Assembly: GCF_000337795.1 (NCBI RefSeq)
Contig: NZ_AOLP01000017.1
Span: 62,001 to 126,000 of the forward strand
Length of the DNA stretch: 64,000 bases
DNA from: Haloferax denitrificans ATCC 35960
GTDB taxonomy: Archaea; Halobacteriota; Halobacteria; Halobacteriales; Haloferacaceae
Reading direction: 5' to 3'
The notes under the pieces were generated by a model. That model did not search any database, was not told the origin of the DNA, and saw only the letters and a list, made by a program, of their open reading frames with translations. Position 1 is the stretch's first letter. Each line of letters opens with the position of its first letter. Below, piece by piece: positions 1 through 64,000 of the stretch. The translations under genes were made by a program, and so were the position numbers.

Positions 1-481
1 ACATCGCGGTCTTCGTGTCGCCCGCGCCCTGGAGCGCCGCCCGGAACGCGAAAAACAGGAACGTGAGCGGCAGTGCGAGGAAGACGACCTCGATGTAGGC
101 GAGCGCCTCGGTGAACACGGCACCCTCCGCGCCGATGAGTTCCAAAAGCGGATATCTGAGCGCGAAGCCGCCGACGGCGAGGACGATCGAGACGGCGAGG
201 GTGAGAAGCACCGTCTGGCCGACGACGCGGTCGGCCTCGCGGTCGTCGCCCGCGCCGACGTGTTGCGAGACGAGGGCGATGGTCGCGGCGGTGATGCCCA
301 TCGCGGTCGAGACGAACATCCAGCTCGTCGGGAACATGAGCGAGACGGCGGCGACGGCGTCCGCGCCGACGCGGCCGACCCAGAACACGTCCGCGAGGTT
401 GTACAGCGTCTGGAGGAGGTTCCCCGCGACGAGCGGCCACGAGAGCGAGAGCAGTTTGGGGGCGATTTTCCCCTCGGTCAT
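1..481 (-). CDS. MATE family efflux transporter, N-terminal part (cut by window edge)
   Basis: Reading the minus strand from the ATG at 481 gives about 160 residues before the window edge. They begin MTEGKIAPKLLSLSWPLVAG and continue with NLLQTLYNLADVFWVGRVGA, typical of the first two helices of MATE (multi-antimicrobial extrusion) transporters. Several hydrophobic segments follow, then FRAALQGAGDTKT, which is also characteristic of the family. MATE proteins export cationic drugs or metabolites in exchange for Na+ or H+ across the cytoplasmic membrane. The substrate cannot be told. The remaining two thirds lies outside the window. The gene is divergent from topA across about 300 bp. Confidence 0.9.
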   Translation of the reverse strand, partial: MTEGKIAPKLLSLSWPLVAGNLLQTLYNLADVFWVGRVGADAVAAVSLMFPTSWMFVSTAMGITAATIALVSQHVGAGDDREADRVVGQTVLLTLAVSIVLAVGGFALRYPLLELIGAEGAVFTEALAYIEVVFLALPLTFLFFAFRAALQGAGDTKTAM

Positions 482-784
482 GTCGATTCGCGAATCACCC
501 GACACGGTCTCAGGTTCGGCGGGCAGGGGTTATCGGTTCTGGTGTCGCGGGCACGTTCGGGTGTCGCAGTCGTCTCGGGTGTCGTCGTCGGTCCCAGCGA
601 CGAGTCGGCAGAGCGAATCGGCGAAATCCGCCGGGAGACGCGGCGTGTCGCGGACGCGTCGGCAGACACACACCTTCGCGCGCGAGGGCGCTCACCCGCA
701 CGCCCGTATCCGCGCGCGTTGAGGCCGCTACTGCACGAATTCGGCACGAAAGGTTTAGGACAACCCCCGACATATCGCCGCTCA
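482..784. other. Divergent intergenic region between MATE gene and topA
   Basis: About 300 bp separate the divergent MATE and topA starts. Open frames cross it, but they are long only because stop codons are rare in GC-rich DNA, and none has a recognisable product. A T/A-richer patch near 749-758 (aaaggtttag) lies about 30 bp before the topA ATG and is the likely TATA element for a nearly leaderless topA transcript. Nothing else is seen here. Confidence 0.5.
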
Positions 785-3307
785 ATGAGCAGGGGTCCGG
801 AACTCATCATCACGGAGAAGGACAACGCCGCGAGGCGCATCGCCGACATCCTGAGCGGCGAGACCGCCTCCGCGGAACGGATGAACGGCGTGAACGTCTA
901 CAAGTGGGGCGGCAAGCGCTGTATCGGGCTGTCGGGCCACGTCGTCGGCGTGGACTTCCCGCCGGAGTACAACGACTGGCGCGACGTGGAGCCGGTCGAA
1001 CTCATCGGCGCGCCCGTCGAGAAACATCCCACGCAGGAGAACATCGTCGCCGCGCTCCGCCGGCTCGCCCGCCGCGCGGGGAAGGTCACCATCGCGACCG
1101 ACTACGACCGCGAGGGCGAACTCATCGGCAAGGAGGCGTACGAACTCGTCCGCGACGTGAACGAGGACGTGCCCGTCGACCGCGTGCGGTTTTCCTCCAT
1201 CACGAAACGCGAGGTGACGGAGGCGTTCGAGAACCCCGACGACCTCGACTTCAACCTCGCCGCCGCGGGCGAGGCCAGACAGATTATCGACCTCGTCTGG
1301 GGCGCGGCGCTCACGCGCTTCCTCTCGCTTTCGGCCCGTCAGCTCGGCAACGACTTCATCTCGGTCGGCCGCGTGCAGGGGCCGACGCTGAAGCTCATCG
1401 TCGACCGCGAGCGCGAAATCGAGGCGTTCGACCCCGAGGACTACTGGGAGCTGTTCTCCAAGCTGACGAAGGACGCCGACGGCGACGCCGAGTCCTTCGA
1501 GGCGCAGTACTTCTACCTCGACGACGACGGCACCGAAGCCGAGCGCATCTGGGACGAGGAGTCCGCCGAGTCGGCCTATCAGACGCTCCTCGGCGTCGAG
1601 GCCGCGGAAGTCGCGTCGGTCAACCGCCGCACGCGGACCGACACGCCGCCCGCGCCGTTCAACACCACGCAGTTCATCCGCGCCGCCGGCTCTATCGGCT
1701 ACTCCGCCCAGCGGGCGATGAGCATCGCCGAGGACCTCTACACGGCCGGTTACATCACCTACCCGCGGACCGACAACACGGTGTACCCCGACGACCTCGA
1801 CCCCCGCGAACTGCTCGGCGCGTTCGAGGGCGACCGCCGGTTCAAGGAGGACGCCGAATCCCTCCTCGAACAGGAGGAAATCGAACCCACCGAGGGCGAC
1901 AACGAGACGACCGACCACCCGCCGATTCACCCGACCGGCGAGCTCCCCTCCGCGTCCGACCTCACAGACGACGAGTGGGACGTGTACGAACTCGTCGTCC
2001 GGCGCTTCTTCGCCACCGTCGCCGAGGACGCCGTCTGGGAGCACCTCCGCGTCGTCGCCGAGGTCGAGGGGCTCTCGCTGAAGGCCAACGGCAAGCGCCT
2101 GCTCGAAGCCGGCTACCACGACGTCTACCCGTACTTCAACTCCACCGAGTCGTTCGTGCCCGACGTCGAGGAAGGCGAGTCGCTCGTGCTGTCCGACACG
2201 CACCTCGACGCAAAGCAGACCCAGCCCCCGCGGCGCTACGGCCAGTCGCGGCTCATCGAGACGATGGAACAGATGGGCATCGGGACGAAGGCGACCCGCC
2301 ACGACGTGATTCAGAAGCTCTACGACCGCGGCTACATCGAGAGCGACCCGCCGCGGCCGACCCGGCTCGCGCGGGCCGTCGTGGAGGCCTCCGAGGACTT
2401 CGCGAAGCTCATCGTCAGCGAGGAGATGACCTCGCAACTCGAATCCGACATGCTGGCTATCGCCCGCGGCGAGGCCACCCTCGAAGACGTGACCGAGGAG
2501 TCCAAAGAGATGCTCGGAGACGTGTTCGAGGGGCTGATGGAGTCCCGCGAGGAGCTCGGCAAACAGCTCCAGGACTCGCTGAAGGCCGACAAGACCGTCG
2601 GCACCTGCCCCGACTGCGGCGGCGACCTCGTCGTCAGAAAGAGCCGTCGCGGCTCGTACTTCATCGGCTGTGACTCCTACCCCGACTGCACCTACACGCT
2701 CCCGCTTCCCTCCACGGGCAAGCCGCTCATCATGGAGGACTCCTGCGAGGACCACGACCTCCACCACATCAAGATGCTCGCCGGCCGCAAGACGTTCGTC
2801 CACGGCTGTCCGCTCTGTAAGGCCGAGGAGGCCGACGAGGAAGACGACCTCGTCATCGGGACGTGTCCCGAGTGCGGGGAGGAAGAAGGCGGAGAGCTAG
2901 CTATCAAGCGGCTCCGCTCCGGATCCCGGCTCGTCGGCTGTACCCGGTACCCCGACTGCGACTACTCGCTTCCGCTCCCCCGTCGCGGCGACATCGAGGT
3001 GACAGACGAGTCCTGCGAGGAACACGACCTCCCGGAACTCCGGATTACCTACGAGGGCGACCGCGAGCCGTGGGAACTCGGCTGTCCCATCTGCAACTAC
3101 CGCGAGTACCAAGCCCAGCAGAACGGCGAGGGGGGCTCCGAGTTAGAGAGCATCAGCGGTATCGGCGCGAAGACCGCCGAGAAACTGAAAGACGCCGGTA
3201 TCGAGGACGTGAAGACGCTGAAGGCGTCCGAGCCCGACGACATCGCGGCGAAAGTCGAAGGCGTGGGTGCGGATACGGTTCGGAAGTGGCAGACGGCGGC
3301 GGACTAA
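785..3307 (+). CDS. topA: DNA topoisomerase I (type IA), zinc-finger and HhH tail
   Basis: This 840-residue type IA topoisomerase relaxes negatively supercoiled DNA by single-strand passage. The Toprim domain has Glu11 in IITEKDNAA and the DxDxE set at Asp106, Asp108 and Glu110 (DYDREGE). The catalytic tyrosine is Tyr326 in GYITYPRTDN. After the gate domains come two C4-type zinc ribbons (first CPDCGG...C...C, then CPECGE...C...C), each followed by another cysteine-containing block. The last ~50 residues form a helix-hairpin-helix segment (ISGIGAKTAEKLKDAGI) of the kind that binds DNA non-specifically. The frame is open upstream, but this ATG is the first that places the Toprim motif at the usual distance, and a TATA-like patch precedes it. 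The stop overlaps the convergent nuclease gene by 4 bp. Confidence 0.96.
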   Translation: MSRGPELIITEKDNAARRIADILSGETASAERMNGVNVYKWGGKRCIGLSGHVVGVDFPPEYNDWRDVEPVELIGAPVEKHPTQENIVAALRRLARRAGKVTIATDYDREGELIGKEAYELVRDVNEDVPVDRVRFSSITKREVTEAFENPDDLDFNLAAAGEARQIIDLVWGAALTRFLSLSARQLGNDFISVGRVQGPTLKLIVDREREIEAFDPEDYWELFSKLTKDADGDAESFEAQYFYLDDDGTEAERIWDEESAESAYQTLLGVEAAEVASVNRRTRTDTPPAPFNTTQFIRAAGSIGYSAQRAMSIAEDLYTAGYITYPRTDNTVYPDDLDPRELLGAFEGDRRFKEDAESLLEQEEIEPTEGDNETTDHPPIHPTGELPSASDLTDDEWDVYELVVRRFFATVAEDAVWEHLRVVAEVEGLSLKANGKRLLEAGYHDVYPYFNSTESFVPDVEEGESLVLSDTHLDAKQTQPPRRYGQSRLIETMEQMGIGTKATRHDVIQKLYDRGYIESDPPRPTRLARAVVEASEDFAKLIVSEEMTSQLESDMLAIARGEATLEDVTEESKEMLGDVFEGLMESREELGKQLQDSLKADKTVGTCPDCGGDLVVRKSRRGSYFIGCDSYPDCTYTLPLPSTGKPLIMEDSCEDHDLHHIKMLAGRKTFVHGCPLCKAEEADEEDDLVIGTCPECGEEEGGELAIKRLRSGSRLVGCTRYPDCDYSLPLPRRGDIEVTDESCEEHDLPELRITYEGDREPWELGCPICNYREYQAQQNGEGGSELESISGIGAKTAEKLKDAGIEDVKTLKASEPDDIAAKVEGVGADTVRKWQTAAD

Positions 3308-4320
3308 CTCTCGATCCAGACGTAGCGTTTTTCGCGGCCGTTTTCGACCGAGACTTCGGGGAGTCGGGCGAGCCAAACGCCGACTGAACTCGCCCGGCGT
3401 TTCGCACTACTCCGCGATAGCTCCGACTCGGACGCGATGAAATCAACGAGCTCGCCGTGTCCGAGTGACCCCGACTCCGAGAGCGGGTGCGCGAGCCGCT
3501 CGATTATCTCCGCGTTTCGAATCCCGTCGAGAAGGAGGGGTTCGGCCTCATCAGTGAGTTCCGCCGTTCGATAGGCGACGTATCGAGCGCCGCTTCGGGT
3601 GAGCGACCAGCGGCGCTGTCTGTGGGTGCCCTCGTCGGGCCACTCTTGATGAACGAACCCGAGAATCCAGCCCGCAATCGCGTACAGGTCCGCGTGGCGG
3701 GGCGACACGCCCGCGGACGCGACGATATCGTCTTTTTCGCCGCGGGAGTCACCGATGGACAAGAGAACCGTGTCGAGGGTTTCGAACGAATTGGCGAGTG
3801 GGATTCGTTTCGACGGAATCGGACCCGTCTCGTCGGCCTCCCCGAACAGGTTCCAGAACTCTTCGTCGGGTTCGAACTGAGTACTCTGCCGGCGAACGCC
3901 GACGCGAAGGTCGACCATCGACTCGAACAGCTCGGGGCCGTCCACCAAGTGTATCCCCGCTCGTTCGGCGCTTTCGGCGGCTGGTGTGGTAAACGAACTC
4001 GTCGTGACGACCGTCCCGGTGTCGCATCCCCTATCGGCCAGTGCACCCTGAAATCGCTGTATTGCGGGCGAACCGACCGTGTTGCGTGGGTCGTACTGCT
4101 TCGCCTGAACGCCGAGCGAAACGTCCAAAAGCGAGTTTCTGATGCGTCCATCGATGTCGATACCGCCGTCCTGACGGAACGCGGTGACCGAGAACCGCGC
4201 CGGGGGAAGCGACTCTGAGAGCACCGACTCGCAGAGTAGCTCGAACTCCTCTGCGGACAGGGCCATCGCTCGGCGTTCGACGTACTCAGTCGCCGCGACA
4301 GCGTCCATCGTACACCGCAT
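3304..4320 (-). CDS. Mrr-like restriction endonuclease family protein
   Basis: The 338-residue product has an N-terminal PD-(D/E)xK nuclease domain of the Mrr_cat type. The predicted metal-binding residues are Asp55 in DGGIDIDG and the Gln72-x-Lys74 pair in GVQAKQY. After these comes the conserved stretch GTVVTTSSFTTPAAESAE, seen in Mrr-type enzymes that cut modified or foreign DNA. The C-terminal half (about 170-338) is unrecognised and may sense DNA or a partner; its end resembles a helix-turn-helix (ELSRSSAKRRASSVGVWLARL). There is no methyltransferase nearby, so it is not a classical restriction-modification pair. A start four codons later (MDAVAATEYVERR) is equally possible. It overlaps the end of convergent topA by 4 bp. 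Confidence 0.8.
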   Translation of the reverse strand: MRCTMDAVAATEYVERRAMALSAEEFELLCESVLSESLPPARFSVTAFRQDGGIDIDGRIRNSLLDVSLGVQAKQYDPRNTVGSPAIQRFQGALADRGCDTGTVVTTSSFTTPAAESAERAGIHLVDGPELFESMVDLRVGVRRQSTQFEPDEEFWNLFGEADETGPIPSKRIPLANSFETLDTVLLSIGDSRGEKDDIVASAGVSPRHADLYAIAGWILGFVHQEWPDEGTHRQRRWSLTRSGARYVAYRTAELTDEAEPLLLDGIRNAEIIERLAHPLSESGSLGHGELVDFIASESELSRSSAKRRASSVGVWLARLPEVSVENGREKRYVWIES

Positions 4321-4412
4321 TTGGTGACAGGTAGGTTAAAATTCACCCTTGGCCGTATGTACGTCCAATTCATCCGCACGCTTTTTACGCCCCCTCAAGC
4401 ATAGAGCGACCA

Positions 4413-5135
4413 ATGAGCTATCCGTGGGAAGACTGGGACCATATCACCAAAATCGACCCTGACAAGGACCTCGTCGACGGCGAGACGTTCGAAGACGTGT
4501 GTGAGACGGGCACCGACGCCCTCGAAATCGGCGGCACGCTCGACATCACAGAAGAGAAGATGGAGCGCGTCATCGAGGCGACCTCGAAGTACGACGTGCC
4601 CATCTATCAGGAGCCGTCGAACCCCGGCGTCGTCATCGACGACGACGCGCTGGACGGCTACCTCATCCCGACGGTGTTCAACGCGAGCGACTCGTTTTGG
4701 ATTACCGGCGCGCACAAGGAGTGGGTCCGCATCGAAGACGGCCTCGACTGGGACCGCACCCACACCGAGGCGTACATCGTGTTGAACCCCGAGTCGTCCG
4801 TCGCCGAGTACACCGACGCCGACACCGACCAGTCCGCCGATGACGTGGCCTCGTTCGCCCGCGTCGCCGAGAAGATGTTCGGCCAGAAAATCATCTACGT
4901 CGAGTACTCGGGCACCTACGGCGACCCCGAGAAGGTCGGCGCGGCCCACGACGCGCTCGACGACGCGACGCTGTTCTACGGCGGCGGCATCCACGACTAC
5001 GAGTCGGCCTACGAGATGGGCCAGCACGCCGACGCGGTCGTCGTCGGCAATCTCCTGCACGACGAGGGCGTCGACGCGGTGCGCGAGACGGTCGAGGGCG
5101 CGAAGGACGCGACGGCCGAGCTCGTCGCCGAGTAA
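4413..5135 (+). CDS. Geranylgeranylglyceryl phosphate synthase (GGGPS, PcrB-like)
   Basis: The enzyme joins geranylgeranyl diphosphate to sn-glycerol-1-phosphate, the first committed step of archaeal ether-lipid synthesis. The 240-residue TIM-barrel shows the family signatures: EIGGTLDIT near the N-terminus, QEPSNPG, a central [14 protein letters not shown], then [12 protein letters not shown] and [13 protein letters not shown], which form the phosphate-binding end of the barrel, and [14 protein letters not shown]. The ATG follows a TATA-like cttttta at 4380-4386 by about 26 bp, consistent with a leaderless mRNA. It stands alone between convergent or divergent neighbours. The haloarchaeal version is of the euryarchaeal PcrB-like group. 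Confidence 0.94.
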
Positions 5136-5159
5136 TCCCCACGGGCGCGGGTTCTGTTT

Positions 5160-5981
5160 CTACGCCGACGCTACCGACTCCGCTGACTCTGTCGACTCCA
5201 CCGACTCCGCTGACTCCGCCGACATCATCGATTCCGCAGACTCCGCCGACTCCGCGTTCACGCCGTCGGCGTGCGACTCGCGAGCCGCGTCGACGCCGGG
5301 CGACGGCGCATCCGGCGCGCCGCGACCGAGGAGCGTCGCCGACACGACGAGAAAGAGGAACGACGCGGTCGCGGCGAGGAGGGCTCCGGCGACCGGCACC
5401 GCGGCGCAGAGGGCGACGAGTAGACGGGCCACGAAGACGACGAGCGCGACGGCCGAGGCGACGCGGACGAACGAGCGGTCGAACGCGAGGGTGCGCGTGA
5501 CCGGAATCGCCGCGGCGAGCGACCCCTCGCGGGCGAGGGCGACCGCCGCCGCAAGCGAGAGATACGAACCCGCCAGCGAGGCGAGGCCGGCCGCGACGAG
5601 TCCGGCGGTGTCGAGCGCGGTGAGGCCGAGAAGCCCGAGCATCTCCGGGTGGGTCGCGTACGAGAGCATCGCAATCGACGGCCCCGACCCCGGAAGGGCG
5701 GCGGTCGCGAGGGCGAGCGCGGGGAGTTGGAGCGCGACGAGCGCGGCCGAGAGGCGAGCGCCGTCGACGGCCATGCCGGCGAGGTCGTCGAACGACGGGA
5801 GCGCGGCCGCCTCGCGGTCGCCGGCGCGAACGAGGCGGACGACGTAGCCCGCAAGCAAGATGCCCGCGAGCGGCGTGGCGAGCGACGCGAGCGTCGAGAG
5901 GACGCCGATGACGGCCGTGTCGACCGAGGTGTCTTCGGCGAGCGGGAGTGCGAACGCGGCTTCGAGGTCTGAAACGTCCAT
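5160..5981 (-). CDS. Multi-pass membrane protein, DUF4013-like, with Ser/Glu/Ala repeat tail
   Basis: The 273-residue product has about five or six hydrophobic segments. The pattern VIGVLSTLASLATPLAGILL AGYVVRLVRAGD, then LPSFDDLAGMAVDGARL, resembles DUF4013 proteins, integral membrane proteins of unknown function found widely in haloarchaea. The family match is from the layout and the LPSFDDL-type loop only. The C-terminal ~30 residues are a low-complexity run of ESAES/SAES units encoded by an imperfect 9-bp repeat (see the repeat entry). The gene is convergent with the GGGPS gene and lies 79 bp from the cupin gene behind it. Confidence 0.65.
   Translation of the reverse strand: MDVSDLEAAFALPLAEDTSVDTAVIGVLSTLASLATPLAGILLAGYVVRLVRAGDREAAALPSFDDLAGMAVDGARLSAALVALQLPALALATAALPGSGPSIAMLSYATHPEMLGLLGLTALDTAGLVAAGLASLAGSYLSLAAAVALAREGSLAAAIPVTRTLAFDRSFVRVASAVALVVFVARLLVALCAAVPVAGALLAATASFLFLVVSATLLGRGAPDAPSPGVDAARESHADGVNAESAESAESMMSAESAESVESTESAESVASA
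5163..5258 (-). repeat. Imperfect 9-bp tandem repeat encoding Ser/Glu/Ala tail
   Basis: Units of the kind gactccgcc/gactccgct recur through this stretch on the + strand. On the minus strand they encode the ESAESAES...ESVESTESAES tail of the membrane protein. Such a repeat can change length by replication slippage in steps of three codons without breaking the frame. Confidence 0.75.
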
Positions 5982-6059
5982 GTCCGAGGCGAGATGGTCG
6001 CGGGTTCGTATATAAATCTCAGCGCCGGAGCCGTCGCCGTGACCCGGCGCGCGGCCGGT

Positions 6060-6677
6060 TCACTCCTCGTCGGTCGGTTCGCCGTCCCAGTAGCCGACTT
6101 CGGCGTCTCGCGGGAAGTAGCCGTGGAGCGTTCGGGCGGTCTTGTCACCGCCCGGCGGCGCGCCGCAGAACACCCCGACTTTGTCGGAGTCGGGGTAGAC
6201 GGTCACGTCGGGGTGGTTCATCGTCGAGAGCGCGAGGTACCGGAGCGGTTCGTCGCCGTCGTTCTCGATTTGTCTGACGTAGTCGGCCCCCGCGGGGAGC
6301 GCGACGTAGGTGTCCGGTTCGAGGTCGAGGTCGGCCGCGCCCTCGCGCGTCAGGAGCGTGCCCGACCCCGAGAGCACGTACAGCGCCTCCTCGTTACCCT
6401 CGTGGTAGTGCGTCGGCCACGGCCGCTTGCCGGGCGGGACTTCGTAGAGCGAACAGCCGAGGTCGCGGCCGCCGGCGCGGTCGGCGAGTCGCTTCCGGCG
6501 GAACGCGAAGCGGTCGCCGCGTTCGCTTGCGGACCAGTCGAGGTCGGCGGCGCGGGCGGCGGTCGGTGCCGGGTCGGACTCCGAGGGCGCGTCGCCGTCG
6601 TCGGCGTCGGCGTCGGTGTCAGCATCGTCGTCGGTGCGCGGTTCGTCCGCCGGCGCGTCGGATGAGTCGGGAGCCAT
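6060..6677 (-). CDS. Cupin domain protein
   Basis: The 205-residue protein opens with a ~45-residue acidic disordered stretch rich in Asp, Ala and Pro. A single cupin beta-barrel follows. Metal-ligand motif 1 is visible as WPTHYHEGNEEALYVLSGSG (His, His, Glu) and motif 2 as PAGADYVRQIENDGDEPLRYL, where the usual second His is replaced. It continues LSTMNHPDVTVYPDSDKVGV. Cupins of this form include mannose-6-phosphate isomerase-like and oxygenase-like proteins; the substrate is unknown. The start was taken at the ATG giving MAPDSSDAP because earlier in-frame codons run into the aspS promoter. It is divergent from aspS across about 160 bp. Confidence 0.8.
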   Translation of the reverse strand: MAPDSSDAPADEPRTDDDADTDADADDGDAPSESDPAPTAARAADLDWSASERGDRFAFRRKRLADRAGGRDLGCSLYEVPPGKRPWPTHYHEGNEEALYVLSGSGTLLTREGAADLDLEPDTYVALPAGADYVRQIENDGDEPLRYLALSTMNHPDVTVYPDSDKVGVFCGAPPGGDKTARTLHGYFPRDAEVGYWDGEPTDEE

Positions 6678-6836
6678 ACCGGGGCGACGCGCGCCGCGGA
6701 CTAAGTACCGCGGGAGCGACTGCCACGAGAAGTCGTGTCTCGCGTTCGACTCAGCGGGCGAGAGAGTGGACGGTCGAACGCCTCCGAGCGAGGCGAAGAC
6801 ACGATGTTTAAGACGAACGGTCGGGAACCACGTCGT

Positions 6837-8141
6837 ATGCGAAACCGAACGTACACGGCCGACGCCGAGCCCGGTGACACGGTCACCGTCGCCGGCTGGG
6901 TCCACGAAATCCGTGACCTCGGCGGCATCGCGTTTCTGATTCTCCGGGACACCTCCGGCAAGATTCAGGTCAAGTTCGAGAAAGACGAGATGGACGACGA
7001 CCTCGTCGAGACGGGTCTCGGCGTCCACCGCGAGAGCGTCATCTCCGTGACCGGCGAGGTCGCCGAAGAGCCGCGCGCGCCGACGGGCGTCGAGGTCACG
7101 CCCGAGAGCCTCGACGTCATCGCCGAGGCCGAGGCACAGCTCCCGCTCGACCCCTCCGGCAAGGTCGACGCCGAGCTCTCGACGCGCCTCGACAACCGCA
7201 CGCTCGACCTCCGCAAGGACGAAGTGAAGGCCATCTTCGAGATTCGCGCCGAGGTCCAGCGCGCCGTCCGCGAGCAGTTCCGCGACCTCCGCGCGACCGA
7301 GATCAACACGCCGAAAATCGTCGCCACGGGGACCGAAGGCGGCACCGAACTCTTCCCCATCACGTACTTCGGCAAAGAGGCGTTCATGAACCAGTCGCCC
7401 CAGCTGTTCAAACAGCTGATGGTCGGCTCCGGTCTGGAGCGCGTCTTCGAGGTCGGCCCCATCTTCCGCGCCGAAGAGCACAACACGCCCCGCCACCTCA
7501 ACGAGGCGACCTCCATCGACTTCGAGTCGGCGTTCATCGACCACACGGAAGCGATGGACGTGTGTGAGGCCGTCGTCACGGCCGCCTACGAGGCCGTCGA
7601 GGAGAACTGTCAGGACGAGCTCGAAGCGCTCGGTCTCGAAGACGAGTTCGAAGCGCCGTCCGGCGAGTTCCCGCGGCTCACCTACGAGGAGGCCATCCAG
7701 CGCATCAACGCCACGGGCGAACTCGACGAACAGCTCGTCTGGGGCGACGACCTCCCGACCGAGGGCGAGAAGGCGCTCGGCGAGGACGTCGGCGAGCACT
7801 ACTTCATCACCGACTGGCCCAGCGAGATCAAGCCGTTCTACATCAAGGACCACGACGACGACGAGACGCTCTCGACGGGCTTCGACATGATGCACCCGAA
7901 CATGGAGCTCGTCTCGGGCGGCCAGCGTGAACACCGCTTCGACCACCTCGTCGCCGGCTTCGAACAGCAGGGTCTCGACCCCGACGCGTTCGAGTACTAC
8001 ACGAAGATGTTCAAGTACGGCATGCCCCCGCACGCCGGGTTCGGCCTCGGCGGCGAGCGGCTCATCATGACGATGCTCGGACTGGAGAACATCCGAGAGG
8101 CTGTGCTGTTCCCGCGCGACCGGCAGCGCCTGTCGCCCTAG
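6837..8141 (+). CDS. aspS: Aspartate--tRNA(Asp/Asn) ligase
   Basis: This is a 434-residue class IIb aminoacyl-tRNA synthetase. The N-terminal OB-fold anticodon-binding domain starts [20 protein letters not shown]. The catalytic domain follows with motif 2 ([28 protein letters not shown]) and motif 3 near the end ([34 protein letters not shown]). The length and lack of bacterial insertion fit the archaeal enzyme. In organisms without AsnRS this enzyme is non-discriminating and makes Asp-tRNA(Asn) for the amidotransferase; that is likely here but cannot be seen. The ATG at 6837 is favoured over earlier in-frame codons because it gives the normal N-terminus. The last ten codons plus stop are copied several times downstream. 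Confidence 0.96.
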
Positions 8142-8477
8142 GCGACGGCGCAACACGAGCGCGGGAGCAACGAGCAAATCTTCGATTTGCGAGTGAGTTC
8201 CCGCGAGACAGACAACGCCTGAGTCCGTAGACGAAGGCGTTTCTGCGAGTGGGTGCTCGTCGGACGAACGACGTGAGTCCGACGGTGTTCCCGCGAGACC
8301 GCCAGCGTCTCTCTCCGTAGAGACGCACCTGACGAGTGGGAACAGGGAGCAACGCCGCGCGTTGCGAGTGAGTTCCCGCGCGACCGCCAGCGCCTGAGCC
8401 CATAGGGCGAAGACCTGACGGACCAACGAGACGAGCGCACGCGAGTCTCGTCAGCCCGCCAGCGCCTGTCGCCCGAG
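8109..8477 (+). repeat. Array of five aspS 3'-end copies separated by hairpin units
   Basis: The 33-bp end of aspS ([10 protein letters not shown] plus TAG) is repeated at 8109-8141 (in the gene), 8198-8230, 8288-8320 and 8373-8405. A partial fifth copy at about 8445-8477 has TAG changed to GAG. All four complete copies encode exactly the same peptide and stop, yet seven of ten codons vary synonymously; Ser is tcg, agt, tct or agc. The 51-57 bp spacers carry hairpins whose arms differ in sequence but keep pairing: gcaaatc/gatttgc at 8174-8190, gtcggac/gtccgac near 8257-8284, gcaacgc/gcgttgc near 8350-8366, and acgagac/gtctcgt near 8426-8451. A second hairpin spans most copy ends, for example gtcgcc/ggcgac and gcgtctct/agagacgc. 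The copies are not in frame with aspS. Confidence 0.9.
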
Positions 8478-8500
8478 GCGACGGCGTATCCGACGACGCG

Positions 8501-8515
8501 CCCCGTTTTTTGCGA
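8501..8515 (+). terminator. T-run terminator after the aspS array
   Basis: A run of six T (near 8507-8512) follows the GC-rich last unit of the array. T-runs after GC-rich DNA are the usual archaeal terminators, so aspS transcripts probably read through all copies and end here. This is inferred from sequence alone. Confidence 0.45.
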
Positions 8516-8578
8516 AACAGTCGTTATCTCCCGGACACGTTAGAGCACCATGCACGACCGTCGTCGCGGGGGAGACCG

Positions 8579-9019
8579 ATGACCGACTCGAAGCGAATCG
8601 TCGACGACGCCGGCGACGACGAGGACTCGGCGCTCGAACAGTTGGTCGCCGGTGCCGTCATGGCGCTCATCTTTCTGGTCGGCTTCGGCCTGCTCGCGCT
8701 CGGGGAGCCGTGGTTCTGGGTCGTCTTCCCGGTCGGCTTCGCGGGCGTGCTCCCCGCCGCGATAGCCCTCGTGCGCATCTACGAGTCCCGCCGCGGCGAC
8801 GACGCGGACGAGTCGATGACGACCGAGACCGAAGACGCGCTCGAAACGCTCCGGCGGCGCTACGCGACCGGCGAACTCTCAGAAGAGGAGTTCGAGGCGA
8901 AAGTCGAGCGGCTGTTGGAGACCGAGACGGTCGCTGACGCTCGGGAGTCGGCCACGGCGCGCCGGCGCGAGGGCGAATCGAGCGAGGCGGAGCGGGAGAC
9001 GGAGTTCGACCGCGATTGA
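8579..9019 (+). CDS. Small membrane protein with SHOCT-like domain
   Basis: The 146-residue product has a charged N-terminus (MTDSKRIVDDAGDDEDSALEQ) and two adjacent transmembrane helices (about 25-70). The C-terminal ETLRRRYATGELSEEEFEAKVERLLETE is a clear short C-terminal (SHOCT) motif, a small helical module of unknown function common in haloarchaeal membrane proteins. An acidic disordered tail follows. The ATG at 8579 gives the compact form; earlier codons would begin inside the terminator region of the aspS array. The function is unknown. Confidence 0.72.
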   Translation: MTDSKRIVDDAGDDEDSALEQLVAGAVMALIFLVGFGLLALGEPWFWVVFPVGFAGVLPAAIALVRIYESRRGDDADESMTTETEDALETLRRRYATGELSEEEFEAKVERLLETETVADARESATARRREGESSEAERETEFDRD

Positions 9020-9101
9020 GTGCGAACCGCGAACGAGGCGGGTTCGACTCGGACGCGACGAAACGCAACACCGTTAACCGACCCCCGTCGTAGAAACACC
9101 G

Positions 9102-9935
9102 ATGAGCGACGACGCGACGGCGTTCGTGCCCGGCCACGTGACGGGGTTTTTCAGCGCCCACCCCGCCGACGACCCGGCGGTCGCCGGCTCTCGCGGCGCG
9201 GGGCTGACGCTCTCCCACGGCGTCACCGTGACGGTCGAACCGGCGCAGGAGACCACCGTCAGCCTCGACGGCGAGGCGGTCGAGATGCCGCCCGTCGCGG
9301 ACGTGCTTCGAGCGCTCGGTGTGACCGCCGCCGTCGACGCCGAAAGCGACCTCCCGCTGGGCGCGGGCTTCGGCGTCTCGGGCGCGATGGCGCTCGGGAC
9401 GGCGCTCGCGGCGAACGCCGTCTTCGGGTGTGGCCGGTCGGAGAACGAACTCGTCACCCTCGCGCACGTGGCCGAGGTCCGCGCGGGGACCGGACTGGGC
9501 GACGTGGTCGCGCAGGCCCGCGGCGGGATGCCCGTCCGGGTCGAACCGGGCGCGCCGGACTACGGCCGGATGGACGGCATCCCCGCGCGACCCGAAATCG
9601 AGTACGTGGCGTTCGGCGGCCTCTCGACGGCCGACGTGCTGTCCGGGGACACGACTGCGCTCACCGCCGCCGGCGAGACGGCGCTCGAAGCGCTCCGCGC
9701 CGAACCGACGCTCGACCGGTTCGTCGCCGAGTCGCGGCGGTTCGCCCGCGACGCAGACTTGCTCACCGACCGGGTCGAAGCCGCCATCGAGGACGTGCGC
9801 GCGGCCGGCGGCGACGGCTCGATGGCGATGCTCGGCGAGACGGTGTTCGCGGTCGGGTCGGGGCTGTCGGACGCCGGCTACGACCCGGAGCGCTGTCGCG
9901 TCCACCCCGCCGGCTCGACGCTTCGGAGCGAGTAG
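9102..9935 (+). CDS. Pantoate kinase (archaeal CoA pathway, GHMP kinase)
   Basis: Pantoate kinase phosphorylates pantoate to 4-phosphopantoate, the archaeal alternative to the bacterial route to CoA. The 277-residue protein is of the GHMP kinase fold: an N-terminal AFVPGHVTGFFSAHP, the phosphate-binding loop DLPLGAGFGVSGAMALGTALAAN (about 84-106) and the LGDVVAQARGGMPVR motif. The next gene encodes the enzyme for the following step, which supports the call. The ATG is followed at once by a typical N-terminus. The 110-bp gap before the next gene suggests coupled expression. Confidence 0.92.
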   Translation: MSDDATAFVPGHVTGFFSAHPADDPAVAGSRGAGLTLSHGVTVTVEPAQETTVSLDGEAVEMPPVADVLRALGVTAAVDAESDLPLGAGFGVSGAMALGTALAANAVFGCGRSENELVTLAHVAEVRAGTGLGDVVAQARGGMPVRVEPGAPDYGRMDGIPARPEIEYVAFGGLSTADVLSGDTTALTAAGETALEALRAEPTLDRFVAESRRFARDADLLTDRVEAAIEDVRAAGGDGSMAMLGETVFAVGSGLSDAGYDPERCRVHPAGSTLRSE

Positions 9936-10045
9936 GCGGCGACCGGGCCGCTCGCGGGACGACCGGGGCGGTGGCGGACGACGGGAGTCTGCCCGCCCGT
10001 CCCGATGAGAAAACGTGTTACTCCCGCGGCGACGACCCACCACCA

Positions 10046-10801
10046 ATGAGCGACATCGAGATTCCCGAGAGCCACCCGAGATACCAGTCGCTTCTCACCC
10101 GCCACCGCATCGAGGAGGGCGTCGAGAAGGGTATCACGAGCCGGCAGGGACTCATCGCGCAGGGGCGCGGCGAGGCGTTCGACTACCTCCTCGGCGAGCG
10201 GACGATTCCGAGCGCGGACGAGGCGGCGCGGGCGGCCGCGGCGCACCTCCTGCTCGCGGACCGGCCGGTCATCTCCGTCAACGGGAACGTCGCGGCGCTC
10301 TGCCCCGGCGAAATCGTCGACCTCGCCGCGGCCGTCGACGCCGACATCGAGGTGAACCTGTTCAACCGCACCGACGAGCGCATGCGGGCCATCGCCGACC
10401 ACCTGCGCGACCACGGCGCGGACGAGGTCAAGGGACTCACCGCCGACGGGCGGATTCCGGGCATCGACCACGAGCGCGCGAAGGTCGACGCCGACGGCAT
10501 CGGGAGCGCCGACGTCGTCGTCGTCCCGCTGGAGGACGGCGACCGGGCCGAGGCGCTCGGCGCGATGGACAAAGTCGAAATCGTCGTCGACCTCAACCCG
10601 ATGTCGCGGTCGGCGCGGGTCGCCACGGTCCCCATCGTGGACAACATCATGCGCGCGGTGCCGAACATCGCGGCTCACGCGCGCGACTTGCGGGACGCCG
10701 GCGCGACACGCGAAGAACTAGAAGCCATCGTCGCCGAGTTCGACGCGGCGGAGGCGCTCGAAGCGGCCGAGCGGGCGATTCGGAGCGGAAGCGACGAGTG
10801 A
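10046..10801 (+). CDS. 4-phosphopantoate--beta-alanine ligase (phosphopantothenate synthetase)
   Basis: This 251-residue enzyme condenses 4-phosphopantoate with beta-alanine using ATP to give 4-phosphopantothenate. It is specific to archaea and replaces bacterial PanC. Family blocks seen are HPRYQSLLTRHRIEEGVEKGITSRQGLIAQGRGEAFDYLLGE at the N-terminus, NGNVAALCPGEIVDLA, NLFNRTDERM, then VVVPLEDGDRAEALGAMDK and DLNPMSRSARVATVPIVDNIMRAVPN. It follows pantoate kinase on the same strand, so the two make up the central archaeal CoA steps. The ATG at 10046 gives the canonical MSDIEIPESHPRY start. Confidence 0.94.
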   Translation: MSDIEIPESHPRYQSLLTRHRIEEGVEKGITSRQGLIAQGRGEAFDYLLGERTIPSADEAARAAAAHLLLADRPVISVNGNVAALCPGEIVDLAAAVDADIEVNLFNRTDERMRAIADHLRDHGADEVKGLTADGRIPGIDHERAKVDADGIGSADVVVVPLEDGDRAEALGAMDKVEIVVDLNPMSRSARVATVPIVDNIMRAVPNIAAHARDLRDAGATREELEAIVAEFDAAEALEAAERAIRSGSDE

Positions 10802-10858
10802 GGGGTGGGGACCCGACCGGTCGCAAAGCTATTTCTGAGCGATACGAGACGTGTCGAT

Positions 10859-11359
10859 ATGGACCGTCAGCGAACGCTCGCAGTCGTGATGTCGGTCGTC
10901 GGTTTCGGAGCCGTCGTCGCCGGAATCTATCAGGAACTGCTCCACGTCGCACCGGGATACGTCGGGACGATAACGACGGGGTGGGGTGGCCGACTCAACC
11001 ACGAGGAGTACCTGCTGGCGCGGCTCGGGGGCATCGGCGTCGTCGGGGCGCTGGTCGCACTCCGGTGGAAGTACGCCGCGGTCCTCCCCGTCGCGGTCGG
11101 CGGTGTCGAAATCGGCTATGCGCTCGTAGCCGTGTCTCACTACGTCCGGGAGCCGGGACTCTACACCACGGTCCAGACGTTCGACGGGACGACGCGACTC
11201 GTTCTCGGGGCGGAGCCGTTCTTACTCGTCGCCGGCGGCCTCCTGTTCCTCGGTGCCGGCTTCGTCGCGTGGCGAACTCACGGTGAGCGCGCCGCGACTG
11301 GACGAGAGTTCACCGACGCGAGACGCGAACAGCATCTCGCGGGATTCCGCGATGAGTGA
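10859..11359 (+). CDS. Four-helix membrane protein, unknown function
   Basis: The 166-residue product has about four hydrophobic segments (9-30, 50-70, 75-95 and 120-145) and a basic/acidic cytoplasmic tail (THGERAATGREFTDARREQH). I do not recognise a family. The loop containing YQELLHVAPGYVGTITTGWGG between helices one and two is presumably external. The ATG at 10859 was chosen because it is preceded by a T-rich patch (gctatttctg) about 27 bp upstream and starts directly before the first helix. Confidence 0.55.
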   Translation: MDRQRTLAVVMSVVGFGAVVAGIYQELLHVAPGYVGTITTGWGGRLNHEEYLLARLGGIGVVGALVALRWKYAAVLPVAVGGVEIGYALVAVSHYVREPGLYTTVQTFDGTTRLVLGAEPFLLVAGGLLFLGAGFVAWRTHGERAATGREFTDARREQHLAGFRDE

Positions 11360-11416
11360 TAGCCAGCGACCCCGCCCACAGAAAACATTTCCACGGTGAC
11401 ATTCATAGCGACCAGT

Positions 11417-11566
11417 ATGCCCTCCACCGATTCGAGCGCGCCCGACGAAGGCGAGGCGACGAACGCACAGGACGCGTCGACCGACGACGCCACCGACGAG
11501 GGCGACGAGCGCGAAAAGTCGATTCTGGACCGCCTCGTCGACGTGCTGTGGATTCTCCCGTGGTGA
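11417..11566 (+). CDS. Acidic 49-residue small protein
   Basis: A short ORF encodes 49 residues beginning MPSTDSSAPDEGEATNAQDA. The first ~33 residues are highly acidic and probably disordered; the end is amphipathic and tryptophan-rich (SILDRLVDVLWILPW). The codons are GC-rich in third position like neighbouring genes, and an A/T-rich patch (aaaacattt) lies about 30 bp upstream of the ATG. It ends 10 bp before the convergent oxidoreductase gene. No family is recognised. Small proteins like this are abundant in haloarchaea, but translation is not proven here. Confidence 0.5.
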   Translation: MPSTDSSAPDEGEATNAQDASTDDATDEGDEREKSILDRLVDVLWILPW

Positions 11567-11575
11567 GGTGAGCCG

Positions 11576-12649
11576 CTATCCGAACCCGCTCACTAGCACC
11601 GCGAGCCACTGCGCCGGGTCGCGTCGCCGACGGACCTCGACCGTCTCGACCCACTTGACCCACTGGAACCCGCGGCGGTTCGGCGCGACCAGTCGGAGCG
11701 GCGCGCCGTGGCCGTGAGAGAGCGGGTCGCCGCCGACGTGCGTCGCCAACAGCATCTCGCGGGCCTCCGCGATGGGGAACGACCACCGAAAGCCCGTCAC
11801 CGACCGGACCGTTACCCACCGCGCCGACGAGTGAACACCGGCGGCATCGAGCGCGTCGCCGAGTCTCACGCCGGTCCAGTTCTGCTCGGTGTACCACCCG
11901 CTCGTGCAGTCCAAGAGGGCCGACCGCGTCTCGGCGGGCGCGAGGTCGCTCCGGTCGAGTTCGAGCGGGCGGTCGACCAGCCCCGTGACCGAAAGCGACC
12001 AGTCGGCTGGGTCGACGGGGTCGGGGTCGTCGGCGACCCAGCTCGTCACCGGAAAGGCGTCGTTGCCCTCGCCGGGCGGGAGCGGCCGCGACCCGGTGAA
12101 CCGGCGGCCGACGCCCCGGAGCGACCCCGCCGTCTCGGTCGCCCGGTAGGTCGCCGCGCCGAAGACGAGTATCGCGCCGTACTGGAGCGCCCGGCGACGC
12201 GCCGCGAAGTCGACCCGGCGGGGCGGGCGGAAGCGCGCTCGAAGGTGGACGAACAGAATCGGGACCACGAGCAGGCCGAGGCCGATGTGGACGTTGAGAA
12301 GCGTCCAGAAGGCGATTCGGACCTCGACGCCGAGTACCCACGCGACGCCGGTGCCGAGGGCCGCGAGCGCGACGACCGCGAGGAGGACAGAGAGCGCGGA
12401 GTGGCGGTCGCGGAGCCGCGAGTCGAGCACGCGGTGGCGGACCCGGTAGAGTTTGAAGCCGACGAGCGCGACGAGCGAGAGACCGGCGACGCCGTGGGCG
12501 ACGAACAGGAGCCCGTTTGCCGGGTGGCCGGCCCCGAGGCTCAACACGCCCGAGAGCGTCTCGAAGACGACGAGCGCGAAGATTGACCAGTCGACCGCCC
12601 GCGGCGGCGGTTCGAACCGCCGGAGGGCGCGAGCCGCGCGGCTTGCCAT
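11576..12649 (-). CDS. Membrane-anchored molybdopterin-dependent oxidoreductase (sulfite oxidase-like)
   Basis: The 357-residue protein has four transmembrane helices in its first ~140 residues (cytochrome b561/YedZ-like spacing, with a His in FVAHGVAGLS). A sulfite-oxidase-type molybdopterin-binding domain follows. Signatures include VTSWVADDPDPVDPADWSLSVTG, LLDCTSGWYTEQNWTGVRL, containing the cysteine expected to bind molybdenum, and the distal RLVAPNRRGFQWVKWVETVE. Members transfer oxygen or reduce sulfoxides; the substrate is unknown. Fusion of membrane and Mo domains in one chain suggests electron exchange with the quinone pool. A start at 12664 or an upstream TTG is possible; 12649 lies about 27 bp after a TATA-like patch. 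Confidence 0.82.
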   Translation of the reverse strand: MASRAARALRRFEPPPRAVDWSIFALVVFETLSGVLSLGAGHPANGLLFVAHGVAGLSLVALVGFKLYRVRHRVLDSRLRDRHSALSVLLAVVALAALGTGVAWVLGVEVRIAFWTLLNVHIGLGLLVVPILFVHLRARFRPPRRVDFAARRRALQYGAILVFGAATYRATETAGSLRGVGRRFTGSRPLPPGEGNDAFPVTSWVADDPDPVDPADWSLSVTGLVDRPLELDRSDLAPAETRSALLDCTSGWYTEQNWTGVRLGDALDAAGVHSSARWVTVRSVTGFRWSFPIAEAREMLLATHVGGDPLSHGHGAPLRLVAPNRRGFQWVKWVETVEVRRRRDPAQWLAVLVSGFG

Positions 12650-12743
12650 GAGAAGTGATAGCATTTCGAACGCCAATAGGGTGTCGAGGGGGACGGCGAG
12701 AATGGAGACGAGAACGAAACGGAGCGCCGGCTCAGTCGTCGGC

Positions 12744-13724
12744 TCAGTCGTCGGCCGTCAGCGCCGGTGGGAGGTCCGCGTCGAATCGGTCTCTGTCGTG
12801 CGGTTCGGAGAAGTCGAGGTCGGGGCCGACGCCGTAGATGCGCTTGGGGTTGATGTCGCCGTGGCTGACGAAGTAGTGCCGGACGATGTGGTCCATGTTG
12901 ACCGTCTTCTCGATGCCGGGGAGTTGGTAGAACTCCTTCGTGTAGTTCCAGAGGTTGTCGTACTCGTGGATGGCCTTCTTGTTGCACTTGAAGTGCGTGT
13001 GGTAGACGTGGTCGAAGCGAATCAGCGTCGCGAACATCGCGATGTCCGCCTCGGTGAGCACGTCGCCCGCGAGGAACCGCCGGTCGTCGAGCACCTCGTC
13101 CCAGTGGTCGAGCGCGTCGAACAGCTCCTCGACGGCTTCTTCGTAGGCCTCCTGCGTCGTCGCGAACCCGGCGCGGTAGACGCCGTTGTTGACCGGCTCG
13201 TAAATCTCGTCGATGAGGCGGTCGACCGCCTCCTCGTAGCCGTCGGGGTTGAGGTCCACGTCGTTGTCGGCGAGGGGGGCGAACGCCTCGTCGAGCATCC
13301 GCATTATCTCGCGGGACTCGTTGTTGACGATGGTCTCGCGCTGTTTGTCCCACAGCACGGGGACGGTGACGCGCCCGGTGAACTCGTCGTCGGCGCGGAG
13401 GTAGATATCGCGGAGGAACTCCTCGCCGTACAGCGGGTCCGGGAGGTCCTCGGAGAACTCCCAGCCGTCGTCGATGCGGACGGGTTCGACGAGCGACAGC
13501 GAAACCGCGTCTTCGAGGCCCTTCAGCGCGCGCGTCATCGCGGTGCGGTGGGCCCACGGACACGCGCGGCAGATGTAGAGGTGGTACCGGCCGGCCTCGA
13601 CCGGGAACCGCTCGTCTTCGCCGACCCAGTTGCGGAAGTCGGTCGTCTGGCGCTCGAACTCGCCGTCCTCGTTGTTGGCGACGAACTTGTCGGTTCGCCA
13701 CTCGCCTTCGTAGAGCATGTTCAT
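12744..13724 (-). CDS. Glutathionyl-hydroquinone reductase-like GST family protein
   Basis: The 326-residue protein belongs to the Omega-like/ECM4-YqjG branch of glutathione S-transferases. The thioredoxin-fold part carries the catalytic motif YICRACPWAHRTAMTRAL with the expected active Cys, then VTVPVLWDKQRETIVNNESREIMRML, the glutathione-contact segment. The all-helical C-terminal domain follows (DRLIDEIYEPVNNGVYRAGFATTQEAY, RFLAGDVLTEADIAMFATLIRFD). In bacteria these enzymes reduce glutathionyl-hydroquinones. Haloarchaea use gamma-glutamylcysteine rather than glutathione, so that is the likely thiol here (inference). The start at 13724 gives MNMLYEGEW; a start two codons later is also possible. 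Confidence 0.88.
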   Translation of the reverse strand: MNMLYEGEWRTDKFVANNEDGEFERQTTDFRNWVGEDERFPVEAGRYHLYICRACPWAHRTAMTRALKGLEDAVSLSLVEPVRIDDGWEFSEDLPDPLYGEEFLRDIYLRADDEFTGRVTVPVLWDKQRETIVNNESREIMRMLDEAFAPLADNDVDLNPDGYEEAVDRLIDEIYEPVNNGVYRAGFATTQEAYEEAVEELFDALDHWDEVLDDRRFLAGDVLTEADIAMFATLIRFDHVYHTHFKCNKKAIHEYDNLWNYTKEFYQLPGIEKTVNMDHIVRHYFVSHGDINPKRIYGVGPDLDFSEPHDRDRFDADLPPALTADD

Positions 13725-13974
13725 GCGACCACGACCTGGAGTGCTTGCATAGCCGTCCGTTGGGACGTGAGCACCAAAAGTTGGGAGGCGACATCGGTGT
13801 AACCGGTCGTCGAACGGGGTCGCCATCGCGCGGTCGCCATCTCGTGACAGTAATATGTTAGGATTGCCCCGGTTCGACGTGGTTCGGTTACACAGTCGTC
13901 GCCGCCTGACTAACCCAGTGGCTGTCAGTTTGAGTAAAAGTCATCATAGTTCATGGTAATTGTTGGGACGTCAC

Positions 13975-15009
13975 ATGGTGGTACTAGACATCGAGACGGA
14001 GGATGGACAGCGCGAGGCGCTTCGCCGGATGCTCACGATTCGGGCGTTCGACACGAAGGCGGCCGACCTATTCAGCGACGGCGAACTCCCCGGGTTCGTC
14101 CACCTCTACGTCGGTGAGGAAGCGGTCGGGGTCGGCGCGTGTTCGGCCCTCGAATCGGACGACTACATCACGAGCACCCACAGGGGACACGGCCACTGTA
14201 TTGCGAAGGGACTCGACCCGGACCTGATGATGGCCGAGCTGTTCGGCAAGGCCAACGGCTACTGTAACGGCAAAGGCGGGTCGATGCACATCGCGGACGT
14301 CGACGCGGGGATGCTCGGGGCGAACGGCATCGTCGGCGCGGGGCCGCCGCTGGCGACGGGTGCCGCGCTCACCTCGCACCTGAAGGGCGAAGACACCGTC
14401 GCGCTGGCGTTCTTCGGCGACGGCGCGGTCGCACAGGGACAGGTCCACGAGGCCATCAACCTCGCGGCGACGTGGGACCTGCCGGCGGTGTTCCTCGTCG
14501 AGAACAACCAGTACGGCGAGGCGACGCCGGTCGAGAAACAGCACAACGTCCAGAACCTCAGCGAGACCGCGGAGGCGTACAACATCCCCGGCTTCACCGT
14601 CGACGGGATGGACATCACCGCCGTCTACGAGGCCGTCAAAGAGGCGCGCAAGCGGGCCGCAGACGGCGAGGGACCGACGTTCATCGAGGCCGAGACGTAT
14701 CGCTACCACGGCCACTTCGAGGGCGACCAACAGCCGTATCGGACCGAGGAGGACGTGGCCATCTGGAAGGACCGCGACGCCATCGAGACGTTCAAGCGAC
14801 GGCTCGTGGACGCGGGGACGATAACCGAAGACGAGTTCGACGAGATGAAAGCCGAAATCGACCAGCAGATCGAAGACGCCGTCGGGAAGGCGAAGGACGC
14901 GGCGTACCCGGACCCGAGCGAGGCGTACGAGGACATGTTCAACGCGGCCGTCCCGGAGATTAGCGACTTCTCCAGCGGCATGCGGGCCGACGGAGGTGAG
15001 GACCGATGA
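13975..15009 (+). CDS. Thiamine-diphosphate dehydrogenase E1 component, alpha subunit (acetoin/2-oxoacid type)
   Basis: This is the 344-residue alpha subunit of a 2-oxoacid or acetoin dehydrogenase E1. It binds thiamine diphosphate and Mg2+ through GDGAVAQGQVHEAINLAATW...ENNQYG (about 148-180). Other family signatures are STHRGHGHCIAKG and GKGGSMHI near 65-105, and ETYRYHGHFEGD near 240. The C-terminus is short. It overlaps E1 beta by ATGA, so the two are translationally coupled. Presence of an AcoX-like gene next in line favours acetoin dehydrogenase over pyruvate dehydrogenase; this is context only. The ATG at 13975 gives the normal short N-terminus. Confidence 0.92.
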   Translation: MVVLDIETEDGQREALRRMLTIRAFDTKAADLFSDGELPGFVHLYVGEEAVGVGACSALESDDYITSTHRGHGHCIAKGLDPDLMMAELFGKANGYCNGKGGSMHIADVDAGMLGANGIVGAGPPLATGAALTSHLKGEDTVALAFFGDGAVAQGQVHEAINLAATWDLPAVFLVENNQYGEATPVEKQHNVQNLSETAEAYNIPGFTVDGMDITAVYEAVKEARKRAADGEGPTFIEAETYRYHGHFEGDQQPYRTEEDVAIWKDRDAIETFKRRLVDAGTITEDEFDEMKAEIDQQIEDAVGKAKDAAYPDPSEAYEDMFNAAVPEISDFSSGMRADGGEDR

Positions 15010-16016
15010 GCACCGAGACCAGTAGCGGGACCGGCCCGGACCGGACGGAGGAGATGACCATCCGGGAGGCGATTCGACTCGCCCTCCGCGAGGAGCTCGA
15101 CCGCGACGACGACGTGTTCGTCATGGGCGAGGACGTCGGCGCGTTCGGCGGCGTCTACGAGGTCACGGGCGACCTCGTCGAGCAGTTCGGCGAGGAACGC
15201 GTCCGCGACACGCCCATCAGCGAGGCCGGCTTCATGGGCGCGGCGGTCGGCGCGGCGGCGACCGGGACGCGGCCGGTCGTCGAAATCATGTTCTCGGACT
15301 TCATCGGCGTCTGCTCCGAGCAGATAATCAACCAGATGGCGAAGAACCGCTACATGTTCGGCGGCAAGACGGAGATGCCCGTCACCGTCCGAACGACCGA
15401 GGGCGGCGGGAGCGGCGCGGCCAGCCAGCACTCCGGGACGATTCACACGTGGTTCGCCCACTTCCCCGGCGTGATGGCCGTCGCGCCCGCGACACCGGCG
15501 TCCGCCAAGGGGCTCCTGAAGTCGGCCATCCGGTCGGACGACCCGGTCATCGTCTTCGAGAACAAGCAGATATACGAACAGAAGGGCGAGGTGCCGCTCG
15601 ACGACGACTTCACCATCCCAATCGGCACCGCGAGCGTCGAGCGCGAGGGCGAGGACGTGACCGTCGTCGCCACCCAGCGCATGGTCGGCGAGTCGCTCGA
15701 ACTCGCCGAGGAACTCGCGGGGCAGACGAGCGTCGAGGTCGTCGACCTCCGGTCGCTCTACCCGATGGACACCGAGACGCTGGTCGAGAGCGTGAAAAAG
15801 ACCGGCCGCCTCGTCATCGCCGACGAGAGCCCGCTGTCGTACGGGACCCACGCCGAGGTGGCGACGCGCGTCATGGAGAACGCGTTCTACAGCCTCGACG
15901 CGCCCATCCAGCGGGTCGGCGTCGCCGACGTTCACATCCCCTTCAGCCCCGCGCTCGAAGAGGAGGTGCTCCCCCACGGCTCCGACGTGGAAGCCGCAAT
16001 CAACCGCATCGTGTAA
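15006..16016 (+). CDS. Dehydrogenase E1 component, beta subunit
   Basis: This is the 336-residue transketolase-like beta subunit. TIREAIRLALREELDRDDDVFVMGEDVGAFGGVYEVTGDL holds the Glu that activates thiamine diphosphate. The conserved RVRDTPISEAGFMGAAVGAAATGTRPVVEIMFSDF follows, then the C-terminal swivel domain (ASVEREGEDVTVVATQRMVG...VEVVDLRSLYPMDTETLVESVKKTGRLVI). It pairs with the alpha subunit to form an alpha2beta2 E1. The start codon overlaps the alpha stop, and the stop is followed directly by the GTG of the AcoX-like gene, so the three form one operon. Confidence 0.94.
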   Translation: MSTETSSGTGPDRTEEMTIREAIRLALREELDRDDDVFVMGEDVGAFGGVYEVTGDLVEQFGEERVRDTPISEAGFMGAAVGAAATGTRPVVEIMFSDFIGVCSEQIINQMAKNRYMFGGKTEMPVTVRTTEGGGSGAASQHSGTIHTWFAHFPGVMAVAPATPASAKGLLKSAIRSDDPVIVFENKQIYEQKGEVPLDDDFTIPIGTASVEREGEDVTVVATQRMVGESLELAEELAGQTSVEVVDLRSLYPMDTETLVESVKKTGRLVIADESPLSYGTHAEVATRVMENAFYSLDAPIQRVGVADVHIPFSPALEEEVLPHGSDVEAAINRIV

Positions 16017-17057
16017 GTGACGACCACTATCGGTCTCGTCGTCAACCCCGCCGCCGGCCGCGACATCCGCCGGCTCACCGGCGGCGCGAGCGTCAGTAAC
16101 AACTACGCGAAACGCCGCACCGCGGGCTGTGTCCTCGCGGGGCTGACGCTCGTCGACGACGTGGAGGTGCTGGTCATGCCCGACAACACGGGGCTGGCGA
16201 ACCGCATCGTCGACGACGCGCCCGACGGAATCGGCGTCGAGTTCGTGGAGATGACGGTCACCGCGTCGGGACGGGACAGCCGAGCGGCCGCGGCCCACTT
16301 CGCGGACCACGCCGACGCCGTCGTCGTCCTCGGCGGCGACGGCACGACGCGGGACGTGGCCCAGACCATCGGCGACGTGCCGGTGGTGAGCATCTCGACG
16401 GGGACGAACAACGTCGTCCCGACGCCCGTCGACGGCACCGTCGCGGGCGCGGCCGCCGCGCTCGTCGGAAGCGGAGCCGTCTCCGCCGCGGAGACGACGA
16501 CGCGCCACGGGACCGTCGAGGTCGACGTGGTCCGGTCCGAGGAGACGACGGTCATCCGCGGCCTCGCCACCGTCGGCGTGCTCGACCGACCCTTCGTCGG
16601 CACGCGGGCGATTCTCGACCCGAGCGACATCGTCGGCGGCGTCGTCTCGCGCTCGTCGCCCGCGGAAATCGGGCTCTCGGGCATCGCCGGCGGCCTCGTC
16701 ACGCACCGCCCGGACGAACCCGGCGGCGTCGGCTTCCGACTGGCCCGTGACGGGGCGGACAGGACAGACGCGCCGGATGCGACGGACGCGGCGACCGACC
16801 CGGCGACGACGGTCAGAGCGATTACCGTCCCCGGACGCCTCTCGACGGTCGACGTGGCCGAACATCGCGTCCTCGACGACGGCGAGGACTACGCGTTCGA
16901 GGTCGACCGCGGGGTGATAAGCGTCGACGGCGAGCGGGAACACGAGGTGCGAAACGGGACCGTCCGCCTCCGCCCGGTGACAGACGGCCCGCGACTGGTC
17001 GACGTCGAGGCGGTCCTCGAACGGGCGGCCGACGACGGGCGCTTCAGGCTCGGGTGA
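16017..17057 (+). CDS. AcoX-like NAD kinase-fold protein
   Basis: The 346-residue protein has the NAD/diacylglycerol-kinase fold: TTIGLVVNPAAGRDIRRLTGG at the N-terminus, the GGDGTTRD motif at about 105-112 and VSISTGTNNVVP, where true NAD kinases have GTNG/NxD variants. The length and order match AcoX, encoded in bacterial acetoin dehydrogenase operons (acoXABC) and never assigned a firm reaction. The GTG start follows the E1 beta TAA with no gap. The C-terminal third holds an acidic insertion rich in Asp/Ala (RDGADRTDAPDATDAATDPA) typical of halophilic loops. It supports an acetoin role for the operon, though a general kinase is possible. Confidence 0.82.
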   Translation: MTTTIGLVVNPAAGRDIRRLTGGASVSNNYAKRRTAGCVLAGLTLVDDVEVLVMPDNTGLANRIVDDAPDGIGVEFVEMTVTASGRDSRAAAAHFADHADAVVVLGGDGTTRDVAQTIGDVPVVSISTGTNNVVPTPVDGTVAGAAAALVGSGAVSAAETTTRHGTVEVDVVRSEETTVIRGLATVGVLDRPFVGTRAILDPSDIVGGVVSRSSPAEIGLSGIAGGLVTHRPDEPGGVGFRLARDGADRTDAPDATDAATDPATTVRAITVPGRLSTVDVAEHRVLDDGEDYAFEVDRGVISVDGEREHEVRNGTVRLRPVTDGPRLVDVEAVLERAADDGRFRLG

Positions 17058-17126
17058 GCCGGCGGGGCCGAGTCGGTTCGGCCCGCCCGACCGGTTCGAC
17101 TTGCGATTGTTCGACCTCCGATTTTT

Positions 17127-18626
17127 TCACCGACCGCCGGCGGCGATGACGAGCGACCACGGGTTCTCGACGTGTTCGACGAGCGTGCCGAGCATGCGGG
17201 CGGCGTCCGCCCCGTCGACGATGCGGTGGTCGAACGACAGCGAAAAGGAGATGACTCGGCGGACGGCCACGTCGCCGTCGTCGGTCGGCACGGCCTCCCG
17301 GCGAATCGTGTTGACGCCGAGGATGGCGACCTGCGGCGGGTTGATGACCGGGTCGAACGACTCGACGCCGAGGACGCCGAGGTTCGAGACGGTGAACGTG
17401 CCCCCCGAGAGGTCGTCCATCGTGAAGTCGCCCGACAGCGCCCGCTGGGTGACCTCGGCGCGGGTCTCGGCGAGTTCGGCGAGCGACAGCGAGGCCACGT
17501 CGCGGACGACCGGCGCGATGAGTCCCTCGTCGATATCGACCGCGATGCAGACGTTGTGCTCCTCGTGGAGCCTGTGGACGCCGTCCTCGAAGGTCGCGTT
17601 GAACTCGGGGTGCTCGTCGAGCGACGCCGAGAGCGCGAGGAGCAGTACGTCCGTTATCGACACGTCCACGCCGAGGGCGTCGTCGGCGGCGTTCGCCGCG
17701 GCGAGCAGTTCCTCCGCGTCGGCGCGGCGGTCGACCGTGACGTGGACCGCCTCGCGGTAGCTCTCGCCGAGGCGGTCGGCGATGGTGCGGCGCATCCCCG
17801 ACAGCGGGCGTTCCGTCTCGACCGGTTCGCTCGCGGCGGTCGCGTCGGTCGCCTCGGACCCGGCGGCCGCCGCGGAGTCGGTTGCCGCCGCGCTCGCGCC
17901 GCCCGCCGCCCGCACGTCGGACTCGGTGATGCGACCGTTCTGCCCCGTCCCCTCGACGGCCCCGATGTCGACGCCGAGCTCGCGGGCGAGGCGGCGGGCG
18001 CTCGGCGGAGCGAACACGCGCTTGTCCGCCGTGTCGGCGTCCGCTCCGGAGTCGCCGGTTGCGGCGGGCGTCTCGGACTCCGCCGCGGCTTCCACGTCGC
18101 TCTCGGTGATTGCCCCCTGCGGCCCGGAGCCCTCGACGGTCGTGAGGTCGACTCCGAGGTCGTCCGCGAGCCGCTTCGCGCGCGGCGACGCGCGGACCTC
18201 GCCGTTCCCCGACGGGCCATCCGACCCGCTCGGGCGTTGCTTCGCGACAGACGAGGCGTCTCCGGTCGCCGCCGCCGTCTCGGTCGCCTCGGCCGCGCCC
18301 GAGTCCGCCACGGAGTCGTCGGTCGCGGCGGGTTCGCTCCCGCCCTCGCCGACGCCCGCATCCGATTCCAACCCGGAGATGTCCTCGTCCGCCCCGGCGA
18401 CGATTGCCAGCGCGCCGCCGGGCGCTGTCGACTCGCCCTCGGCGAGCACGACGCGCCGCAGAACGCCGTCTTCCTTGGCGTCAATCTCCGCGGTCGTCTT
18501 CTCCGACTCGATTTCGGCGATTGGCTCGCCCTCGGTGACCTCGTCGCCCTCCGAGACGAGCCACGCCGAGAGCTCACCCGACTTCATCTCCAGTCCCAGT
18601 TTGGGCATCTTGACTACGTACGCCAT
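17127..18626 (-). CDS. Dihydrolipoamide acyltransferase (E2) with two peripheral-subunit binding domains
   Basis: This 499-residue E2 core enzyme carries acyl groups from E1 to CoA. The lipoyl domain is at 1-75 with the lipoylated Lys43 in ESEKTTAEI. Two E1/E3-binding domains follow, near 144 (ASPRAKRLADDLGVDL) and near 203 (APPSARRLARELGVDIG), separated by Ala/Asp/Ser-rich linkers. The acyltransferase domain starts near 270 and ends with SFDHRIVDGADAARML, where the HRIVD His and Asp are catalytic. Two binding domains are unusual but known in some complexes. It faces the E1 operon convergently. No E3 gene is seen here, so a dihydrolipoamide dehydrogenase from elsewhere must serve. The ATG giving MAYVVKMPKLG was preferred over a GTG five codons earlier. 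Confidence 0.93.
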   Translation of the reverse strand: MAYVVKMPKLGLEMKSGELSAWLVSEGDEVTEGEPIAEIESEKTTAEIDAKEDGVLRRVVLAEGESTAPGGALAIVAGADEDISGLESDAGVGEGGSEPAATDDSVADSGAAEATETAAATGDASSVAKQRPSGSDGPSGNGEVRASPRAKRLADDLGVDLTTVEGSGPQGAITESDVEAAAESETPAATGDSGADADTADKRVFAPPSARRLARELGVDIGAVEGTGQNGRITESDVRAAGGASAAATDSAAAAGSEATDATAASEPVETERPLSGMRRTIADRLGESYREAVHVTVDRRADAEELLAAANAADDALGVDVSITDVLLLALSASLDEHPEFNATFEDGVHRLHEEHNVCIAVDIDEGLIAPVVRDVASLSLAELAETRAEVTQRALSGDFTMDDLSGGTFTVSNLGVLGVESFDPVINPPQVAILGVNTIRREAVPTDDGDVAVRRVISFSLSFDHRIVDGADAARMLGTLVEHVENPWSLVIAAGGR

Positions 18627-18687
18627 GACAGTAACATACACAATAGACCGTGATATAGCTAGGTCGCCGCGGCCGCGACCACCAGAC

Positions 18688-18716
18688 TTTACTACTAGGT
18701 GGTATCACTAGGTAGT
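18688..18716 (+). promoter_or_regulatory. Repeat-rich promoter/operator of thi4
   Basis: Directly before the thi4 ATG a 10-bp direct repeat (actaggtggt / actaggtagt, one mismatch, 13-bp period) sits inside inverted ends (tactac/gtagta). It overlaps the promoter of what must be an almost leaderless mRNA, an ideal place for a repressor. Archaeal thiamine genes are controlled by ThiR, and a ThiR-like gene lies 2.3 kb away, so this is a candidate ThiR site. The assignment is inference. Confidence 0.5.
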
Positions 18717-19640
18717 ATGTCGTTCGACGGATTCACCGACGCGACGGAAGCACAGGTCACGCGCGCGATTTCGGACTCGTGGATGGAGGAGTTCCGCGAG
18801 CGCACCGACACCGAGGTCATCGTCGTCGGCGGCGGCCCCTCCGGGCTCGTCGCGGCCAAGGAACTCGCCGAACGCGGCGTCGACGTGACCATCGTGGAGA
18901 AGAACAACTACCTCGGCGGCGGCTTCTGGCTGGGCGGCTTCCTGATGAACAAGGTGACCGTCCGCGACCCGGCCCAGCGCGTCCTCGACGAACTCGGCGT
19001 CCCCTACGAGGAAAGCGACGAGGCCGACGGGCTGTACGTCGCCGACGGCCCGCACGCCTGTTCCGCGCTCATCAAGGCCGCCTGCGACGCCGGCGCGAAG
19101 ATACAGAACATGACGGAGTTCACCGACGTCGTCCTCCGCGAGGGCGACCGCGTCGGCGGCATCGTCATGAACTGGACGCCGGTCCACGCGCTCCCGCGGG
19201 AACTCACCTGCGTCGACCCCATCGCGGTCGAGTCCGACCTCGTCCTCGACGCGACCGGCCACGACGCGGTCGTCCTCTCGAAGCTCTCCGAGCGCGGCGT
19301 CCTCGACGTGAGCGGCATCGAACACGCCAAGGAACACAACACGGGTATGGACAAGACCGCCGACGGCGAGTACGGCGCGCCCGGCCACGACTCGCCCGGC
19401 CACGACTCGATGTGGGTCTCTGAGAGCGAAGACAGCATCGTCGACGCGACGGGCGTCGTCCACCCCGGCGTCGTCGCCTCCGGCATGGCCGTCGCCACCG
19501 CCCACCACCTGCCGCGCATGGGGCCGACGTTCGGTGCCATGTTGCTGTCCGGTCGGCAGGCGGCGCAGTCCTGTCTCGACGAACTCGGCCGCGACGCGCC
19601 CGAGGTGAGCATCTCCGGTCCCGCCCCGGCCGACGACTGA
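18717..19640 (+). CDS. thi4: Thiamine thiazole synthase (Thi4)
   Basis: This 307-residue FAD/NAD-binding-fold enzyme makes the thiazole moiety of thiamine from NAD, glycine and sulfur. The dinucleotide motif is [21 protein letters not shown], followed by [20 protein letters not shown], which is family specific. The conserved cysteine is Cys165 ([12 protein letters not shown]), where yeast Thi4 donates its own sulfur. Work on the H. volcanii homologue showed the active-site Cys to be essential for thiamine synthesis. The C-terminus ([22 protein letters not shown]) binds the adenylated intermediate. The first ATG that preserves the usual N-terminus is 18717. The likely controller is the nearby thiR. 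Confidence 0.94.
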
Positions 19641-19743
19641 CCGCCACCCTGCGGTCCGATTGTCGGCTCCCCCGACGCCTCTGACACGTTTTTCGGGTCG
19701 CTCCCGACCCAGTCCGACCCAATCCGACCCGGTTCGACTTCCA

Positions 19744-20211
19744 TTACCGCTGGACCGTCTCGCGTTCCTGCTCGTGAACCCAGCCGAGCGCTCGCCGGAT
19801 TCGCGCCCACCCGCGGTTCCACACGAGCAGGGAGCCGGGGAGGACGCCGACGGCGAGCAACGCGAGGTAGTACTGCAACTCGACGACCGGCGGGTACGTC
19901 ACCGACGCGAGCACGTCGAGGAGCCGCAGTGCGAACCAGAGCTGTGCCGCGACGAAGTGGCCGATGACGAAGGTGCCGACGAGCCGTTCCTGAACGCCCG
20001 CGGGTTCGGTCCGCCCGCCGATTCGACTCCGGTAGAGCAGATACCCGACGACGAGCGGCTGGAAGACGACACAGCCGAGCGCCCACAGGAGACTCGCGTC
20101 GCTCCCCCGCTCGGCGGCGTCGAGCGACACCCAGTAGCCGACGAGCCCCAAGAACAGGAGGTGAAACGCGTTGAAGGGCGCGCCGAGAAGCTCCGCGAGG
20201 AACGAGGCCAT
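19744..20211 (-). CDS. Haloarchaeal membrane protein, four helices
   Basis: The 155-residue product has four hydrophobic helices, separated by short acidic or basic loops (SLDAAERGSDA; RSRIGGRTEPAGVQERL), and a basic tail ending WARIRRALGWVHEQERETVQR. No family is recognised. It is convergent with thi4 and follows the methyltransferase gene on the same strand. A start five codons upstream (MSTGGMASF) is equally possible. Confidence 0.6.
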   Translation of the reverse strand: MASFLAELLGAPFNAFHLLFLGLVGYWVSLDAAERGSDASLLWALGCVVFQPLVVGYLLYRSRIGGRTEPAGVQERLVGTFVIGHFVAAQLWFALRLLDVLASVTYPPVVELQYYLALLAVGVLPGSLLVWNRGWARIRRALGWVHEQERETVQR

Positions 20212-20277
20212 ACCACCGGTTGACACGGGTCCGACATATCGTTTCTGTCGGCGAATCGAGTCACGCGGCGACGGTCG

Positions 20278-21009
20278 TTACTCCACGACGCCCGCACGAA
20301 CCCGCGCGAAGCCGAGCGCGTGCGTCGTCCGGTGCGTCACCCGACAGCGCGATTCGAGCGCCCGATGGGCCGCGACGAGCCGCCGGTTCAGCACCTTCGT
20401 CGGCGACGCGCGCATCGTGCGCGACCCCGGCGGCGCGGTGACGCGGACGAGCGCCCGAAACACCGGGTTGAGCGGTCGCCAGCGCCGGTCGGTCGTCTCC
20501 GCGAGGTCCACGAGACAGAGCCGCCCGCCGGAGCCGACGAGGTCGGCCCACGACGAGACCACGGCCGCGGGGCCGGCGAACATCCCCGAGACGAACGTGG
20601 CGAGGACGGCGTTCGGGGCGTCAGGGACGCCGGCGGCGTCGTTCGGTCGGACCGGCGGGCGGGTCGCGTCGGCGCGGACGAGGTGGACGTTCGGGTACTC
20701 GCGGGTCCGCTCGCGGGCCACGTCGAGGACGCCGGGAGAGAAATCGACGCCGACGACGGTTCCCGCGGGACCGACGCGCTCGGCGAGGTACGGGAGGTTC
20801 GCGCCCGTGCCGCACCCCATCTCGACGACCGTCTCGCCCGGGTCGAGCGCGAGCGCGTCGGCGGCTTCGGTTCTGACGCTCCCGACGCCGGGCGCGCGGC
20901 GGGCGAGCGCGTCGTAGAGCGTCGCCCAGCGAGTGTAGAACGACTGGGCGACAGCCGACGGCGAGCGAGCGCGGGAACGGGAACGGGAGTTGGACTGTTC
21001 GGCTGTCAT
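20278..21009 (-). CDS. Class I SAM-dependent methyltransferase
   Basis: The 243-residue protein has a Rossmann methyltransferase fold. Motif I is VVEMGCGTGANLPYLAERVG (about 61-80), motif II is VVGVDFSPGVLDVARERT, and an acidic loop gives LVRADATRPPVR. The layout with FYTRWATLYDALARRAPGVGSVR before motif I is that of UbiE/menaquinone-type or small-molecule methyltransferases. The substrate cannot be assigned. The first ~20 residues are Arg/Ser-rich and probably disordered. It lies just downstream of thiR on the same strand, separated by 12 bp, so it is probably co-transcribed, although a thiamine link is not evident. Confidence 0.85.
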   Translation of the reverse strand: MTAEQSNSRSRSRARSPSAVAQSFYTRWATLYDALARRAPGVGSVRTEAADALALDPGETVVEMGCGTGANLPYLAERVGPAGTVVGVDFSPGVLDVARERTREYPNVHLVRADATRPPVRPNDAAGVPDAPNAVLATFVSGMFAGPAAVVSSWADLVGSGGRLCLVDLAETTDRRWRPLNPVFRALVRVTAPPGSRTMRASPTKVLNRRLVAAHRALESRCRVTHRTTHALGFARVRAGVVE

Positions 21010-21021
21010 GGGACGGGAGCC

Positions 21022-21921
21022 TCAGAGCAGGACGCGGACCACGTCGGCGACGGCGGGCGCGTCGGGGCCGAGGATGTACGTGATGGGTTCGATGCCGTAG
21101 CCGCCGCTCTGGTAGACGACGAACGTCTCCGGGAGGTCGCGGTCGGCGAGCAGTTCGCGGACCGGGTCGGTCGGCGCGTCGGGGTCGAACTCGATGCACT
21201 CGTAGCCCGCGGCTTCGAGGTCCTCGATGACGCCCGCGTCGTAGACGATGTTGAGCGCGGCGTTCACGTCGGCACCGGCGGCGCGGGCCGAAAGCAGGAC
21301 GCCCGCGACGTGGCCGCTGACGCCGAACTCGGGTTCGCCGGGGACGGTCGCCTGTCCCTTCACGTCGAAGATTCGGCCGGGGATGGCGGCGATGTCGTCC
21401 ACGCTGTCGGCGTCCGGAAGCGACTCCACGAGGTTGGAGCCGACGTTCGGGATGAGCCCCGCGAAGCCGGAGGTGTTCGTGAGCATGCGGAGGCCGCGGC
21501 GGACCGACGAGCGGACCTGCTCGACGGTTCGGAGCCGGCCCTCGGGGTCGTGGATGCTCCGGAAGCCGTCGTGGGAGGCGAGTTCGGGCATCTCCTCCTC
21601 GTGGAGGTCAGACAGCAGGTCGCCTTCCTCCAGTTGGCGGATGAGGACCTCGGCCTCGACGAGCGCCTGCACGGGCGTCATGTCGCCGGTGGCGAGGCCG
21701 TCGCCGACGCGGGAGACGAGGTCGACGACGCGGGGGTCGGTGGCGACCCGCTCGTTCGTGCTGACCTCGCCGTGGGCGTACTTCGAGACGGCGCTCTGGC
21801 TGATGCCGAGCGCCTCGGCGACCTCCGACTGGGTGAACCCGCGGTCGCGGAGGTCCTCCGCGAGGAGCGCGCGGAACGTCGGGAGGAACGCGTCCACGAC
21901 GATTTCTTCGATGAACTTCAT
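21022..21921 (-). CDS. thiR: ThiR-like thiamine regulator (HTH plus ThiN domain)
   Basis: The 299-residue protein fuses an N-terminal helix-turn-helix ([27 protein letters not shown], about 25-52) to a C-terminal ThiN-type domain (about 125-299; [28 protein letters not shown] and [21 protein letters not shown]). In archaea this architecture is ThiR, a regulator that uses the thiamine-phosphate-synthase-related domain to sense thiamine phosphates rather than to catalyse. It overlaps dcd by ATGA and probably shares its mRNA. thi4, a typical ThiR target, lies 1.4 kb beyond its 3' end with a repeated operator-like site. DNA binding has not been seen, only inferred. Confidence 0.85.
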
Positions 21922-22505
21922 TCGTCGCCACCGAACTCGGGGTCGGAGCTGAGCCGCGACGCCTGCGGCCCGCGCTGGCCCTGATACTTCGAGCCGCGTT
22001 CGACCCCGTAGGGGCGGTCGGCGGGCGACTTCATCTCCGTGAACACGAGCTGTGAGATGCGCATACCGGGAGTGAGCGCGACCGGCGCGGTGCCGAGGTT
22101 CGACAGTTCGAGCGTGATTTGCCCCTCGTAGCCGGGGTCGACGATGCCCGCGGTGGCGTGGATGACGACCGCGAGGCGTCCGAGCGACGACCGGCCCTCG
22201 ACGGTCGCCAGCAAGTCGGCGGGAATCTCCACGCGCTCTTTGGTCGTGCCGAGGACGAAGTCGCCGGGGTGGAGGATGAAGTCGTCGCCCTCCGGGACGT
22301 GCGTCTCGCGGACGTACTCGGAGACCTCGCTCTCGCGGTTCGGGTGGATACAGGAGATGTTCGTGCGCTGGAACTCCAGGAATTCGGTGCCGAGACGGAG
22401 GTCGACGCTCGCGGGCTGGACCTGCATGTCCACGTCGTCTATCGGGTCGACCACGAGGTCACCCTCGGCGAGGCGGGAGAGGATGTCCGAGTCGGAGAGT
22501 ATCAT
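21918..22505 (-). CDS. dcd: dCTP deaminase
   Basis: The 195-residue enzyme deaminates dCTP to dUTP, a precursor of d[35 protein letters not shown] and [35 protein letters not shown] are family blocks. The catalytic region [23 protein letters not shown] holds the conserved Glu, and the C-terminus ends [22 protein letters not shown]. The fold is that of trimeric dUTPases, and some archaeal members also hydrolyse the product to dUMP, which cannot be judged here. The true ATG is at 22505; a longer open frame upstream is an artefact of GC-rich DNA. The stop overlaps the thiR start. Confidence 0.95.
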
Positions 22506-22555
22506 ACTCGAAGGGAGCGCGTCGCGGACAAGTAAATCCACCTTCTCGGCGCGGC

Positions 22556-23296
22556 TCAGACGAGTTCGAACAGGAGGCCGACGAGGCTCAGGCCGACGGT
22601 GACGACGGCGGCCGACTCCACGTCGAGGTCGCGGGCGCGGGCCAGCCCGTAGGTCCGGACGTACGTCGCCCACGCGACCGTGACGACCACGACGGCCCCG
22701 CTGACGAGGCCGAAGCCGGAGAGCGCCGACTGCATCGCGGCGACCGCGGCGTCGGGCGTCGACGGGAGGTCGATTCGCGGGAGGGCGTAGGCGAGGTAGC
22801 CGGCGAGCGCGAGGGCGCGGACCGCGCTCGGGACCATCCCCCACGCGGCGACCGTCAGCGTCTCGCCGAACCCGCCCTCGCCGCCGACGAGCGACGTGCC
22901 GAGGTGGAGCATCGCCCCCTCGAACAGCCAGAACAGCGGCACGCCGACGAGCATCGCCCACGGCACCCACGAGATTTCGTCCCAGACGAGGTCGCCGAGG
23001 CGCTCGTCGAGCTGTTCGGGCACCGACGGGTCACAGCCCGCCGGGGCGCCCATGTCGTCGAACGGGCCGCCTTCTTCGTAGTTCTCGCACATCCAGTCCG
23101 GCGCGTGGTCGGGGTTATCGACGCTGACTCGCTGGTCGAGCTGTTGGGTGAACGTGACGAGGATAGCGCCGGTGGCGGCGGCGACGACGAGCGTCACGAG
23201 CGCGACGACGGCGAGCGCCCGCCGGGTGTCGAGCGGTCGCGGCCGCGACGCGAAGTACTCGCGCGGCTTGCGGAGGGGGGTTCGGGGACCTGCCAT
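22556..23296 (-). CDS. Yip1-family membrane protein
   Basis: The 246-residue protein has a basic N-terminus ([21 protein letters not shown]), one helix, then a soluble loop with two Cys ([15 protein letters not shown]...AGCDPS) that could form an external disulfide. Four C-terminal helices resemble the YIP1/DUF1282 domain ([36 protein letters not shown]). The function is unknown. It runs in the same direction as dcd with a 50-bp gap and is divergent from pth2. Confidence 0.72.
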
Positions 23297-23392
23297 CGGT
23301 CGAACCACGGAGATGTCGGGGAAATGTCTTCTGCCCCGCACGTGACGCCCGCGATGGGAGGACATTTACCGCGTCGGCGGGGAGTAGCGGGC

Positions 23393-23731
23393 ATGAAACA
23401 GGCCATCGTCGCACGCGCCGACCTCGGCATGGGCCGGGGAAAGCTCGCCGCGCAGGTCGCCCACGCCTCGCTGTCCGCCTACGAGGACACCGACTCGCAG
23501 ACCCGGAAGCGCTGGAAGGGCGGCGGACAGAAGAAGGTCGTCCTCAAGGCCAACGGCGAGTCCGAGCTGTTCGCACTCGCCGACAAGGCCGAGCGGGCGG
23601 GCATCCCCCACGCCATCATCCGCGACGCGGGGCACACGCAACTCGACCCCGGCACGGTGACGGCGCTCGCCGTCGGCCCCGCCGATGACGACGAAATCGA
23701 CCGCGTGACCGGCGACCTCTCGCTGTACTGA
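23393..23731 (+). CDS. pth2: Peptidyl-tRNA hydrolase, archaeal/eukaryotic type
   Basis: The 112-residue Pth2 releases tRNA from peptidyl-tRNA that has dropped off the ribosome. The motifs are [26 protein letters not shown] at the N-terminus, [21 protein letters not shown], and [22 protein letters not shown], in which the His and Thr region is near the active site. The length is normal. The stop overlaps the ATG of truD by one base (TGATG), so the two tRNA-related genes are coupled. Confidence 0.96.
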
Positions 23732-25119
23732 TGCGCGAGGCACACCCGCTGGAGCGCGCGGTCGGCATCGACAGCTACGTGAGCGACGCCGACGGCGTCG
23801 GCGGCCGCCTCCGCGTCGCACCCGAGGACTTCCGCGTGCGCGAACTCGAACTCGACTCGCTGAACGTCCGCCCGCCGGACGCGCCGACCGGCGACTTCCC
23901 GAACCTCGTGCTCCGCGTCACCCTCCGCGGCTGGGACACGAACGACTTCGCGGGTCGGCTCTCTGACGAACTCGACGCGAGCAGAGAGCGCGTCTCGTGG
24001 GCCGGCACGAAGGACAAACACGCCGTGACGACCCAGCTTTTCACCGTCAACGGCGGCGACGCCGCCGACGTGCCCGAGATTCCGAACGCCGACATCGAAG
24101 TCGTCGGCCGCCTCGGGCGCACGCTGAACTTCGGCGACCTCGCGGGCAACGGCTTCCGCATCCGCGTCCGCGACCCCGAGAACCCCGACAACGCCGCGGC
24201 GGTCACCGACGCGCTCGCCGACTTCGGCGGCCGCGAGGGCCGCGTCGGCGTCCCGAACTTCTTCGGTCACCAGCGGTTCGGCAGTATCCGCCCCATCACG
24301 CACAAAGTCGGCCTCCACGTCGTCCGCGGCGAGTGGCGCGAGGCCGTGTTGGCGTACTGCGGCGGGCCGACCGAGGACGAGCCCGAGGAGACCCAAGCGG
24401 GCCGCGCCGTCGTCGACGAGGAGGCCGCGTCGGCCGACCCCGACTGGCACCGCGCGCTCGACCGGATTCCGGGCTACCTCGGCTACGAGCGCGGCATGCT
24501 CCACCGACTCGCCGAGGACGGCGCGGAGACCGACGAGGACTGGCGCAACGCGCTCGAATCCGTCCCGTCGAACCTCCAGCGGCTGTTCGTCAACGCCGCG
24601 CAGTCCTACGCGTTCAACCGGATGCTCTCGGAGCGCCTCGACCGCGGCCTCCCGTTCGACGAACCCGTCGAGGGCGACGTGGTCTGCTTCGCCGACCGCG
24701 ACGCCCCCGAGGGGTTGGAACTCCCCGACGTGAGCCGCCTCCAGAGCGCGACGGGCCGCCGGGTCGAGGTCATGGGCCGGCACATCGAGCGCGGCCGCGC
24801 GTTCGTCACGGCCCCGCTCGTCGGCACGGACACCGAACTCGCCGAGGGCGAACAGGGCGACATCGAGCGGGCCGTCCTCGACGACCTCGACCTCGCACCC
24901 GGCGACTTCGACCTCCCCGGCAACTTCCGGTCGAGCGGGACGCGACGGGCGATTCTCGTCCGCACCGACCTCGACGTAGAGCGCGAGGGCGACGACGCCG
25001 ACGGCGCTGACGGCACTAACGGCGCTGACGACCTCGTCTTCGACTTCGCGCTCCCTCACGGCTCGTACGCGACGGCCGTGATGCGCGAGTACCTGAAGGC
25101 CGGACCGCTCGACCTCTGA
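23731..25119 (+). CDS. truD: tRNA pseudouridine(13) synthase TruD
   Basis: The 462-residue enzyme isomerises U13 in tRNA to pseudouridine. The catalytic Asp is Asp95 in [12 protein letters not shown]. Other TruD blocks are [34 protein letters not shown] and [19 protein letters not shown]. The family's TRUD insertion lies between about 160 and 330. The very acidic stretch near the end ([18 protein letters not shown]) is a halophilic loop. It overlaps pth2 by 1 bp. Confidence 0.95.
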
Positions 25120-25164
25120 GAATCGAACCGAGACGCGAACGTACAATCGAACCGAGACGCGGAC

Positions 25165-25977
25165 CTACTGTTCTACGGCGTTCGCGGCGGGACTGGCTCC
25201 CGCCTGCCGCGTCGCGTCCGCGGTGCGCGTGGTCGCGTAGCCGATGGCCGCGAAGGGAAGCGAGAGGAGCGTCGCGGCGACCGCGAATCCGACCGCGAGG
25301 CCGACGGCCACCGGGTCGAAGCCGGCGGCCTCCGCGGCCGGCGGGAAGTACGACCACGCGGGGACGGCGAACGCGAGCGCCGAGACCGCCGCGCCGAGGC
25401 GGAACCGGCCGCGGGCGCTGGCGACGCCGAGGGCGTAGCCGACGGCCAGCGGGAGCGCCAGCGTGGCGGTCCGGGCGACCGCGGGCCCGGCGACGAGCGA
25501 CGCGACGGCACTGGCGAGGGCCACGGGTGCCATCGCGTACAGCGACCCGGTGACGACGCCCTCGGCGTTCGAGCGGCCGGCGAAGACCGCACCCGCGGCG
25601 GCGAGGAGCGCGACGCCCGCGCCGGCGACGACGACCGGCCGGTCGCGCGCGAAGATAACCACGAGCGGGACGGTCGCCGAGGCGACGAGCGCGAACGCGA
25701 TTTCGGCGGTCGTCCGCGTGTCCGCGGGGTCACGGTGGGCGACGAAGGCGCGGAAACTCCCGGCGGCGACCCACGCGAAGGCGGCGAACAGCGCGGTCGA
25801 AAGCGGCGCGGCCCGGCTGAGATACGAGGCGACCCCCCGACCCGTGTCGAGCGCCGACTGGCCCAGTTGCGTCGCGAGGCGGACGGTCGTCTCGGGGTCG
25901 GCCGCGAGCGCGACCAGCCCGACGAGGCCGGCGAGCGCGAGCGGCGACAGCGACGCGAGAAGGGCGCGGCGGCGCAT
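25165..25977 (-). CDS. Multi-pass membrane protein, Ala-rich, unknown
   Basis: The 270-residue product is almost all hydrophobic, with about eight to nine helices rich in Ala, Val and Gly. It starts MRRRALLASLSPLALAGLVGLVALAADPE, which may be an N-terminal anchor or signal. No conserved motif is seen and the family is unknown. It is convergent with truD and divergent from the DUF2103 gene; the shared promoter region of about 125 bp carries an A/T-rich patch (gaatatgttt) near 26006. Confidence 0.6.
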   Translation of the reverse strand: MRRRALLASLSPLALAGLVGLVALAADPETTVRLATQLGQSALDTGRGVASYLSRAAPLSTALFAAFAWVAAGSFRAFVAHRDPADTRTTAEIAFALVASATVPLVVIFARDRPVVVAGAGVALLAAAGAVFAGRSNAEGVVTGSLYAMAPVALASAVASLVAGPAVARTATLALPLAVGYALGVASARGRFRLGAAVSALAFAVPAWSYFPPAAEAAGFDPVAVGLAVGFAVAATLLSLPFAAIGYATTRTADATRQAGASPAANAVEQ

Positions 25978-26103
25978 ACGGAGTGGTCTCTCGGACACGG
26001 GGACGAATATGTTTCGCCGAGCGAGTCGCACGCCGGGAGCCGCGGCGCGTCCGACCCGACCCGCATAAACGACCTTTTGTACGCGCACGTCCGACACGTC
26101 GAT

Positions 26104-26829
26104 ATGCACTGTCGGCGGTGTGGAAACCCGTTAGAGAAGCCGGGAGACTACTGTCTCACCTGCAACACCGCCAACTGCGACGCCGTCGTGGCCGTCTTCG
26201 AGGCCGACCGCGCGACGCTGACGTTCCTCGACGAAGAAGACGTGCTCGGCGAGACGACGGTCACGACGATACCCGAGTCGGACGACGAGACGAAGGTGGT
26301 CCAACTCCGCAACTTCGCCGGCCTCGTCGCCGACGAGATTCGGCGCAAGCGCCCCGAAACCGTGTACGCCGCGGGCGAGCGCGACCCGTTGCGCGAGACG
26401 CGCGCGCAACTCCACCACGAGTTCTACCGCGTCTCCGACGACGACCCCGTCCAGCGCGTCCTCGACACCCGCGGCGAGCGGACGCTGGAGGTCGTCGACA
26501 TCCCGCCCGCGGAGAAACTCGGCGGGAGCCACAGCACGCTCATCGGCGGGCGACGGGGCCGCCGGGCAATCGGCGTCGTCGCCGGCCACCCGCACGTCAA
26601 GAAGGTCATCCCCGGCCCCATCGACGCCGGCGGCACCGGGTCGCGGACGGGCCTCCGGGCGAAGGTCACCCGCGCCGACGACAACGGGAACGTCAGGCTC
26701 CTGCTCCGCGACGGGTCGAGCGTCCAAGAGAACCGCATCGTCACGACGGCGATGAACCGCGAGACGGGCGAGCGCGTCCGCGACGACCTGAACGAGGCGC
26801 TTCGAGAAGACGGGTTACAAGACGAGTAG
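26104..26829 (+). CDS. DUF2103 protein with N-terminal zinc ribbon
   Basis: The 241-residue protein starts with a Cys4 metal-binding knuckle, MHCRRCGNPLEKPGDYCLTC, followed by a domain that fits DUF2103 (predicted metal-binding protein). Family-like parts are LEVVDIPPAEKLGGSHSTLIGGRRGRRAIGVVAGHPHVKKVIPGPI and NVRLLLRDGSSVQENRIVTTA. The function is unknown, but conservation across Euryarchaeota and the basic zinc ribbon suggest nucleic-acid contact (inference). The ATG follows a T/A-rich patch by about 27 bp. Confidence 0.8.
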   Translation: MHCRRCGNPLEKPGDYCLTCNTANCDAVVAVFEADRATLTFLDEEDVLGETTVTTIPESDDETKVVQLRNFAGLVADEIRRKRPETVYAAGERDPLRETRAQLHHEFYRVSDDDPVQRVLDTRGERTLEVVDIPPAEKLGGSHSTLIGGRRGRRAIGVVAGHPHVKKVIPGPIDAGGTGSRTGLRAKVTRADDNGNVRLLLRDGSSVQENRIVTTAMNRETGERVRDDLNEALREDGLQDE

Positions 26830-26865
26830 CGGGTGGGAGCGCCGAGCCGGAATCGAGTGAGCGAC

Positions 26866-27870
26866 TCAGGCCGACTCGGTCGCGCCCTCCGGGGCCGTCT
26901 CGATGCGAATCGGCTCCGTCTCGCTCGCCTCCCCCCGCGACTCGTACCACGCGACCGTCTCGGCGATGGCGTCTCGCAGGGGGGTCGGTTCGACGGCGTC
27001 GCCGAACGCCTCGCGGAACTTCGCGTCGCGGACGACGTACGGCTCCTCGAAGGCGTACCGCATCTCCGAGAGCTCCTTCAGCGGTGCGCTCAGGTAGCCG
27101 CCGAGGGTCAGCGCGACCCCCGGCGCGGCGATGATGCGCGGGAAGCCGGGGTCGACGTCGGCGGCCTCGTAGACGAGGTCGACGAAGCGGCGCGTCGACA
27201 CCGTCTCCGGGTTCGGGACGTGCCAGACCTCGCCGAGCGCCTCGTCGCGCTCGCCGAGGAGGACGAGCGCCCGCGCGAAGTCGGGGACGTAGGTGTAGGT
27301 GTGGGCGAGTCGCGGGTCGCCGAACACCTTCGCGCGCTTGCCGGCGACGGCGGCCCCGAACACCTGCTCGCCGACGACCGACTCGCGGACGCGCGGACCG
27401 AAGAAGTCGCTGGCGCGGCCGATGGTCGCCTCGACGCGGCCCGCCTCGTGGGCGTCGAGGACGATGTCGGCGCACTCGGCTCTGGTCTGTCCCTTCGGGC
27501 CGGTCGCGGCATAGGGGAGGTCCTCGGTGAGCCGCACTTGCACCGGGCCGTACATGTAGAGGTTCTCGGCGACGACGAGGCGCGCGCCGGCGGCTTCGGC
27601 CCCCGCGACGATGCCGCGGGTGAGGTCGGGGAACAGTTCGGGCCAGTCGTCGTACGGCGGTTTGGCGCAGTGGTAGACGACATCCGCGTCCGCGAACGCG
27701 GCGACGGCGCGGTCGGGGTAGAGCACGTCGGCGAGGCGGCTCTCGACGCCCTCGGGGAGGAAGTCGGGTTCGTGGCGGGTCACCGCGGCCACGTCCTCCC
27801 CGCGTTCTCGGAGCTGTTCTATCACCGCGAGTCCGACGGGACCGGCACCCACCACCACGTGTTGTGTCAT
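26866..27870 (-). CDS. NAD-dependent epimerase/dehydratase (extended SDR family)
   Basis: The 334-residue protein has an N-terminal Rossmann fold with VVVGAGPVGLAVIEQLRERGEDV (about 4-26; the GxGxxG form is GAGPVG). The catalytic Tyr-x-x-x-Lys of classical SDRs is replaced by YMYGPVQV, where the Tyr is present but the Lys is not obvious, so it may be a divergent or atypical SDR. It continues VGRASDFFGPRV and VPDFARALVLLG, typical of extended SDRs acting on nucleotide sugars. The substrate is unknown. It is convergent with the DUF2103 gene and divergent from the L37Ae operon. Its start is the ATG before MTQHVVVGAG. Confidence 0.82.
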   Translation of the reverse strand: MTQHVVVGAGPVGLAVIEQLRERGEDVAAVTRHEPDFLPEGVESRLADVLYPDRAVAAFADADVVYHCAKPPYDDWPELFPDLTRGIVAGAEAAGARLVVAENLYMYGPVQVRLTEDLPYAATGPKGQTRAECADIVLDAHEAGRVEATIGRASDFFGPRVRESVVGEQVFGAAVAGKRAKVFGDPRLAHTYTYVPDFARALVLLGERDEALGEVWHVPNPETVSTRRFVDLVYEAADVDPGFPRIIAAPGVALTLGGYLSAPLKELSEMRYAFEEPYVVRDAKFREAFGDAVEPTPLRDAIAETVAWYESRGEASETEPIRIETAPEGATESA

Positions 27871-27972
27871 GACCTCCCGTACGCGCGCCGGCGACAAAGC
27901 GGTGTCTAGGCCCGTCAGGTCCCGAGACGACTCGTAGGGTTTATCCATACCGGCGAGGTAGTTCGCGGTACT

Positions 27973-28242
27973 ATGGCCGACAACAAGGCACGATCCGTCG
28001 GTAGTTCCGGGCGCTTCGGCGCGCGGTACGGCCGCGTCGCTCGACGCCGCGTCAAGGAAATCGAAGCAGAGATGCGCAACTCCAAAGTCGACGGCGACGA
28101 CGTCACTCGCGTCGAAACCGGCGTCTGGAAGAACGAGGAGACCGGCGAGATTTTCACCGGCGGCACCTACCGACCGCAGACCCCCGCCGGCAAGCAGGTC
28201 CGTCGCTCCATCCGCGCCGCGCTCACCGGCGAGGACGAATAA
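27973..28242 (+). CDS. Large ribosomal subunit protein eL43 (L37Ae), zinc-less variant
   Basis: The 89-residue eL43 (L37Ae) family protein sits at the start of the conserved eL43-rpoP-pcc1-pfdB-DUF3194 cluster. [24 protein letters not shown] is the usual N-terminus, followed by [27 protein letters not shown]. In other archaea the second part contains four zinc-binding cysteines; here they are replaced (for example VWKNEETG in place of the C-x-x-C knuckle), so the protein cannot bind zinc in the usual way. The start is the ATG with a TATA-like patch upstream (gggtttatcc, about 27 bp). Confidence 0.93.
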
Positions 28243-28275
28243 CTCCCAAGTAGCCTCGACGCTTTCCATCTCACA

Positions 28276-28410
28276 ATGAGCTACAAGTGTTCCCGGTGCA
28301 AGCGCGATGTCGAACTGGACGAGTTCGGTGGCGTCCGCTGTCCGTACTGCGGCCACCGCGTCCTGCTGAAAGAGCGGTCGCCTAACGTCAAAGAAGTCGC
28401 CGTCGAGTAG
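28276..28410 (+). CDS. rpoP: DNA-directed RNA polymerase subunit P (Rpo12)
   Basis: The 44-residue zinc-ribbon subunit Rpo12 of the archaeal RNA polymerase shows the four cysteines in [11 protein letters not shown] and [11 protein letters not shown], plus the conserved KERSP motif near the C-terminus. The homologue is eukaryotic Rpb12. It is normally encoded just downstream of L37Ae, as here, and lies 1 bp before the GTG of pcc1. Confidence 0.95.
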
Positions 28411-28411
28411 C

Positions 28412-28681
28412 GTGCGCCCAGCGCACAGCGCTTCGCTCGAATTCGACTATTCTACCGAGCGGCGCGCGCGCGTCGTCGAGCGAAGCGTCGCCGTCGAAGA
28501 GGGCGAGATAGACGACGCTCGGTCCGGCGCGCGCGTCACCCGCGAGGAGCGGACCGTCGTCGTCACCGTCGAGGCCGGCGACCTCGTCGCGCTCCGCGCG
28601 GGCGTGAACTCGTGGATACGGCTCGTGGAGACCGCAGAGCGCGTCGCTTCGGCGGGGAGCGCGCTGTCGGAGTCCGCGTAG
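28412..28681 (+). CDS. pcc1: KEOPS complex subunit Pcc1
   Basis: The 89-residue protein matches Pcc1, the small dimerising subunit of the KEOPS complex that with Kae1 and Bud32 makes tRNA t6A. The motif GDLVALRAGVNSWIRLVETAERV is the family signature helix. The start is uncertain; a GTG at 28412 gives the listed length. It follows rpoP directly and precedes prefoldin, a widely conserved archaeal gene order. Confidence 0.85.
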   Translation: MRPAHSASLEFDYSTERRARVVERSVAVEEGEIDDARSGARVTREERTVVVTVEAGDLVALRAGVNSWIRLVETAERVASAGSALSESA

Positions 28682-28724
28682 GAGACCGCGGGTGTTTTAG
28701 GGCCGGCGTCCCGTCGGTTCGGGT

Positions 28725-29108
28725 ATGCAGGGAAGTCTACCGCCGGAAGCCCAGGAGAAGCTCGAAGAACTGCAGAACCTTCAGGAGACCGCCCAGAACG
28801 TCTCCGAGCAGAAGCAGTCCTCCGAGACCGCGCTCAACGAGGCGCAGACGGCGCTCACCACGCTCGAAGAGATCGACGCGGACTCGAAGATGTACCGCGA
28901 AGTCGGCGAACTCCTCATCGAGACCGACTACGAGTCGGCCAAAGACGACCTCGAAGAGAAGGTCGAGAACCTCGAAGTGCGCGTCGAACAGCTCACGAAG
29001 CAGGAGACGCGCGTACAGGAGAAGTTCGAGAGCCTGCAGGAAGAACTCCAGCAGATGCTCCAGGGCGGCGCGGGCGGCGCGGGTCCGATGGGCCCCGGCG
29101 GCGCGTAA
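28725..29108 (+). CDS. pfdB: Prefoldin beta subunit
   Basis: The 127-residue prefoldin beta subunit forms the hexameric chaperone that hands unfolded proteins to the thermosome. Two long heptad coiled coils ([21 protein letters not shown]... and [22 protein letters not shown]) flank the beta-hairpin segment with [19 protein letters not shown] Gly/Pro/Met tail ([14 protein letters not shown]) follows. The ATG of the next gene comes immediately after the stop. Confidence 0.95.
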
Positions 29109-29363
29109 ATGCCACAGCCGACGGACGAAGAGGTGGTCGAGACCGCCGCGGAGGCGGCTGAAGGCCTCATCTTCGCCCGCTTCAAGCAGTCTCGCGTCAA
29201 GGACTTCGACGTCACCGTGACGTTCGAAGACGGCGTCCTCGACGTGGACGTGTACGTCAACGCGCCCGACGACGCCGACGACGCGGAAGCGGTCGCCGAA
29301 GAGGCGGCGTTGACGGCGCAGGAGGCCGTGGACGAACTGTTCGCGGCCGCCGACGAAGAGTAA
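29109..29363 (+). CDS. DUF3194 family protein
   Basis: The 84-residue acidic protein belongs to DUF3194, an archaeal family of unknown function almost always next to prefoldin beta. It reads MPQPTDEEVVETAAEAAEG, then FKQSRVKDFDVTVTFEDGVLDVDVYV, an alpha/beta fold. It starts right after the pfdB stop, so it is translationally coupled and may assist prefoldin or tRNA modification (inference from context). Confidence 0.88.
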   Translation: MPQPTDEEVVETAAEAAEGLIFARFKQSRVKDFDVTVTFEDGVLDVDVYVNAPDDADDAEAVAEEAALTAQEAVDELFAAADEE

Positions 29364-29547
29364 GGGACGTTCTCGCGGGCACCCCCCGCACTCGGTTTCT
29401 CCCGGCGAGCGGCCGCGCTGTCGCGGCCATCGCGCGGAACGAACGCGAAGCGATTCGCTCACGGAACTTTGGATTCCGCAAGTATCACCGCGGGTCGGTG
29501 TGAAACCACCCGACACAATTAAACATGATAGTGATGTATGTTACCTC

Positions 29548-29754
29548 ATGTCAATACGGAGAACCCCGAGAGGGACGACCGCGTTGGACCGGTTACGAGA
29601 GCGATACAGCGAGGCCGACCTCACCTGTTCGAAGTGCGGCTTCACCGACGACGACGGCGAGTGGTCGGCCAAGACGACCGGGTCGAGCGTGTTCTACCGG
29701 CGCGTCTGTCCGAGTTGCGGCGCTATCGAGACGCGAACGCTCTCGCTGAAGTAG
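29548..29754 (+). CDS. Small zinc-finger protein (68 aa, HVO_0649-type)
   Basis: The 68-residue protein holds two zinc knuckles, LTCSKCGFTDDDGEW and RVCPSCGAIETRTLSL, separated by a short beta-stretch (SSVFYRRVC). It resembles small zinc-finger proteins known from Haloferax (a family I recall as HVO_0649-like). Such mu-proteins have roles in stress response and biofilm, but no specific role can be given. The ATG lies about 27 bp after a TATA-like aattaaacat, consistent with a leaderless message. Confidence 0.78.
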   Translation: MSIRRTPRGTTALDRLRERYSEADLTCSKCGFTDDDGEWSAKTTGSSVFYRRVCPSCGAIETRTLSLK

Positions 29755-29902
29755 TACGGCGGGCGGTCGCTCGTCGCTCGAATCGACCCGCGAGTGACGA
29801 CGCCGGAACCGCAGAGAACGAGAACATAAACGAGAACGAGAGGTGAGAGAGCGCCGGACGAAGACGAGCCTCTGACCGCCGGCCGCCGGCCGCCGGCGTC
29901 GC

Positions 29903-31816
29903 CTACGCGAGGAAGAACACGAGCAGGCTGACCGCCATCGCCGCGAGGATGAGCGCGATTGCGAGCGCCCCGCCCATCGAGACGACGACGTTGGCGTGGC
30001 TGGCGAGCGTCTCGGTGCGGTCGTTGCCGAAGATGGTCACCTCGGCGCGCTCTGTCGCCATGCCGGCGACGACGGGTTCGGCGTCCGCGAGCGCGTCGTC
30101 GACGAGGCGCTCGATAGTCGCGCAGAGTTCGTCGGGGTCGATGGCCGCGCCGACCTGATTTTCCGCCTCGACGGTGTTGACGATGTGGGTGTCCGTCGTC
30201 ATCACCTCGGCCACGTCGGCTCTCGCCTCCGGGCCGGTCGTCAGCCCCTCGACGATGCGGTCGCGCAGGCCCGGTTCCATGTTGTTGCCGTCGATGAGGA
30301 CGTACGCGGTCGTCTGGTCGCCGACGGTCGTCGCGGCCACGCGGATGCCCAGCGGGCCGATTCCCTCCCGCGTCGTCCAGTCGGTCGGGTCGAACGCCGT
30401 TCCCAGCGAGAGCGACCCGGACGGCGACGCCGAGAGCTCCTCGCCCGCGAGTCCGGCGGCGGTAATCATGTCGAACGACCGCTTGCTCCCCGGCGTGACG
30501 TGGCCGAGGTCGGGGCCCTGAAGCCCGTTGTTGCAGTTGTGGGCGTCGACGAGAAGCACGTCGCGCAGTCCCGACGTGCGGGCCTCTGCGGACGCCGACA
30601 GGCCGACCGCGTACTCGACGTCGTCCGCGAACTGCGGGGCGTACGTCGAGACGAGAAGCGCGTCGTCGCCGAAGCGCTGACCGAGCATCTTCGCGTCGCC
30701 GGACTGCACGCGGACGCTCTCGGTCACCTCGGAGCTGTACTCGATGCGCTCGTAGGCGTCGTCGGCCGCGTCGAGGACCACGTCCACCTCGCGTTCGGTC
30801 ACGAGGTTGAAGTCGTGGCCCGCGGTCGCGTGGGGCGGGAACACGAGTCCCTCGCCCCGGCGGGCGACGCGCTCGGGAAAGTTGCCGCCGCCGATTTCGC
30901 CCATCGGCCCGGGGTGAATCATCGGGAGGACGAACCGCGCCTTCTCGGTGCCGTCCTCCCGCTCGAACGAGAGCACGGTGACGGGGACGATGGCCTCCTG
31001 TCCGAGCTGTTCGAAGAAGTCCTCCAGTTCGCGGGTGCCCTCGGCGATGTGGCCGATGAAGCCGCGGATGAAGTCGAGGACCGACACGCCGAGCCCGCGA
31101 CGCCACGGGCGGTCGACGATGCGGAGGAAGACGTAGACGCCGATGGCGTACATCACGCAGGTGATAGCGAGGAGCTGGAAGTGGCTCAGCGCGATGGCCG
31201 ACAGCTCCGGCGGTGCCCGGTCGGGGCGGGCGAGGTAGGGCATCAGATAGGCGTCGAGGATGGGGCCGCCGACCTCGAAGAAGCGGAGCGTCCCGCTGTA
31301 GACGAACAGGAGCGCGGCGGACGTGAGCGTCTGGATGCTCGCCGGGACCGCCGCGATGAGCAACGACGACCGCGAGACGGCCATCACGATGAGCAGGCGG
31401 AAGGCGAACACCGACGCGAGGGCGACCACGAGCGCGTCGAAGATGAACGTCTGGCCGAGGCCCGTGAACACGGAGACGATGGCGGCTCCGGTGAGGAACG
31501 TGACGATGATTACCTCGCCGGCGAGCGCGAGGAGCGACGAGCGGTTGTGCGTCAGCTTCCCGCCGACGAACCGGTCGACGCCGGTGGTGCCGAACGCCGC
31601 GACGACGGTCGGAATCCCGATGAAGAAGATGCCTTCCCAAGCGTCTCTCCCGAGGAAGAAGATGCCCCGCCACGACCCGGCGAGGTCCCCGGAGTCGAAC
31701 GCGCCGATACCCGCCATCGCGGCGACGAGCAGGGCGAACCCGAGACTCGTGTACCAGCTGGGCGCGCGGAAGATGAACCGCGAGAGCCCAGCGAGGTCGC
31801 TCTGGGTGGAGGTCAT
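29903..31816 (-). CDS. DUF2070 integral membrane protein
   Basis: The 637-residue protein has about seven helices in the first ~240 residues, a large soluble domain (about 250-600), and one C-terminal helix (VVVSMGGALAIALILAAMAVSLLVFFLA). The soluble part contains VLPMIHPGPMGEIGGGNFPERVA, VFPPHATAGHDFNLVTE, LLVDAHNCNNG and TTDTHIVNT. Conserved His/Asp residues there suggest a metal-dependent hydrolase active on lipids or polyprenols, but this is inference. It matches DUF2070, common in Euryarchaeota and of unknown role. The ATG at 31816 starts the usual MTSTQSDLAGLSRFIFRAP. Confidence 0.85.
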   Translation of the reverse strand: MTSTQSDLAGLSRFIFRAPSWYTSLGFALLVAAMAGIGAFDSGDLAGSWRGIFFLGRDAWEGIFFIGIPTVVAAFGTTGVDRFVGGKLTHNRSSLLALAGEVIIVTFLTGAAIVSVFTGLGQTFIFDALVVALASVFAFRLLIVMAVSRSSLLIAAVPASIQTLTSAALLFVYSGTLRFFEVGGPILDAYLMPYLARPDRAPPELSAIALSHFQLLAITCVMYAIGVYVFLRIVDRPWRRGLGVSVLDFIRGFIGHIAEGTRELEDFFEQLGQEAIVPVTVLSFEREDGTEKARFVLPMIHPGPMGEIGGGNFPERVARRGEGLVFPPHATAGHDFNLVTEREVDVVLDAADDAYERIEYSSEVTESVRVQSGDAKMLGQRFGDDALLVSTYAPQFADDVEYAVGLSASAEARTSGLRDVLLVDAHNCNNGLQGPDLGHVTPGSKRSFDMITAAGLAGEELSASPSGSLSLGTAFDPTDWTTREGIGPLGIRVAATTVGDQTTAYVLIDGNNMEPGLRDRIVEGLTTGPEARADVAEVMTTDTHIVNTVEAENQVGAAIDPDELCATIERLVDDALADAEPVVAGMATERAEVTIFGNDRTETLASHANVVVSMGGALAIALILAAMAVSLLVFFLA

Positions 31817-32023
31817 TTCCCGAACAGACAGAACGGAGGCCGGTAAATGTCTCGGCTTGATTCCGGGAAACGACCATGAAAGAGAGCGCGTCGTGTCGCC
31901 GGAGTGCGGTTTTCCGCGGCGGCGACAGGAGAAGTGAGTGCGGCGACAGGAGAGAACGCGACGAGTCACCGCGGAGAACGCGGTCGCGGTCGCGTCGAAG
32001 ACGGCCGACCGCTCAGCTCTCGA

Positions 32024-32575
32024 TTACCGCTCGCAGATGTCGATGAAGTTCTCGAACACTTCCTCGCCCTCGTCGGTGTGGGCGACTTCCGGGTGCCACT
32101 GGACGCCGTAGAGGTCGCGGTCGGTGTCGCTCATGGCCTCGATGGTGCACACGTCGCTCGTGGCGGTGTGCGTGAAGCCCTCGGGGACCTCCTTGACCTC
32201 GTCGGCGTGGCTGGCCCAGACGCGGGTCTCGGGGGCGAGCGAGCCGATAAGGGGGTCGTCCTCGTCGAGGATTTCCACGTCCACGTCGGCGTAGCCGCCG
32301 TAGTCGCCGGAGCCGACGCGACCGTCGAGTTCTTCCGCGAGAATCTGCATGCCGAGACAGATGCCCAAGACGGGCACGTCGAGGTCGAGGTAGTCGGGAC
32401 AGCGGCCGATGCGGTCCATGTCGGGGCCGCCGGAGAGGACGATGCCGTCCGCGTCGATGTCCGCGGGGTCGGTGTCGTTGTCGACGAGTTCGGTGTCGAC
32501 GCCGAGGTCGCGGAGCGCGCGCCGTTCGAGGTGGGTGAACTGCCCGTGGTTGTCGATGACGACGATGCGGGTCAT
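32024..32575 (-). CDS. guaAA: GMP synthase glutamine amidotransferase subunit
   Basis: The 183-residue class I glutamine amidotransferase supplies ammonia to the ATPase subunit (GuaAB) that converts XMP to GMP. The triad is Cys73 (GICLGMQ), His161 and Glu163 (VQWHPEVAH). The conserved VLSGGPD and WASHADEVKEVP are also seen. In archaea the two parts are separate genes; no synthetase subunit is nearby. The ATG giving MTRIVVIDNHGQ is preferred over earlier codons. Confidence 0.94.
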   Translation of the reverse strand: MTRIVVIDNHGQFTHLERRALRDLGVDTELVDNDTDPADIDADGIVLSGGPDMDRIGRCPDYLDLDVPVLGICLGMQILAEELDGRVGSGDYGGYADVDVEILDEDDPLIGSLAPETRVWASHADEVKEVPEGFTHTATSDVCTIEAMSDTDRDLYGVQWHPEVAHTDEGEEVFENFIDICER

Positions 32576-32676
32576 GTCCCGGATTGGACCACCGTGCCTA
32601 AAAGTCAATCGAAGAGTGGTCGAGATACGCGTATCCGTGCATCAGATTGGCGCGTCAGGGACAGTCGGGTCGCGAT

Positions 32677-33246
32677 TCACTCGTCGCCGGCGCGGTCCCG
32701 CGCCGTCTGAAACCCGAGTTCGTCGAGTTCCTTCGTCCGACGACCCTCCCGCTCGGCGAGTGCCTCGACGTCGGGCGAGGCGTCGTCGTCGATGCGCGCG
32801 AACGACTTGTGGACCTTCGTGTGACACCACCGACAGAGCGCGACGGTGATTTCGTGAGAGGGCTTGTCGCCGTCGCCGTCGCCGTCACTGTCACCGCCAC
32901 CGTGGGCACCGTCACCGTCGCGGCCGCCGTACGAGAGGTGGTGCGCTTCGAGGAGCGGGCGGGCGGTCGAGTCGTGGGCCATGCGGACCTCTTCGAGGCC
33001 GCACCGGACGCATTCGCGGCCGCTCGTCGTCGAGGCGTAGTGCGGGCAGTCGCGGAAGTCACAGCCCTCGGCGGCCGCGACGCAGTCGTAGTCCGCTCGG
33101 GCGCGCTCGCGGGCGAACGCCGGGTCGCGGTCGGCGTACTCGCGGGCGAGCCGGCACGCGCCGTCGCTCGTGAGGTGGTCGCAACGGCCGGCGTGGTCGT
33201 AGGGGTCGTCGACCCCCACGGGCGTCCCTGTCGGCGTCCGCTCCAT
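32677..33246 (-). CDS. HNH-type zinc-binding protein
   Basis: The 189-residue protein has an N-terminal Cys/His-rich block (HAGRCDHLTSDGACRLAREY...CVAAAEGCDFRDCPHYAS) and then CVRCGLEEVRMAHDS. An HNH-like core follows: EAHHLSYGG, a long Gly/Asp loop, then HEITVALCRWCHTKVHKSFARIDDD. Its CxxC...CxxCH arrangement resembles HNH endonucleases. Whether it cuts DNA is not known. A 34-bp piece of this gene, with two silent changes, occurs in the origin region at 41754-41787. The start at 33246 gives MERTPTGTPVGVDDPYDH. Confidence 0.72.
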   Translation of the reverse strand: MERTPTGTPVGVDDPYDHAGRCDHLTSDGACRLAREYADRDPAFARERARADYDCVAAAEGCDFRDCPHYASTTSGRECVRCGLEEVRMAHDSTARPLLEAHHLSYGGRDGDGAHGGGDSDGDGDGDKPSHEITVALCRWCHTKVHKSFARIDDDASPDVEALAEREGRRTKELDELGFQTARDRAGDE

Positions 33247-33348
33247 GGGGCGCGTTCGGGGCGGGGCAAGCCTAAACGTTGCTCTCGGCGGCGGACGGCC
33301 CGCCGTCTCGGCGGTGGTTTCATCACGTCCGCCGTCGAAGCCGGCCCC

Positions 33349-33696
33349 GTGAGACTCGTTCACCGACAGAACGGAGACCAATCGACCCTCGCGTCGAACG
33401 TCGAGACGGCCGACTCGTTTCTCTCGCAGGCGCGCGGGCTGATGTTCCGCGGCTCCGTGCCGGACGACTACGCCCTCGTCTTCCGGTTCGACGACGCCGA
33501 CCGCCACAGCCTCCACATGGTGTTCGTCCCCTTCGACATCGACGCGCTCTGGCTCGTCGGCGACGAGGTGACGAAGAAAAAGCGGCTGTCGGCGTGGACG
33601 GGCATCGGCTTCGGCATGGCCGACACCATCATCGAACTCCCCGCGGGCGCGGCCGACGGCGTCGAACCCGGCGACTTAGTCGAGATATCGGAGTGA
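33349..33696 (+). CDS. DUF192 family protein
   Basis: The 115-residue DUF192 protein is of unknown function, found in bacteria and archaea. Family parts are SFLSQARGLMFRGSVPDDYALVFRFDD, HSLHMVFVPFDIDALWLVGDEV and FGMADTIIELPAGAADGVEPGDLVEI. The start is a GTG at 33349; no ATG is available in a suitable place. It is divergent from the HNH gene. Confidence 0.85.
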   Translation: MRLVHRQNGDQSTLASNVETADSFLSQARGLMFRGSVPDDYALVFRFDDADRHSLHMVFVPFDIDALWLVGDEVTKKKRLSAWTGIGFGMADTIIELPAGAADGVEPGDLVEISE

Positions 33697-33767
33697 CTCG
33701 CCGGTCTCGAATCAACGCCCGTCCAGCGCGGTCCCCGGAGAGACACCAATTTCTGTCGGAACCATCT

Positions 33768-33777
33768 CTTTTATCCC
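33768..33777 (+). promoter_or_regulatory. TATA box for the citramalate synthase operon
   Basis: The sequence cttttatccc fits a haloarchaeal TATA element. Counting about 26 bp downstream places transcription start near 33798, close to the second in-frame ATG (33804) of the short upstream ORF, which would then be translated from a near-leaderless mRNA. Confidence 0.55.
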
Positions 33778-33788
33778 TTCATCGACAA

Positions 33789-33881
33789 ATGTGTTCAACT
33801 ACTATGTCGGAACCTACCACACCGACGGAGGATAGAGTAAGTCGTCGCGAGACGGCTGGCTGTGAAATTCGACGGTTCTAA
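33789..33881 (+). CDS. Short upstream ORF (25-30 aa), possible leader peptide
   Basis: An ORF of 30 codons from the ATG at 33789, or 25 from 33804 (MSEPTTPTEDRVSRRETAG...), lies between the TATA box and the synthase gene. It ends at TAA 33879-33881, 22 bp before the GTG proposed as the start of the synthase at 33904, and also overlaps an alternative GTG at 33862. The position directly after the promoter and the typical haloarchaeal codons suggest it is translated. It could tune expression of the downstream gene in the manner of a leader peptide, though no run of Leu/Ile/Val codons is seen. Confidence 0.45.
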   Translation: MCSTTMSEPTTPTEDRVSRRETAGCEIRRF

Positions 33882-33903
33882 CCCACAAGGACACGATTCT
33901 ACC

Positions 33904-35443
33904 GTGAACGAACGATTCGGGAAGACCCCCGAGCTACGCACTTCTGATTCAGTACAGCTCTTAGACACCACGCTCCGCGACGGCGAACAGGCCCCCGGCG
34001 TCTCCCTGACGCCGGCCCAGAAGGCCGACATCGCCCAGGCGCTCGACCGCGCCGAAGTCGATTACATCGAGGCCGGAAGCGCCTGCACCGGCCCCGGCGA
34101 GCGCGAGACGATAAAGCGCGTCACGTCGCTCGGCCTCGACGCGACGGTGACGAGTTTCGCCCGCGGCGTCAAGAACGACGTCGACCTCGCGCTCGACTGC
34201 GACGTCGACGGCATCACGCTCGTCGTCCCGGCGAGCGACCGACACGTCGAGTCGAAGGTCGGGACGACCCGCGAGGACGTCGTCGAGACGACCGACGAGC
34301 TCGTCGCCTACGCCAAGGACCACGGCCTCTGGGTCGAGGTCATCGGCGAGGACGGCTCGCGGGCCGCCCCGGAGTTCCTCGAATCGCTCGCCCGCGCCAG
34401 CCACGACGCCGGTGCCGACCGCTTCTGTTTCGCCGACACGGTCGGCCACACGAGCCCCGAACACACCTACGAGGTCGTCTCCCGACTCGCCGAGTTGGGT
34501 CCGACCTCGACGCACACCCACGACGACCTCGGCCTCGCGATGGCGAACGTCCACGCCAGCCTCGCCGCGGGCGCGGACCTCGTCCACACCACGGTCAACG
34601 GCATCGGCGAACGCGCCGGCAACGTCGCGCTCGAAGAGGTCGCCATCGCGCTCGACCACTGCTACGACGTCGAGACGGTGAAGCTCGACGAACTGTACGC
34701 GCTCGCCCAGAAGGTCGCACAGGCCACGGGCGTCGCGCTCCCGCCGAACAAGGCGGTCGTCGGCCAGAACGCGTTCACGCACGAAAGCGGCATCCACACC
34801 GACGGGACGCTCAAGGACGACGCGATGTACGAGCCGTACCCGCCGGAGACGGTCGGCCGCGAGCGCCGCCTCGTCCTCGGGAAGCACGCCGGCCGCGCCG
34901 GCGTCAAGGCCGCGCTGGAGGAACACGGCGTCGACGCCACCGACGAGGAGGTCGCGGCCGTCGTCGAGCGCGTGAAGGAACTCGGCGACCGCGGCAAGCG
35001 CGTCACCGACGCCGACCTCCTCGCGTTCGCAGAGGACGTACAGGGCCGCGAGCGCGCCCGACAGGTCGAACTGCTCGACCTCACGGCCGCCTCGGGCGGC
35101 GGCACGCCGACCGCGAGCGTCCGCCTCCGCGTCGAGGACGAGGAACGCGTCGCCTCGGGCACCGGGGTCCGGCCCGGTCGACGCCGCGGTGAAGGCCGTC
35201 CGCGAGGCGCTCGGCCCCGACGCTGACGCCCAACTCGACGAGTACCACGTCGACGCCATCACCGGCGGCACCGACGCCGTCGTGACCGTCGAGGTGACGA
35301 TGTCGCTCGGCGACCGGAGCGTCACCGTCGCCGCTTCGCACGCCGACATCACGCGGGCGAGCGTCCAGGCGATGGTGAACGCGCTCGACCGACTGCTCGC
35401 GCCGAACCACACGTCGCCGACGCCCGCGTCGGCCGACGACTGA
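33904..35443 (+). pseudogene. cimA: Citramalate / 2-isopropylmalate synthase (LeuA family), frameshifted in G-run
   Basis: The protein belongs to the LeuA/CimA family, which condenses acetyl-CoA with pyruvate (citramalate, towards isoleucine) or 2-oxoisovalerate (leucine). The pyruvate-carboxyltransferase domain is complete: VQLLDTTLRDGEQAPGVSLTPAQK, STHTHDDLGLAMANVHASLAAGADLVH (metal ligands HxH), GERAGNVALEEV, then NAFTHESGIHTDG. The C-terminal regulatory domain starts near 35090 but breaks at a run of four G (35164-35167). Removing one G rejoins it in frame with DAAVKAVREALGPDADAQLDEYHVDAITGG, which runs to 35443 and gives 512 residues. As written, translation would end at 35226 with a foreign tail and no regulatory domain. 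It may be a real mutation or a sequencing error. The start is uncertain: GTG at 33904 (used) or 33862. Confidence 0.85.
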
Positions 35444-35523
35444 GAAAACGACCCTGTCGCGTCCGCGTTCGCTCCCTTTCTCGCGGACGGCCGATTTCGC
35501 TCTGAGACCCCAGTTTCTCCGAG

Positions 35524-35703
35524 TTACTGCGTCTCTTTGGCGACGAGGTACGTCCAGCCGCCCCGGCGCTCGAACCCGATAGCGTCGTCGCCGAGTTCCG
35601 TCTCGGCGAAGTCGGCGACGCGGCCGGTCCGGACCGTCGTCACGTCGATGCGTCGCGTCCCGCCCCGTTCGCTCGTGTCCGCGCTTGCTACGTTCGCACT
35701 CAT
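35524..35703 (-). CDS. Small haloarchaeal protein (59 aa)
   Basis: The 59-residue product reads MSANVASADTSERGGTRRID, then VTTVRTGRVADFAETELGDDAIGFERRGGWTYLVAKE, a short all-beta-like domain typical of small haloarchaeal proteins of unknown function. The ATG at 35703 lies about 28 bp after an A/T-rich patch in the minus direction (gattcgatacatat). It is convergent with the synthase gene. No family is certain. Confidence 0.6.
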   Translation of the reverse strand: MSANVASADTSERGGTRRIDVTTVRTGRVADFAETELGDDAIGFERRGGWTYLVAKETQ

Positions 35704-35838
35704 ACCATCGCTGACGCGGGCAGGGGATATGTATCGAATCCTAGGAGAGTGAAAGTGAAATCGAGGGACAGCGAGGCCCCGTGCGGAAGACTCACTAGTC
35801 ACGTGTAACGGCGGCACTCACTCCACCCGTCAACTCGG

Positions 35839-36000
35839 CTAGTCGGGACCGGGGAGGACGAGAATGACGGTGACGACCACGACGAACGCTGCGCCGAAGT
35901 AGCCGGCAACCCGGTAACTCTCGATGAGCAAGAGCAAAAACAGGAGGGAGATGATGACGTCGAGTTTGTATTTGTGCGTGGCGTCCATACGGTCCGTCAT
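35839..36000 (-). CDS. Single-helix small membrane protein (53 aa)
   Basis: The 53-residue ORF begins MTDRMDATHKYKLD and is followed by two close hydrophobic runs (VIISLLFLLLLIESY and VAGYFGAAFVVVVTVILVLP), so it is probably a membrane hairpin or anchor. It ends PGPD. The codon choice is less GC-rich than neighbours, as expected for a hydrophobic small protein. A second Met at codon 5 could be the start. No family is known. Confidence 0.6.
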   Translation of the reverse strand: MTDRMDATHKYKLDVIISLLFLLLLIESYRVAGYFGAAFVVVVTVILVLPGPD

Positions 36001-36089
36001 TCATGTCTGATTAGTAACTCTTTCGACAGGCGAAGCGCGGTCCGTCGGGCGTATCAGAACCGATTTGCAAGCCAGTCTGAACTATCGAA

Positions 36090-36758
36090 ATGATGGTTGC
36101 ATTCACGGAGCGCGAGCGGGCGGGCGTGTACAAGTCGATATACGCGCGGCGGGACATCCGGCGGTTCGGCGACGACCCGGTGTCCGAGGAGACGCTGGCG
36201 CGACTGCTCGACGCCGCGCATCACGCCCCGAGCGTCGGCTTCTCACAACCGTGGGACTTCGTGGTCGTCGAGGACGACGAGACGAAGGCGGCCGTCGCGT
36301 CCATCGCGGAGCGGGCGATTGCGGCGGCCCGTGAGGGCTATCGAGAGCCCCGAAAATCGGAGTTCGGCCGACTGAAGCTGGAGGGCATCACCGACGCCCC
36401 GGTGAACATCTGCGTCACGTGCGACCCGACCCGCGACGCGCCGCACGTCCTCGGGCGCAACACCATGCAGGCGATGGACGCCTACTCGACGTGTCTCGCG
36501 GTGCAGAACCTCTGGCTGGCCGCGCGGGCCGAGGGCGTCGGCGTCGGCTGGGTGTCGTTTCTCTATCCACACGAACTCCGCGAGGTGCTCGGCATTCCGC
36601 ACCACGTCGAGCCGATTGCGTATCTCTGCGTCGGCTATCCCGAGGACGGCTTCCCGGAGAAGCCGGTTCTCCAACAGGAGGGCTGGCGCGAGCGCATCGA
36701 CACGAGCGAACTCGTTCACTGGGGAAAGTGGGAGTCGAGAGAAGATATCGAGGAGTGA
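36090..36758 (+). CDS. bluB: 5,6-dimethylbenzimidazole synthase
   Basis: The 222-residue BluB belongs to the nitroreductase fold and makes 5,6-dimethylbenzimidazole, the lower ligand of cobalamin, by breaking down reduced FMN with oxygen. The family sequence is clear: ERAGVYKSIYARRDIRRFG, AAHHAPSVGFSQPWDFVVVED, DAPVNICVTCDPTRDAPHVLGR, AVQNLWLAARAEGVGVGWVSF and CVGYPEDGFPEKPVLQQEGWRER. The start is an ATG-ATG pair; either is possible. No other cobalamin genes are nearby. The 3' end abuts the repeat array of the tRNA-Ser locus. Confidence 0.92.
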   Translation: MMVAFTERERAGVYKSIYARRDIRRFGDDPVSEETLARLLDAAHHAPSVGFSQPWDFVVVEDDETKAAVASIAERAIAAAREGYREPRKSEFGRLKLEGITDAPVNICVTCDPTRDAPHVLGRNTMQAMDAYSTCLAVQNLWLAARAEGVGVGWVSFLYPHELREVLGIPHHVEPIAYLCVGYPEDGFPEKPVLQQEGWRERIDTSELVHWGKWESREDIEE

Positions 36759-36764
36759 CACGGT

Positions 36765-37096
36765 GGCGCGACGAGACGCGCCGCTCGAAATGTTGTGGCC
36801 GCGGAAAAGCGCCGAGGGTGAGATTTGAACCTCACTCGCTCACTGCGTTCGCTCGCTGGTTCAAATCTCGGGTCGTCGCACATCCTCGTCACGCGGGGCG
36901 AGAGACATGAACGTCTCTCGCGGGGTGACGTTCGGAAGAAGCGCCGAGGGTGAGATTTGAACCGCAGTCGCTCCCGTGCGGTCGCTCCTTGATTCAAATC
37001 TCAGGAGTCGTACACGCGGCCACGGAGTCGCGGCGCGACCAGACGCGCCGCTCAGAACATTGTGGCCGCGAGAAGCGCCGAGGGTGAGATTTGAAC
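36765..37096 (-). repeat. Array of tRNA-Ser 3'-end copies with hairpin units
   Basis: The 22-bp 3' end of tRNA-Ser (T loop, 3' arm of the T stem, 3' acceptor strand and discriminator) is present three times in the same orientation: 37075-37096 (in the tRNA), 36941-36962 and 36809-36830, spaced 134 and 132 bp. Each extra copy is followed by an inverted copy of its first ~11 bp (gagatttgaac paired with gttcaaatctc), making long hairpins. The flank just beyond the genuine tRNA (37032-37074) is also found beyond the outermost copy (36765-36808) with few changes, each containing a ggcgcg/cgcgcc hairpin. Another hairpin (cgagagac/gtctctcg) is at 36899-36920. Confidence 0.88.
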
Positions 37097-37160
37097 TCAC
37101 GTGTCCGAATGGACAGTAGATTTCGAATCTACCGCCTTGGCCGGGCTAGGCTACCTCGGC
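37076..37160 (-). tRNA. tRNA-Ser (anticodon CGA)
   Basis: The 85-nt minus-strand sequence folds as a class II tRNA. The acceptor pairs GCCGAGG with CCTCGGC plus discriminator G. The anticodon arm is GTAGA-TTCGAAA-TCTAC with CGA anticodon (reads UCG). A long variable arm TGTCC-ATTC-GGACA identifies serine, and the T arm is GTGAG-TTCAAAT-CTCAC. CCA is not encoded. Partial copies of its 3' end lie downstream. Confidence 0.96.
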
Positions 37161-37367
37161 TTCCATCGTTGTCTCTCTCGCGGATAGTTTAATCCGTTTC
37201 GATTTCCGAGGGCCGCGGCGGGGAGTGACATGGGTGCGGTCGGCGGGTCTGCACCGGGAGGAACCGGGAGCGGGCGAGGTCGGCGACGGACGACGGGCGA
37301 CCGACCGACCGACCGACCCAACCCCACCGACCAACGGGAATAAGTCGCGCGCAGACCCGAGAGGTGT

Positions 37368-38318
37368 ATGGACATCGACACGGCCAGCGAGACGTGCGAC
37401 GAGGTGCTCGACGCCGTCTCGGAGGCCGTCATCGCCGACCGAGCCTTCCTCGAAACCGTCCTGACGGGCGTCCTCGCCCGCGGTCACGTCCTCCTCGAAG
37501 ACGTTCCGGGAACCGGGAAGACACTCACCGCGCGGAGCGTCGCCACCGCGCTCGGGCTGTCGTTCTCCCGCGTGCAGTTCACCCCGGACCTCCTTCCGGC
37601 CGACGTGACCGGGACGAACATCTACGACGAGCGCGAGCGGAGCTTCGAGTTCTCGCCCGGCCCCATCTTCGCCAACGTCGTCCTCGCCGACGAAATCAAC
37701 CGCGCGCCGCCGAAGACGCAGGCCGCGCTCCTCGAAGCGATGGAAGAGGGACAGGTGACCGTCGACGGCGAGACCCACCAGCTTCCGAAACCGTTCTTCG
37801 TCATCGCCACGCAGAACCCCGTCGAACAGGAGGGGACGTTCACCCTGCCCGAGGCGCAGGTCGACCGGTTCGTCGTGAAGTCGGCCATCGGCTATCCCGA
37901 CCTCGACGGCGAGGTCGAACTCCTCCACCGGCGCGCCGGCCGGAGCGAACAGAGCCCGAGCGTCGAGCGCGTCCTCGACCGCGACGCCGTCGCCGCCGTC
38001 CGCCGCGCGCCCGAGTCGGTCCGCGTCGAAGACGACCTGCTCGAATACATGGCGAAACTCGCGCGGGAGACCCGCACCGACCGGCGGGTCCGCATCGGCG
38101 TCTCGCCCCGCGGGACCCAGCGACTGTTCGAGGCGACTCGCGCCCGCGCCGTCATCGAGGGCCGCGAGTTCGTCACGCCCGACGACGTGAAACGCGTCGC
38201 GCAGTCCGTGCTCGCCCACCGCCTCGTCCTGACGCCGGACGCGCGGGTCGAAGACGTGCGGAAATCGGACGTCGTCGACGACGTGCTCGGTCGGGTGACC
38301 GTGCCGACGCTGGAGTAG
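37368..38318 (+). CDS. MoxR family AAA+ ATPase
   Basis: The 316-residue MoxR ATPase has Walker A LLEDVPGTGKTLTARSVATAL, Walker B VVLADEINRAPPKTQAALLEAM, sensor VIATQNPVEQEGTFTLPEAQVDRF and a C-terminal lid ending PDDVKRVAQSVLAHRLVLTP. MoxR proteins act as chaperones that activate partners, usually a DUF58 protein and transglutaminase-like or VWA proteins. Here DUF58 and DUF4129 genes lie convergently next to it, which fits. The gene is divergent from tRNA-Ser. Confidence 0.93.
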   Translation: MDIDTASETCDEVLDAVSEAVIADRAFLETVLTGVLARGHVLLEDVPGTGKTLTARSVATALGLSFSRVQFTPDLLPADVTGTNIYDERERSFEFSPGPIFANVVLADEINRAPPKTQAALLEAMEEGQVTVDGETHQLPKPFFVIATQNPVEQEGTFTLPEAQVDRFVVKSAIGYPDLDGEVELLHRRAGRSEQSPSVERVLDRDAVAAVRRAPESVRVEDDLLEYMAKLARETRTDRRVRIGVSPRGTQRLFEATRARAVIEGREFVTPDDVKRVAQSVLAHRLVLTPDARVEDVRKSDVVDDVLGRVTVPTLE

Positions 38319-38347
38319 GGGGAGGGCGGGGCGAATGTTTCAGCGCC

Positions 38348-38845
38348 TCAGCGCCCGACGACCGCCACGAGCGCGACGACGCCGACGAGGAGTAAGACGA
38401 CGGCCGTGATTGGCTGGCCGCCGGCGGCCGCCCGGTCAGCGCCGTAGACGACGGCCGCGCCGACCGCGAGCACGACGAGCGTCGCCGCCGCGTGGACGAG
38501 TTCGAGCCGGAGCGTGTCGGTCTCGCGGCCGAGGTGGTCGCCGACGGAGCGCGCGTTGTCGGCGAGGTCCCACGCGAGTATCGACCCGACCGCGGCGAGC
38601 AACAGCGCCTCCGTCCCGGCCCCGCTCGCGCCCGCGAAGAGGAGCGAGAGGAAAAACAGCCCGCCCGCGGCGTCGACGATGCGCCGCGAGCCCCGGACCA
38701 GTCCGGCGGCGAGCGCGACCGTCGCGGCGAGACCGCCGACCGCCGCCGTCGACGTGGTGAAGCCGAGCGCGAGGACGGCGAATCCGGCGGCCGACAGCGC
38801 CATCGCGGTCCCCGGCCGAGTCGGCTTGCGGGTGATTTCGCTCAC
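38348..38845 (-). CDS. Membrane protein of the MoxR/DUF58 cluster, about 6 helices
   Basis: The 165-residue product is almost entirely hydrophobic with about five or six helices, rich in Ala/Gly/Val, and a short basic N-terminus (SEITRKPTRPG). The start is taken as GTG at 38845, overlapping the stop of the DUF58 gene as GTGA. It is the last gene of the four-gene minus-strand operon. No motif gives a function. Confidence 0.65.
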   Translation of the reverse strand: MSEITRKPTRPGTAMALSAAGFAVLALGFTTSTAAVGGLAATVALAAGLVRGSRRIVDAAGGLFFLSLLFAGASGAGTEALLLAAVGSILAWDLADNARSVGDHLGRETDTLRLELVHAAATLVVLAVGAAVVYGADRAAAGGQPITAVVLLLVGVVALVAVVGR

Positions 38846-40110
38846 CGCGACCACCCCGCTTCGGCCCGCGCGAGCGCGACGCCGAGCGGTTCGTCACCCC
38901 AGTCGACGACGCGGACGCCGCTCCGCCGGAGTTCGCGGAGCCGCAGGTCGCGCTCGATACGTGCGAGTCGCGCGCCGACGGTCGCGGTCGTCGTCGGGTC
39001 CGGGGAGACGACCGTCACGGCGTGGCCGTAGGCCTCCAACCGGCGGGCGACCGAGACCGCGTAGTCGTCCACGAGCGGCGAGCAGAAGACGACCTGCGCG
39101 TCGCTGGCGAGCCGCCGACGGAGCCGTCGGAGGGCGACGGAGGGGAAAAAGGCCCCGTCCGGCGGCGTCGGCGCGAACGCCGGGTGAGTGGCGAACAACC
39201 GGCGGGCACGAGTGCGGTGGTCGACGCCCGACGAGGGGGCGAGCCAGCACTCGTCGGGGCCGAACGCCGCGACGCCGACGCTGTCGCCGCCGTCGAGGAG
39301 CGCCGAGAAGGCGACGCTCGCGGCGTCCACGGAGCGCTCGACCGCGGTCTCGGCCCCGCCGTCGGGGGCGACGTGCGCCTCCGCGCGGGTGTCGACGACG
39401 AGCACGACGGCCGCGGCGCGCTCCTCTCTGAACTCCACCGTGGCGAGTTCGCCCGTGCGGGCGCGGCGGTTCCAGTCGATGCGCCGAATCGGGTCGCCGT
39501 GGCGGTACTCGCGGATGGAGGCGAACTCCAGTCCCGACCCCGGCACGTCGGTCTCGACGCGCCCGGCGTACTTCGAGGTGAGGCCGCGGAGCGGCAGGTC
39601 GGCGGTCGCGGCGAGTTCCGGCTCACACCGGAGCGTCGTCTCGGCGTCGACGGTCTCGCGGGACTCGACGGCCCCGCTCGGGTCGCGGACGACGACGACC
39701 GTCTCGCCCCACGCGTGCTCGCCGCGGACGGCCGTGACGGTGTAGGTCGCGGTGGCGGTCGCGCCCGGTCGAAGCGCCGTCCCCAGTCGGGCGGGTCCGT
39801 CGGCGACGCCGAGCGCCGGCGGCACGCCGTCGACGACGCGGAGGTCGAACAGCGTCCGCGGCCCCTCGTTGGTGACGCGGAGCGTGACCTCGACCTCGTC
39901 GTCGGGGTCGGGCGTCGCGTCGGAGAGGTCGCGCTCGACGCGGAGCGACACCTCGGGAATCGACGCGACCCGGACGTAGGCGAGGACGACGACGCCGAGG
40001 CCGGCCGCGAGGAGGAGCGACGGCTCGCGGGTGAACACGCCGGCGGCGGCCGCGACGAGGACGAGACCGTCGAGGCCGGTCCAGCGCTCGGTGTCGAAGC
40101 CGCGGCTCAT
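38842..40110 (-). CDS. DUF58 domain protein
   Basis: The 422-residue protein has two N-terminal helices, a beta-rich domain (VSLRVERDLSDATPDPDDEVEVTLRVTNEGPRTL) and then DUF58 with the hallmark GSGLEFASIREYRHGDPIRRIDWNRRARTGELATVEFREER near 190-235. A VWA-like fold then has VVLVVDTRAEAH and GDSVGVAAFG. DUF58 proteins are partners of MoxR ATPases. It overlaps its neighbours by 4 bp on both sides. Confidence 0.9.
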   Translation of the reverse strand: MSRGFDTERWTGLDGLVLVAAAAGVFTREPSLLLAAGLGVVVLAYVRVASIPEVSLRVERDLSDATPDPDDEVEVTLRVTNEGPRTLFDLRVVDGVPPALGVADGPARLGTALRPGATATATYTVTAVRGEHAWGETVVVVRDPSGAVESRETVDAETTLRCEPELAATADLPLRGLTSKYAGRVETDVPGSGLEFASIREYRHGDPIRRIDWNRRARTGELATVEFREERAAAVVLVVDTRAEAHVAPDGGAETAVERSVDAASVAFSALLDGGDSVGVAAFGPDECWLAPSSGVDHRTRARRLFATHPAFAPTPPDGAFFPSVALRRLRRRLASDAQVVFCSPLVDDYAVSVARRLEAYGHAVTVVSPDPTTTATVGARLARIERDLRLRELRRSGVRVVDWGDEPLGVALARAEAGWSR

Positions 40111-40679
40111 CGTCGCTCACCCGCGGGGTCGTCGGCGGTGCCGACTCGCTCTATCGCGGCGACGGTCCGCTCGGCGCGGTCGGCGAGCGACGACCGGCCG
40201 GACAGAAACAGGCGGACGCGCTGTCGGAGCGGAATCGAGACGGACGCGCCGAGAAAGCGCGCGGCGACCGGGTCGTCGGTCCACCCGCCGGTTTCGAGGA
40301 GCGCGGCCGCTTCCTCGGGGGCGCGACCGCCGCGGGCGACGAGCGCCCCTTTGGCCCGCGCTTCGAGGCGGTCGACGACGCGCTCGCGGGCGGCCCAACG
40401 GGTTCGCCGACCCGCCGCCGACACGAGGTCGTCGTCGAAGTCGGAGCCGGGCATCGGGACCGAAATCCGCGCTTCCGGGTCGCCGGTGACCGTCGTGTTC
40501 GGGGTCGTGTCGCGGCGGCGCTGGACGTACCGAAGCCCCTGAATCGCCGCCAGCGCCCCGACGAGGCCGAGGAAGACGTCCGTCAGTTCGAGGCCGAGCG
40601 AGACGCCGGCGACGACGGCGAGCCCCGCGACGGTGGCGACGACGCCGACGAGTAAGAACAGCCGACGCGTCAGCGTCAC
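40107..40679 (-). CDS. Membrane protein of the MoxR/DUF58 cluster, two helices
   Basis: The 190-residue product has two N-terminal transmembrane helices (LFLLVGVVATVAGLAVVAGVSLGL and DVFLGLVGALAAIQGLRYV), then a soluble Arg/Ala-rich domain with helices and no known motif. Its start is a GTG that overlaps the stop of the DUF4129 gene, and its stop overlaps the DUF58 ATG, so the operon is tightly coupled. Such an accessory protein is common between DUF4129 and DUF58 genes in haloarchaea. Confidence 0.7.
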   Translation of the reverse strand: MTLTRRLFLLVGVVATVAGLAVVAGVSLGLELTDVFLGLVGALAAIQGLRYVQRRRDTTPNTTVTGDPEARISVPMPGSDFDDDLVSAAGRRTRWAARERVVDRLEARAKGALVARGGRAPEEAAALLETGGWTDDPVAARFLGASVSIPLRQRVRLFLSGRSSLADRAERTVAAIERVGTADDPAGERR

Positions 40680-41668
40680 CGGTCGGCCTCCGTCGAATCG
40701 GCGTAGGCGTCTTCGATGTTCCTGAGCGCGTCGACGGCCCGGCGCTCGCGCGCCGACGTCGCCTCGAAGCCGCCGTAGCGGACTTCCTCGAACAGCGTCG
40801 TCAGGGCGCTCACGTCGTCGCGGTCCATGCCGGCGGCGACGGCCGAGTCGGCGAACTCGGCGGGCGTCGCGGCGCGGCGGTTCGGCACGTCGAGGAGCGC
40901 GGTCATCTCGCCCCACGCGCGGAACACCTCGTTTTCCACGTCGGCGTCGCCGTCCTCGATGCGCTGAGCCGCGGCCCCGGCGGCGCGGCCGACGGCGGCG
41001 ACGGTCGGCCCCTCGTCCTCGACGGCCGGGGCGACGTCGTCGTCGGCCGCGGGGGAGTCGCCGGTCCCCGTCACGAGCATGAACACCGCGACGACGAGCG
41101 CGGCCGCGAGCAGGAGGCCGAACAGCACTGTGGGCGGTGAAACGCTCTGGGCCGCGCCACCGCCGCCGAGACTGCCACCGCCGCCGGCGGGGAGAAACGA
41201 GACGTTCCGCGCGGCGGCCGCGGCGCGAGACGAAAACGAAAAGTCGCGGCGACACGCCGTGAGGAGGGCGAAAAGCAGGACGACCGGCGGTCCGACCGCC
41301 GCGAAGATGGCGAGCGGCGGGAGCAGAGAACCGGTCTCGCGGTAGGCGTACGCGCCGAGGAGGACGAAGACGAGGGCGACGGCCGCGAGGATTCCGGGCG
41401 AGAGCAACCACGGGAGACACGGCGTCGGGATGCTGAGACTGCCGGACGAACCGCCGGTCGGTTGGACGCCGGTTCGGTCCGTGTCTCCGGCGACTGCGCC
41501 GCCGGTCTCGCCGCCACCGAAGCCTATCGGGCCGCCGCTGGCGACGACGGTCGAGTCGATGGTGGCGGCGACGACGGAGAGGGCGACGACCGCGAGGAGG
41601 GCGAGCGCGAGCGCGCGGAGGGCGGAACGGTCCACGGGAGTAGGTAACAGTAACCGGGGTAAAGACAT
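40676..41668 (-). CDS. DUF4129 domain membrane protein
   Basis: The 330-residue protein has an N-terminal helix (21-40), an external Gly/Thr-rich loop, then two or three helices, and a cytoplasmic C-terminal domain with NEVFRAWGEMTALLDVPNRRAATPAEFADSAVAAGMDRDDVSALTTLFEEVRYGGFEAT, the typical DUF4129 signature. The family often accompanies transglutaminase and DUF58 genes. The ATG at 41668 gives MSLPRLLLPTPVDRSALRAL. It is the first gene of the operon and is divergent from the origin region and orc gene. Confidence 0.85.
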   Translation of the reverse strand: MSLPRLLLPTPVDRSALRALALALLAVVALSVVAATIDSTVVASGGPIGFGGGETGGAVAGDTDRTGVQPTGGSSGSLSIPTPCLPWLLSPGILAAVALVFVLLGAYAYRETGSLLPPLAIFAAVGPPVVLLFALLTACRRDFSFSSRAAAAARNVSFLPAGGGGSLGGGGAAQSVSPPTVLFGLLLAAALVVAVFMLVTGTGDSPAADDDVAPAVEDEGPTVAAVGRAAGAAAQRIEDGDADVENEVFRAWGEMTALLDVPNRRAATPAEFADSAVAAGMDRDDVSALTTLFEEVRYGGFEATSARERRAVDALRNIEDAYADSTEADR

Positions 41669-41753
41669 TTCGAGGGACGGAGCGGTCGTCGGAGGGACGA
41701 CTGTCATCCCGCCGACCAGCCGAGTCGAGCAGAGCGTCGGTCGCGCTGTGTCG

Positions 41754-41787
41754 GTCGCGCTGTGTCGGTGGTGCCACACGAAGGTCC
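41754..41787 (+). pseudogene. 34-bp fragment of HNH gene in origin region
   Basis: The 34 bases match positions 32811-32844 (opposite strand) with two mismatches, both silent, so both encode VALCRWCHTKV, the zinc-knuckle heart of the HNH protein. Just before it a 14-bp tandem duplication (gtcggtcgcgctgt) is found. It is a remnant of a second HNH gene or a copied piece. The frame has no other homology around it. Confidence 0.6.
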
Positions 41788-41863
41788 GCAGACGACGCGG
41801 CCGGACAGACCACTCCGACAAGTGAACTACTCGTCCGTGTGGCGGACGAAAGTCGGGGCTCGA

Positions 41864-42341
41864 CACCCACACACCACGTTTGCAAGTGAATTGGCGTGGA
41901 GCGAGGTGTCGGGGCGCACCCACAGACACCACCGTTGCACGTGAAGCGCGGCGACGCCGCGGAGGGGGTGGCACCGGCGACTGCGCGGGGAGAGCACCGG
42001 TGCAAGTGAACCGCGAACGGGACCCGTTCCGCACCACCCACCACCGTTGCAGGTGATTCTTCCTGTTTCAGGTCGCCTACGCGCCGCTCGCCGCAGACTC
42101 GTCTGGCCGGGACTCGCATCGTGAGCGCCGGTTCATGTCAACGCTTTAGTTGAACGCATGCTCTGTTGTTCTACTAGTCACTCTCGCGTACTCTCGTTCA
42201 CTTGCAACAGTGGTGTGTGTCTGTTCAAACGAGTTCACACGGACCACGATACGCGGTAGCAAGAGACATTCGAGAGACGACGAGTCGAGACGAGAACACG
42301 CCGCCCATCACCCACCGACACCACCGCCGCAATTCACATGA
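41864..42341. other. Replication origin (oriC2-like) with ORB-type repeats
   Basis: The 726-bp region between the DUF4129 gene and orc holds six copies of a motif near CACCACCGTTGCARGTGAA. Forward copies end at 41890, 41945, 42010, 42058 and a weaker one at 42341; one inverted copy is at 42196-42223. The copies flank a T/A-richer stretch (about 42121-42195) with a tcaac/gttga hairpin, a possible unwinding element. Several copies start with a G/C-rich acaccac block like the G-string of haloarchaeal origin recognition boxes. Location beside an Orc1/Cdc6 gene makes an origin very likely. Confidence 0.85.
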
Positions 42342-42358
42342 ATCAGATGAAATCGGGG

Positions 42359-42367
42359 TTTTAAATA
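42359..42367 (+). promoter_or_regulatory. TATA box of the orc gene
   Basis: The sequence ttttaaata is a strong archaeal TATA element 28-36 bp before the orc ATG, so the transcript is probably leaderless. It lies next to the last weak origin repeat, so Orc binding could repress its own gene. Confidence 0.7.
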
Positions 42368-42394
42368 AGGGGACGCTACAACGGACCGACGCTA

Positions 42395-43621
42395 ATGCGC
42401 CGGTTCGAGCGAAAACAAAACGTCTTCACCAACAAGGACGCCCTCGGGGAGTCCTACAAGCCCGAGCGCATCGAGGAGCGCGACGACGAGATTTCGGAGT
42501 ACATGGACGCGCTCCAACCGGTCGTCGACGGCTGGGAGCCGAACAACGTCTTCCTGTACGGCAACACCGGCGTGGGGAAGACCGCGGTCACCGAGTTCCT
42601 CCTCGAAATGCTCCTCGAAGACGTCTCGCAGTACGACGACGTGGACCTCAGCGTCATCTCCATCAACTGCAAGACCCTCAACTCCTCGTACCAGGTGGCG
42701 GTCGAACTCGTCAACGAGCTTCGACCGCCGGGCGCGGAGATTAGCTCGACCGGCTACCCCCAACAGACCGTCTTCAAGAAGCTGTTTCAGGAGTTGGACG
42801 ACGTGGGCGGGACGGTGCTCATCGTCCTCGACGAAGTCGATTCTATCGGCGACCGCGACGAACTCCTCTACGAACTCCCGCGGGCGCGCTCGAACGGCAA
42901 GCTCGAAGACGCCAAGGTCGGCCTCATCGGCATCTCGAACGACTTCAAGTTCCACGACCAGCTCGACCCGCGCGTGCAGGACACCCTCTGCGAGCGCGAA
43001 CTCCACTTCCCGCCGTACCAAGCGCCCGAACTCCAGAACATCCTCGAATCGCGCGCGGAGGTCGCCATCGCAGAGGACGCCTGCGAGGAGGGCGTGTTGA
43101 ACCTCTGTGCGGCGCTCGCCGCCCGCGACAGCGGGAGCGCGCGACAGGCGCTTGACCTCCTGCGACTGGCGGGCGAACACGCCGAGAACAAAGACGACGA
43201 GCGAATCACGCTCGACCACGTCGACATCGCCCGGCAGAAACTCGAACAGGAGCGCGTCGTCGAAGGGATGCGCGAACTCACCGAAAACGGCCACTTCGCG
43301 CTCCTCGCGGTCGTCTCGAAGGCCGCCCACGACGAGACGCCGTGTCGGATGCGCGACCTCTATCAGGAGTACCTCCGGCTGTGTAACTCCGCCGGCATCG
43401 ACCCGCTCGCCCAGCGGTCGGTCCACAACCACCTCTCGGACCTCCGGATGCTCGGCATCCTCTCGGCCGAGGAGAACCGCACCGGTTCGCGCGGGAACTA
43501 CTACAGCTACGCGCTCGACGTCCCCTTCTCCAGCGCGATGGAGGCGCTGTCCGACGTGCTCGCTCTCGACTCCGTCCTCGACGAGATTCGAAAGACCGCG
43601 ACGCAGGCCGAGGCCGCCTGA
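42395..43621 (+). CDS. cdc6: Orc1/Cdc6 replication initiator
   Basis: The 408-residue initiator binds origin repeats and loads the MCM helicase. It has an AAA+ domain with Walker A GNTGVGKT (56-63), Walker B TVLIVLDEVDSIGD, sensor 1 LIGISNDF, and sensor 2 SARQALDLLRLAG with the conserved Arg. A C-terminal winged helix (about 310-395; RMRDLYQEYLRLC..RSVHNHLSDLRMLGIL) contacts DNA. Haloferax has many paralogues; this one sits beside its own repeat set. By gene order it would be the Orc2-type protein of oriC2, which I give from memory. Confidence 0.95.
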   Translation: MRRFERKQNVFTNKDALGESYKPERIEERDDEISEYMDALQPVVDGWEPNNVFLYGNTGVGKTAVTEFLLEMLLEDVSQYDDVDLSVISINCKTLNSSYQVAVELVNELRPPGAEISSTGYPQQTVFKKLFQELDDVGGTVLIVLDEVDSIGDRDELLYELPRARSNGKLEDAKVGLIGISNDFKFHDQLDPRVQDTLCERELHFPPYQAPELQNILESRAEVAIAEDACEEGVLNLCAALAARDSGSARQALDLLRLAGEHAENKDDERITLDHVDIARQKLEQERVVEGMRELTENGHFALLAVVSKAAHDETPCRMRDLYQEYLRLCNSAGIDPLAQRSVHNHLSDLRMLGILSAEENRTGSRGNYYSYALDVPFSSAMEALSDVLALDSVLDEIRKTATQAEAA

Positions 43622-43768
43622 GTTTCGTCGGACGCACTCCACCGACCGAACACCACGGCTCCCCGAACGCCCGCTCTCGTTCCGACACCCCACTGAGGCG
43701 TGCTGTTCCGGGGCGTGGCAGTTCGAGACGGTGGTAGTTTCTTGGTCCGCCGGACAGATGTGTAGGGC

Positions 43769-45223
43769 ATGACGAATCTCCCCCCGCGGCTCTCCACGGG
43801 AATATCCGGACTCGACGCGGTACTGGACGGCGGGCTGGTGCCGAACCGGACGTACATGGTCCGCGGGGAATCGGGGGCGGGAAAGACCATCGTCGGCTAC
43901 CACTTCCTGACCGCCGGACGCGAAAACGACGAGGACGTGCTTTTCATCTCCTTCGAGGAGTCGGACGCCGACCTCCGGGCGAACGCCGAGACGCTCGGAT
44001 TCGACCTCTCCGAGGTTCCCATTCTCGACTTGGGGCCGTCGCCCGAGGCGTTCCTCGACGACGAGGCCTACACGATGCTGTCGCCGGGCGAGGTCGAAGG
44101 GAAGTCGACGGCGAACGAACTCCGGGAGGCAATCGAGGAACACGACCCCGACAGAGTCGTCATCGACCCGCTGAGCCAACTCGGTCGCCTCTCGTCGGAC
44201 AGATACCAGTTCCGCCGGCTCGTCTCGTCGCTCCTGAGCTACCTCAAGCAGTCGGGTGCGACGACGCTGTTCACGAGCCAGCCGTCGAGCGGCGGCACCG
44301 ACGAGACGCTCGCGTACCTCTGTGACGGCTCGATATCGCTGTCTCGGTCCGATTGGGGGCGGTCGGTCCGCATCGAGAAGTTCCGCGGGTCGGACTCTCA
44401 GACGGGGCCGCACGGCATGCGAATCGACGGCGGTCACGGGATGCGCGTCTTCCCGCGGCTCGTCCCCGACTCGCACCACCGCGAGTTCACTATCGAGCCG
44501 CTCTCGTCGGGTATCGACGACCTCGACGCCCTGCTCGGCGGCGGCATCGAGCGGGGGAGCATCACGCTCGTCAGCGGCCCGAGCGGCGTCGGCAAGTCCA
44601 CCACCGGGGCCGCCTTCGCGCGGGCGACGGCCGAACGCGGCGAGCGCGCCGCAGTCTATCTCTTCGAGGAAAGCAAACGGAGCTTCCGACACCGCTCTGA
44701 GTCCATCGGCATCCCGATAGACGACCTCATCGAGGCGGGTGGTCTCCGGGTCGATGCGGTCGAACCGCTCTCGCTTTCGACCGACGAGTTCGCCCAGCGG
44801 GTGCGCGCCGAGGTCGAGGCCAACGACACGAAATTCGTGCTGATAGACGGCACCGCCGGCTACCAACTCAGCCTCACCGACGAGCGAAGCGACATCCGCC
44901 GCGAACTCCACGCGCTGGCGCGGTACCTCAAGAACATGGGCGTCACCGTCGTGTTGACCGAGGAGGTACAGCAGGTCACCGGCGCGTTCCACGCCTCGGA
45001 CAACCACGTGAGCTACCTCGCGGACAACATCCTGTTCATTCGCTACATCGAGGTTCGCGGCGAGATTCGCAAGGCCGTCGGCGTCCTCAAAAAGCGGTTC
45101 GGGGGCTTCGAACCGACGCTCCGGTCGTTCGAAATCGGGACGGACGGCATCACCGTCGGCGAACCGCTCGACGAGCTTCGAGGCATCCTCACGGGCACGC
45201 CGACGTGGAACGAGGCTGAGTGA
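43769..45223 (+). CDS. KaiC-like tandem RecA-fold ATPase
   Basis: The 484-residue protein has two RecA/KaiC domains. The first has STGISGLDAVLDGGLV, Walker A GESGAGKT (33-40) and the Glu pair in FISFEESDAD. The second starts at about 245 with SGIDDLDALLGGGIERGSI, Walker A GPSGVGKST (about 269) and YLFEESKRS. The doubled catalytic Glu is typical of KaiC. The C-terminal tail lacks the phosphosites of cyanobacterial KaiC, so far as can be judged. The next gene, a LOV-domain histidine kinase, overlaps by GTGA, implying a shared role in signalling. KaiC-like genes are numerous in haloarchaea; some follow day/night cycles. Confidence 0.88.
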   Translation: MTNLPPRLSTGISGLDAVLDGGLVPNRTYMVRGESGAGKTIVGYHFLTAGRENDEDVLFISFEESDADLRANAETLGFDLSEVPILDLGPSPEAFLDDEAYTMLSPGEVEGKSTANELREAIEEHDPDRVVIDPLSQLGRLSSDRYQFRRLVSSLLSYLKQSGATTLFTSQPSSGGTDETLAYLCDGSISLSRSDWGRSVRIEKFRGSDSQTGPHGMRIDGGHGMRVFPRLVPDSHHREFTIEPLSSGIDDLDALLGGGIERGSITLVSGPSGVGKSTTGAAFARATAERGERAAVYLFEESKRSFRHRSESIGIPIDDLIEAGGLRVDAVEPLSLSTDEFAQRVRAEVEANDTKFVLIDGTAGYQLSLTDERSDIRRELHALARYLKNMGVTVVLTEEVQQVTGAFHASDNHVSYLADNILFIRYIEVRGEIRKAVGVLKKRFGGFEPTLRSFEIGTDGITVGEPLDELRGILTGTPTWNEAE

Positions 45224-47796
45224 CCGTGCGCGACGACGCGTCCCGGAACGGAGCACGTTCCGCGCGTGACGCGTCCGGCGAGGAACGGATACTCCTCGCA
45301 GTTCGCGGCGCTCGCGACCGCGAGCTACTGGCGGACCTCCTCGACGCGTACGAGGTCGTCGTCTGGGAGCGCGGCCGCGAGGACGGACCCCCACTCCCGG
45401 AGTTCGACCTCTGTATCGTCGACATGGCGACCTACCCCGCCGTCGCCGCCGACCTCGAAGCGCGCAAATCGGACGCGGGCGACCGCTTCCTGCCAGTCGT
45501 GTTGACGGTCGAACAAGACGAACAGCGCGTCGCCGCGCGACGCCTCAGCGACGTTCCCGACGACGTGCTCGCGGTGCCCGCGCCGAGCGCGGTCATCCGG
45601 TCGCGGGTCGAGTCGCTCCTCCAGACCCGACGGCAGTCGCTCCAACTCGCGCTGTACCGCCGCGCGATGGACAGCGCGACCGTCGGCATCACCATCACCG
45701 AGGCCGACGGCGACCAACCGCTCACGTACGTCAACGACGCCTTCGAGGAGATGACCGGCTACGACCGACAGGAGGCAGTCGGCCGGAACTGCCGATTCCT
45801 ACAGGGGGCCGAAACCGACTCCGAGCCGGTCGAGACGCTTCGCGAGGCGGTCGAAAACGGTGAGAGCGCCGCGGTCAGTCTCACCAACTACCGGAAGGAC
45901 GGGACGCCGTTCTGGAACGAACTGAAGATATCGCCGGTGTACGACGACGGCGAGCTCACCCACTTCGTCGGGTTCCAGACCGACGCGACCGTCCGCCACG
46001 CGCTCAGGAACCAACTCGTCCACGAGACGCAGACGCTCAAACAGCTCTTCGAGACGAGCCCGGTCGGCATCGCGGTCCTCAACGAAGACGAGGTCATCGT
46101 GCGCGCCAACGAGGCGGCCCACCGGATTCTCGGTCTGCGGCGGTCGGTCGTACTCGGACAGCCGTACGACGCGCCCGAGTGGGACCTCGTCGACGAGTGG
46201 GGGAACCCGCTCGGCCGCGAGGACCTCCCCTTCGACCGGGTTCGAGAGACCGGTGAGATAGTCAGAGGCTACGAACACGGTATCGACGTCGCCGACGAGC
46301 GCCGATGGCTCGTCGTCAACGCCGCCCCCCTGACCGGAAGCGGGGGAGAGCGAATCGGCGTGATCGCCGCCATCGAGGACTTGACAGCACAGAAGCAACA
46401 GGTGCGCGAGCGCGAGCGATTGCTCGACCTGTTCGACCAGAGCCAGCGAATCGCCTCGGTCGGTGCGTGGGAGGTCAACACACGGACCGGAGACGTCCTG
46501 TTCACGAGCGGGCTCGCCGAACTCGTCGGCGTCGACTCGGGGGAGACGTTCGACCTCGAAGAGGCGTTTTCGTTCTACCATTCCGAAGACGAACCCGAGG
46601 TCAGAGCGGCGTTCGAGCGCCTCGTTGCGACCGGCGAAGAGCAGTCGGTCGAGTGCCGGCTGGTGACGACGGACGGCGAGGTGCGTTGGGTGAACGTCCG
46701 CGGCGTCACGACGCCGGAAACCGACGGCCCCGTCTTCCGGGGAACCGTCCAAGACATCACCGAGCGGAAGGCCCGCTCGAAGGAACTGGAGCGCTACGAG
46801 CGCATCGTCGAGACGACCGCCGACCCGATTTACACGCTCGACGACAACCTTCGGTTCGTCCTCGCGAACAGCGCGACCGCCGACCTGCTGGGCTGTGACC
46901 CCGACGACCTCGTCGGCGAACACGTCTCGGCGATGTTCGGCGAGCGACACTCTCAAGCGCTCTTGGAAGCCATCGCGTCGCTTCTCGCCGGAGAGAGCGT
47001 CGAAGAGAGTATCGAGACGGTCGTCGTCGACCAAACCGGTGCCGAGCGGAAGTTCCAGACGACCATCGCGTCGAAATCGTCGGACGGCGAGTTCGATGGC
47101 ATCGTCTGCGTCGGCCGCGACGTGACCGAACTCCAAGAGCACGAACGCCGGCTCTCGGTCCTCGACCGCGTCATCAGACACAACCTCCGGAACAAGATGA
47201 ACATCGCGCAGGCGCACGCGATGATGGTGCTAGAGCGGACCGACGACGGCGACGTGCGCGAGTCGGCGGCGGCAATCGAGCGGGCGACGAGCGAACTGCT
47301 CTCGCTCGCCGAGACGGCCCGGAAGTTCAGTTCCGCGCTCGACCCCGACGTGACAGAGCGAGTGCGACCGCAGAACGTCGCCGACTGCGTCCGCAACGTG
47401 GTCGAGGGCGCTCGGCTCAGCTACCCCGACGCGACCATCACCGTCGACTCGCCGGCGGACACGCGAGCGTGCGCCCACGAGACGTTCGAACTCGCGGTGA
47501 ACGAACTCATCGACAACGCGGTCGTCTACGGCGGCGACGAGGTCAAAATCGAACTCTCGGTCAGCGAGGACGACGGCCCGGAGCAGGTCGTCATCCGCGT
47601 CGCCGACGACGGACCGGGGATTCCGTCGCTCGAACGCGAATCGCTCAACTCCGGTCGGGAGTCGCCGCTTCGGCACACGAACGGGCTCGGACTCTGGTTC
47701 GTCCGCTGGGCCGTGACGAACAGCAACGGCTCGATGGAAATCGTGGACAACGAGCCGCACGGGACGGTTATCGAGCTTCGACTGCCGAAGGCCTGA
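45220..47796 (+). CDS. Blue-light type LOV-domain sensor histidine kinase
   Basis: The 858-residue kinase begins with a receiver-like domain (about 20-130) that is degenerate (LCIVDMATYP holds an Asp in the usual place). A PAS domain of LOV type follows: TYVNDAFEEMTGYDRQEAVGRNCRFLQGAETDSEPVETL, with Cys191 in GRNCRFLQ, the residue that forms the photoadduct with flavin in blue-light receptors. Then NYRKDGTPFWNELKISPVYDDG and FVGFQTDAT complete the LOV core. Two or three further PAS domains (about 265-385, 390-515 and 525-640) follow. The kinase core has RVIRHNLRNKMNIAQAHAMM (phospho-His), NELIDNAVVYG, ADDGPGIP and HTNGLGLWFVRWAV. No transmembrane helix is seen, so it is cytoplasmic. The gene overlaps the KaiC-like gene by 4 bp. 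Confidence 0.92.
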   Translation: MTVRDDASRNGARSARDASGEERILLAVRGARDRELLADLLDAYEVVVWERGREDGPPLPEFDLCIVDMATYPAVAADLEARKSDAGDRFLPVVLTVEQDEQRVAARRLSDVPDDVLAVPAPSAVIRSRVESLLQTRRQSLQLALYRRAMDSATVGITITEADGDQPLTYVNDAFEEMTGYDRQEAVGRNCRFLQGAETDSEPVETLREAVENGESAAVSLTNYRKDGTPFWNELKISPVYDDGELTHFVGFQTDATVRHALRNQLVHETQTLKQLFETSPVGIAVLNEDEVIVRANEAAHRILGLRRSVVLGQPYDAPEWDLVDEWGNPLGREDLPFDRVRETGEIVRGYEHGIDVADERRWLVVNAAPLTGSGGERIGVIAAIEDLTAQKQQVRERERLLDLFDQSQRIASVGAWEVNTRTGDVLFTSGLAELVGVDSGETFDLEEAFSFYHSEDEPEVRAAFERLVATGEEQSVECRLVTTDGEVRWVNVRGVTTPETDGPVFRGTVQDITERKARSKELERYERIVETTADPIYTLDDNLRFVLANSATADLLGCDPDDLVGEHVSAMFGERHSQALLEAIASLLAGESVEESIETVVVDQTGAERKFQTTIASKSSDGEFDGIVCVGRDVTELQEHERRLSVLDRVIRHNLRNKMNIAQAHAMMVLERTDDGDVRESAAAIERATSELLSLAETARKFSSALDPDVTERVRPQNVADCVRNVVEGARLSYPDATITVDSPADTRACAHETFELAVNELIDNAVVYGGDEVKIELSVSEDDGPEQVVIRVADDGPGIPSLERESLNSGRESPLRHTNGLGLWFVRWAVTNSNGSMEIVDNEPHGTVIELRLPKA

Positions 47797-47819
47797 CGCC
47801 GAGTCTTCGTTCGGCCGGC

Positions 47820-48224
47820 TCAGGCGGCGGCGACGAACGCAGAGACGGCGGAACCGACCGCCGTCGCCCCGAGCATCACGCCGAGTCCGAACCCGAGAAT
47901 CCGGGCCATCGCCCGCCGAGCGTCCGCTTCCGTCCAGCCCGTTCCGGTGTCGAGGTGCGCCTGCATCGACTCGATGCCGCGGCCGAGCGCGACCGCCCCG
48001 GACCACCCGAGGAGGCCGAACCCGAACGCGAGCGAGCCGAGCGCGAACGTCGTCTCGACGCTCGCCGAGAGGTCACCGACGACCAGCCGAGCGGCCAGCC
48101 AGACGGCGGCGACGAGCGCGCCCGCGAGGGCCGCGGTGCCGACGGGGCGGAACCGAACCGCCGCCCGTTCGAGCGCGGGACGCGCGTCCGCATCCGCGTC
48201 CCCCGGCTCCGGTGGCGCTGACAC
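47820..48224 (-). CDS. Small membrane protein, three helices
   Basis: The 134-residue product has an acidic N-terminus (MSAPPEPGDADADARPALERA), then two helices (AALAGALVAAVWLAARLVVGDL; TTFALGSLAFGFGLLGWSGAVALG), an amphipathic loop, and a last helix (ILGFGLGVMLGATAVGSAVSAFV). The family is unknown. It is downstream of the dipeptide permease genes by 7 bp in the same direction, so it may be co-transcribed, but the similarity to transport components is nil. Confidence 0.65.
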   Translation of the reverse strand: MSAPPEPGDADADARPALERAAVRFRPVGTAALAGALVAAVWLAARLVVGDLSASVETTFALGSLAFGFGLLGWSGAVALGRGIESMQAHLDTGTGWTEADARRAMARILGFGLGVMLGATAVGSAVSAFVAAA

Positions 48225-48230
48225 GGGCGG

Positions 48231-49166
48231 TCAGTCGACCGCTTCGCGCATCCGCGGGTCGAGCGCGTCGCGCATGCCGTCGCCGAGGAGGTTGAACCCC
48301 AGCACGGTGAGCGCGAGGAAGAACCCGGGGAAGAACGACCACCACCAGACGCCGGTGAGCAGGCCCTGACTCACGCCGTTCGAGAGCATGAGGCCCCACG
48401 AGGGCGTGCCGGCCGCGGCACCGAAGCCGAGGAACGACAGCGCCGCGAGGTCGATGATAGCCAGTCCGAAGTTGAGCGTGCTCTGGACCGTGATGGGCGC
48501 GAGGCAGTTCGGCAGGACGTGCCGAACCAGCACGCGCGGGTCGGCCGCGCCGAGCGCGACCGTCGCGTCGATGTACTCGTTTTCGAGCACGGTCAGCGCG
48601 GCCCCGCGGACGACGCGGGCGAACCGCGGCGTGTAGACGAGCGTCAGCGCGGCGACCGCCCGCCACAGCCCGAGGTCGTCGGGGAAGATGGCGACGAGCG
48701 CCAGCGCCAACAGGAGCGACGGGAACGCGAGAAGCACGTCCATCGTCCGCATGATGACGTTGTCGGTCACGTCGCCGTAGTAGGCCGCGATGATGCCGAG
48801 ACCGACGCCGAGGACGGTCGAGGCGGCGACCGTGACGGTGCCGAACAGCATCGCGTACCACGCGCCGTACGCCACCCGCGGCAGGAGGCTCCGGGCCTGT
48901 CCGTCGGTCCCGAAGGGGAAGTCGAGACTCGGCGGCGCGCGGTTCGGGTTCGTCCCGAGTTGCGACTGCGTGATGACGTCGAGGTCCAAGAACAGCCGCG
49001 CGTACAGCGCGATGACCACCATCGCCACGATGATGGCGATGCCGGCGAGCGCGAGGCGGTTCGACAGCAGGCGGGAGACGAACGGCGACGCCGTGAGGCG
49101 GTCGACGAGCCCGCGCTGGTCGACGTCGGTCGACGTCTCGTTCGTGGTCGTGGTTTCCGTGCTCAT
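48231..49166 (-). CDS. dppC: Peptide/nickel ABC transporter permease DppC
   Basis: This is the 311-residue inner permease. It has about six helices and the EAA-like cytoplasmic loop VALGAADPRVLVRHVLPNCLAPITVQ, where DppC-type proteins contact the ATPase. An N-terminal acidic stretch (STETTTTNETSTDVDQRG) is followed by the OppC_N domain. Its ATG overlaps the stop of dppB (ATGA). Confidence 0.93.
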   Translation of the reverse strand: MSTETTTTNETSTDVDQRGLVDRLTASPFVSRLLSNRLALAGIAIIVAMVVIALYARLFLDLDVITQSQLGTNPNRAPPSLDFPFGTDGQARSLLPRVAYGAWYAMLFGTVTVAASTVLGVGLGIIAAYYGDVTDNVIMRTMDVLLAFPSLLLALALVAIFPDDLGLWRAVAALTLVYTPRFARVVRGAALTVLENEYIDATVALGAADPRVLVRHVLPNCLAPITVQSTLNFGLAIIDLAALSFLGFGAAAGTPSWGLMLSNGVSQGLLTGVWWWSFFPGFFLALTVLGFNLLGDGMRDALDPRMREAVD

Positions 49167-50182
49167 TGTTCGATCCTCGGGTCAAGGACGGAGTAGGTGA
49201 CGTCGACGCCGAGGTTGACCAGCGTGAACAGGAACGCGAACGTCAGGACCGTCCCCTGCACGATGGGGTAGTCGCCGACCTTGATGGCCTCGACCAGGAG
49301 CGTCCCGATGCCGCCGATGGCGAACACCGTCTCCGTGAGTACTGCGCCGCCGAGCAGGCCACCGAACTGGATGCCGATGACCGTGATGACGGGAATCATC
49401 GCGTTGCGGAAGCCGTGTTTCAGGACCGTTATCTTCGCGCCTTGGCCCTTCGCGCGGGCGGTCCGCATGTAGTCCTGACGGATGACCTCCAGCATCGACG
49501 AGCGCATCATCCGGGAGATGAGCGCCATCGAGTAGACGCCGATGACCGACGCCGGGAGAATCATGTGGCGGACCGCGGAGACGAACATGTCCCAGTTGCC
49601 CGCGAGGAGCGTGTCGACCGTGACGAGCCCCGTCACCCGGATGGCCTCGACGTTGTAGAGGACCGAGATACGGCCGCTCGTCGGGAGCCACCCGAGCATC
49701 TGCGCGAACAGCAGGATGAGAAGCGGACCGCTCCAGAAGATGGGCACGCTGATGCCGGCGAGCGCGCCGATGCGGGTCAGGTGGTCCGTGATGCTGTCCT
49801 GCTTGACGGCGCTCAGGATGCCGAGCGGGATGCCCAGCGAGATACCGATGAGCTGGCCGTAGAGAGCGAGTTCGAGCGTGACCGGCAGTTTGTTGGCGAG
49901 CACCTCGCGGACCGGGGTGTTCCGCTGGATGATGAAGGACTCGCCGAACTGGAACTGCGCGGCGTCGGCGAGGAATCGCCCGTACTGCACCCAGATTGGG
50001 TCGTTCAGGCCGAGGCTCTCTTCGACCTGCCGGACGAACTCCTCGCTGGCGCGCTCGCCCGCGATGGTGAGCGCCGGGTCGCCCGGCGAGAGGTGCAGGA
50101 TTGAGAAGACGAGCGACGCCACTCCCACCAGTACGGGGACGAGCAACAGCAGCCGCTTGAGTACGAATCGTGTGGAAATCAT
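49163..50182 (-). CDS. dppB: Peptide/nickel ABC transporter permease DppB
   Basis: The 339-residue DppB permease has about six helices. The N-terminal FVLKRLLLLVPVLVGVASLVFSILHLSPGDPA is the usual start of this family, and ARAKGQGAKITVLKHGFRNAMIPVITV is the ATPase-contact loop. It follows the binding-protein gene by a 23-bp gap and overlaps dppC by 4 bp, forming an operon. Confidence 0.94.
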   Translation of the reverse strand: MISTRFVLKRLLLLVPVLVGVASLVFSILHLSPGDPALTIAGERASEEFVRQVEESLGLNDPIWVQYGRFLADAAQFQFGESFIIQRNTPVREVLANKLPVTLELALYGQLIGISLGIPLGILSAVKQDSITDHLTRIGALAGISVPIFWSGPLLILLFAQMLGWLPTSGRISVLYNVEAIRVTGLVTVDTLLAGNWDMFVSAVRHMILPASVIGVYSMALISRMMRSSMLEVIRQDYMRTARAKGQGAKITVLKHGFRNAMIPVITVIGIQFGGLLGGAVLTETVFAIGGIGTLLVEAIKVGDYPIVQGTVLTFAFLFTLVNLGVDVTYSVLDPRIEQ

Positions 50183-50205
50183 GAAAGTCGAAGGCGGTCA
50201 GTGCC

Positions 50206-51927
50206 TCAGTTCAGGCTGACGAGGTTGAGGTACGGACCGCTGATGGCGGCGACCTGGAACCCGCTGACGCGGTTGGAGACGCCGCGAAGCTCGTCCGCGT
50301 AGTCGAGGTAGACCCACGGGGCCTCGTCGTGTGCGATCTGGTTCGCCTCGTTGTACAGCGACTCGCGCTCGGCCTCGTCGTAGGTGCTCTGACCCTGTTC
50401 GACGAGGTCCATGTACTCGCGGTTCGCCCACGCCGAGCGGTTACTGGTGTTGTAGCCTTCGGCGTCGAAGCTGACCCAGTCCTGTCCCTCCGTGAGTTCG
50501 CCCTCCTCTACCTGCGGGTGCAGGAGGACGTACATGAAGTTGTCCGGGTCGGCGTTGTCGGTGTACCAGCCGAGGAAACACGCGTCGTGGCGGCCCTGGG
50601 CGGTGTATTCGAGGAACGGACCGAACGACTGCTGGTTGATGTCGACCTCGATGCCGATGTCGCCGAGGTTGGACGCGACGGTCTCGGCGGTCTGAATCGG
50701 CGACGGGTTGTAGCCGCGGGGGTTCTGGAACGTCGCCAGTTCGAACGAGAAGCCGTCGCCGTAGCCGGCCTCTTCGAGGAGGCGCTGGGCCTCTTCGGGG
50801 TCGTACGGGTACGGGTCGATGTCGTCGTTGTGACCGAGGACGTTCGGCGGGAGCGGCTGGCTCGCCTGCGTCGCGAAGCCCGAGTAAATCTCGTTGACGA
50901 TGGCCTCGGTGTTGATGGCGTGGCTGACGGCCTGCCGGACGCGGCGGTCGCGGAACTCCTCGCGGCTCGCCATGTTGAACGCCATGTAGCCGATGTTGAT
51001 ACCCTCGGTGCGGACGAGGTTCGCGTTGCTGGCGTTCTCGACCTGGACGGACGACTGCGCGCCGAGCCCGTCGATGATGTCGAGTTCGCCCGACGCGAGC
51101 GACTGGGCGCGCGTCGAGTTCTGGCCGATGGTGACGAAGACGACCTCGTCCACGTTCGGGCCGTCGCCCCAGTAGTCGGGGTTGGCTTCGAGGCGGATGA
51201 GTTCGTTCGCGTCGTCGAGGTTGCTCAGCTGGAACGGACCCGTGCCGACCGGGTTCGAACTGAGGTCGGTGCCGTACTCCTCGATTGCGGCGAGGGAGTG
51301 GACCGCCGCCGCGAACATCGCCAGGTTACGCAGGAACGGCGCGTACGACTGGGTCAGCTGAATCGTCATCGAGTAGTCGCCGTCGACCTGAATCTCGTCG
51401 ATCCACGAGCCGAGGGTGAACGGCCCGTACGCCGAGACGTAGTCGTCGCCGGCGTAGTACTCGTAGTCGCTGTCGACGAAGCGGCGATAGGTCGCCACGA
51501 AGTCCTCCGCCGTGAACTCCTCGCCGTTGTGGAACGTCACGCCCTCGCGGAGCGTGATGGAGGCCGACTGGCCCTCGAGGGAGTACTCGGTGGCGAGCCC
51601 CTGCGTCAGCGTGGACTGCCCCGGCTCGAAGTTGATGAGCGTGTCGTAGAGCTGTTCGGTCACCTTGGCGACCTCGCCGCTCGTGCTGTTCTGGAAGTCG
51701 AGCGTCGGCGAGTGACTGCCGCGACCGTAGCGAAGGACCGACGCCGAACCGTCGTCTTCGGTCTGCTCGGTCTGGTCCGTCTCGCCCTCGCCGGTCGTCT
51801 CGCCGGATTCGGTGGTGGTGTCCTCGCCGCCGCCGCCGGAACAACCCGCGAGCGCGGCCGTCGCCGCGGCGGTCCCCGCGGCCGTCAGGAACCGACGCCG
51901 CGAGACGTTATTGCCATCTTGTGACAT
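50206..51927 (-). CDS. Peptide ABC transporter substrate-binding lipoprotein (Tat signal)
   Basis: The 573-residue extracellular binding protein has a twin-arginine signal (NNVSRRRFLTAAGTAAATAALAG) ending in a lipobox Cys (AGC). A Ser/Gly/Thr/Glu linker follows (GGGGEDTTTESGETTGEGETDQTEQTED), then the SBP_bac_5 fold: RGSHSPTLDFQNSTSGEVAKVTEQLYDTLINFEPG, then LREGVTFHNGEEFTAEDFVATYRRF. It binds peptides or nickel. The gene heads a unit with dppB and dppC; the strong TATA at 51951-51960 is about 25 bp from the start. Confidence 0.93.
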   Translation of the reverse strand: MSQDGNNVSRRRFLTAAGTAAATAALAGCSGGGGEDTTTESGETTGEGETDQTEQTEDDGSASVLRYGRGSHSPTLDFQNSTSGEVAKVTEQLYDTLINFEPGQSTLTQGLATEYSLEGQSASITLREGVTFHNGEEFTAEDFVATYRRFVDSDYEYYAGDDYVSAYGPFTLGSWIDEIQVDGDYSMTIQLTQSYAPFLRNLAMFAAAVHSLAAIEEYGTDLSSNPVGTGPFQLSNLDDANELIRLEANPDYWGDGPNVDEVVFVTIGQNSTRAQSLASGELDIIDGLGAQSSVQVENASNANLVRTEGINIGYMAFNMASREEFRDRRVRQAVSHAINTEAIVNEIYSGFATQASQPLPPNVLGHNDDIDPYPYDPEEAQRLLEEAGYGDGFSFELATFQNPRGYNPSPIQTAETVASNLGDIGIEVDINQQSFGPFLEYTAQGRHDACFLGWYTDNADPDNFMYVLLHPQVEEGELTEGQDWVSFDAEGYNTSNRSAWANREYMDLVEQGQSTYDEAERESLYNEANQIAHDEAPWVYLDYADELRGVSNRVSGFQVAAISGPYLNLVSLN

Positions 51928-51950
51928 ACGTGTACCTATCGATGTACCCC

Positions 51951-51960
51951 TATAAAATAA
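51951..51960 (-). promoter_or_regulatory. TATA box of the peptide-binding protein gene
   Basis: The sequence ttattttata on the minus strand lies 24-33 bp before the ATG, the right distance for a leaderless transcript of the binding-protein, dppB and dppC operon. The fused ATPase gene upstream has its own unit. Confidence 0.65.
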
Positions 51961-52024
51961 CGAAGGTCTATTCGCGGGAACGAGTGACACAACCGACCTG
52001 TTCCGGTAAAAATACGAGACAATC

Positions 52025-52062
52025 AAAAAACGTCTGACAGGTGACGAGACCCCGTATCGGGG
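52025..52062 (-). terminator. Terminator behind the fused dppD/dppF gene
   Basis: On the minus strand, just past the stop of the ATPase gene, a CCCCG/CGGGG hairpin (52050-52062, loop ATA) is followed 20 bp later by a T6 run (52025-52030). It separates the ATPase transcript from the binding-protein operon. Confidence 0.6.
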
Positions 52063-52074
52063 CCTGATTGCCGT

Positions 52075-54777
52075 CTATTCGTCGATGAGGTGACACGCCG
52101 CGGGGTGCGTCTGTTCACCCAGCGCGGGCGCGTCCCGCTCGCAGACGCTCTCGAACCGCTCGCGGAGAATCTCGGCCGCTTCGTCCCAGTCGTCGGCGAC
52201 GACGCGTTCGAGCGCGCGGTCGACGACGCCCCGGAGTTCGGGCGACAGCGAGTGCGACAGATGCGACTCGCGGAGCTCGTCCACGACGGCGCCGGCGTCG
52301 GCGGTGCCGCCGTCGGCGCTCACCGTCGCCTCGGCGCTCGGGTCGCCCGCATCGAGCGCCGCGTCGCGGGCGCTCTCGACGTCCAGCGCCTCGCGTTCGA
52401 CGCGCTGGCGGAGGTCCATCACCTCGCGGTAGGCCGCCTGCTCGATGTCGAGGTCCGCCGGCGGGATGACCTGCGGACACCGCGTCCGGAAGTGACAGCC
52501 CGACGGCGGGTTGATGGGGCTCGGCACGTCGCCTTCGAGGATGATGCGGTCGCCGGTCTCGGCGGCCGGGTCGGGCTCCGGAATCGCCGACAGCAACGCC
52601 TGCGTGTAGGGATGCCTCGGGTCGTCGAACAGCTCGTCGGTCGCCGCGACCTCGACGATTTCGCCGAGGTACATCACGGCGACGCGGTCGGAGATGTGGC
52701 GAACCACGGAGAGGTCGTGGGCGATGAACAGGTACGTCAGGCCGAAGCGCTCTTGGAGGTCTTCGAGCAGGTTGAGAATCTGCGCCTGCACGGACACGTC
52801 GAGCGCCGACACCGGCTCGTCGGCGACGATGAAGTCCGGGTCGACCGCGAGCGCGCGGGCGATGCCGACGCGCTGGCGCTGGCCGCCGGAGAGTTCGTGC
52901 GGGTAGCGGTCGTACTGGCCGACTTCGAGGCCAACCGCGTCGAGCAGTTGGTGGACCCGGCGACGGCGGCGCTCGCTCGTGGAGTCACCCGGCGTGACGC
53001 GGACGGTGACGCCCGAGACGACGTCTCCCTCGCGCTCGACTTCGACCTCGGCGCGGAGGCGCTCTTCGACGGCCACGTCGACCTCGCCGTCGGCGACGGT
53101 CACGGTCACGGTGGCGGTGGCGACGCCGTTCGAGGAGCCGACGATGGCGTCGATTTCGTCGCTCGCGGTGACCGAGACGCGCCCGGCGTCGATGCCGGTC
53201 ACGGTCACGTCGACCTCGCCGCGCACGTCCGGGTCGGACACCGGGAGGTCGTGGACGTCGAGCGGCTCGCGGATGGTCTGGCCGACGGTCATCCGGGGGT
53301 CGAGCGACGACATCGGGTCCTGGAAAATCATCTGCATGTCGCGGCGCATCGCCCGGAGTTCGTCGCTGTCGAGACCCGAGAGGTCAGTCCCCGAGAAGAC
53401 GACGCGCCCGCCGGTCGGCGGCGTCAGATGCAGGAGGCTCCGCCCGGCGGTGGACTTCCCACAGCCCGACTCGCCGACCAGCCCGAGCGTCTCGCCCTCG
53501 TAGACGGTGAAGTCGATGCCGTCGACCGCCTTCACGCTCCGGTCGTCGGCCCCGAGGAACCGGTCGAGGATGCCGTCGGCCTGCTCGTAGTACTTCTGCA
53601 TGCCGTCGACTTCGAGAAGCGGCCTGTCGGTCGGCTCGGTCCCCGTCGATGACTCGATGGCGTCGCCGCCGTACTCGCTGGTGTCGAAGTCGTCGAGGAC
53701 GCACTTCGAGCGGTGGTCGACCTCGTCGCCGCCGTGTTGCTTGTAGGGAATCTCACCGGAGGTACACTCCGGCTTGGCCCACGGGCATCGGGGCGCGAAG
53801 TGACAGCCCTCGGGCATGTCGATGAGGTCCGGCACGTTGCCCTCGATGGGCGTCAGGCGCTCTTTTTCCTCGCTCGGGAGCGATTCGAGGAGCGTGTACG
53901 TGTAGGGGTGCGAGGGGTTGTGGAAAATCTCCTCGACCGGCCCCTCCTCGACGATTTCGCCGGCGTACATGACCGCGACCCGGTCGCAGGTCTCGGCGAC
54001 GACGCCGAGGTCGTGGGTGATCATGAGCACCGACATGCCGAGGTCCTCCTGTAAGTCGTCGATGAGGTCGAGAATCTGCGCCTGAATGGTCACGTCGAGC
54101 GCCGTCGTGGGTTCGTCGGCGACGAGCACGCGCGGCTGGCAGGCGAGCGCGATGGCGATGAGGACGCGCTGGCGCATCCCGCCGGAGAACTCGTGGGGGA
54201 ACTCGTCGACCCGCGCGCCGGGTTCGGGGATGCCGACCGATTCGAGCACCTCGATGGTCCGCTCGACGATTTCGTCGTCGATGTCGCGGCTGATGCGGGG
54301 GAGCAGTTCGCGGACCGCGTTGAACCACGAGTCCTTGCGGCGGCCGCCGTACTGGTGGAGTCTGAGGCTCTCTGCGACCTGCTCGCCGACCGTCAGCGAG
54401 GGGTTCAGCGAGGTCATCGGGTCCTGGAAAATCATCCCGAGTTCGCGCCCGCGGACGGCCCGAAGCGCCTCCTCGGGCGCGTCGACGAGGTTGACCACGT
54501 CGCCGTCGACGAAGGCGGGGTTGTTGTACTCCGCGCGGAACTCGTCTGCGAGCCGGGCGCTTTCGAGTTCGACCGAGCCCGAGACGATTTCGCCGGGGTC
54601 GTCGACGAGCCCCATCGCCGACAGCGCCGTCACGCTCTTTCCGGACCCCGACTCGCCGACCAGTCCGACCGTCTCGCCCTCGCCGACCGTGAGGTCGAGA
54701 CCGTCGACGGCCTTGACTCGACCCCGGCCGGTCGAGAACTGTGTTCGGAGGTCCGAAAGAGAGAGTAGATTCCTCAT
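52075..54777 (-). CDS. Fused dipeptide ABC transporter ATP-binding protein (DppD-DppF)
   Basis: The 900-residue protein joins two ATPases. The first (1-350, DppD-like) has Walker A GESGSGKS (41-48), [19 protein letters not shown], Walker [19 protein letters not shown] and a C-terminal oligopeptide/dipeptide domain with Cys cluster [13 protein letters not shown]. The second (from about 385, DppF-like) has GESGCGKST (about 432), [16 protein letters not shown] and another HFRTRCPQ. Between the Q-loop ([20 protein letters not shown]) and the signature of the second domain, residues about 515-597 are an insertion rich in Val/Thr/Asp ([20 protein letters not shown]..) not seen in other DppF proteins. 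A long acidic tail follows. ATP binding energises peptide uptake with dppB, dppC and the lipoprotein. Confidence 0.92.
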
Positions 54778-54946
54778 TGAATGGGAATGACCTGCATGGA
54801 GTGAAATACCTTTTCAATTTTTGCCAGTTGATGGGCGGTTGTTGACAAGTCGCAGGAGACCCGCAATCGCCCGCGTGACGCGCGAACGCGAGCGACAGCG
54901 GCGGGAGAAGCCAAAGTTTAGGTAGCGGACTCCGACACCATGCCGC

Positions 54947-55456
54947 ATGGAAGAACATCCGCTCTCGGACGAGTCGGGCACGTGGGAGACGGTGGTCGCA
55001 GAGTGCGAGTCGCTCGCCGACGACTATCGGGAGCGAGACTGGACCGTCGTCGTCGCCCTCCCGGGTGACGTGGTTCCGGTCCCCGGCACGGGCGACGAAG
55101 TGGTCGAACACGTCGGCCTCGACGTGGTCGTCGGCGACGACGTCTACCCCGACCTCGAAGCCGCCGTCGAGGGCGCGACGTTCGACGAGTACGAGGCGTT
55201 CCGCGCGGTCTCCGGCGGCCTCGTCTACCTCGCGCTCGTCGTCCGCGCCACCGACGACGAAGTCGCCGTCTGTCTCCCCCTGTACTACCGGCTCGCGGAG
55301 TCCGAACGCATGTTCTCGCTCCTCGACGCGGGCGAGACGATGCGGACGAAAGTCCACCCGCTCGACCCCGACAAGGGCGTCGAGTTCGTCCACGAGGACC
55401 CCGACCCGCTCCTCCCGCCGGACTGGGACGCCGACCTCTCGGACGAGTTCGCGTAG
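54947..55456 (+). CDS. Haloarchaeal protein of unknown function (169 aa)
   Basis: The 169-residue acidic protein starts MEEHPLSDESGTWETVVAEC. It has an alpha/beta fold with WTVVVALPGDVVPVPG and VGDDVYPDLEAAVEGATFDEYEAFR, then VYLALVVRATDDEVAVCLPLYYRLAESERMFSLL. No catalytic motif or membrane helix is seen. I believe it is a haloarchaea-specific domain. It is divergent from the fused ATPase gene. Confidence 0.7.
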   Translation: MEEHPLSDESGTWETVVAECESLADDYRERDWTVVVALPGDVVPVPGTGDEVVEHVGLDVVVGDDVYPDLEAAVEGATFDEYEAFRAVSGGLVYLALVVRATDDEVAVCLPLYYRLAESERMFSLLDAGETMRTKVHPLDPDKGVEFVHEDPDPLLPPDWDADLSDEFA

Positions 55457-55562
55457 TCGTCGGCTCGTCGAACCGAGTCCCACACGCGGGTAGCCGCCCC
55501 GTATATACACCGATGATAGTGGAGGTCCGGTTTCTTTTGAATAGCGACGCGAGGCGTCACCG

Positions 55563-55988
55563 ATGGAATTCGCTGAGGTGGACTCAGCCGTCTTGTTCGG
55601 CCTGATTACGATGGTGACGTGGGGGATTTGGATAGTCGTGGGCAACGCCGCCTCCGAGTCCATGGACCCGCGGACCGCCGCCGCCATCTCGTATCTCGTC
55701 GCGGCGCTTCTCGCGTTCGGCTTCATCGTCGTTTCGGACGCGTCGCTCGCAGTGACGGCGAGGGGCGGACTGCTCGCCGGGGTGGCCGGGCTGTTCACCG
55801 GAATCGGCCTCATCTCGATGTACATCGGGTTCACCCACGGCTCGACGACCGTCGTCTCGACCCTCGGAGCCATGTACTTCGTCGTCGCGGCCGTCATCGG
55901 AATCGTCGTTCTCGGCGAGAACCTCACGCTGACGAAACTCACGGGCATCGCGTTCGCGGTTCTCGGTATCGTCTTGGTCACCCGCTGA
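55563..55988 (+). CDS. EamA-family half-size transporter
   Basis: The 141-residue protein has five helices forming one EamA (DMT) repeat: FGLITMVTWGIWIVVGNAA, AAAISYLVAALLAFGFIVVS, GGLLAGVAGLFTGIGLISMYIGF, STTVVSTLGAMYFVVAAVIGIVVLGE, LTKLTGIAFAVLGIVLVTR. Full DMT transporters have two repeats, so this half probably works as a dimer, like small multidrug transporters. The substrate is unknown. Confidence 0.85.
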   Translation: MEFAEVDSAVLFGLITMVTWGIWIVVGNAASESMDPRTAAAISYLVAALLAFGFIVVSDASLAVTARGGLLAGVAGLFTGIGLISMYIGFTHGSTTVVSTLGAMYFVVAAVIGIVVLGENLTLTKLTGIAFAVLGIVLVTR

Positions 55989-56023
55989 GCGGCGTACTCG
56001 GCCCGTGGCCCTGTGGTCCTAGT

Positions 56024-56506
56024 CTACTCTTCGCGCTCGCCCGTCGACGTCTCGTCGTCCGCCGCCTCGCTCACCGAAATCTCCGTCTCGCGGTCCCCCT
56101 CCGCCTCCCGCCGCAACTCCTCGGCTCGGAGTTCGGCCCGCGTGTAGGCGTCGTACACGGCGTAGAGCCACACCGCGGGCGCGAGGAGGAAGCCGATGAG
56201 GACCATCACCGAGACGGACGCGACGATGAAGCCGACCGCGAAGACGAGGCCGCGTTCGAGTTCGCGGTTGTACAGCTGTCCGAGGCCGGGGAATATCGCC
56301 GACAGCACCGCCGCGACGAAGGGGTTGCCGCCGTCGAACAGGTCGTCGAGCGCCGAGTCGACCGACGACTTCGGCGGGTCGCGCTGGCGGACCCCGCACT
56401 CGGGGCAGATTTCGGCGCGCGCGTCGATGACCGCGCCGCAGTCGCGGCAGAACGCCTCGTCCGGGCCGCGTTCGCGAGTCGAGTCGTCCGCGGAGGGCGA
56501 TGACAT
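56024..56506 (-). CDS. Zinc-ribbon and TM2-like membrane protein
   Basis: The 160-residue protein begins with an acidic stretch, then a zinc ribbon (AFCRDCGAVIDARAEICPECGVRQ). Two helices follow (PFVAAVLSAIFPGLGQLYNRELERGL and VGFIVASVSVMVLIGFLLAPAVWLYAVYDAY) with the signature PGLGQLYN of TM2-like proteins. A Glu/Ala/Arg-rich cytoplasmic tail ends the protein. It probably acts as a scaffold in the membrane, but nothing specific is known. The start is the ATG of MSSPSADDSTRERG. Confidence 0.8.
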   Translation of the reverse strand: MSSPSADDSTRERGPDEAFCRDCGAVIDARAEICPECGVRQRDPPKSSVDSALDDLFDGGNPFVAAVLSAIFPGLGQLYNRELERGLVFAVGFIVASVSVMVLIGFLLAPAVWLYAVYDAYTRAELRAEELRREAEGDRETEISVSEAADDETSTGEREE

Positions 56507-56602
56507 ACCGGCTATCTGTCGGCCGGGAACGTCAGTCCTGCGGCGGTCAAGCGTCGGGACGACTCGCGGCCGCACCCGAGTTGACCCCCTCCGCGACCCC
56601 GC

Positions 56603-57031
56603 TCACAGGCAGAACAGAAACGGCTTCATCAGCGCGACGCGGTCGCCGTCTTCGAGCCGCGTGTCGAAGCCGTCGAGGTTCTCGTTGAACACGCCGTTGA
56701 CGAGCACGCGGGCGTAGGGCCGCGTCTGCTCTCCCTCCGGGTTCTTCCGCCACGTCCCCGGCGGGCGCTCCACTCGCGCCCACCCCCGCGTCGTCGCGTC
56801 CGCCTCGCGCTCGGCGATGACGAGGTCGCGCACGTCGTAGGCTTCGAAGAACGCGTCGAGGAACGCCCGGAGCGTCTCGCCCTCGAAGGTGAACTCCGTC
56901 CGGTGGGTGCCCGCGGCCGACCTGACGTGGCCGGTCAGTTTGACCTCGACGGTCGTCTCCACTCGCTCGGCTGTCGCCGCCGTCTCTCCTGTCGCCGTCG
57001 TCTCCGCCCGCCCGGCTGTCGGCGTCTTCAT
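56603..57031 (-). CDS. MoaD/ThiS-like ubiquitin-fold protein without C-terminal Gly-Gly
   Basis: The 142-residue protein starts with a Thr/Ala/Glu-rich stretch, then a beta-grasp domain: VEVKLTGHVRSAAGTHRTEFTFEGETLRAFLDAFFEAY, then RPYARVLVNGVFNENLDGFDTRLEDGDRVALMKPFLFCL. The order of strands and the DGDRVALMKPF end match MoaD and ThiS, whose last two residues are Gly-Gly for thiocarboxylate formation. Here the chain ends MKPFLFCL, so it cannot be used as a sulfur carrier or SAMP modifier in the usual way. It may be a structural relative or need processing. Confidence 0.72.
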   Translation of the reverse strand: MKTPTAGRAETTATGETAATAERVETTVEVKLTGHVRSAAGTHRTEFTFEGETLRAFLDAFFEAYDVRDLVIAEREADATTRGWARVERPPGTWRKNPEGEQTRPYARVLVNGVFNENLDGFDTRLEDGDRVALMKPFLFCL

Positions 57032-57181
57032 GCGTCCTCGTACGCGCCGAGGGGGAATGAGCGCGCCCCCGAACACGTTCGACCGCGAGCGCGAAGCGGA
57101 CAACTGGAGAAAACTGTTCGACCGGGAAGAACTGTTGTCCGCCTCACAACTAATTTGTCGGCGATACGATTCGAAGGTGTG

Positions 57182-58075
57182 ATGCGAATCGTTCCACCCC
57201 GCCTGTACGGTGCAGTCGTCCACAGTTCAGTGTTCCTCGGCGCGTCGACCATCGCCGAAGTATTCGTCGCGTCCTCGCTCGCCGGTATCGGACCGAACGT
57301 CGCCCTCGCCGTCGGCTTTCTCATCACCGTCGGCATCTACAACTTCGACAAGCTCGCGGACCTCGACGCCGACGAGGAGAACTACGCGGAGCGGACCGCG
57401 TTCGTCGCCGCCCACCCGCGGCTGTACGCCGGCTTCTCCGCGCTCGCAATCGTCGGCGCGCTCTGGCTCGCCGTCCGGTACGGCGGCGTCTACGGCCTCG
57501 GGCTGACGCTGTTCCCGGGAGTCGTCGCGGTGTTCTACAGCGCCCCGCTCGTCCCGCTTCCCTCGGTCGACCGGCTCAAGGACGTCTTCCTCGTCAACAC
57601 CGCCTCGGTGTCGCTCGCGTGGGCGGTCCTCGTCGGATTCGCCCCGCTCGCGGTCGCCGCGACGACGCCCGAATACGCCGCCGGCGCGACTGTCGCGGCG
57701 GTCTGGTTCTTCCTTCGCTCGGCCATCTCGGTCGAGGTGCACAACGTCCGTGACGTGTCGGGCGACGCGCGAAACGGCGTCGAGACCCTGCCGACGGTCA
57801 TCGGCGTCCGCCGCACGCAACTGAGCCTCTACGCACTGGAACTGGTCTCGCTCGGACTCGTGTGGGCCGCGGCGCGAGCCGGCGTGGTCCCCGCGTGGGC
57901 CCCGGTCGCGCTCTTGCCCGCAGTCGCCTACTCGACGTGGATTACCTACGCGCTCACCGGGTCGGACCGCTCGGTCGAGCGGCTCTGTACGCTCCGCGAC
58001 GCCGAGGGCGTGCTGATGGCCGCCGGCATCGCGGTCGTCGCCGCGGTCGCCGGAACCGGCGGGACGCTCGGGTGA
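57182..58075 (+). CDS. UbiA-family prenyltransferase-like membrane protein
   Basis: The 297-residue protein has about eight to nine helices in the UbiA layout. The first Asp-rich site appears as YNFDKLADLDADEENYAERTAFV (in place of the usual NDxxDxxxD), and the second as EVHNVRDVSGDARNGVETLPTVIGVRRTQ. Such enzymes transfer prenyl groups to small molecules; the substrate here is unknown, possibly a menaquinone, heme or lipid intermediate. The ATG follows an A/T-rich patch (aactaatttgtcggcgatacg) by about 20 bp. It is divergent from the MoaD-like gene. Confidence 0.82.
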   Translation: MRIVPPRLYGAVVHSSVFLGASTIAEVFVASSLAGIGPNVALAVGFLITVGIYNFDKLADLDADEENYAERTAFVAAHPRLYAGFSALAIVGALWLAVRYGGVYGLGLTLFPGVVAVFYSAPLVPLPSVDRLKDVFLVNTASVSLAWAVLVGFAPLAVAATTPEYAAGATVAAVWFFLRSAISVEVHNVRDVSGDARNGVETLPTVIGVRRTQLSLYALELVSLGLVWAAARAGVVPAWAPVALLPAVAYSTWITYALTGSDRSVERLCTLRDAEGVLMAAGIAVVAAVAGTGGTLG

Positions 58076-58199
58076 CGCGTCGACCGGCGTCGAGACGCTG
58101 AGACCGACGCTGAGACCGACGCGGCGTCGGCACTGCGTCGAGACAGCCACCGCAAACTCTCGAATACTCTTTTGTTACACCGCGTGAATTACCTCTGTA

Positions 58200-59981
58200 G
58201 TGACTCCGAACCTCGAGTGGGGACCCATCGACCAGTTGGTGTTCGGAGGAACGGTGAGTTCCCAACTCCTCACACAGCCGACCTCCCTCGTGGTCGTCGT
58301 CGTCGGGTTGATGGTCACCACCGGGGTCGTAAGCGGCTACGTCGCCCTGTTCGCGTGGCGGCGGCGGGCGATGCCCGGAGCCAGCGGGTTGGCCGTCCTC
58401 GCGCTCGCCAGCGGCTGGTGGTCGTCGGGCTATCTCCTCGAACTCGTCGTCTCGGACGTGGCGCTCAAGCTCACGCTCGCCGACCTGCAGTGGGTCGGCG
58501 TCCTCGCGGCCCCCATCGCATGGTTCTTCTTCGCGTTCTCCTACGCCGGCCGAGACCGCTTTACCTCGCCGCCGTCGCTCTGCGTCCTCTCGTTGCTCCC
58601 GGCGGTCGGCCTCGTCGCCGTCTGGACCAACTCCGCACACCACCTGATGTGGACCTCGGTCACCGTCGTTCCCGCCGTGGGGCAGACCATCACCGTCCTC
58701 CAGACGGACTGGGGGCCGCTGTACTGGGTCGTGCTCGGATACAGCTACCTGCTGTGGCTCGCCGGCGCAATCGTCATCTTCCGGACGGCGCTCGACATGC
58801 CGAACATCTACCGCTTGCAGGCGACGACCCTCATCCTCGGGACGCTGATGCCCGTGCTCGGGAACTTCGCGACGACCCTCCTCGAACTCTACGGCGCGGC
58901 TATCGACATGACTCCCGCGGCGTTCGCGTTCGCGGGGCTCGCCTGCACCGTCGCCGTCAGCCGCTACGAACTCCTCGAATCCCGGCCGGTCCCACGGTGG
59001 GTCGCCCGCGACCGCGTCGTCGAGACGATGGCCGACGCGGTGGTCGTCACCGACACCAAATGGCGCGTCACCGACGTCAACGAGGCGGCCGCGCAGGTTC
59101 TGAACGACACTTCCTCCGAACTCAAAGGTCATCCCATCGGCGACGTCGTCGAGGAGTTCTCGCCCGACCAGCGGGACACGGACCAAGTCACGGTCAGACT
59201 CGGGTCGAGCCAGCGGTACTTCGAACTCCGGACGAGCTCCTTCTGCGACCACCATGGCCGCGACATCGGCCACGCGCTCGTCTTCCGCGACGTGACCGAC
59301 CGCCGGCTGAACCTCCAGCAACTCGAAGTGATGAACCGCGTCCTCCGCCACAACCTCCGGACCGAGGCGAACCTCCTCGAGGGCTACGCCAACCTCGTCT
59401 TGGACGACATCGACGGCGGCGAGTTCGACGACGCGCGGGACCACGCGCAGACGCTCCAAGACCACGCGCAGACGCTCGTCAACATCAGCCAGAAGGCGCG
59501 AAAGCTCGGCGCGACCCGCGGCAGTGACGGGAACGGCGACGCTCGACTCCACCCCGCCGCCGTCCAGATACGCGCCGCCGCGGACGCCGTCCGCACCGAC
59601 TTCGCCTGTGCGAACGTCCGGCTCCTCGAACTCCCCGACAACGACGTGGTCTGTGCGCCCACGCTCGAACCCATCGTCCGGGAACTCGTCGAAAACGGCG
59701 TCGAGCACAACGGGTCGTCGACGCCGGTCGTCTCCGTGACCGCGAGCTGGGAGGGCGACGAACTCGTGATTCAAATCGAGGACAACGGGCCCGGCATCAA
59801 CGCGAGCGAACTCGCCGCCATCAATGCCCACGGCGAGACGCAACTCAGACACGCGAGCGGTCTCGGCCTCTGGCTGGTGAAGTGGGGTATCGACCAACTC
59901 GGCGGCACAGTCGTGTACCGCCGACGGGAGGAGGGCGGGACCGAGGTGGTGCTTCGGATTCAGGCGGTGCGGGCCGAATAG
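58200..59981 (+). CDS. Seven-helix membrane sensor histidine kinase
   Basis: The 593-residue kinase has seven helices in its first ~260 residues, matching the histidine-kinase N-terminal 7TM region. A PAS domain (RVVETMADAVVVTDTKWRVTDVNEAAAQVL) at 275-385 and the kinase core follow. The H-box is MNRVLRHNLRTEANLLEGYANLV, the N-box VRELVENGVEHNG, the G-boxes IEDNGPGINASEL and HASGLGLWLVKWG. The start is a GTG. The ligand is unknown, and no response regulator lies nearby, as is usual for haloarchaeal kinases. Confidence 0.9.
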   Translation: MTPNLEWGPIDQLVFGGTVSSQLLTQPTSLVVVVVGLMVTTGVVSGYVALFAWRRRAMPGASGLAVLALASGWWSSGYLLELVVSDVALKLTLADLQWVGVLAAPIAWFFFAFSYAGRDRFTSPPSLCVLSLLPAVGLVAVWTNSAHHLMWTSVTVVPAVGQTITVLQTDWGPLYWVVLGYSYLLWLAGAIVIFRTALDMPNIYRLQATTLILGTLMPVLGNFATTLLELYGAAIDMTPAAFAFAGLACTVAVSRYELLESRPVPRWVARDRVVETMADAVVVTDTKWRVTDVNEAAAQVLNDTSSELKGHPIGDVVEEFSPDQRDTDQVTVRLGSSQRYFELRTSSFCDHHGRDIGHALVFRDVTDRRLNLQQLEVMNRVLRHNLRTEANLLEGYANLVLDDIDGGEFDDARDHAQTLQDHAQTLVNISQKARKLGATRGSDGNGDARLHPAAVQIRAAADAVRTDFACANVRLLELPDNDVVCAPTLEPIVRELVENGVEHNGSSTPVVSVTASWEGDELVIQIEDNGPGINASELAAINAHGETQLRHASGLGLWLVKWGIDQLGGTVVYRRREEGGTEVVLRIQAVRAE

Positions 59982-60040
59982 CGTGTACCTGATTTATGCA
60001 GACATCGCCGAAGAGATGACTGCAGATACTGAGTGAACCG

Positions 60041-60061
60041 CCTCGGGGTCAAGCCCCGAGG
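60041..60061. repeat. Left-end hairpin of the IS element
   Basis: A perfect hairpin has 8-bp arms CCTCGGGG/CCCCGAGG around a 5-nt loop TCAAG. An identical copy is at the right end. It lies just beyond the tnpB stop (60073), where the guide RNA of TnpB systems normally ends. Confidence 0.88.
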
Positions 60062-60072
60062 CTTCCCGTGGT

Positions 60073-61347
60073 TTAATCAGACACTCCCACTCGACCATCG
60101 GCCTGATAGCCTCGAACGGTCGGGTGGGTCACGGTCGGGGCGTCCACGGCCCCCGATGCCTGCCGTCGCACCTTCCGTACTTGGGGAAGGCTATTGAGAG
60201 CAGGCACATTCCAATCAAGTTTCTTCACGCCTTTCACGACGATATTGACGCTTGCACCTCGGTCGCTGTGGTCTTGATGCTCGCAGGACTTGCATTTGAA
60301 CCGCTTTTTTGTTTCGGTTCGCTCGTTCCGTGTGTCCACACATCGGACAGCGTTGGCTCGTGTACGCAGGGTCAATCCACGCTGTTGGCACGCCCTCGAA
60401 GGCGGCCTTGTACGACGTGTAGTATTGGAGCGCACGGAACGGTAGGTGGTGCAAGCGTCGGTTCATCCGCGTGCCGTAGTCGATACTGTCGCGCATCTCT
60501 TTGAGGTCTTCAAAGACGATACACGGTGTCTCGAATTGTTGGCTCCACTCCACGATGTGCCGACTCACCTTGTGGAGTCGGTCGCGGACAAACCGTTCCT
60601 CTCGGCCTTCGAGCGTGTTGTGGATACCGTCTTTCCCCGCGTTCTGGACACGCTTCCGCATCGTGAAGTAGCGGTGACGCTCGAATTTGATTTCGGGGAA
60701 GTCGATAACCAACGTGTCCTCGACGCCATCTTCTGAAAGTGCAGTAAGGGCCACGTTGTCCTCGTTCACGTCCACACCGACTACCGTCCGTGAGTTCTGC
60801 TTGTCCCGAACTGTTTGTTCGGTGTTAGTGACGTTGACGTGCAACTCAGGAGTGTCGTTGTGGAACAGGGCTTCCGCCGTCCCAATCTTCCAGTCATCGC
60901 TTTCGAGTGCGGTCTTGAGAACGTCGAGGTGAGCGTCACTCCCTTCGAGGACGCCCTTGACGTGGTTGTAGGGTTTCGCACTGATGCGGAACGCTACGTT
61001 GCCGTCGTCAGTGAGTGATAGGTTGTACCCTTCCTCGTAGTTCGAACGAAGCGGGTACGCGCCGTCCTTGGTGTGACTCGGCTGGCCGAAGTCGTCGTAC
61101 TCGTAGTAGTTCTCCATCGCTCCGAGAGCCTTGGCGACGACGCGCTGTGTCGTGTTCTTCACAAGGTCGGCGTCGTCGGCCACGCGGTCGGGAATCGCAT
61201 TCCAGTCCACGCCTTCTTTGGCGAGACGGATAGTTTCGTTGTACACCGAGCGGGCTTCGAGTGTGGCGTCGTACAGCAGGTCTCGTTGTCACTCTGGATG
61301 TTGAGTTGGAAGTCCAGAGTCTTGACGAGAGCCTGTGAGTCGGTCAT
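60073..61347 (-). pseudogene. tnpB: TnpB RNA-guided nuclease, disrupted by two frameshifts
   Basis: The minus-strand gene starts at the ATG at 61347 (MTDSQALVKTLDFQLNIQSD). A one-base loss near 61278-61284 shifts it to the frame with VYNETIRLAKEGVDWNAIPDR and VVGVDVNEDNVALTAL (RuvC Asp), then IVFEDLKEMRDSIDYG (RuvC Glu) and CPMCGHTERANRNKK. An extra A in the A-run on the minus strand (T6 at 60305-60310) shifts it back to RFKCKSCEHQDHSDRGASVN, with the second zinc pair and the third RuvC Asp. The two shifts cancel, and a whole copy would have 424 residues. The nuclease is therefore inactive as written. Confidence 0.9.
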
Positions 61348-61499
61348 TCTTCGTCTTGTTCGGTGGGTTCTGAGGTTCGGACGACTTTCACGTCGGCCCC
61401 ACGCCAGCGTTTAGGGACGGTGACGTGGGCACTGTTCCCGAACCGTTTGACCTCACCGTCGAGAACTTCCTCGCCGTCGATTTCAAAGCGATTCGCCAT
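61344..61499 (-). CDS. DUF2080-type small protein of the IS element (AbrB-like)
   Basis: The 51-residue protein reads MANRFEIDGEEVLDGEVKRFGNSAHVTVPKRWRG, a swapped-hairpin AbrB-like fold (GNSAHVTVPKRW is the family signature), and belongs to DUF2080, found beside tnpB in haloarchaeal IS elements. It overlaps the tnpB start by ATGA. It probably binds the divergent palindrome to control tnpA and tnpB (inference). Confidence 0.85.
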   Translation of the reverse strand: MANRFEIDGEEVLDGEVKRFGNSAHVTVPKRWRGADVKVVRTSEPTEQDEE

Positions 61500-61505
61500 A
61501 TTTTC

Positions 61506-61524
61506 GTATATCCTTTGGATATAC
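61506..61524. promoter_or_regulatory. Palindrome between tnpA and DUF2080-tnpB
   Basis: A perfect inverted repeat, gtatatcc-ttt-ggatatac, lies midway between the divergent starts, with T/A-rich flanks that probably act as TATA boxes. It is a good site for the AbrB-like protein encoded next to it. Confidence 0.6.
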
Positions 61525-61551
61525 TTAACTGTTTGGTGGAATGGGTTCGAT

Positions 61552-61950
61552 ATGGGTGAGAAGCGGTCGAATCACACGGTGTACAACGTAAAATACCACT
61601 TCGTGTGGTGTCCAAAGTACTGTCACGCGATTCTCGAACCAATCGAGGATTCGTTGGAAGCGAGTTTCCGCGACGTGTGCGACAAGTACGATTATGAGAT
61701 ACTGTCGCTCCACATCTCACCTGACCACGTACACCTGTTCCTGTCAGCCCATCCGAAGCACGCGCCGAGCGAGATTGTACGGACAGTCAAGAGCATCACG
61801 GCACGGGAGATGTGGGAACAGTACGAACCGTTCTTGGAGGACTACCTGTGGGGCGGTGGGTTTTGGGAGGAATCGTACTACGTGGGGACGGCAGGTGATG
61901 TTTCGACCGACACGATTGAGCAGTATATCGAGCGAGCGGAACACGTTTAG
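61552..61950 (+). CDS. tnpA: IS200/IS605 Y1 transposase TnpA
   Basis: The 132-residue HUH transposase has NHTVYNVKYHFVWCPKYCHAIL, the HUH motif as His59-Val-His61 (ISPDHVHLFLSAHP) and the nucleophile Tyr125 (TIEQYIERAEHV). The protein cuts single-stranded DNA at the ends of the element and acts as a dimer. The length is normal and the frame intact. Confidence 0.93.
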   Translation: MGEKRSNHTVYNVKYHFVWCPKYCHAILEPIEDSLEASFRDVCDKYDYEILSLHISPDHVHLFLSAHPKHAPSEIVRTVKSITAREMWEQYEPFLEDYLWGGGFWEESYYVGTAGDVSTDTIEQYIERAEHV

Positions 61951-61968
61951 CGGAGCGTACGGCTTCAC

Positions 61969-61989
61969 CCTCGGGGTCAAGCCCCGAGG
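61969..61989. repeat. Right-end hairpin of the IS element
   Basis: Identical to the left-end hairpin (8-bp arms, loop TCAAG). It follows the tnpA stop by 18 bp and marks the end recognised by TnpA. Confidence 0.88.
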
Positions 61990-62034
61990 CACTCGGCCTG
62001 CTCCGCCTGTAGACTAACTCTGCACTCGGCCTGC

Positions 62035-63156
62035 CTAAACGTCCTGAGTTAGTCTGTAGATCTTCTCCCGGTACGTTGCTTCGATGTCTTCGTAATAGGC
62101 GTGAAGATACGCATCGATCCCACTACTATTCGTGAAACTACCAGTTCGGTCGCCGCGGAGATACTTCACGAGTTGCCGATTCAGATTTTGCTCAACACGC
62201 CAGTATGTGGTGAATCGATGTCGACCGAAGTGACTCGTAATCGGTCGGTATGAATCTGTTTCTGCGTACTCCGGATGGAAGTTTGACTTCCAGACCTTGT
62301 TCACACCCTTTACTGTCATCTGGGTGTGGCTCTTTTTCGAAAGAAACAGCCATGGCTCTCCGTTCTTCGGCCGTGCATAAAGATAGCGATCAAGAAGCGA
62401 ACGTAGCTCTGTATCTAATGGGAGCAGTCGCGGTCTAACCGATTTGTTCCCGTTCCGCTCATCCCGAGACGGAATATACACCAGGTTTGACCTTGTGCCT
62501 AGTGCTTCGTGCGAGCCGAGGTTGGAATATGCTTCATTTGTACGTGACTCTGTTAGTCGACAGTCTTCGAGACGGAGATTCGAAACTTCACCAGCGCGTA
62601 AGCCAAGCTTCAACTGAAGCATGATGAGTGTTCTCCCCCGGAGACTGGTTACGGAGGCAATCATATCTCGAAGCTCTGGAATTGTGACCTTTCGATGCTC
62701 CTTAGTCTTCTTGACACGCAACGGGACCCGTTTCTTGGCCAGCTCGAATGGGTTGTAGCCGTCTTCATGTGGGAACACAGGGTCTGCCTGCCAGTACTGA
62801 TACGCCCGGTTGAGCTTGCGTAGCTTTTCTTTAATTGTTCGTGACGTGTTTCCGCGGCCACCCTCTTGTTTTGGTGCACGCTGTGTCTCGATGTAAGCCT
62901 CCACATGTTCGAGCGCAGGACAAGCTGGATGTCGTCCCGTCTCGTACATATGTGAGCGCCACTCGTCGAAGACATACCCAAAGTGTCCCAGAGTTGCTGA
63001 AGAGAGATTCCGTGCGTTTAGTACTTCCTCTGAGAACACCTGGAATGGGTCGACGGTCGTCTCTTTGAACGTTGGTTCAAGCGCGGCAAGTGGGTCTATG
63101 GACTGACCGAATTCATCCGCTAATGTCTCACGAGAAGTTGATGAGTGTTCAGTCAC
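62035..63156 (-). CDS. Tyrosine recombinase (XerC/D-like integrase)
   Basis: The 373-residue recombinase has a SAM-like core-binding domain (about 36-145; VFSEEVLNARNLSSATLGHFGYVFDEWRSHMYE) and a catalytic domain: Arg187 in LGLRAGEVSNL, a Lys in the beta turn around 236-243 (NGNKSVRPR), His309 and Arg312 in TSHFGRHRFTTYW, a divergent third position in RGDRTGS, and Tyr354 or Tyr355 in HAYYEDIEATYRE. It starts with GTG, overlapping the stop of the partner gene as GTGA. It is AT-richer than the chromosome, so it is likely of plasmid or virus origin. Confidence 0.88.
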   Translation of the reverse strand: MTEHSSTSRETLADEFGQSIDPLAALEPTFKETTVDPFQVFSEEVLNARNLSSATLGHFGYVFDEWRSHMYETGRHPACPALEHVEAYIETQRAPKQEGGRGNTSRTIKEKLRKLNRAYQYWQADPVFPHEDGYNPFELAKKRVPLRVKKTKEHRKVTIPELRDMIASVTSLRGRTLIMLQLKLGLRAGEVSNLRLEDCRLTESRTNEAYSNLGSHEALGTRSNLVYIPSRDERNGNKSVRPRLLPLDTELRSLLDRYLYARPKNGEPWLFLSKKSHTQMTVKGVNKVWKSNFHPEYAETDSYRPITSHFGRHRFTTYWRVEQNLNRQLVKYLRGDRTGSFTNSSGIDAYLHAYYEDIEATYREKIYRLTQDV

Positions 63157-63650
63157 GCAGAATCCTCTTCCTTGTGCCGTGGGCGAACGGTATCCCATTT
63201 CTCAATTTTCACATCCCAAATGGCACCAGTCGCACCACCGGCAATGACAGCAAGCATTACTGGAGAATACCGATGTGGATGGTCAGTATGCCACAACAAC
63301 CAATCGTAGAAACGCTTCACACGAACCCAGTAATTGTACGCGGTTGCAGGTGATTTAGTATCGAGAAGGCGTCGGCACCAACGCTCAACGTGTGTTGGTG
63401 TCGCAAGGGCGTGATGACGCTGCAAATCGCCCATATGTTCGAGCCAATGTGATCCAGCCCGATCAACGGCCTCGTTGTACCGTCGACCAGAGCCACGTCC
63501 GTACTCGTATTCCTCACAAAATTCGGTCCAAACATCTCGGTCTCGGTACGTCGGCTGATACCGTGACAGTCGGTGAATCTCAGGAACGTCACCAATACGA
63601 GCGTATATTCCAACGCGATCTATCGCAACTCTTGATTTCGTTCGTCTCAT
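63153..63650 (-). CDS. Small protein paired with the recombinase, core-binding-like
   Basis: The 165-residue protein resembles only the DNA-binding N-terminal half of a tyrosine recombinase: DRDVWTEFCEEYEYGRGSGRRYNEAVDRAGSHWLEHMGDLQRHHALATPTHVERWCRRL, then SPATAYNYWVRVKRFYDWLLWHTDHPHRYSPVM. No catalytic residues follow, since the gene ends by overlapping the recombinase start. It may be a partner or directionality factor. The start is the ATG at 63650 following a likely TATA at 63694-63701. Confidence 0.7.
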   Translation of the reverse strand: MRRTKSRVAIDRVGIYARIGDVPEIHRLSRYQPTYRDRDVWTEFCEEYEYGRGSGRRYNEAVDRAGSHWLEHMGDLQRHHALATPTHVERWCRRLLDTKSPATAYNYWVRVKRFYDWLLWHTDHPHRYSPVMLAVIAGGATGAIWDVKIEKWDTVRPRHKEEDSA

Positions 63651-63669
63651 ACGTGATTGTCGACCGAAT

Positions 63670-63693
63670 ACAGCCGACACCCCTGTCGGCTGT
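63670..63693. promoter_or_regulatory. Hairpin operator before the recombinase operon
   Basis: A perfect inverted repeat with 10-bp arms acagccgaca/tgtcggctgt and loop cccc lies between the TATA-like ttttatta (63694-63701, minus strand) and the start of the small partner gene. This is the expected place for repressor binding. Confidence 0.6.
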
Positions 63694-64000
63694 AATAAAA
63701 TCGCAGTACGATTGCTCGCCAATAGTAGCCACCAATGTTAATTTCTCTAATTAGAATTGTGATAAAAACGCACGTGACCCAGTATGATTGAACTTTATCA
63801 ATATCATGATTGAGTTCTGTGCAAGATATATCCCTCGCTATTGAGAAAGACAAGCAATAGTCACCAAACCAACCCAATCGGTGATGAGTTGAACGCTGCC
63901 ACCATTCGAGCGAGGCAAAAATCTGTCTCCCAAGGATAATTCGCCCATTCGCTCGGCTCCGGAACACAGTAGTACACGCTCTACTCTTTTCATACGCGCA
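63694..64000. other. AT-rich region without a gene at the window edge
   Basis: The last ~300 bp are clearly AT-richer than the rest and contain no convincing gene; a 106-codon minus-strand frame there has no recognisable product and extends into the recombinase-side promoter. The composition suggests that the window is entering an integrated plasmid, virus or other foreign element whose recombinase pair lies at its end. Confidence 0.5.

Follow-up and report, generated by a model that had tools for sequence, protein, structure and literature searches.

The window analysed here, a stretch of 64,000 nucleotides of contig NZ_AOLP01000017.1 from Haloferax denitrificans ATCC 35960 (genome G000 in the comparisons below), contains a gene for tRNA-Ser(CGA) with a MoxR-type AAA ATPase gene on one side and, on its 3' side, an array of short repeats; the array runs into a convergently oriented nitroreductase gene (Pfam PF00881) at that gene's 3' end. 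The 23-nt 3' end of the tRNA, TTCAAATCTCACCCTCGGCGCTT, occurs in three exact minus-strand copies, one of them within the tRNA gene, at spacings of 134 and 132 bp, an arrangement absent from shuffled sequences. These copies are the sole ones in the genome, even when three mismatches are allowed, and none lies 5' of the tRNA gene. The description given in the first-pass annotation (three copies, 132-134 bp apart, only on the 3' side) is therefore correct, the identity being exact over 23 nt.

The same annotation had placed an inverted half after each extra copy, which is indeed what the plus strand presents; on the tRNA strand the inverted arm lies 5' of its copy, and the two form an R'-loop-R hairpin. 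The full order on the tRNA strand is tRNA body, R (the 3'-end copy), trailer hairpin A, R' (the inverted T-arm), a GA-rich apex L, R, trailer hairpin B, R', L, R and a remnant of trailer A (Table 1). The reappearance of the tRNA trailer beyond the last copy, also noticed earlier, corresponds to 87% identity between 37032-37070 and 36765-36803. The array intervals contain no plausible integrase gene, as had been claimed; their open reading frames do not exceed 93 aa when nitroreductase read-through and opposite-strand frames are excluded, and there is no integrase near the array.

Table 1. Components of the tRNA-Ser(CGA) array and of the sister array at aspS, with positions in the window
Feature	Position	Strand	Evidence
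tRNA-Ser(CGA) gene; T-loop G^TTC is the module boundary	37075-37160	-	ARAGORN, Rfam RF00005
R0, functional tRNA 3' end (T-loop TTC through discriminator, followed by CTT), with which module 1 begins	37073-37095	-	exact repeat
Trailer A, long hairpin CGCGGCCAC...GTGGCCGCG, inner stem GGCGCG/CGCGCC	37008-37072	-	DNA fold -24.1 kcal/mol, z -3.8
R', inverted T-arm of module 1, TGAGATTTGAATC	36991-37003	-	sequence comparison, fold
L, GA-rich hairpin apex of module 1	36963-36990	-	sequence; units at other tRNAs have this frame as well
R1, first additional tRNA 3'-end copy, with which module 2 begins; G 36962 precedes TTC	36939-36961	-	exact 23-nt repeat
Trailer B, hairpin GTCAC..GCGAGAGAC gttcat GTCTCTCGC..GTGAC	36873-36938	-	DNA fold z -3.2; homologous trailers in relatives
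R', inverted T-arm of module 2, GAGATTTGAACC	36858-36869	-	12/12 complementary to R2 side
L, GA-rich apex of module 2, AGCGAGCGAACGCAGTGAGCGAGTGAGG	36830-36857	-	sole window match to GAGCGAACNNNGTGAGCGA
R2, second additional tRNA 3'-end copy	36807-36829	-	exact 23-nt repeat
Further trailer A remnant after R2, into the nitroreductase 3' end	36765-36806	-	87% identical to 37032-37070
Sister array at the aspS 3' end: M1 (functional end, TTC 8109), M2 (8198), M3 (8288), M4 (8373), further M1-like end (~8455-8490)	8108-8490	+	Pfam PF00152

A blind scan of the window for units of repeat plus inverted arm, under an exact-match rule that misses the aspS array, revealed no excess over shuffled sequence besides the Ser array. 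Elsewhere in the window, identical 22-nt palindromes CCTCGGGGTCAAGCCCCGAGGC lie 1.9 kb apart at 60041-60062 and 61969-61990, where shuffles expect none; a pair of adjoining 24-nt direct repeats, AATCGAACCGAGACGCGAACGTAC, with 92% identity to each other, occupies 25121-25168, and a leuA-Halobacteria RNA (RF03001, 70.9 bits) is located at 33821-33873.

The tRNA-Ser(CGA) locus was matched in all 15 Haloferax genomes, and the comparison of unit numbers in relatives that the first-pass annotation had proposed gives zero to three modules. Read outward from the tRNA, the array is ABA in G000, G008 and G002, BA in G001, G011, G009 and G004, AA in G003, A in G010, G013 and G014, and B in G006, G007 and G012, while G005 contains no module. 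The next ORF at the module-free locus (L018) resembles, by eye, an IS200/IS605-type OrfB (TnpB). The locus of G009 equals that of G013 and G014 with one B module added exactly between the tRNA end and A, and the downstream flank is the same. On a tree of the flanking DNA of the 15 genomes the array states require at least eight changes, where shuffled labels require 9.6 on average; this indicates almost no phylogenetic memory. The outcome that would have spoken against the earlier reading, namely the same three copies in all relatives and a known small RNA inside the units, was not observed. A known RNA gene within the units is rejected, since Rfam finds the tRNA alone at the unit loci, apart from sub-threshold chance matches over the tRNA itself.

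Empty and filled sites are found at other tRNA genes. At tRNA-His, the tRNA end in G001 runs directly into TCTTCTCTACATTTCGACCGG, while in G000 one complete extra module is followed by the same flank; two trailer types are shuffled among species at this gene. The tRNA-Leu(UAA) and tRNA-Glu(CUC) sites are empty in G001 and filled in G000, and the tRNA-Thr(GGU) site is empty in G000 and filled in G009, with the same flanks in each pair; for most loci these differences are unpolarised as gain or loss. Comparison of orthologous loci thereby demonstrates the presence or absence of units and their reshuffling. At tRNA-Leu(UAA) of G005 the gene has TTCAAATC and the displaced copy has TTCGAATC; the latter is how the intact gene reads in G000 and G001, and in G005 it is followed by their flank. 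The functional 3' end of this tRNA gene has thus been replaced, as the comparison of the three genomes documents.

The main rival explanation invokes no dedicated machinery: the arrays would be ancient palindromic repeats 3' of genes that grow, shrink and invert through replication slippage and template switching and are reassorted by ordinary homologous recombination between strains. Several observations agree with it. In G009 a complete unit at the tRNA-Tyr locus (L175) is duplicated in tandem, exactly over 83 nt, which looks like plain slippage. Between G008 and G014 the R' of tRNA-Leu(UAA) is altered at several bases together so that it pairs perfectly with R, as template switching within the palindrome would give. 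The apex at tRNA-Ser(UGA) in G000 (L071) is the inverse of that in G001, a genome of the same species, with all 39 of 39 bases matching and a single gap; the apex can therefore flip between the inverted arms, and its inversion is established by this alignment. The Ser states, taken alone, could all be reached from ABA by deletions only, which also counts against the reading preferred below. Pure tandem duplication, of which tRNA-Tyr of G009 is one clear case, is rejected at most loci because the inserted trailer is unlike the flank and absent from the empty strain. Slippage, template switching and inter-strain recombination clearly also act on the arrays, and they may be sufficient alone; as the whole explanation they are considered possible, though rather doubtful.

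The 3' side of tRNA genes was surveyed in three Haloferax genomes for copies within 450 nt. With a strict score, a downstream copy of the gene's own 3' end was found at 24 of 50, 23 of 53 and 25 of 55 tRNAs, and upstream copies were found at none; a looser threshold gave 29, 23 and 27 tRNAs in the same genomes, so that the figure for G000 is 24-29 of 50 genes depending on the threshold, and the upstream controls gave 0-1. At the loose threshold the ends of other tRNAs were matched at 4-9 of about 50 loci because T-loops are alike, and the stricter threshold was therefore used for the counts. Beyond what the first-pass annotation had in view, the array at tRNA-Ser(CGA) is one case of a genome-wide and haloarchaea-wide occurrence, in which the inverted arm and the hairpin apex are recurrent parts of the unit.

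The copies mostly begin at the T-loop; in 63 of 64 units a G directly precedes the TTC at which the copy starts. The inverted arm sits between trailer and copy, with the GA-rich apex next to it, and is often fitted to its own tRNA; for example, AATTGAA is found at tRNA-His and tRNA-Gly(CCC), whose T-loops read TTCAATT. The match of R' to its own tRNA is strictly the best in 26 of the 64 units, a fit that is clear in many but not in all. Comparison among units establishes both this anatomy and the recurrent boundary. The genome contains six instances of the apex pattern CGAGCAA..TTGCGAGTGA, in five tRNA units and at aspS, and the reversed pattern, used as a control, has no match. What different loci have in common is confined to apex L and stretches of some trailers. 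A second class of copies (class II) starts 6-7 nt after the TTC, and its apex tends to lie on the opposite strand.

A longer apex type (L302, L310, L314, L339, L345, L360 and others) is present in several haloarchaeal families and contains the asymmetric motif AGTCGC(A/G)...(A/C)CGTCT; it has no Rfam match, and the motif looks like a recognised structure. Two further loci, L025 and L033, comprise T-arm-copy units without a full tRNA alongside, and are possibly orphaned arrays carried on elements.

The array at aspS, which encodes aspartyl-tRNA synthetase and is the one protein gene surveyed for units, provides the strongest test of end exchange, and its alignments the strongest evidence that ends are exchanged. 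The last 30 nt of the gene fall into four module types across the 15 Haloferax genomes, with a divergence of 5.9% between same-module pairs and 25.7% between different-module pairs, and despite module type the C-terminal 10 residues are identical in all 15 proteins. In the 30 nt just upstream of the TTC, same-module pairs diverge by 10.4% and different-module pairs by 9.7% (permutation P 0.69), and divergence in the gene body is likewise independent of a shared module (P 0.58). Since upstream divergence is equal with or without a shared module, the exchange ends at the TTC codon or in its immediate vicinity. One aspS boundary is displaced inward by about 14 nt and the class II copies start later, so the junction is not wholly fixed. 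The aspS array of G014 equals that of G008 with one gene-proximal M2 added, and the displaced M1 end is still as in G008, so that replacement of a functional end is shown at this gene too.

These data are difficult for slippage and homologous recombination. The ends of neighbouring aspS modules are about 70-80% identical over 30 nt and would be poor substrates for homologous recombination, yet the joins are sharp, and the upstream divergence is independent of module type. No single ancestral array could have given rise by deletion to all of the module orders seen (such as M1-M2-M3-M4-M1, M4-M1-M3-M2 and M2-M1-M4-M1). Moreover, a nearly identical apex (36 nt, 97%) is found both at aspS and at tRNA-Ala, which slippage is unable to produce.

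In a species-wide genome collection the exact apex pattern was found in 13 stretches, each lying either 3' of a tRNA or where a partial tRNA-like sequence ends; they belong to Haloferax, Halalkalirubrum, Halorarius, Halogeometricum, Halonotius, a Haloferacaceae MAG and strain SHRA6. The apex hairpin of module 2 of the Ser array is likewise found 3' of tRNAs in six other haloarchaea. Among sampled tRNAs of six further haloarchaeal genomes, copies were found at 7 of 17, 1 of 17, 7 of 15, 6 of 16, 1 of 16 and 3 of 16, with none upstream, and a seventh genome had a copy at one of three; all seven sampled genera thereby contain at least one unit. No unit was found at 27 tRNAs of seven genomes from another order of the same phylum, outside the haloarchaea.

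The recurrence of the hairpin frame across haloarchaea and the strong folds of the trailers (Table 1) could reflect a functional RNA, the trailer and hairpin being selected for tRNA 3' processing, termination or stability, and the copy acting as a decoy or processing signal. This is considered improbable: half of the tRNAs lack a unit, orthologous loci vary in its presence within one species, no Rfam family matches, and the same unit lies 3' of aspS, a protein gene whose end is recoded by the modules.

The tRNA 3' ends are also the classic target of integration, normal-size integrated elements are known in Haloferax (PMC7921747), and partial tRNAs are usually so explained, a survey of tRNA fragments attributing the partial pieces to element integration (PMC9897764). 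Each copy might then be the attR site of a decayed tRNA-integrated virus or plasmid. This disfavoured explanation has little probability: uniform units of 80-150 bp with a common anatomy occur at half of the tRNAs, the arrays are free of integrase remnants, and the viral contigs, phages and plasmids searched contained no unit and no free form. Selected RNA function and decayed proviruses both fit the data poorly. The first-pass annotation had proposed stepwise capture of minimal elements at a tRNA attachment site. The stepwise gain and loss of gene-less units is supported, as seen in the variable number of modules, the empty and filled sites and the displaced old ends; an integrase as captor is so far unsupported, since none is encoded nearby, no unit was found in the virus, phage and plasmid records searched and the integron-integrase model TIGR02249 gave no match whatever in G000. 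Above its cut-off this model had no match in any of the 15 Haloferax genomes, and no recombinase tied to the arrays was found.

The units share features with several known systems. Like tRNA integrative elements (proviruses and IGEs with XerC/D-type integrases), they restore the gene 3' end and are flanked by direct repeats of the 3' part of the tRNA, as the empty/filled pairs and displaced ends demonstrate; unlike them, they are ~80-150 bp long, have no genes or integrase, occupy half of the tRNAs and contain an inverted copy of the target. The PATEs and IS200/IS605-type MITEs of haloarchaea are similarly short and non-coding with terminal hairpins (PMC3119063), but the ends of the present units are bases of the local host gene, vary with the target and include no fixed shared terminus. 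In Haloferax gibbonsii LR2-5, 11 partial tRNAs were counted, several of them directly beside the full gene (PMC7921747), and the main text of that report does not treat them as recurring units, as arrays or as exchangeable ends. The open-access literature yielded no earlier description of the units, the arrays or end replacement; one is possible, since most subscription journals lie outside this scope.

The closest likeness is to integrons and to CALINs, which are clusters of attC sites without an integrase. In both cases arrays of short modules, variable in order and number, lie beside a fixed site, the differences are often next to the anchor, each module is closed by an imperfect hairpin with strand asymmetry, and the join is at a G^TT step. 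Gain, loss and reordering of modules beside an anchor site were all found here. However, the IntI match is missing, the core is G^TTC with C rather than R as the fourth base, unlike the attC core G^TTRRRY / RYYYAAC, there is no cargo gene, and the modules are anchored at a tRNA or aspS 3' end, which every module itself carries. Given the missing integrase and attC consensus, the arrays are not called an integron; the likeness is one of behaviour. Integrons are described from archaea (PMC9668308) in a report whose main text makes no mention of haloarchaea.

It is marginally probable that the units are cargo-free cassettes bearing the gene's own 3' end, which are gained, lost and reordered at G^TTC by exchange via a hairpin. 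The module, of ~80-150 bp, consists of R, a trailer hairpin, R' and the GA-rich apex L, where R copies the end of the host gene, beginning with the T-loop TTC, continuing through the last base and closing with CTTCT. The gene-proximal module would serve as the working 3' end, and older ends would be pushed downstream by events at the G^TTC junction. A single strand folded into the R'-L-R hairpin may be the substrate of exchange, the join at G^TTC would presumably need few shared bases, and the candidate agent would be a trans-acting recombinase or strand-transfer activity. Palindrome-templated correction may uphold the fit of R' to each gene. The element would be a minimal selfish or neutral passenger, harmless because the replaced end is carried by the element itself. 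Hairpin-linked cassette exchange fits the sharp boundary between weakly similar ends, gene-proximal replacement, free reordering, and the apexes and some trailers shared between unrelated genes. The stronger proposition, that haloarchaea possess a dedicated hairpin-dependent cassette exchange, parallel to integrons and independent of the integron integrase, in which the cassettes are host gene 3' ends only and the ends of essential genes are repeatedly replaced, is plausible but falls somewhat short of probable.

If cassette exchange of this kind does operate, the 3' ends of essential genes across an archaeal class would be exchangeable parts, recoded wholesale with the product unchanged, and many of the 'partial tRNAs' of haloarchaea would be explained. 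Gene trees of tRNAs and synthetases, as well as strain typing, would be confounded. Even under slippage and template switching the arrays would represent a fast, class-wide repeat system at tRNA genes; under cassette exchange they would constitute a natural minimal recombination system that could be tested in the laboratory strain Haloferax volcanii.
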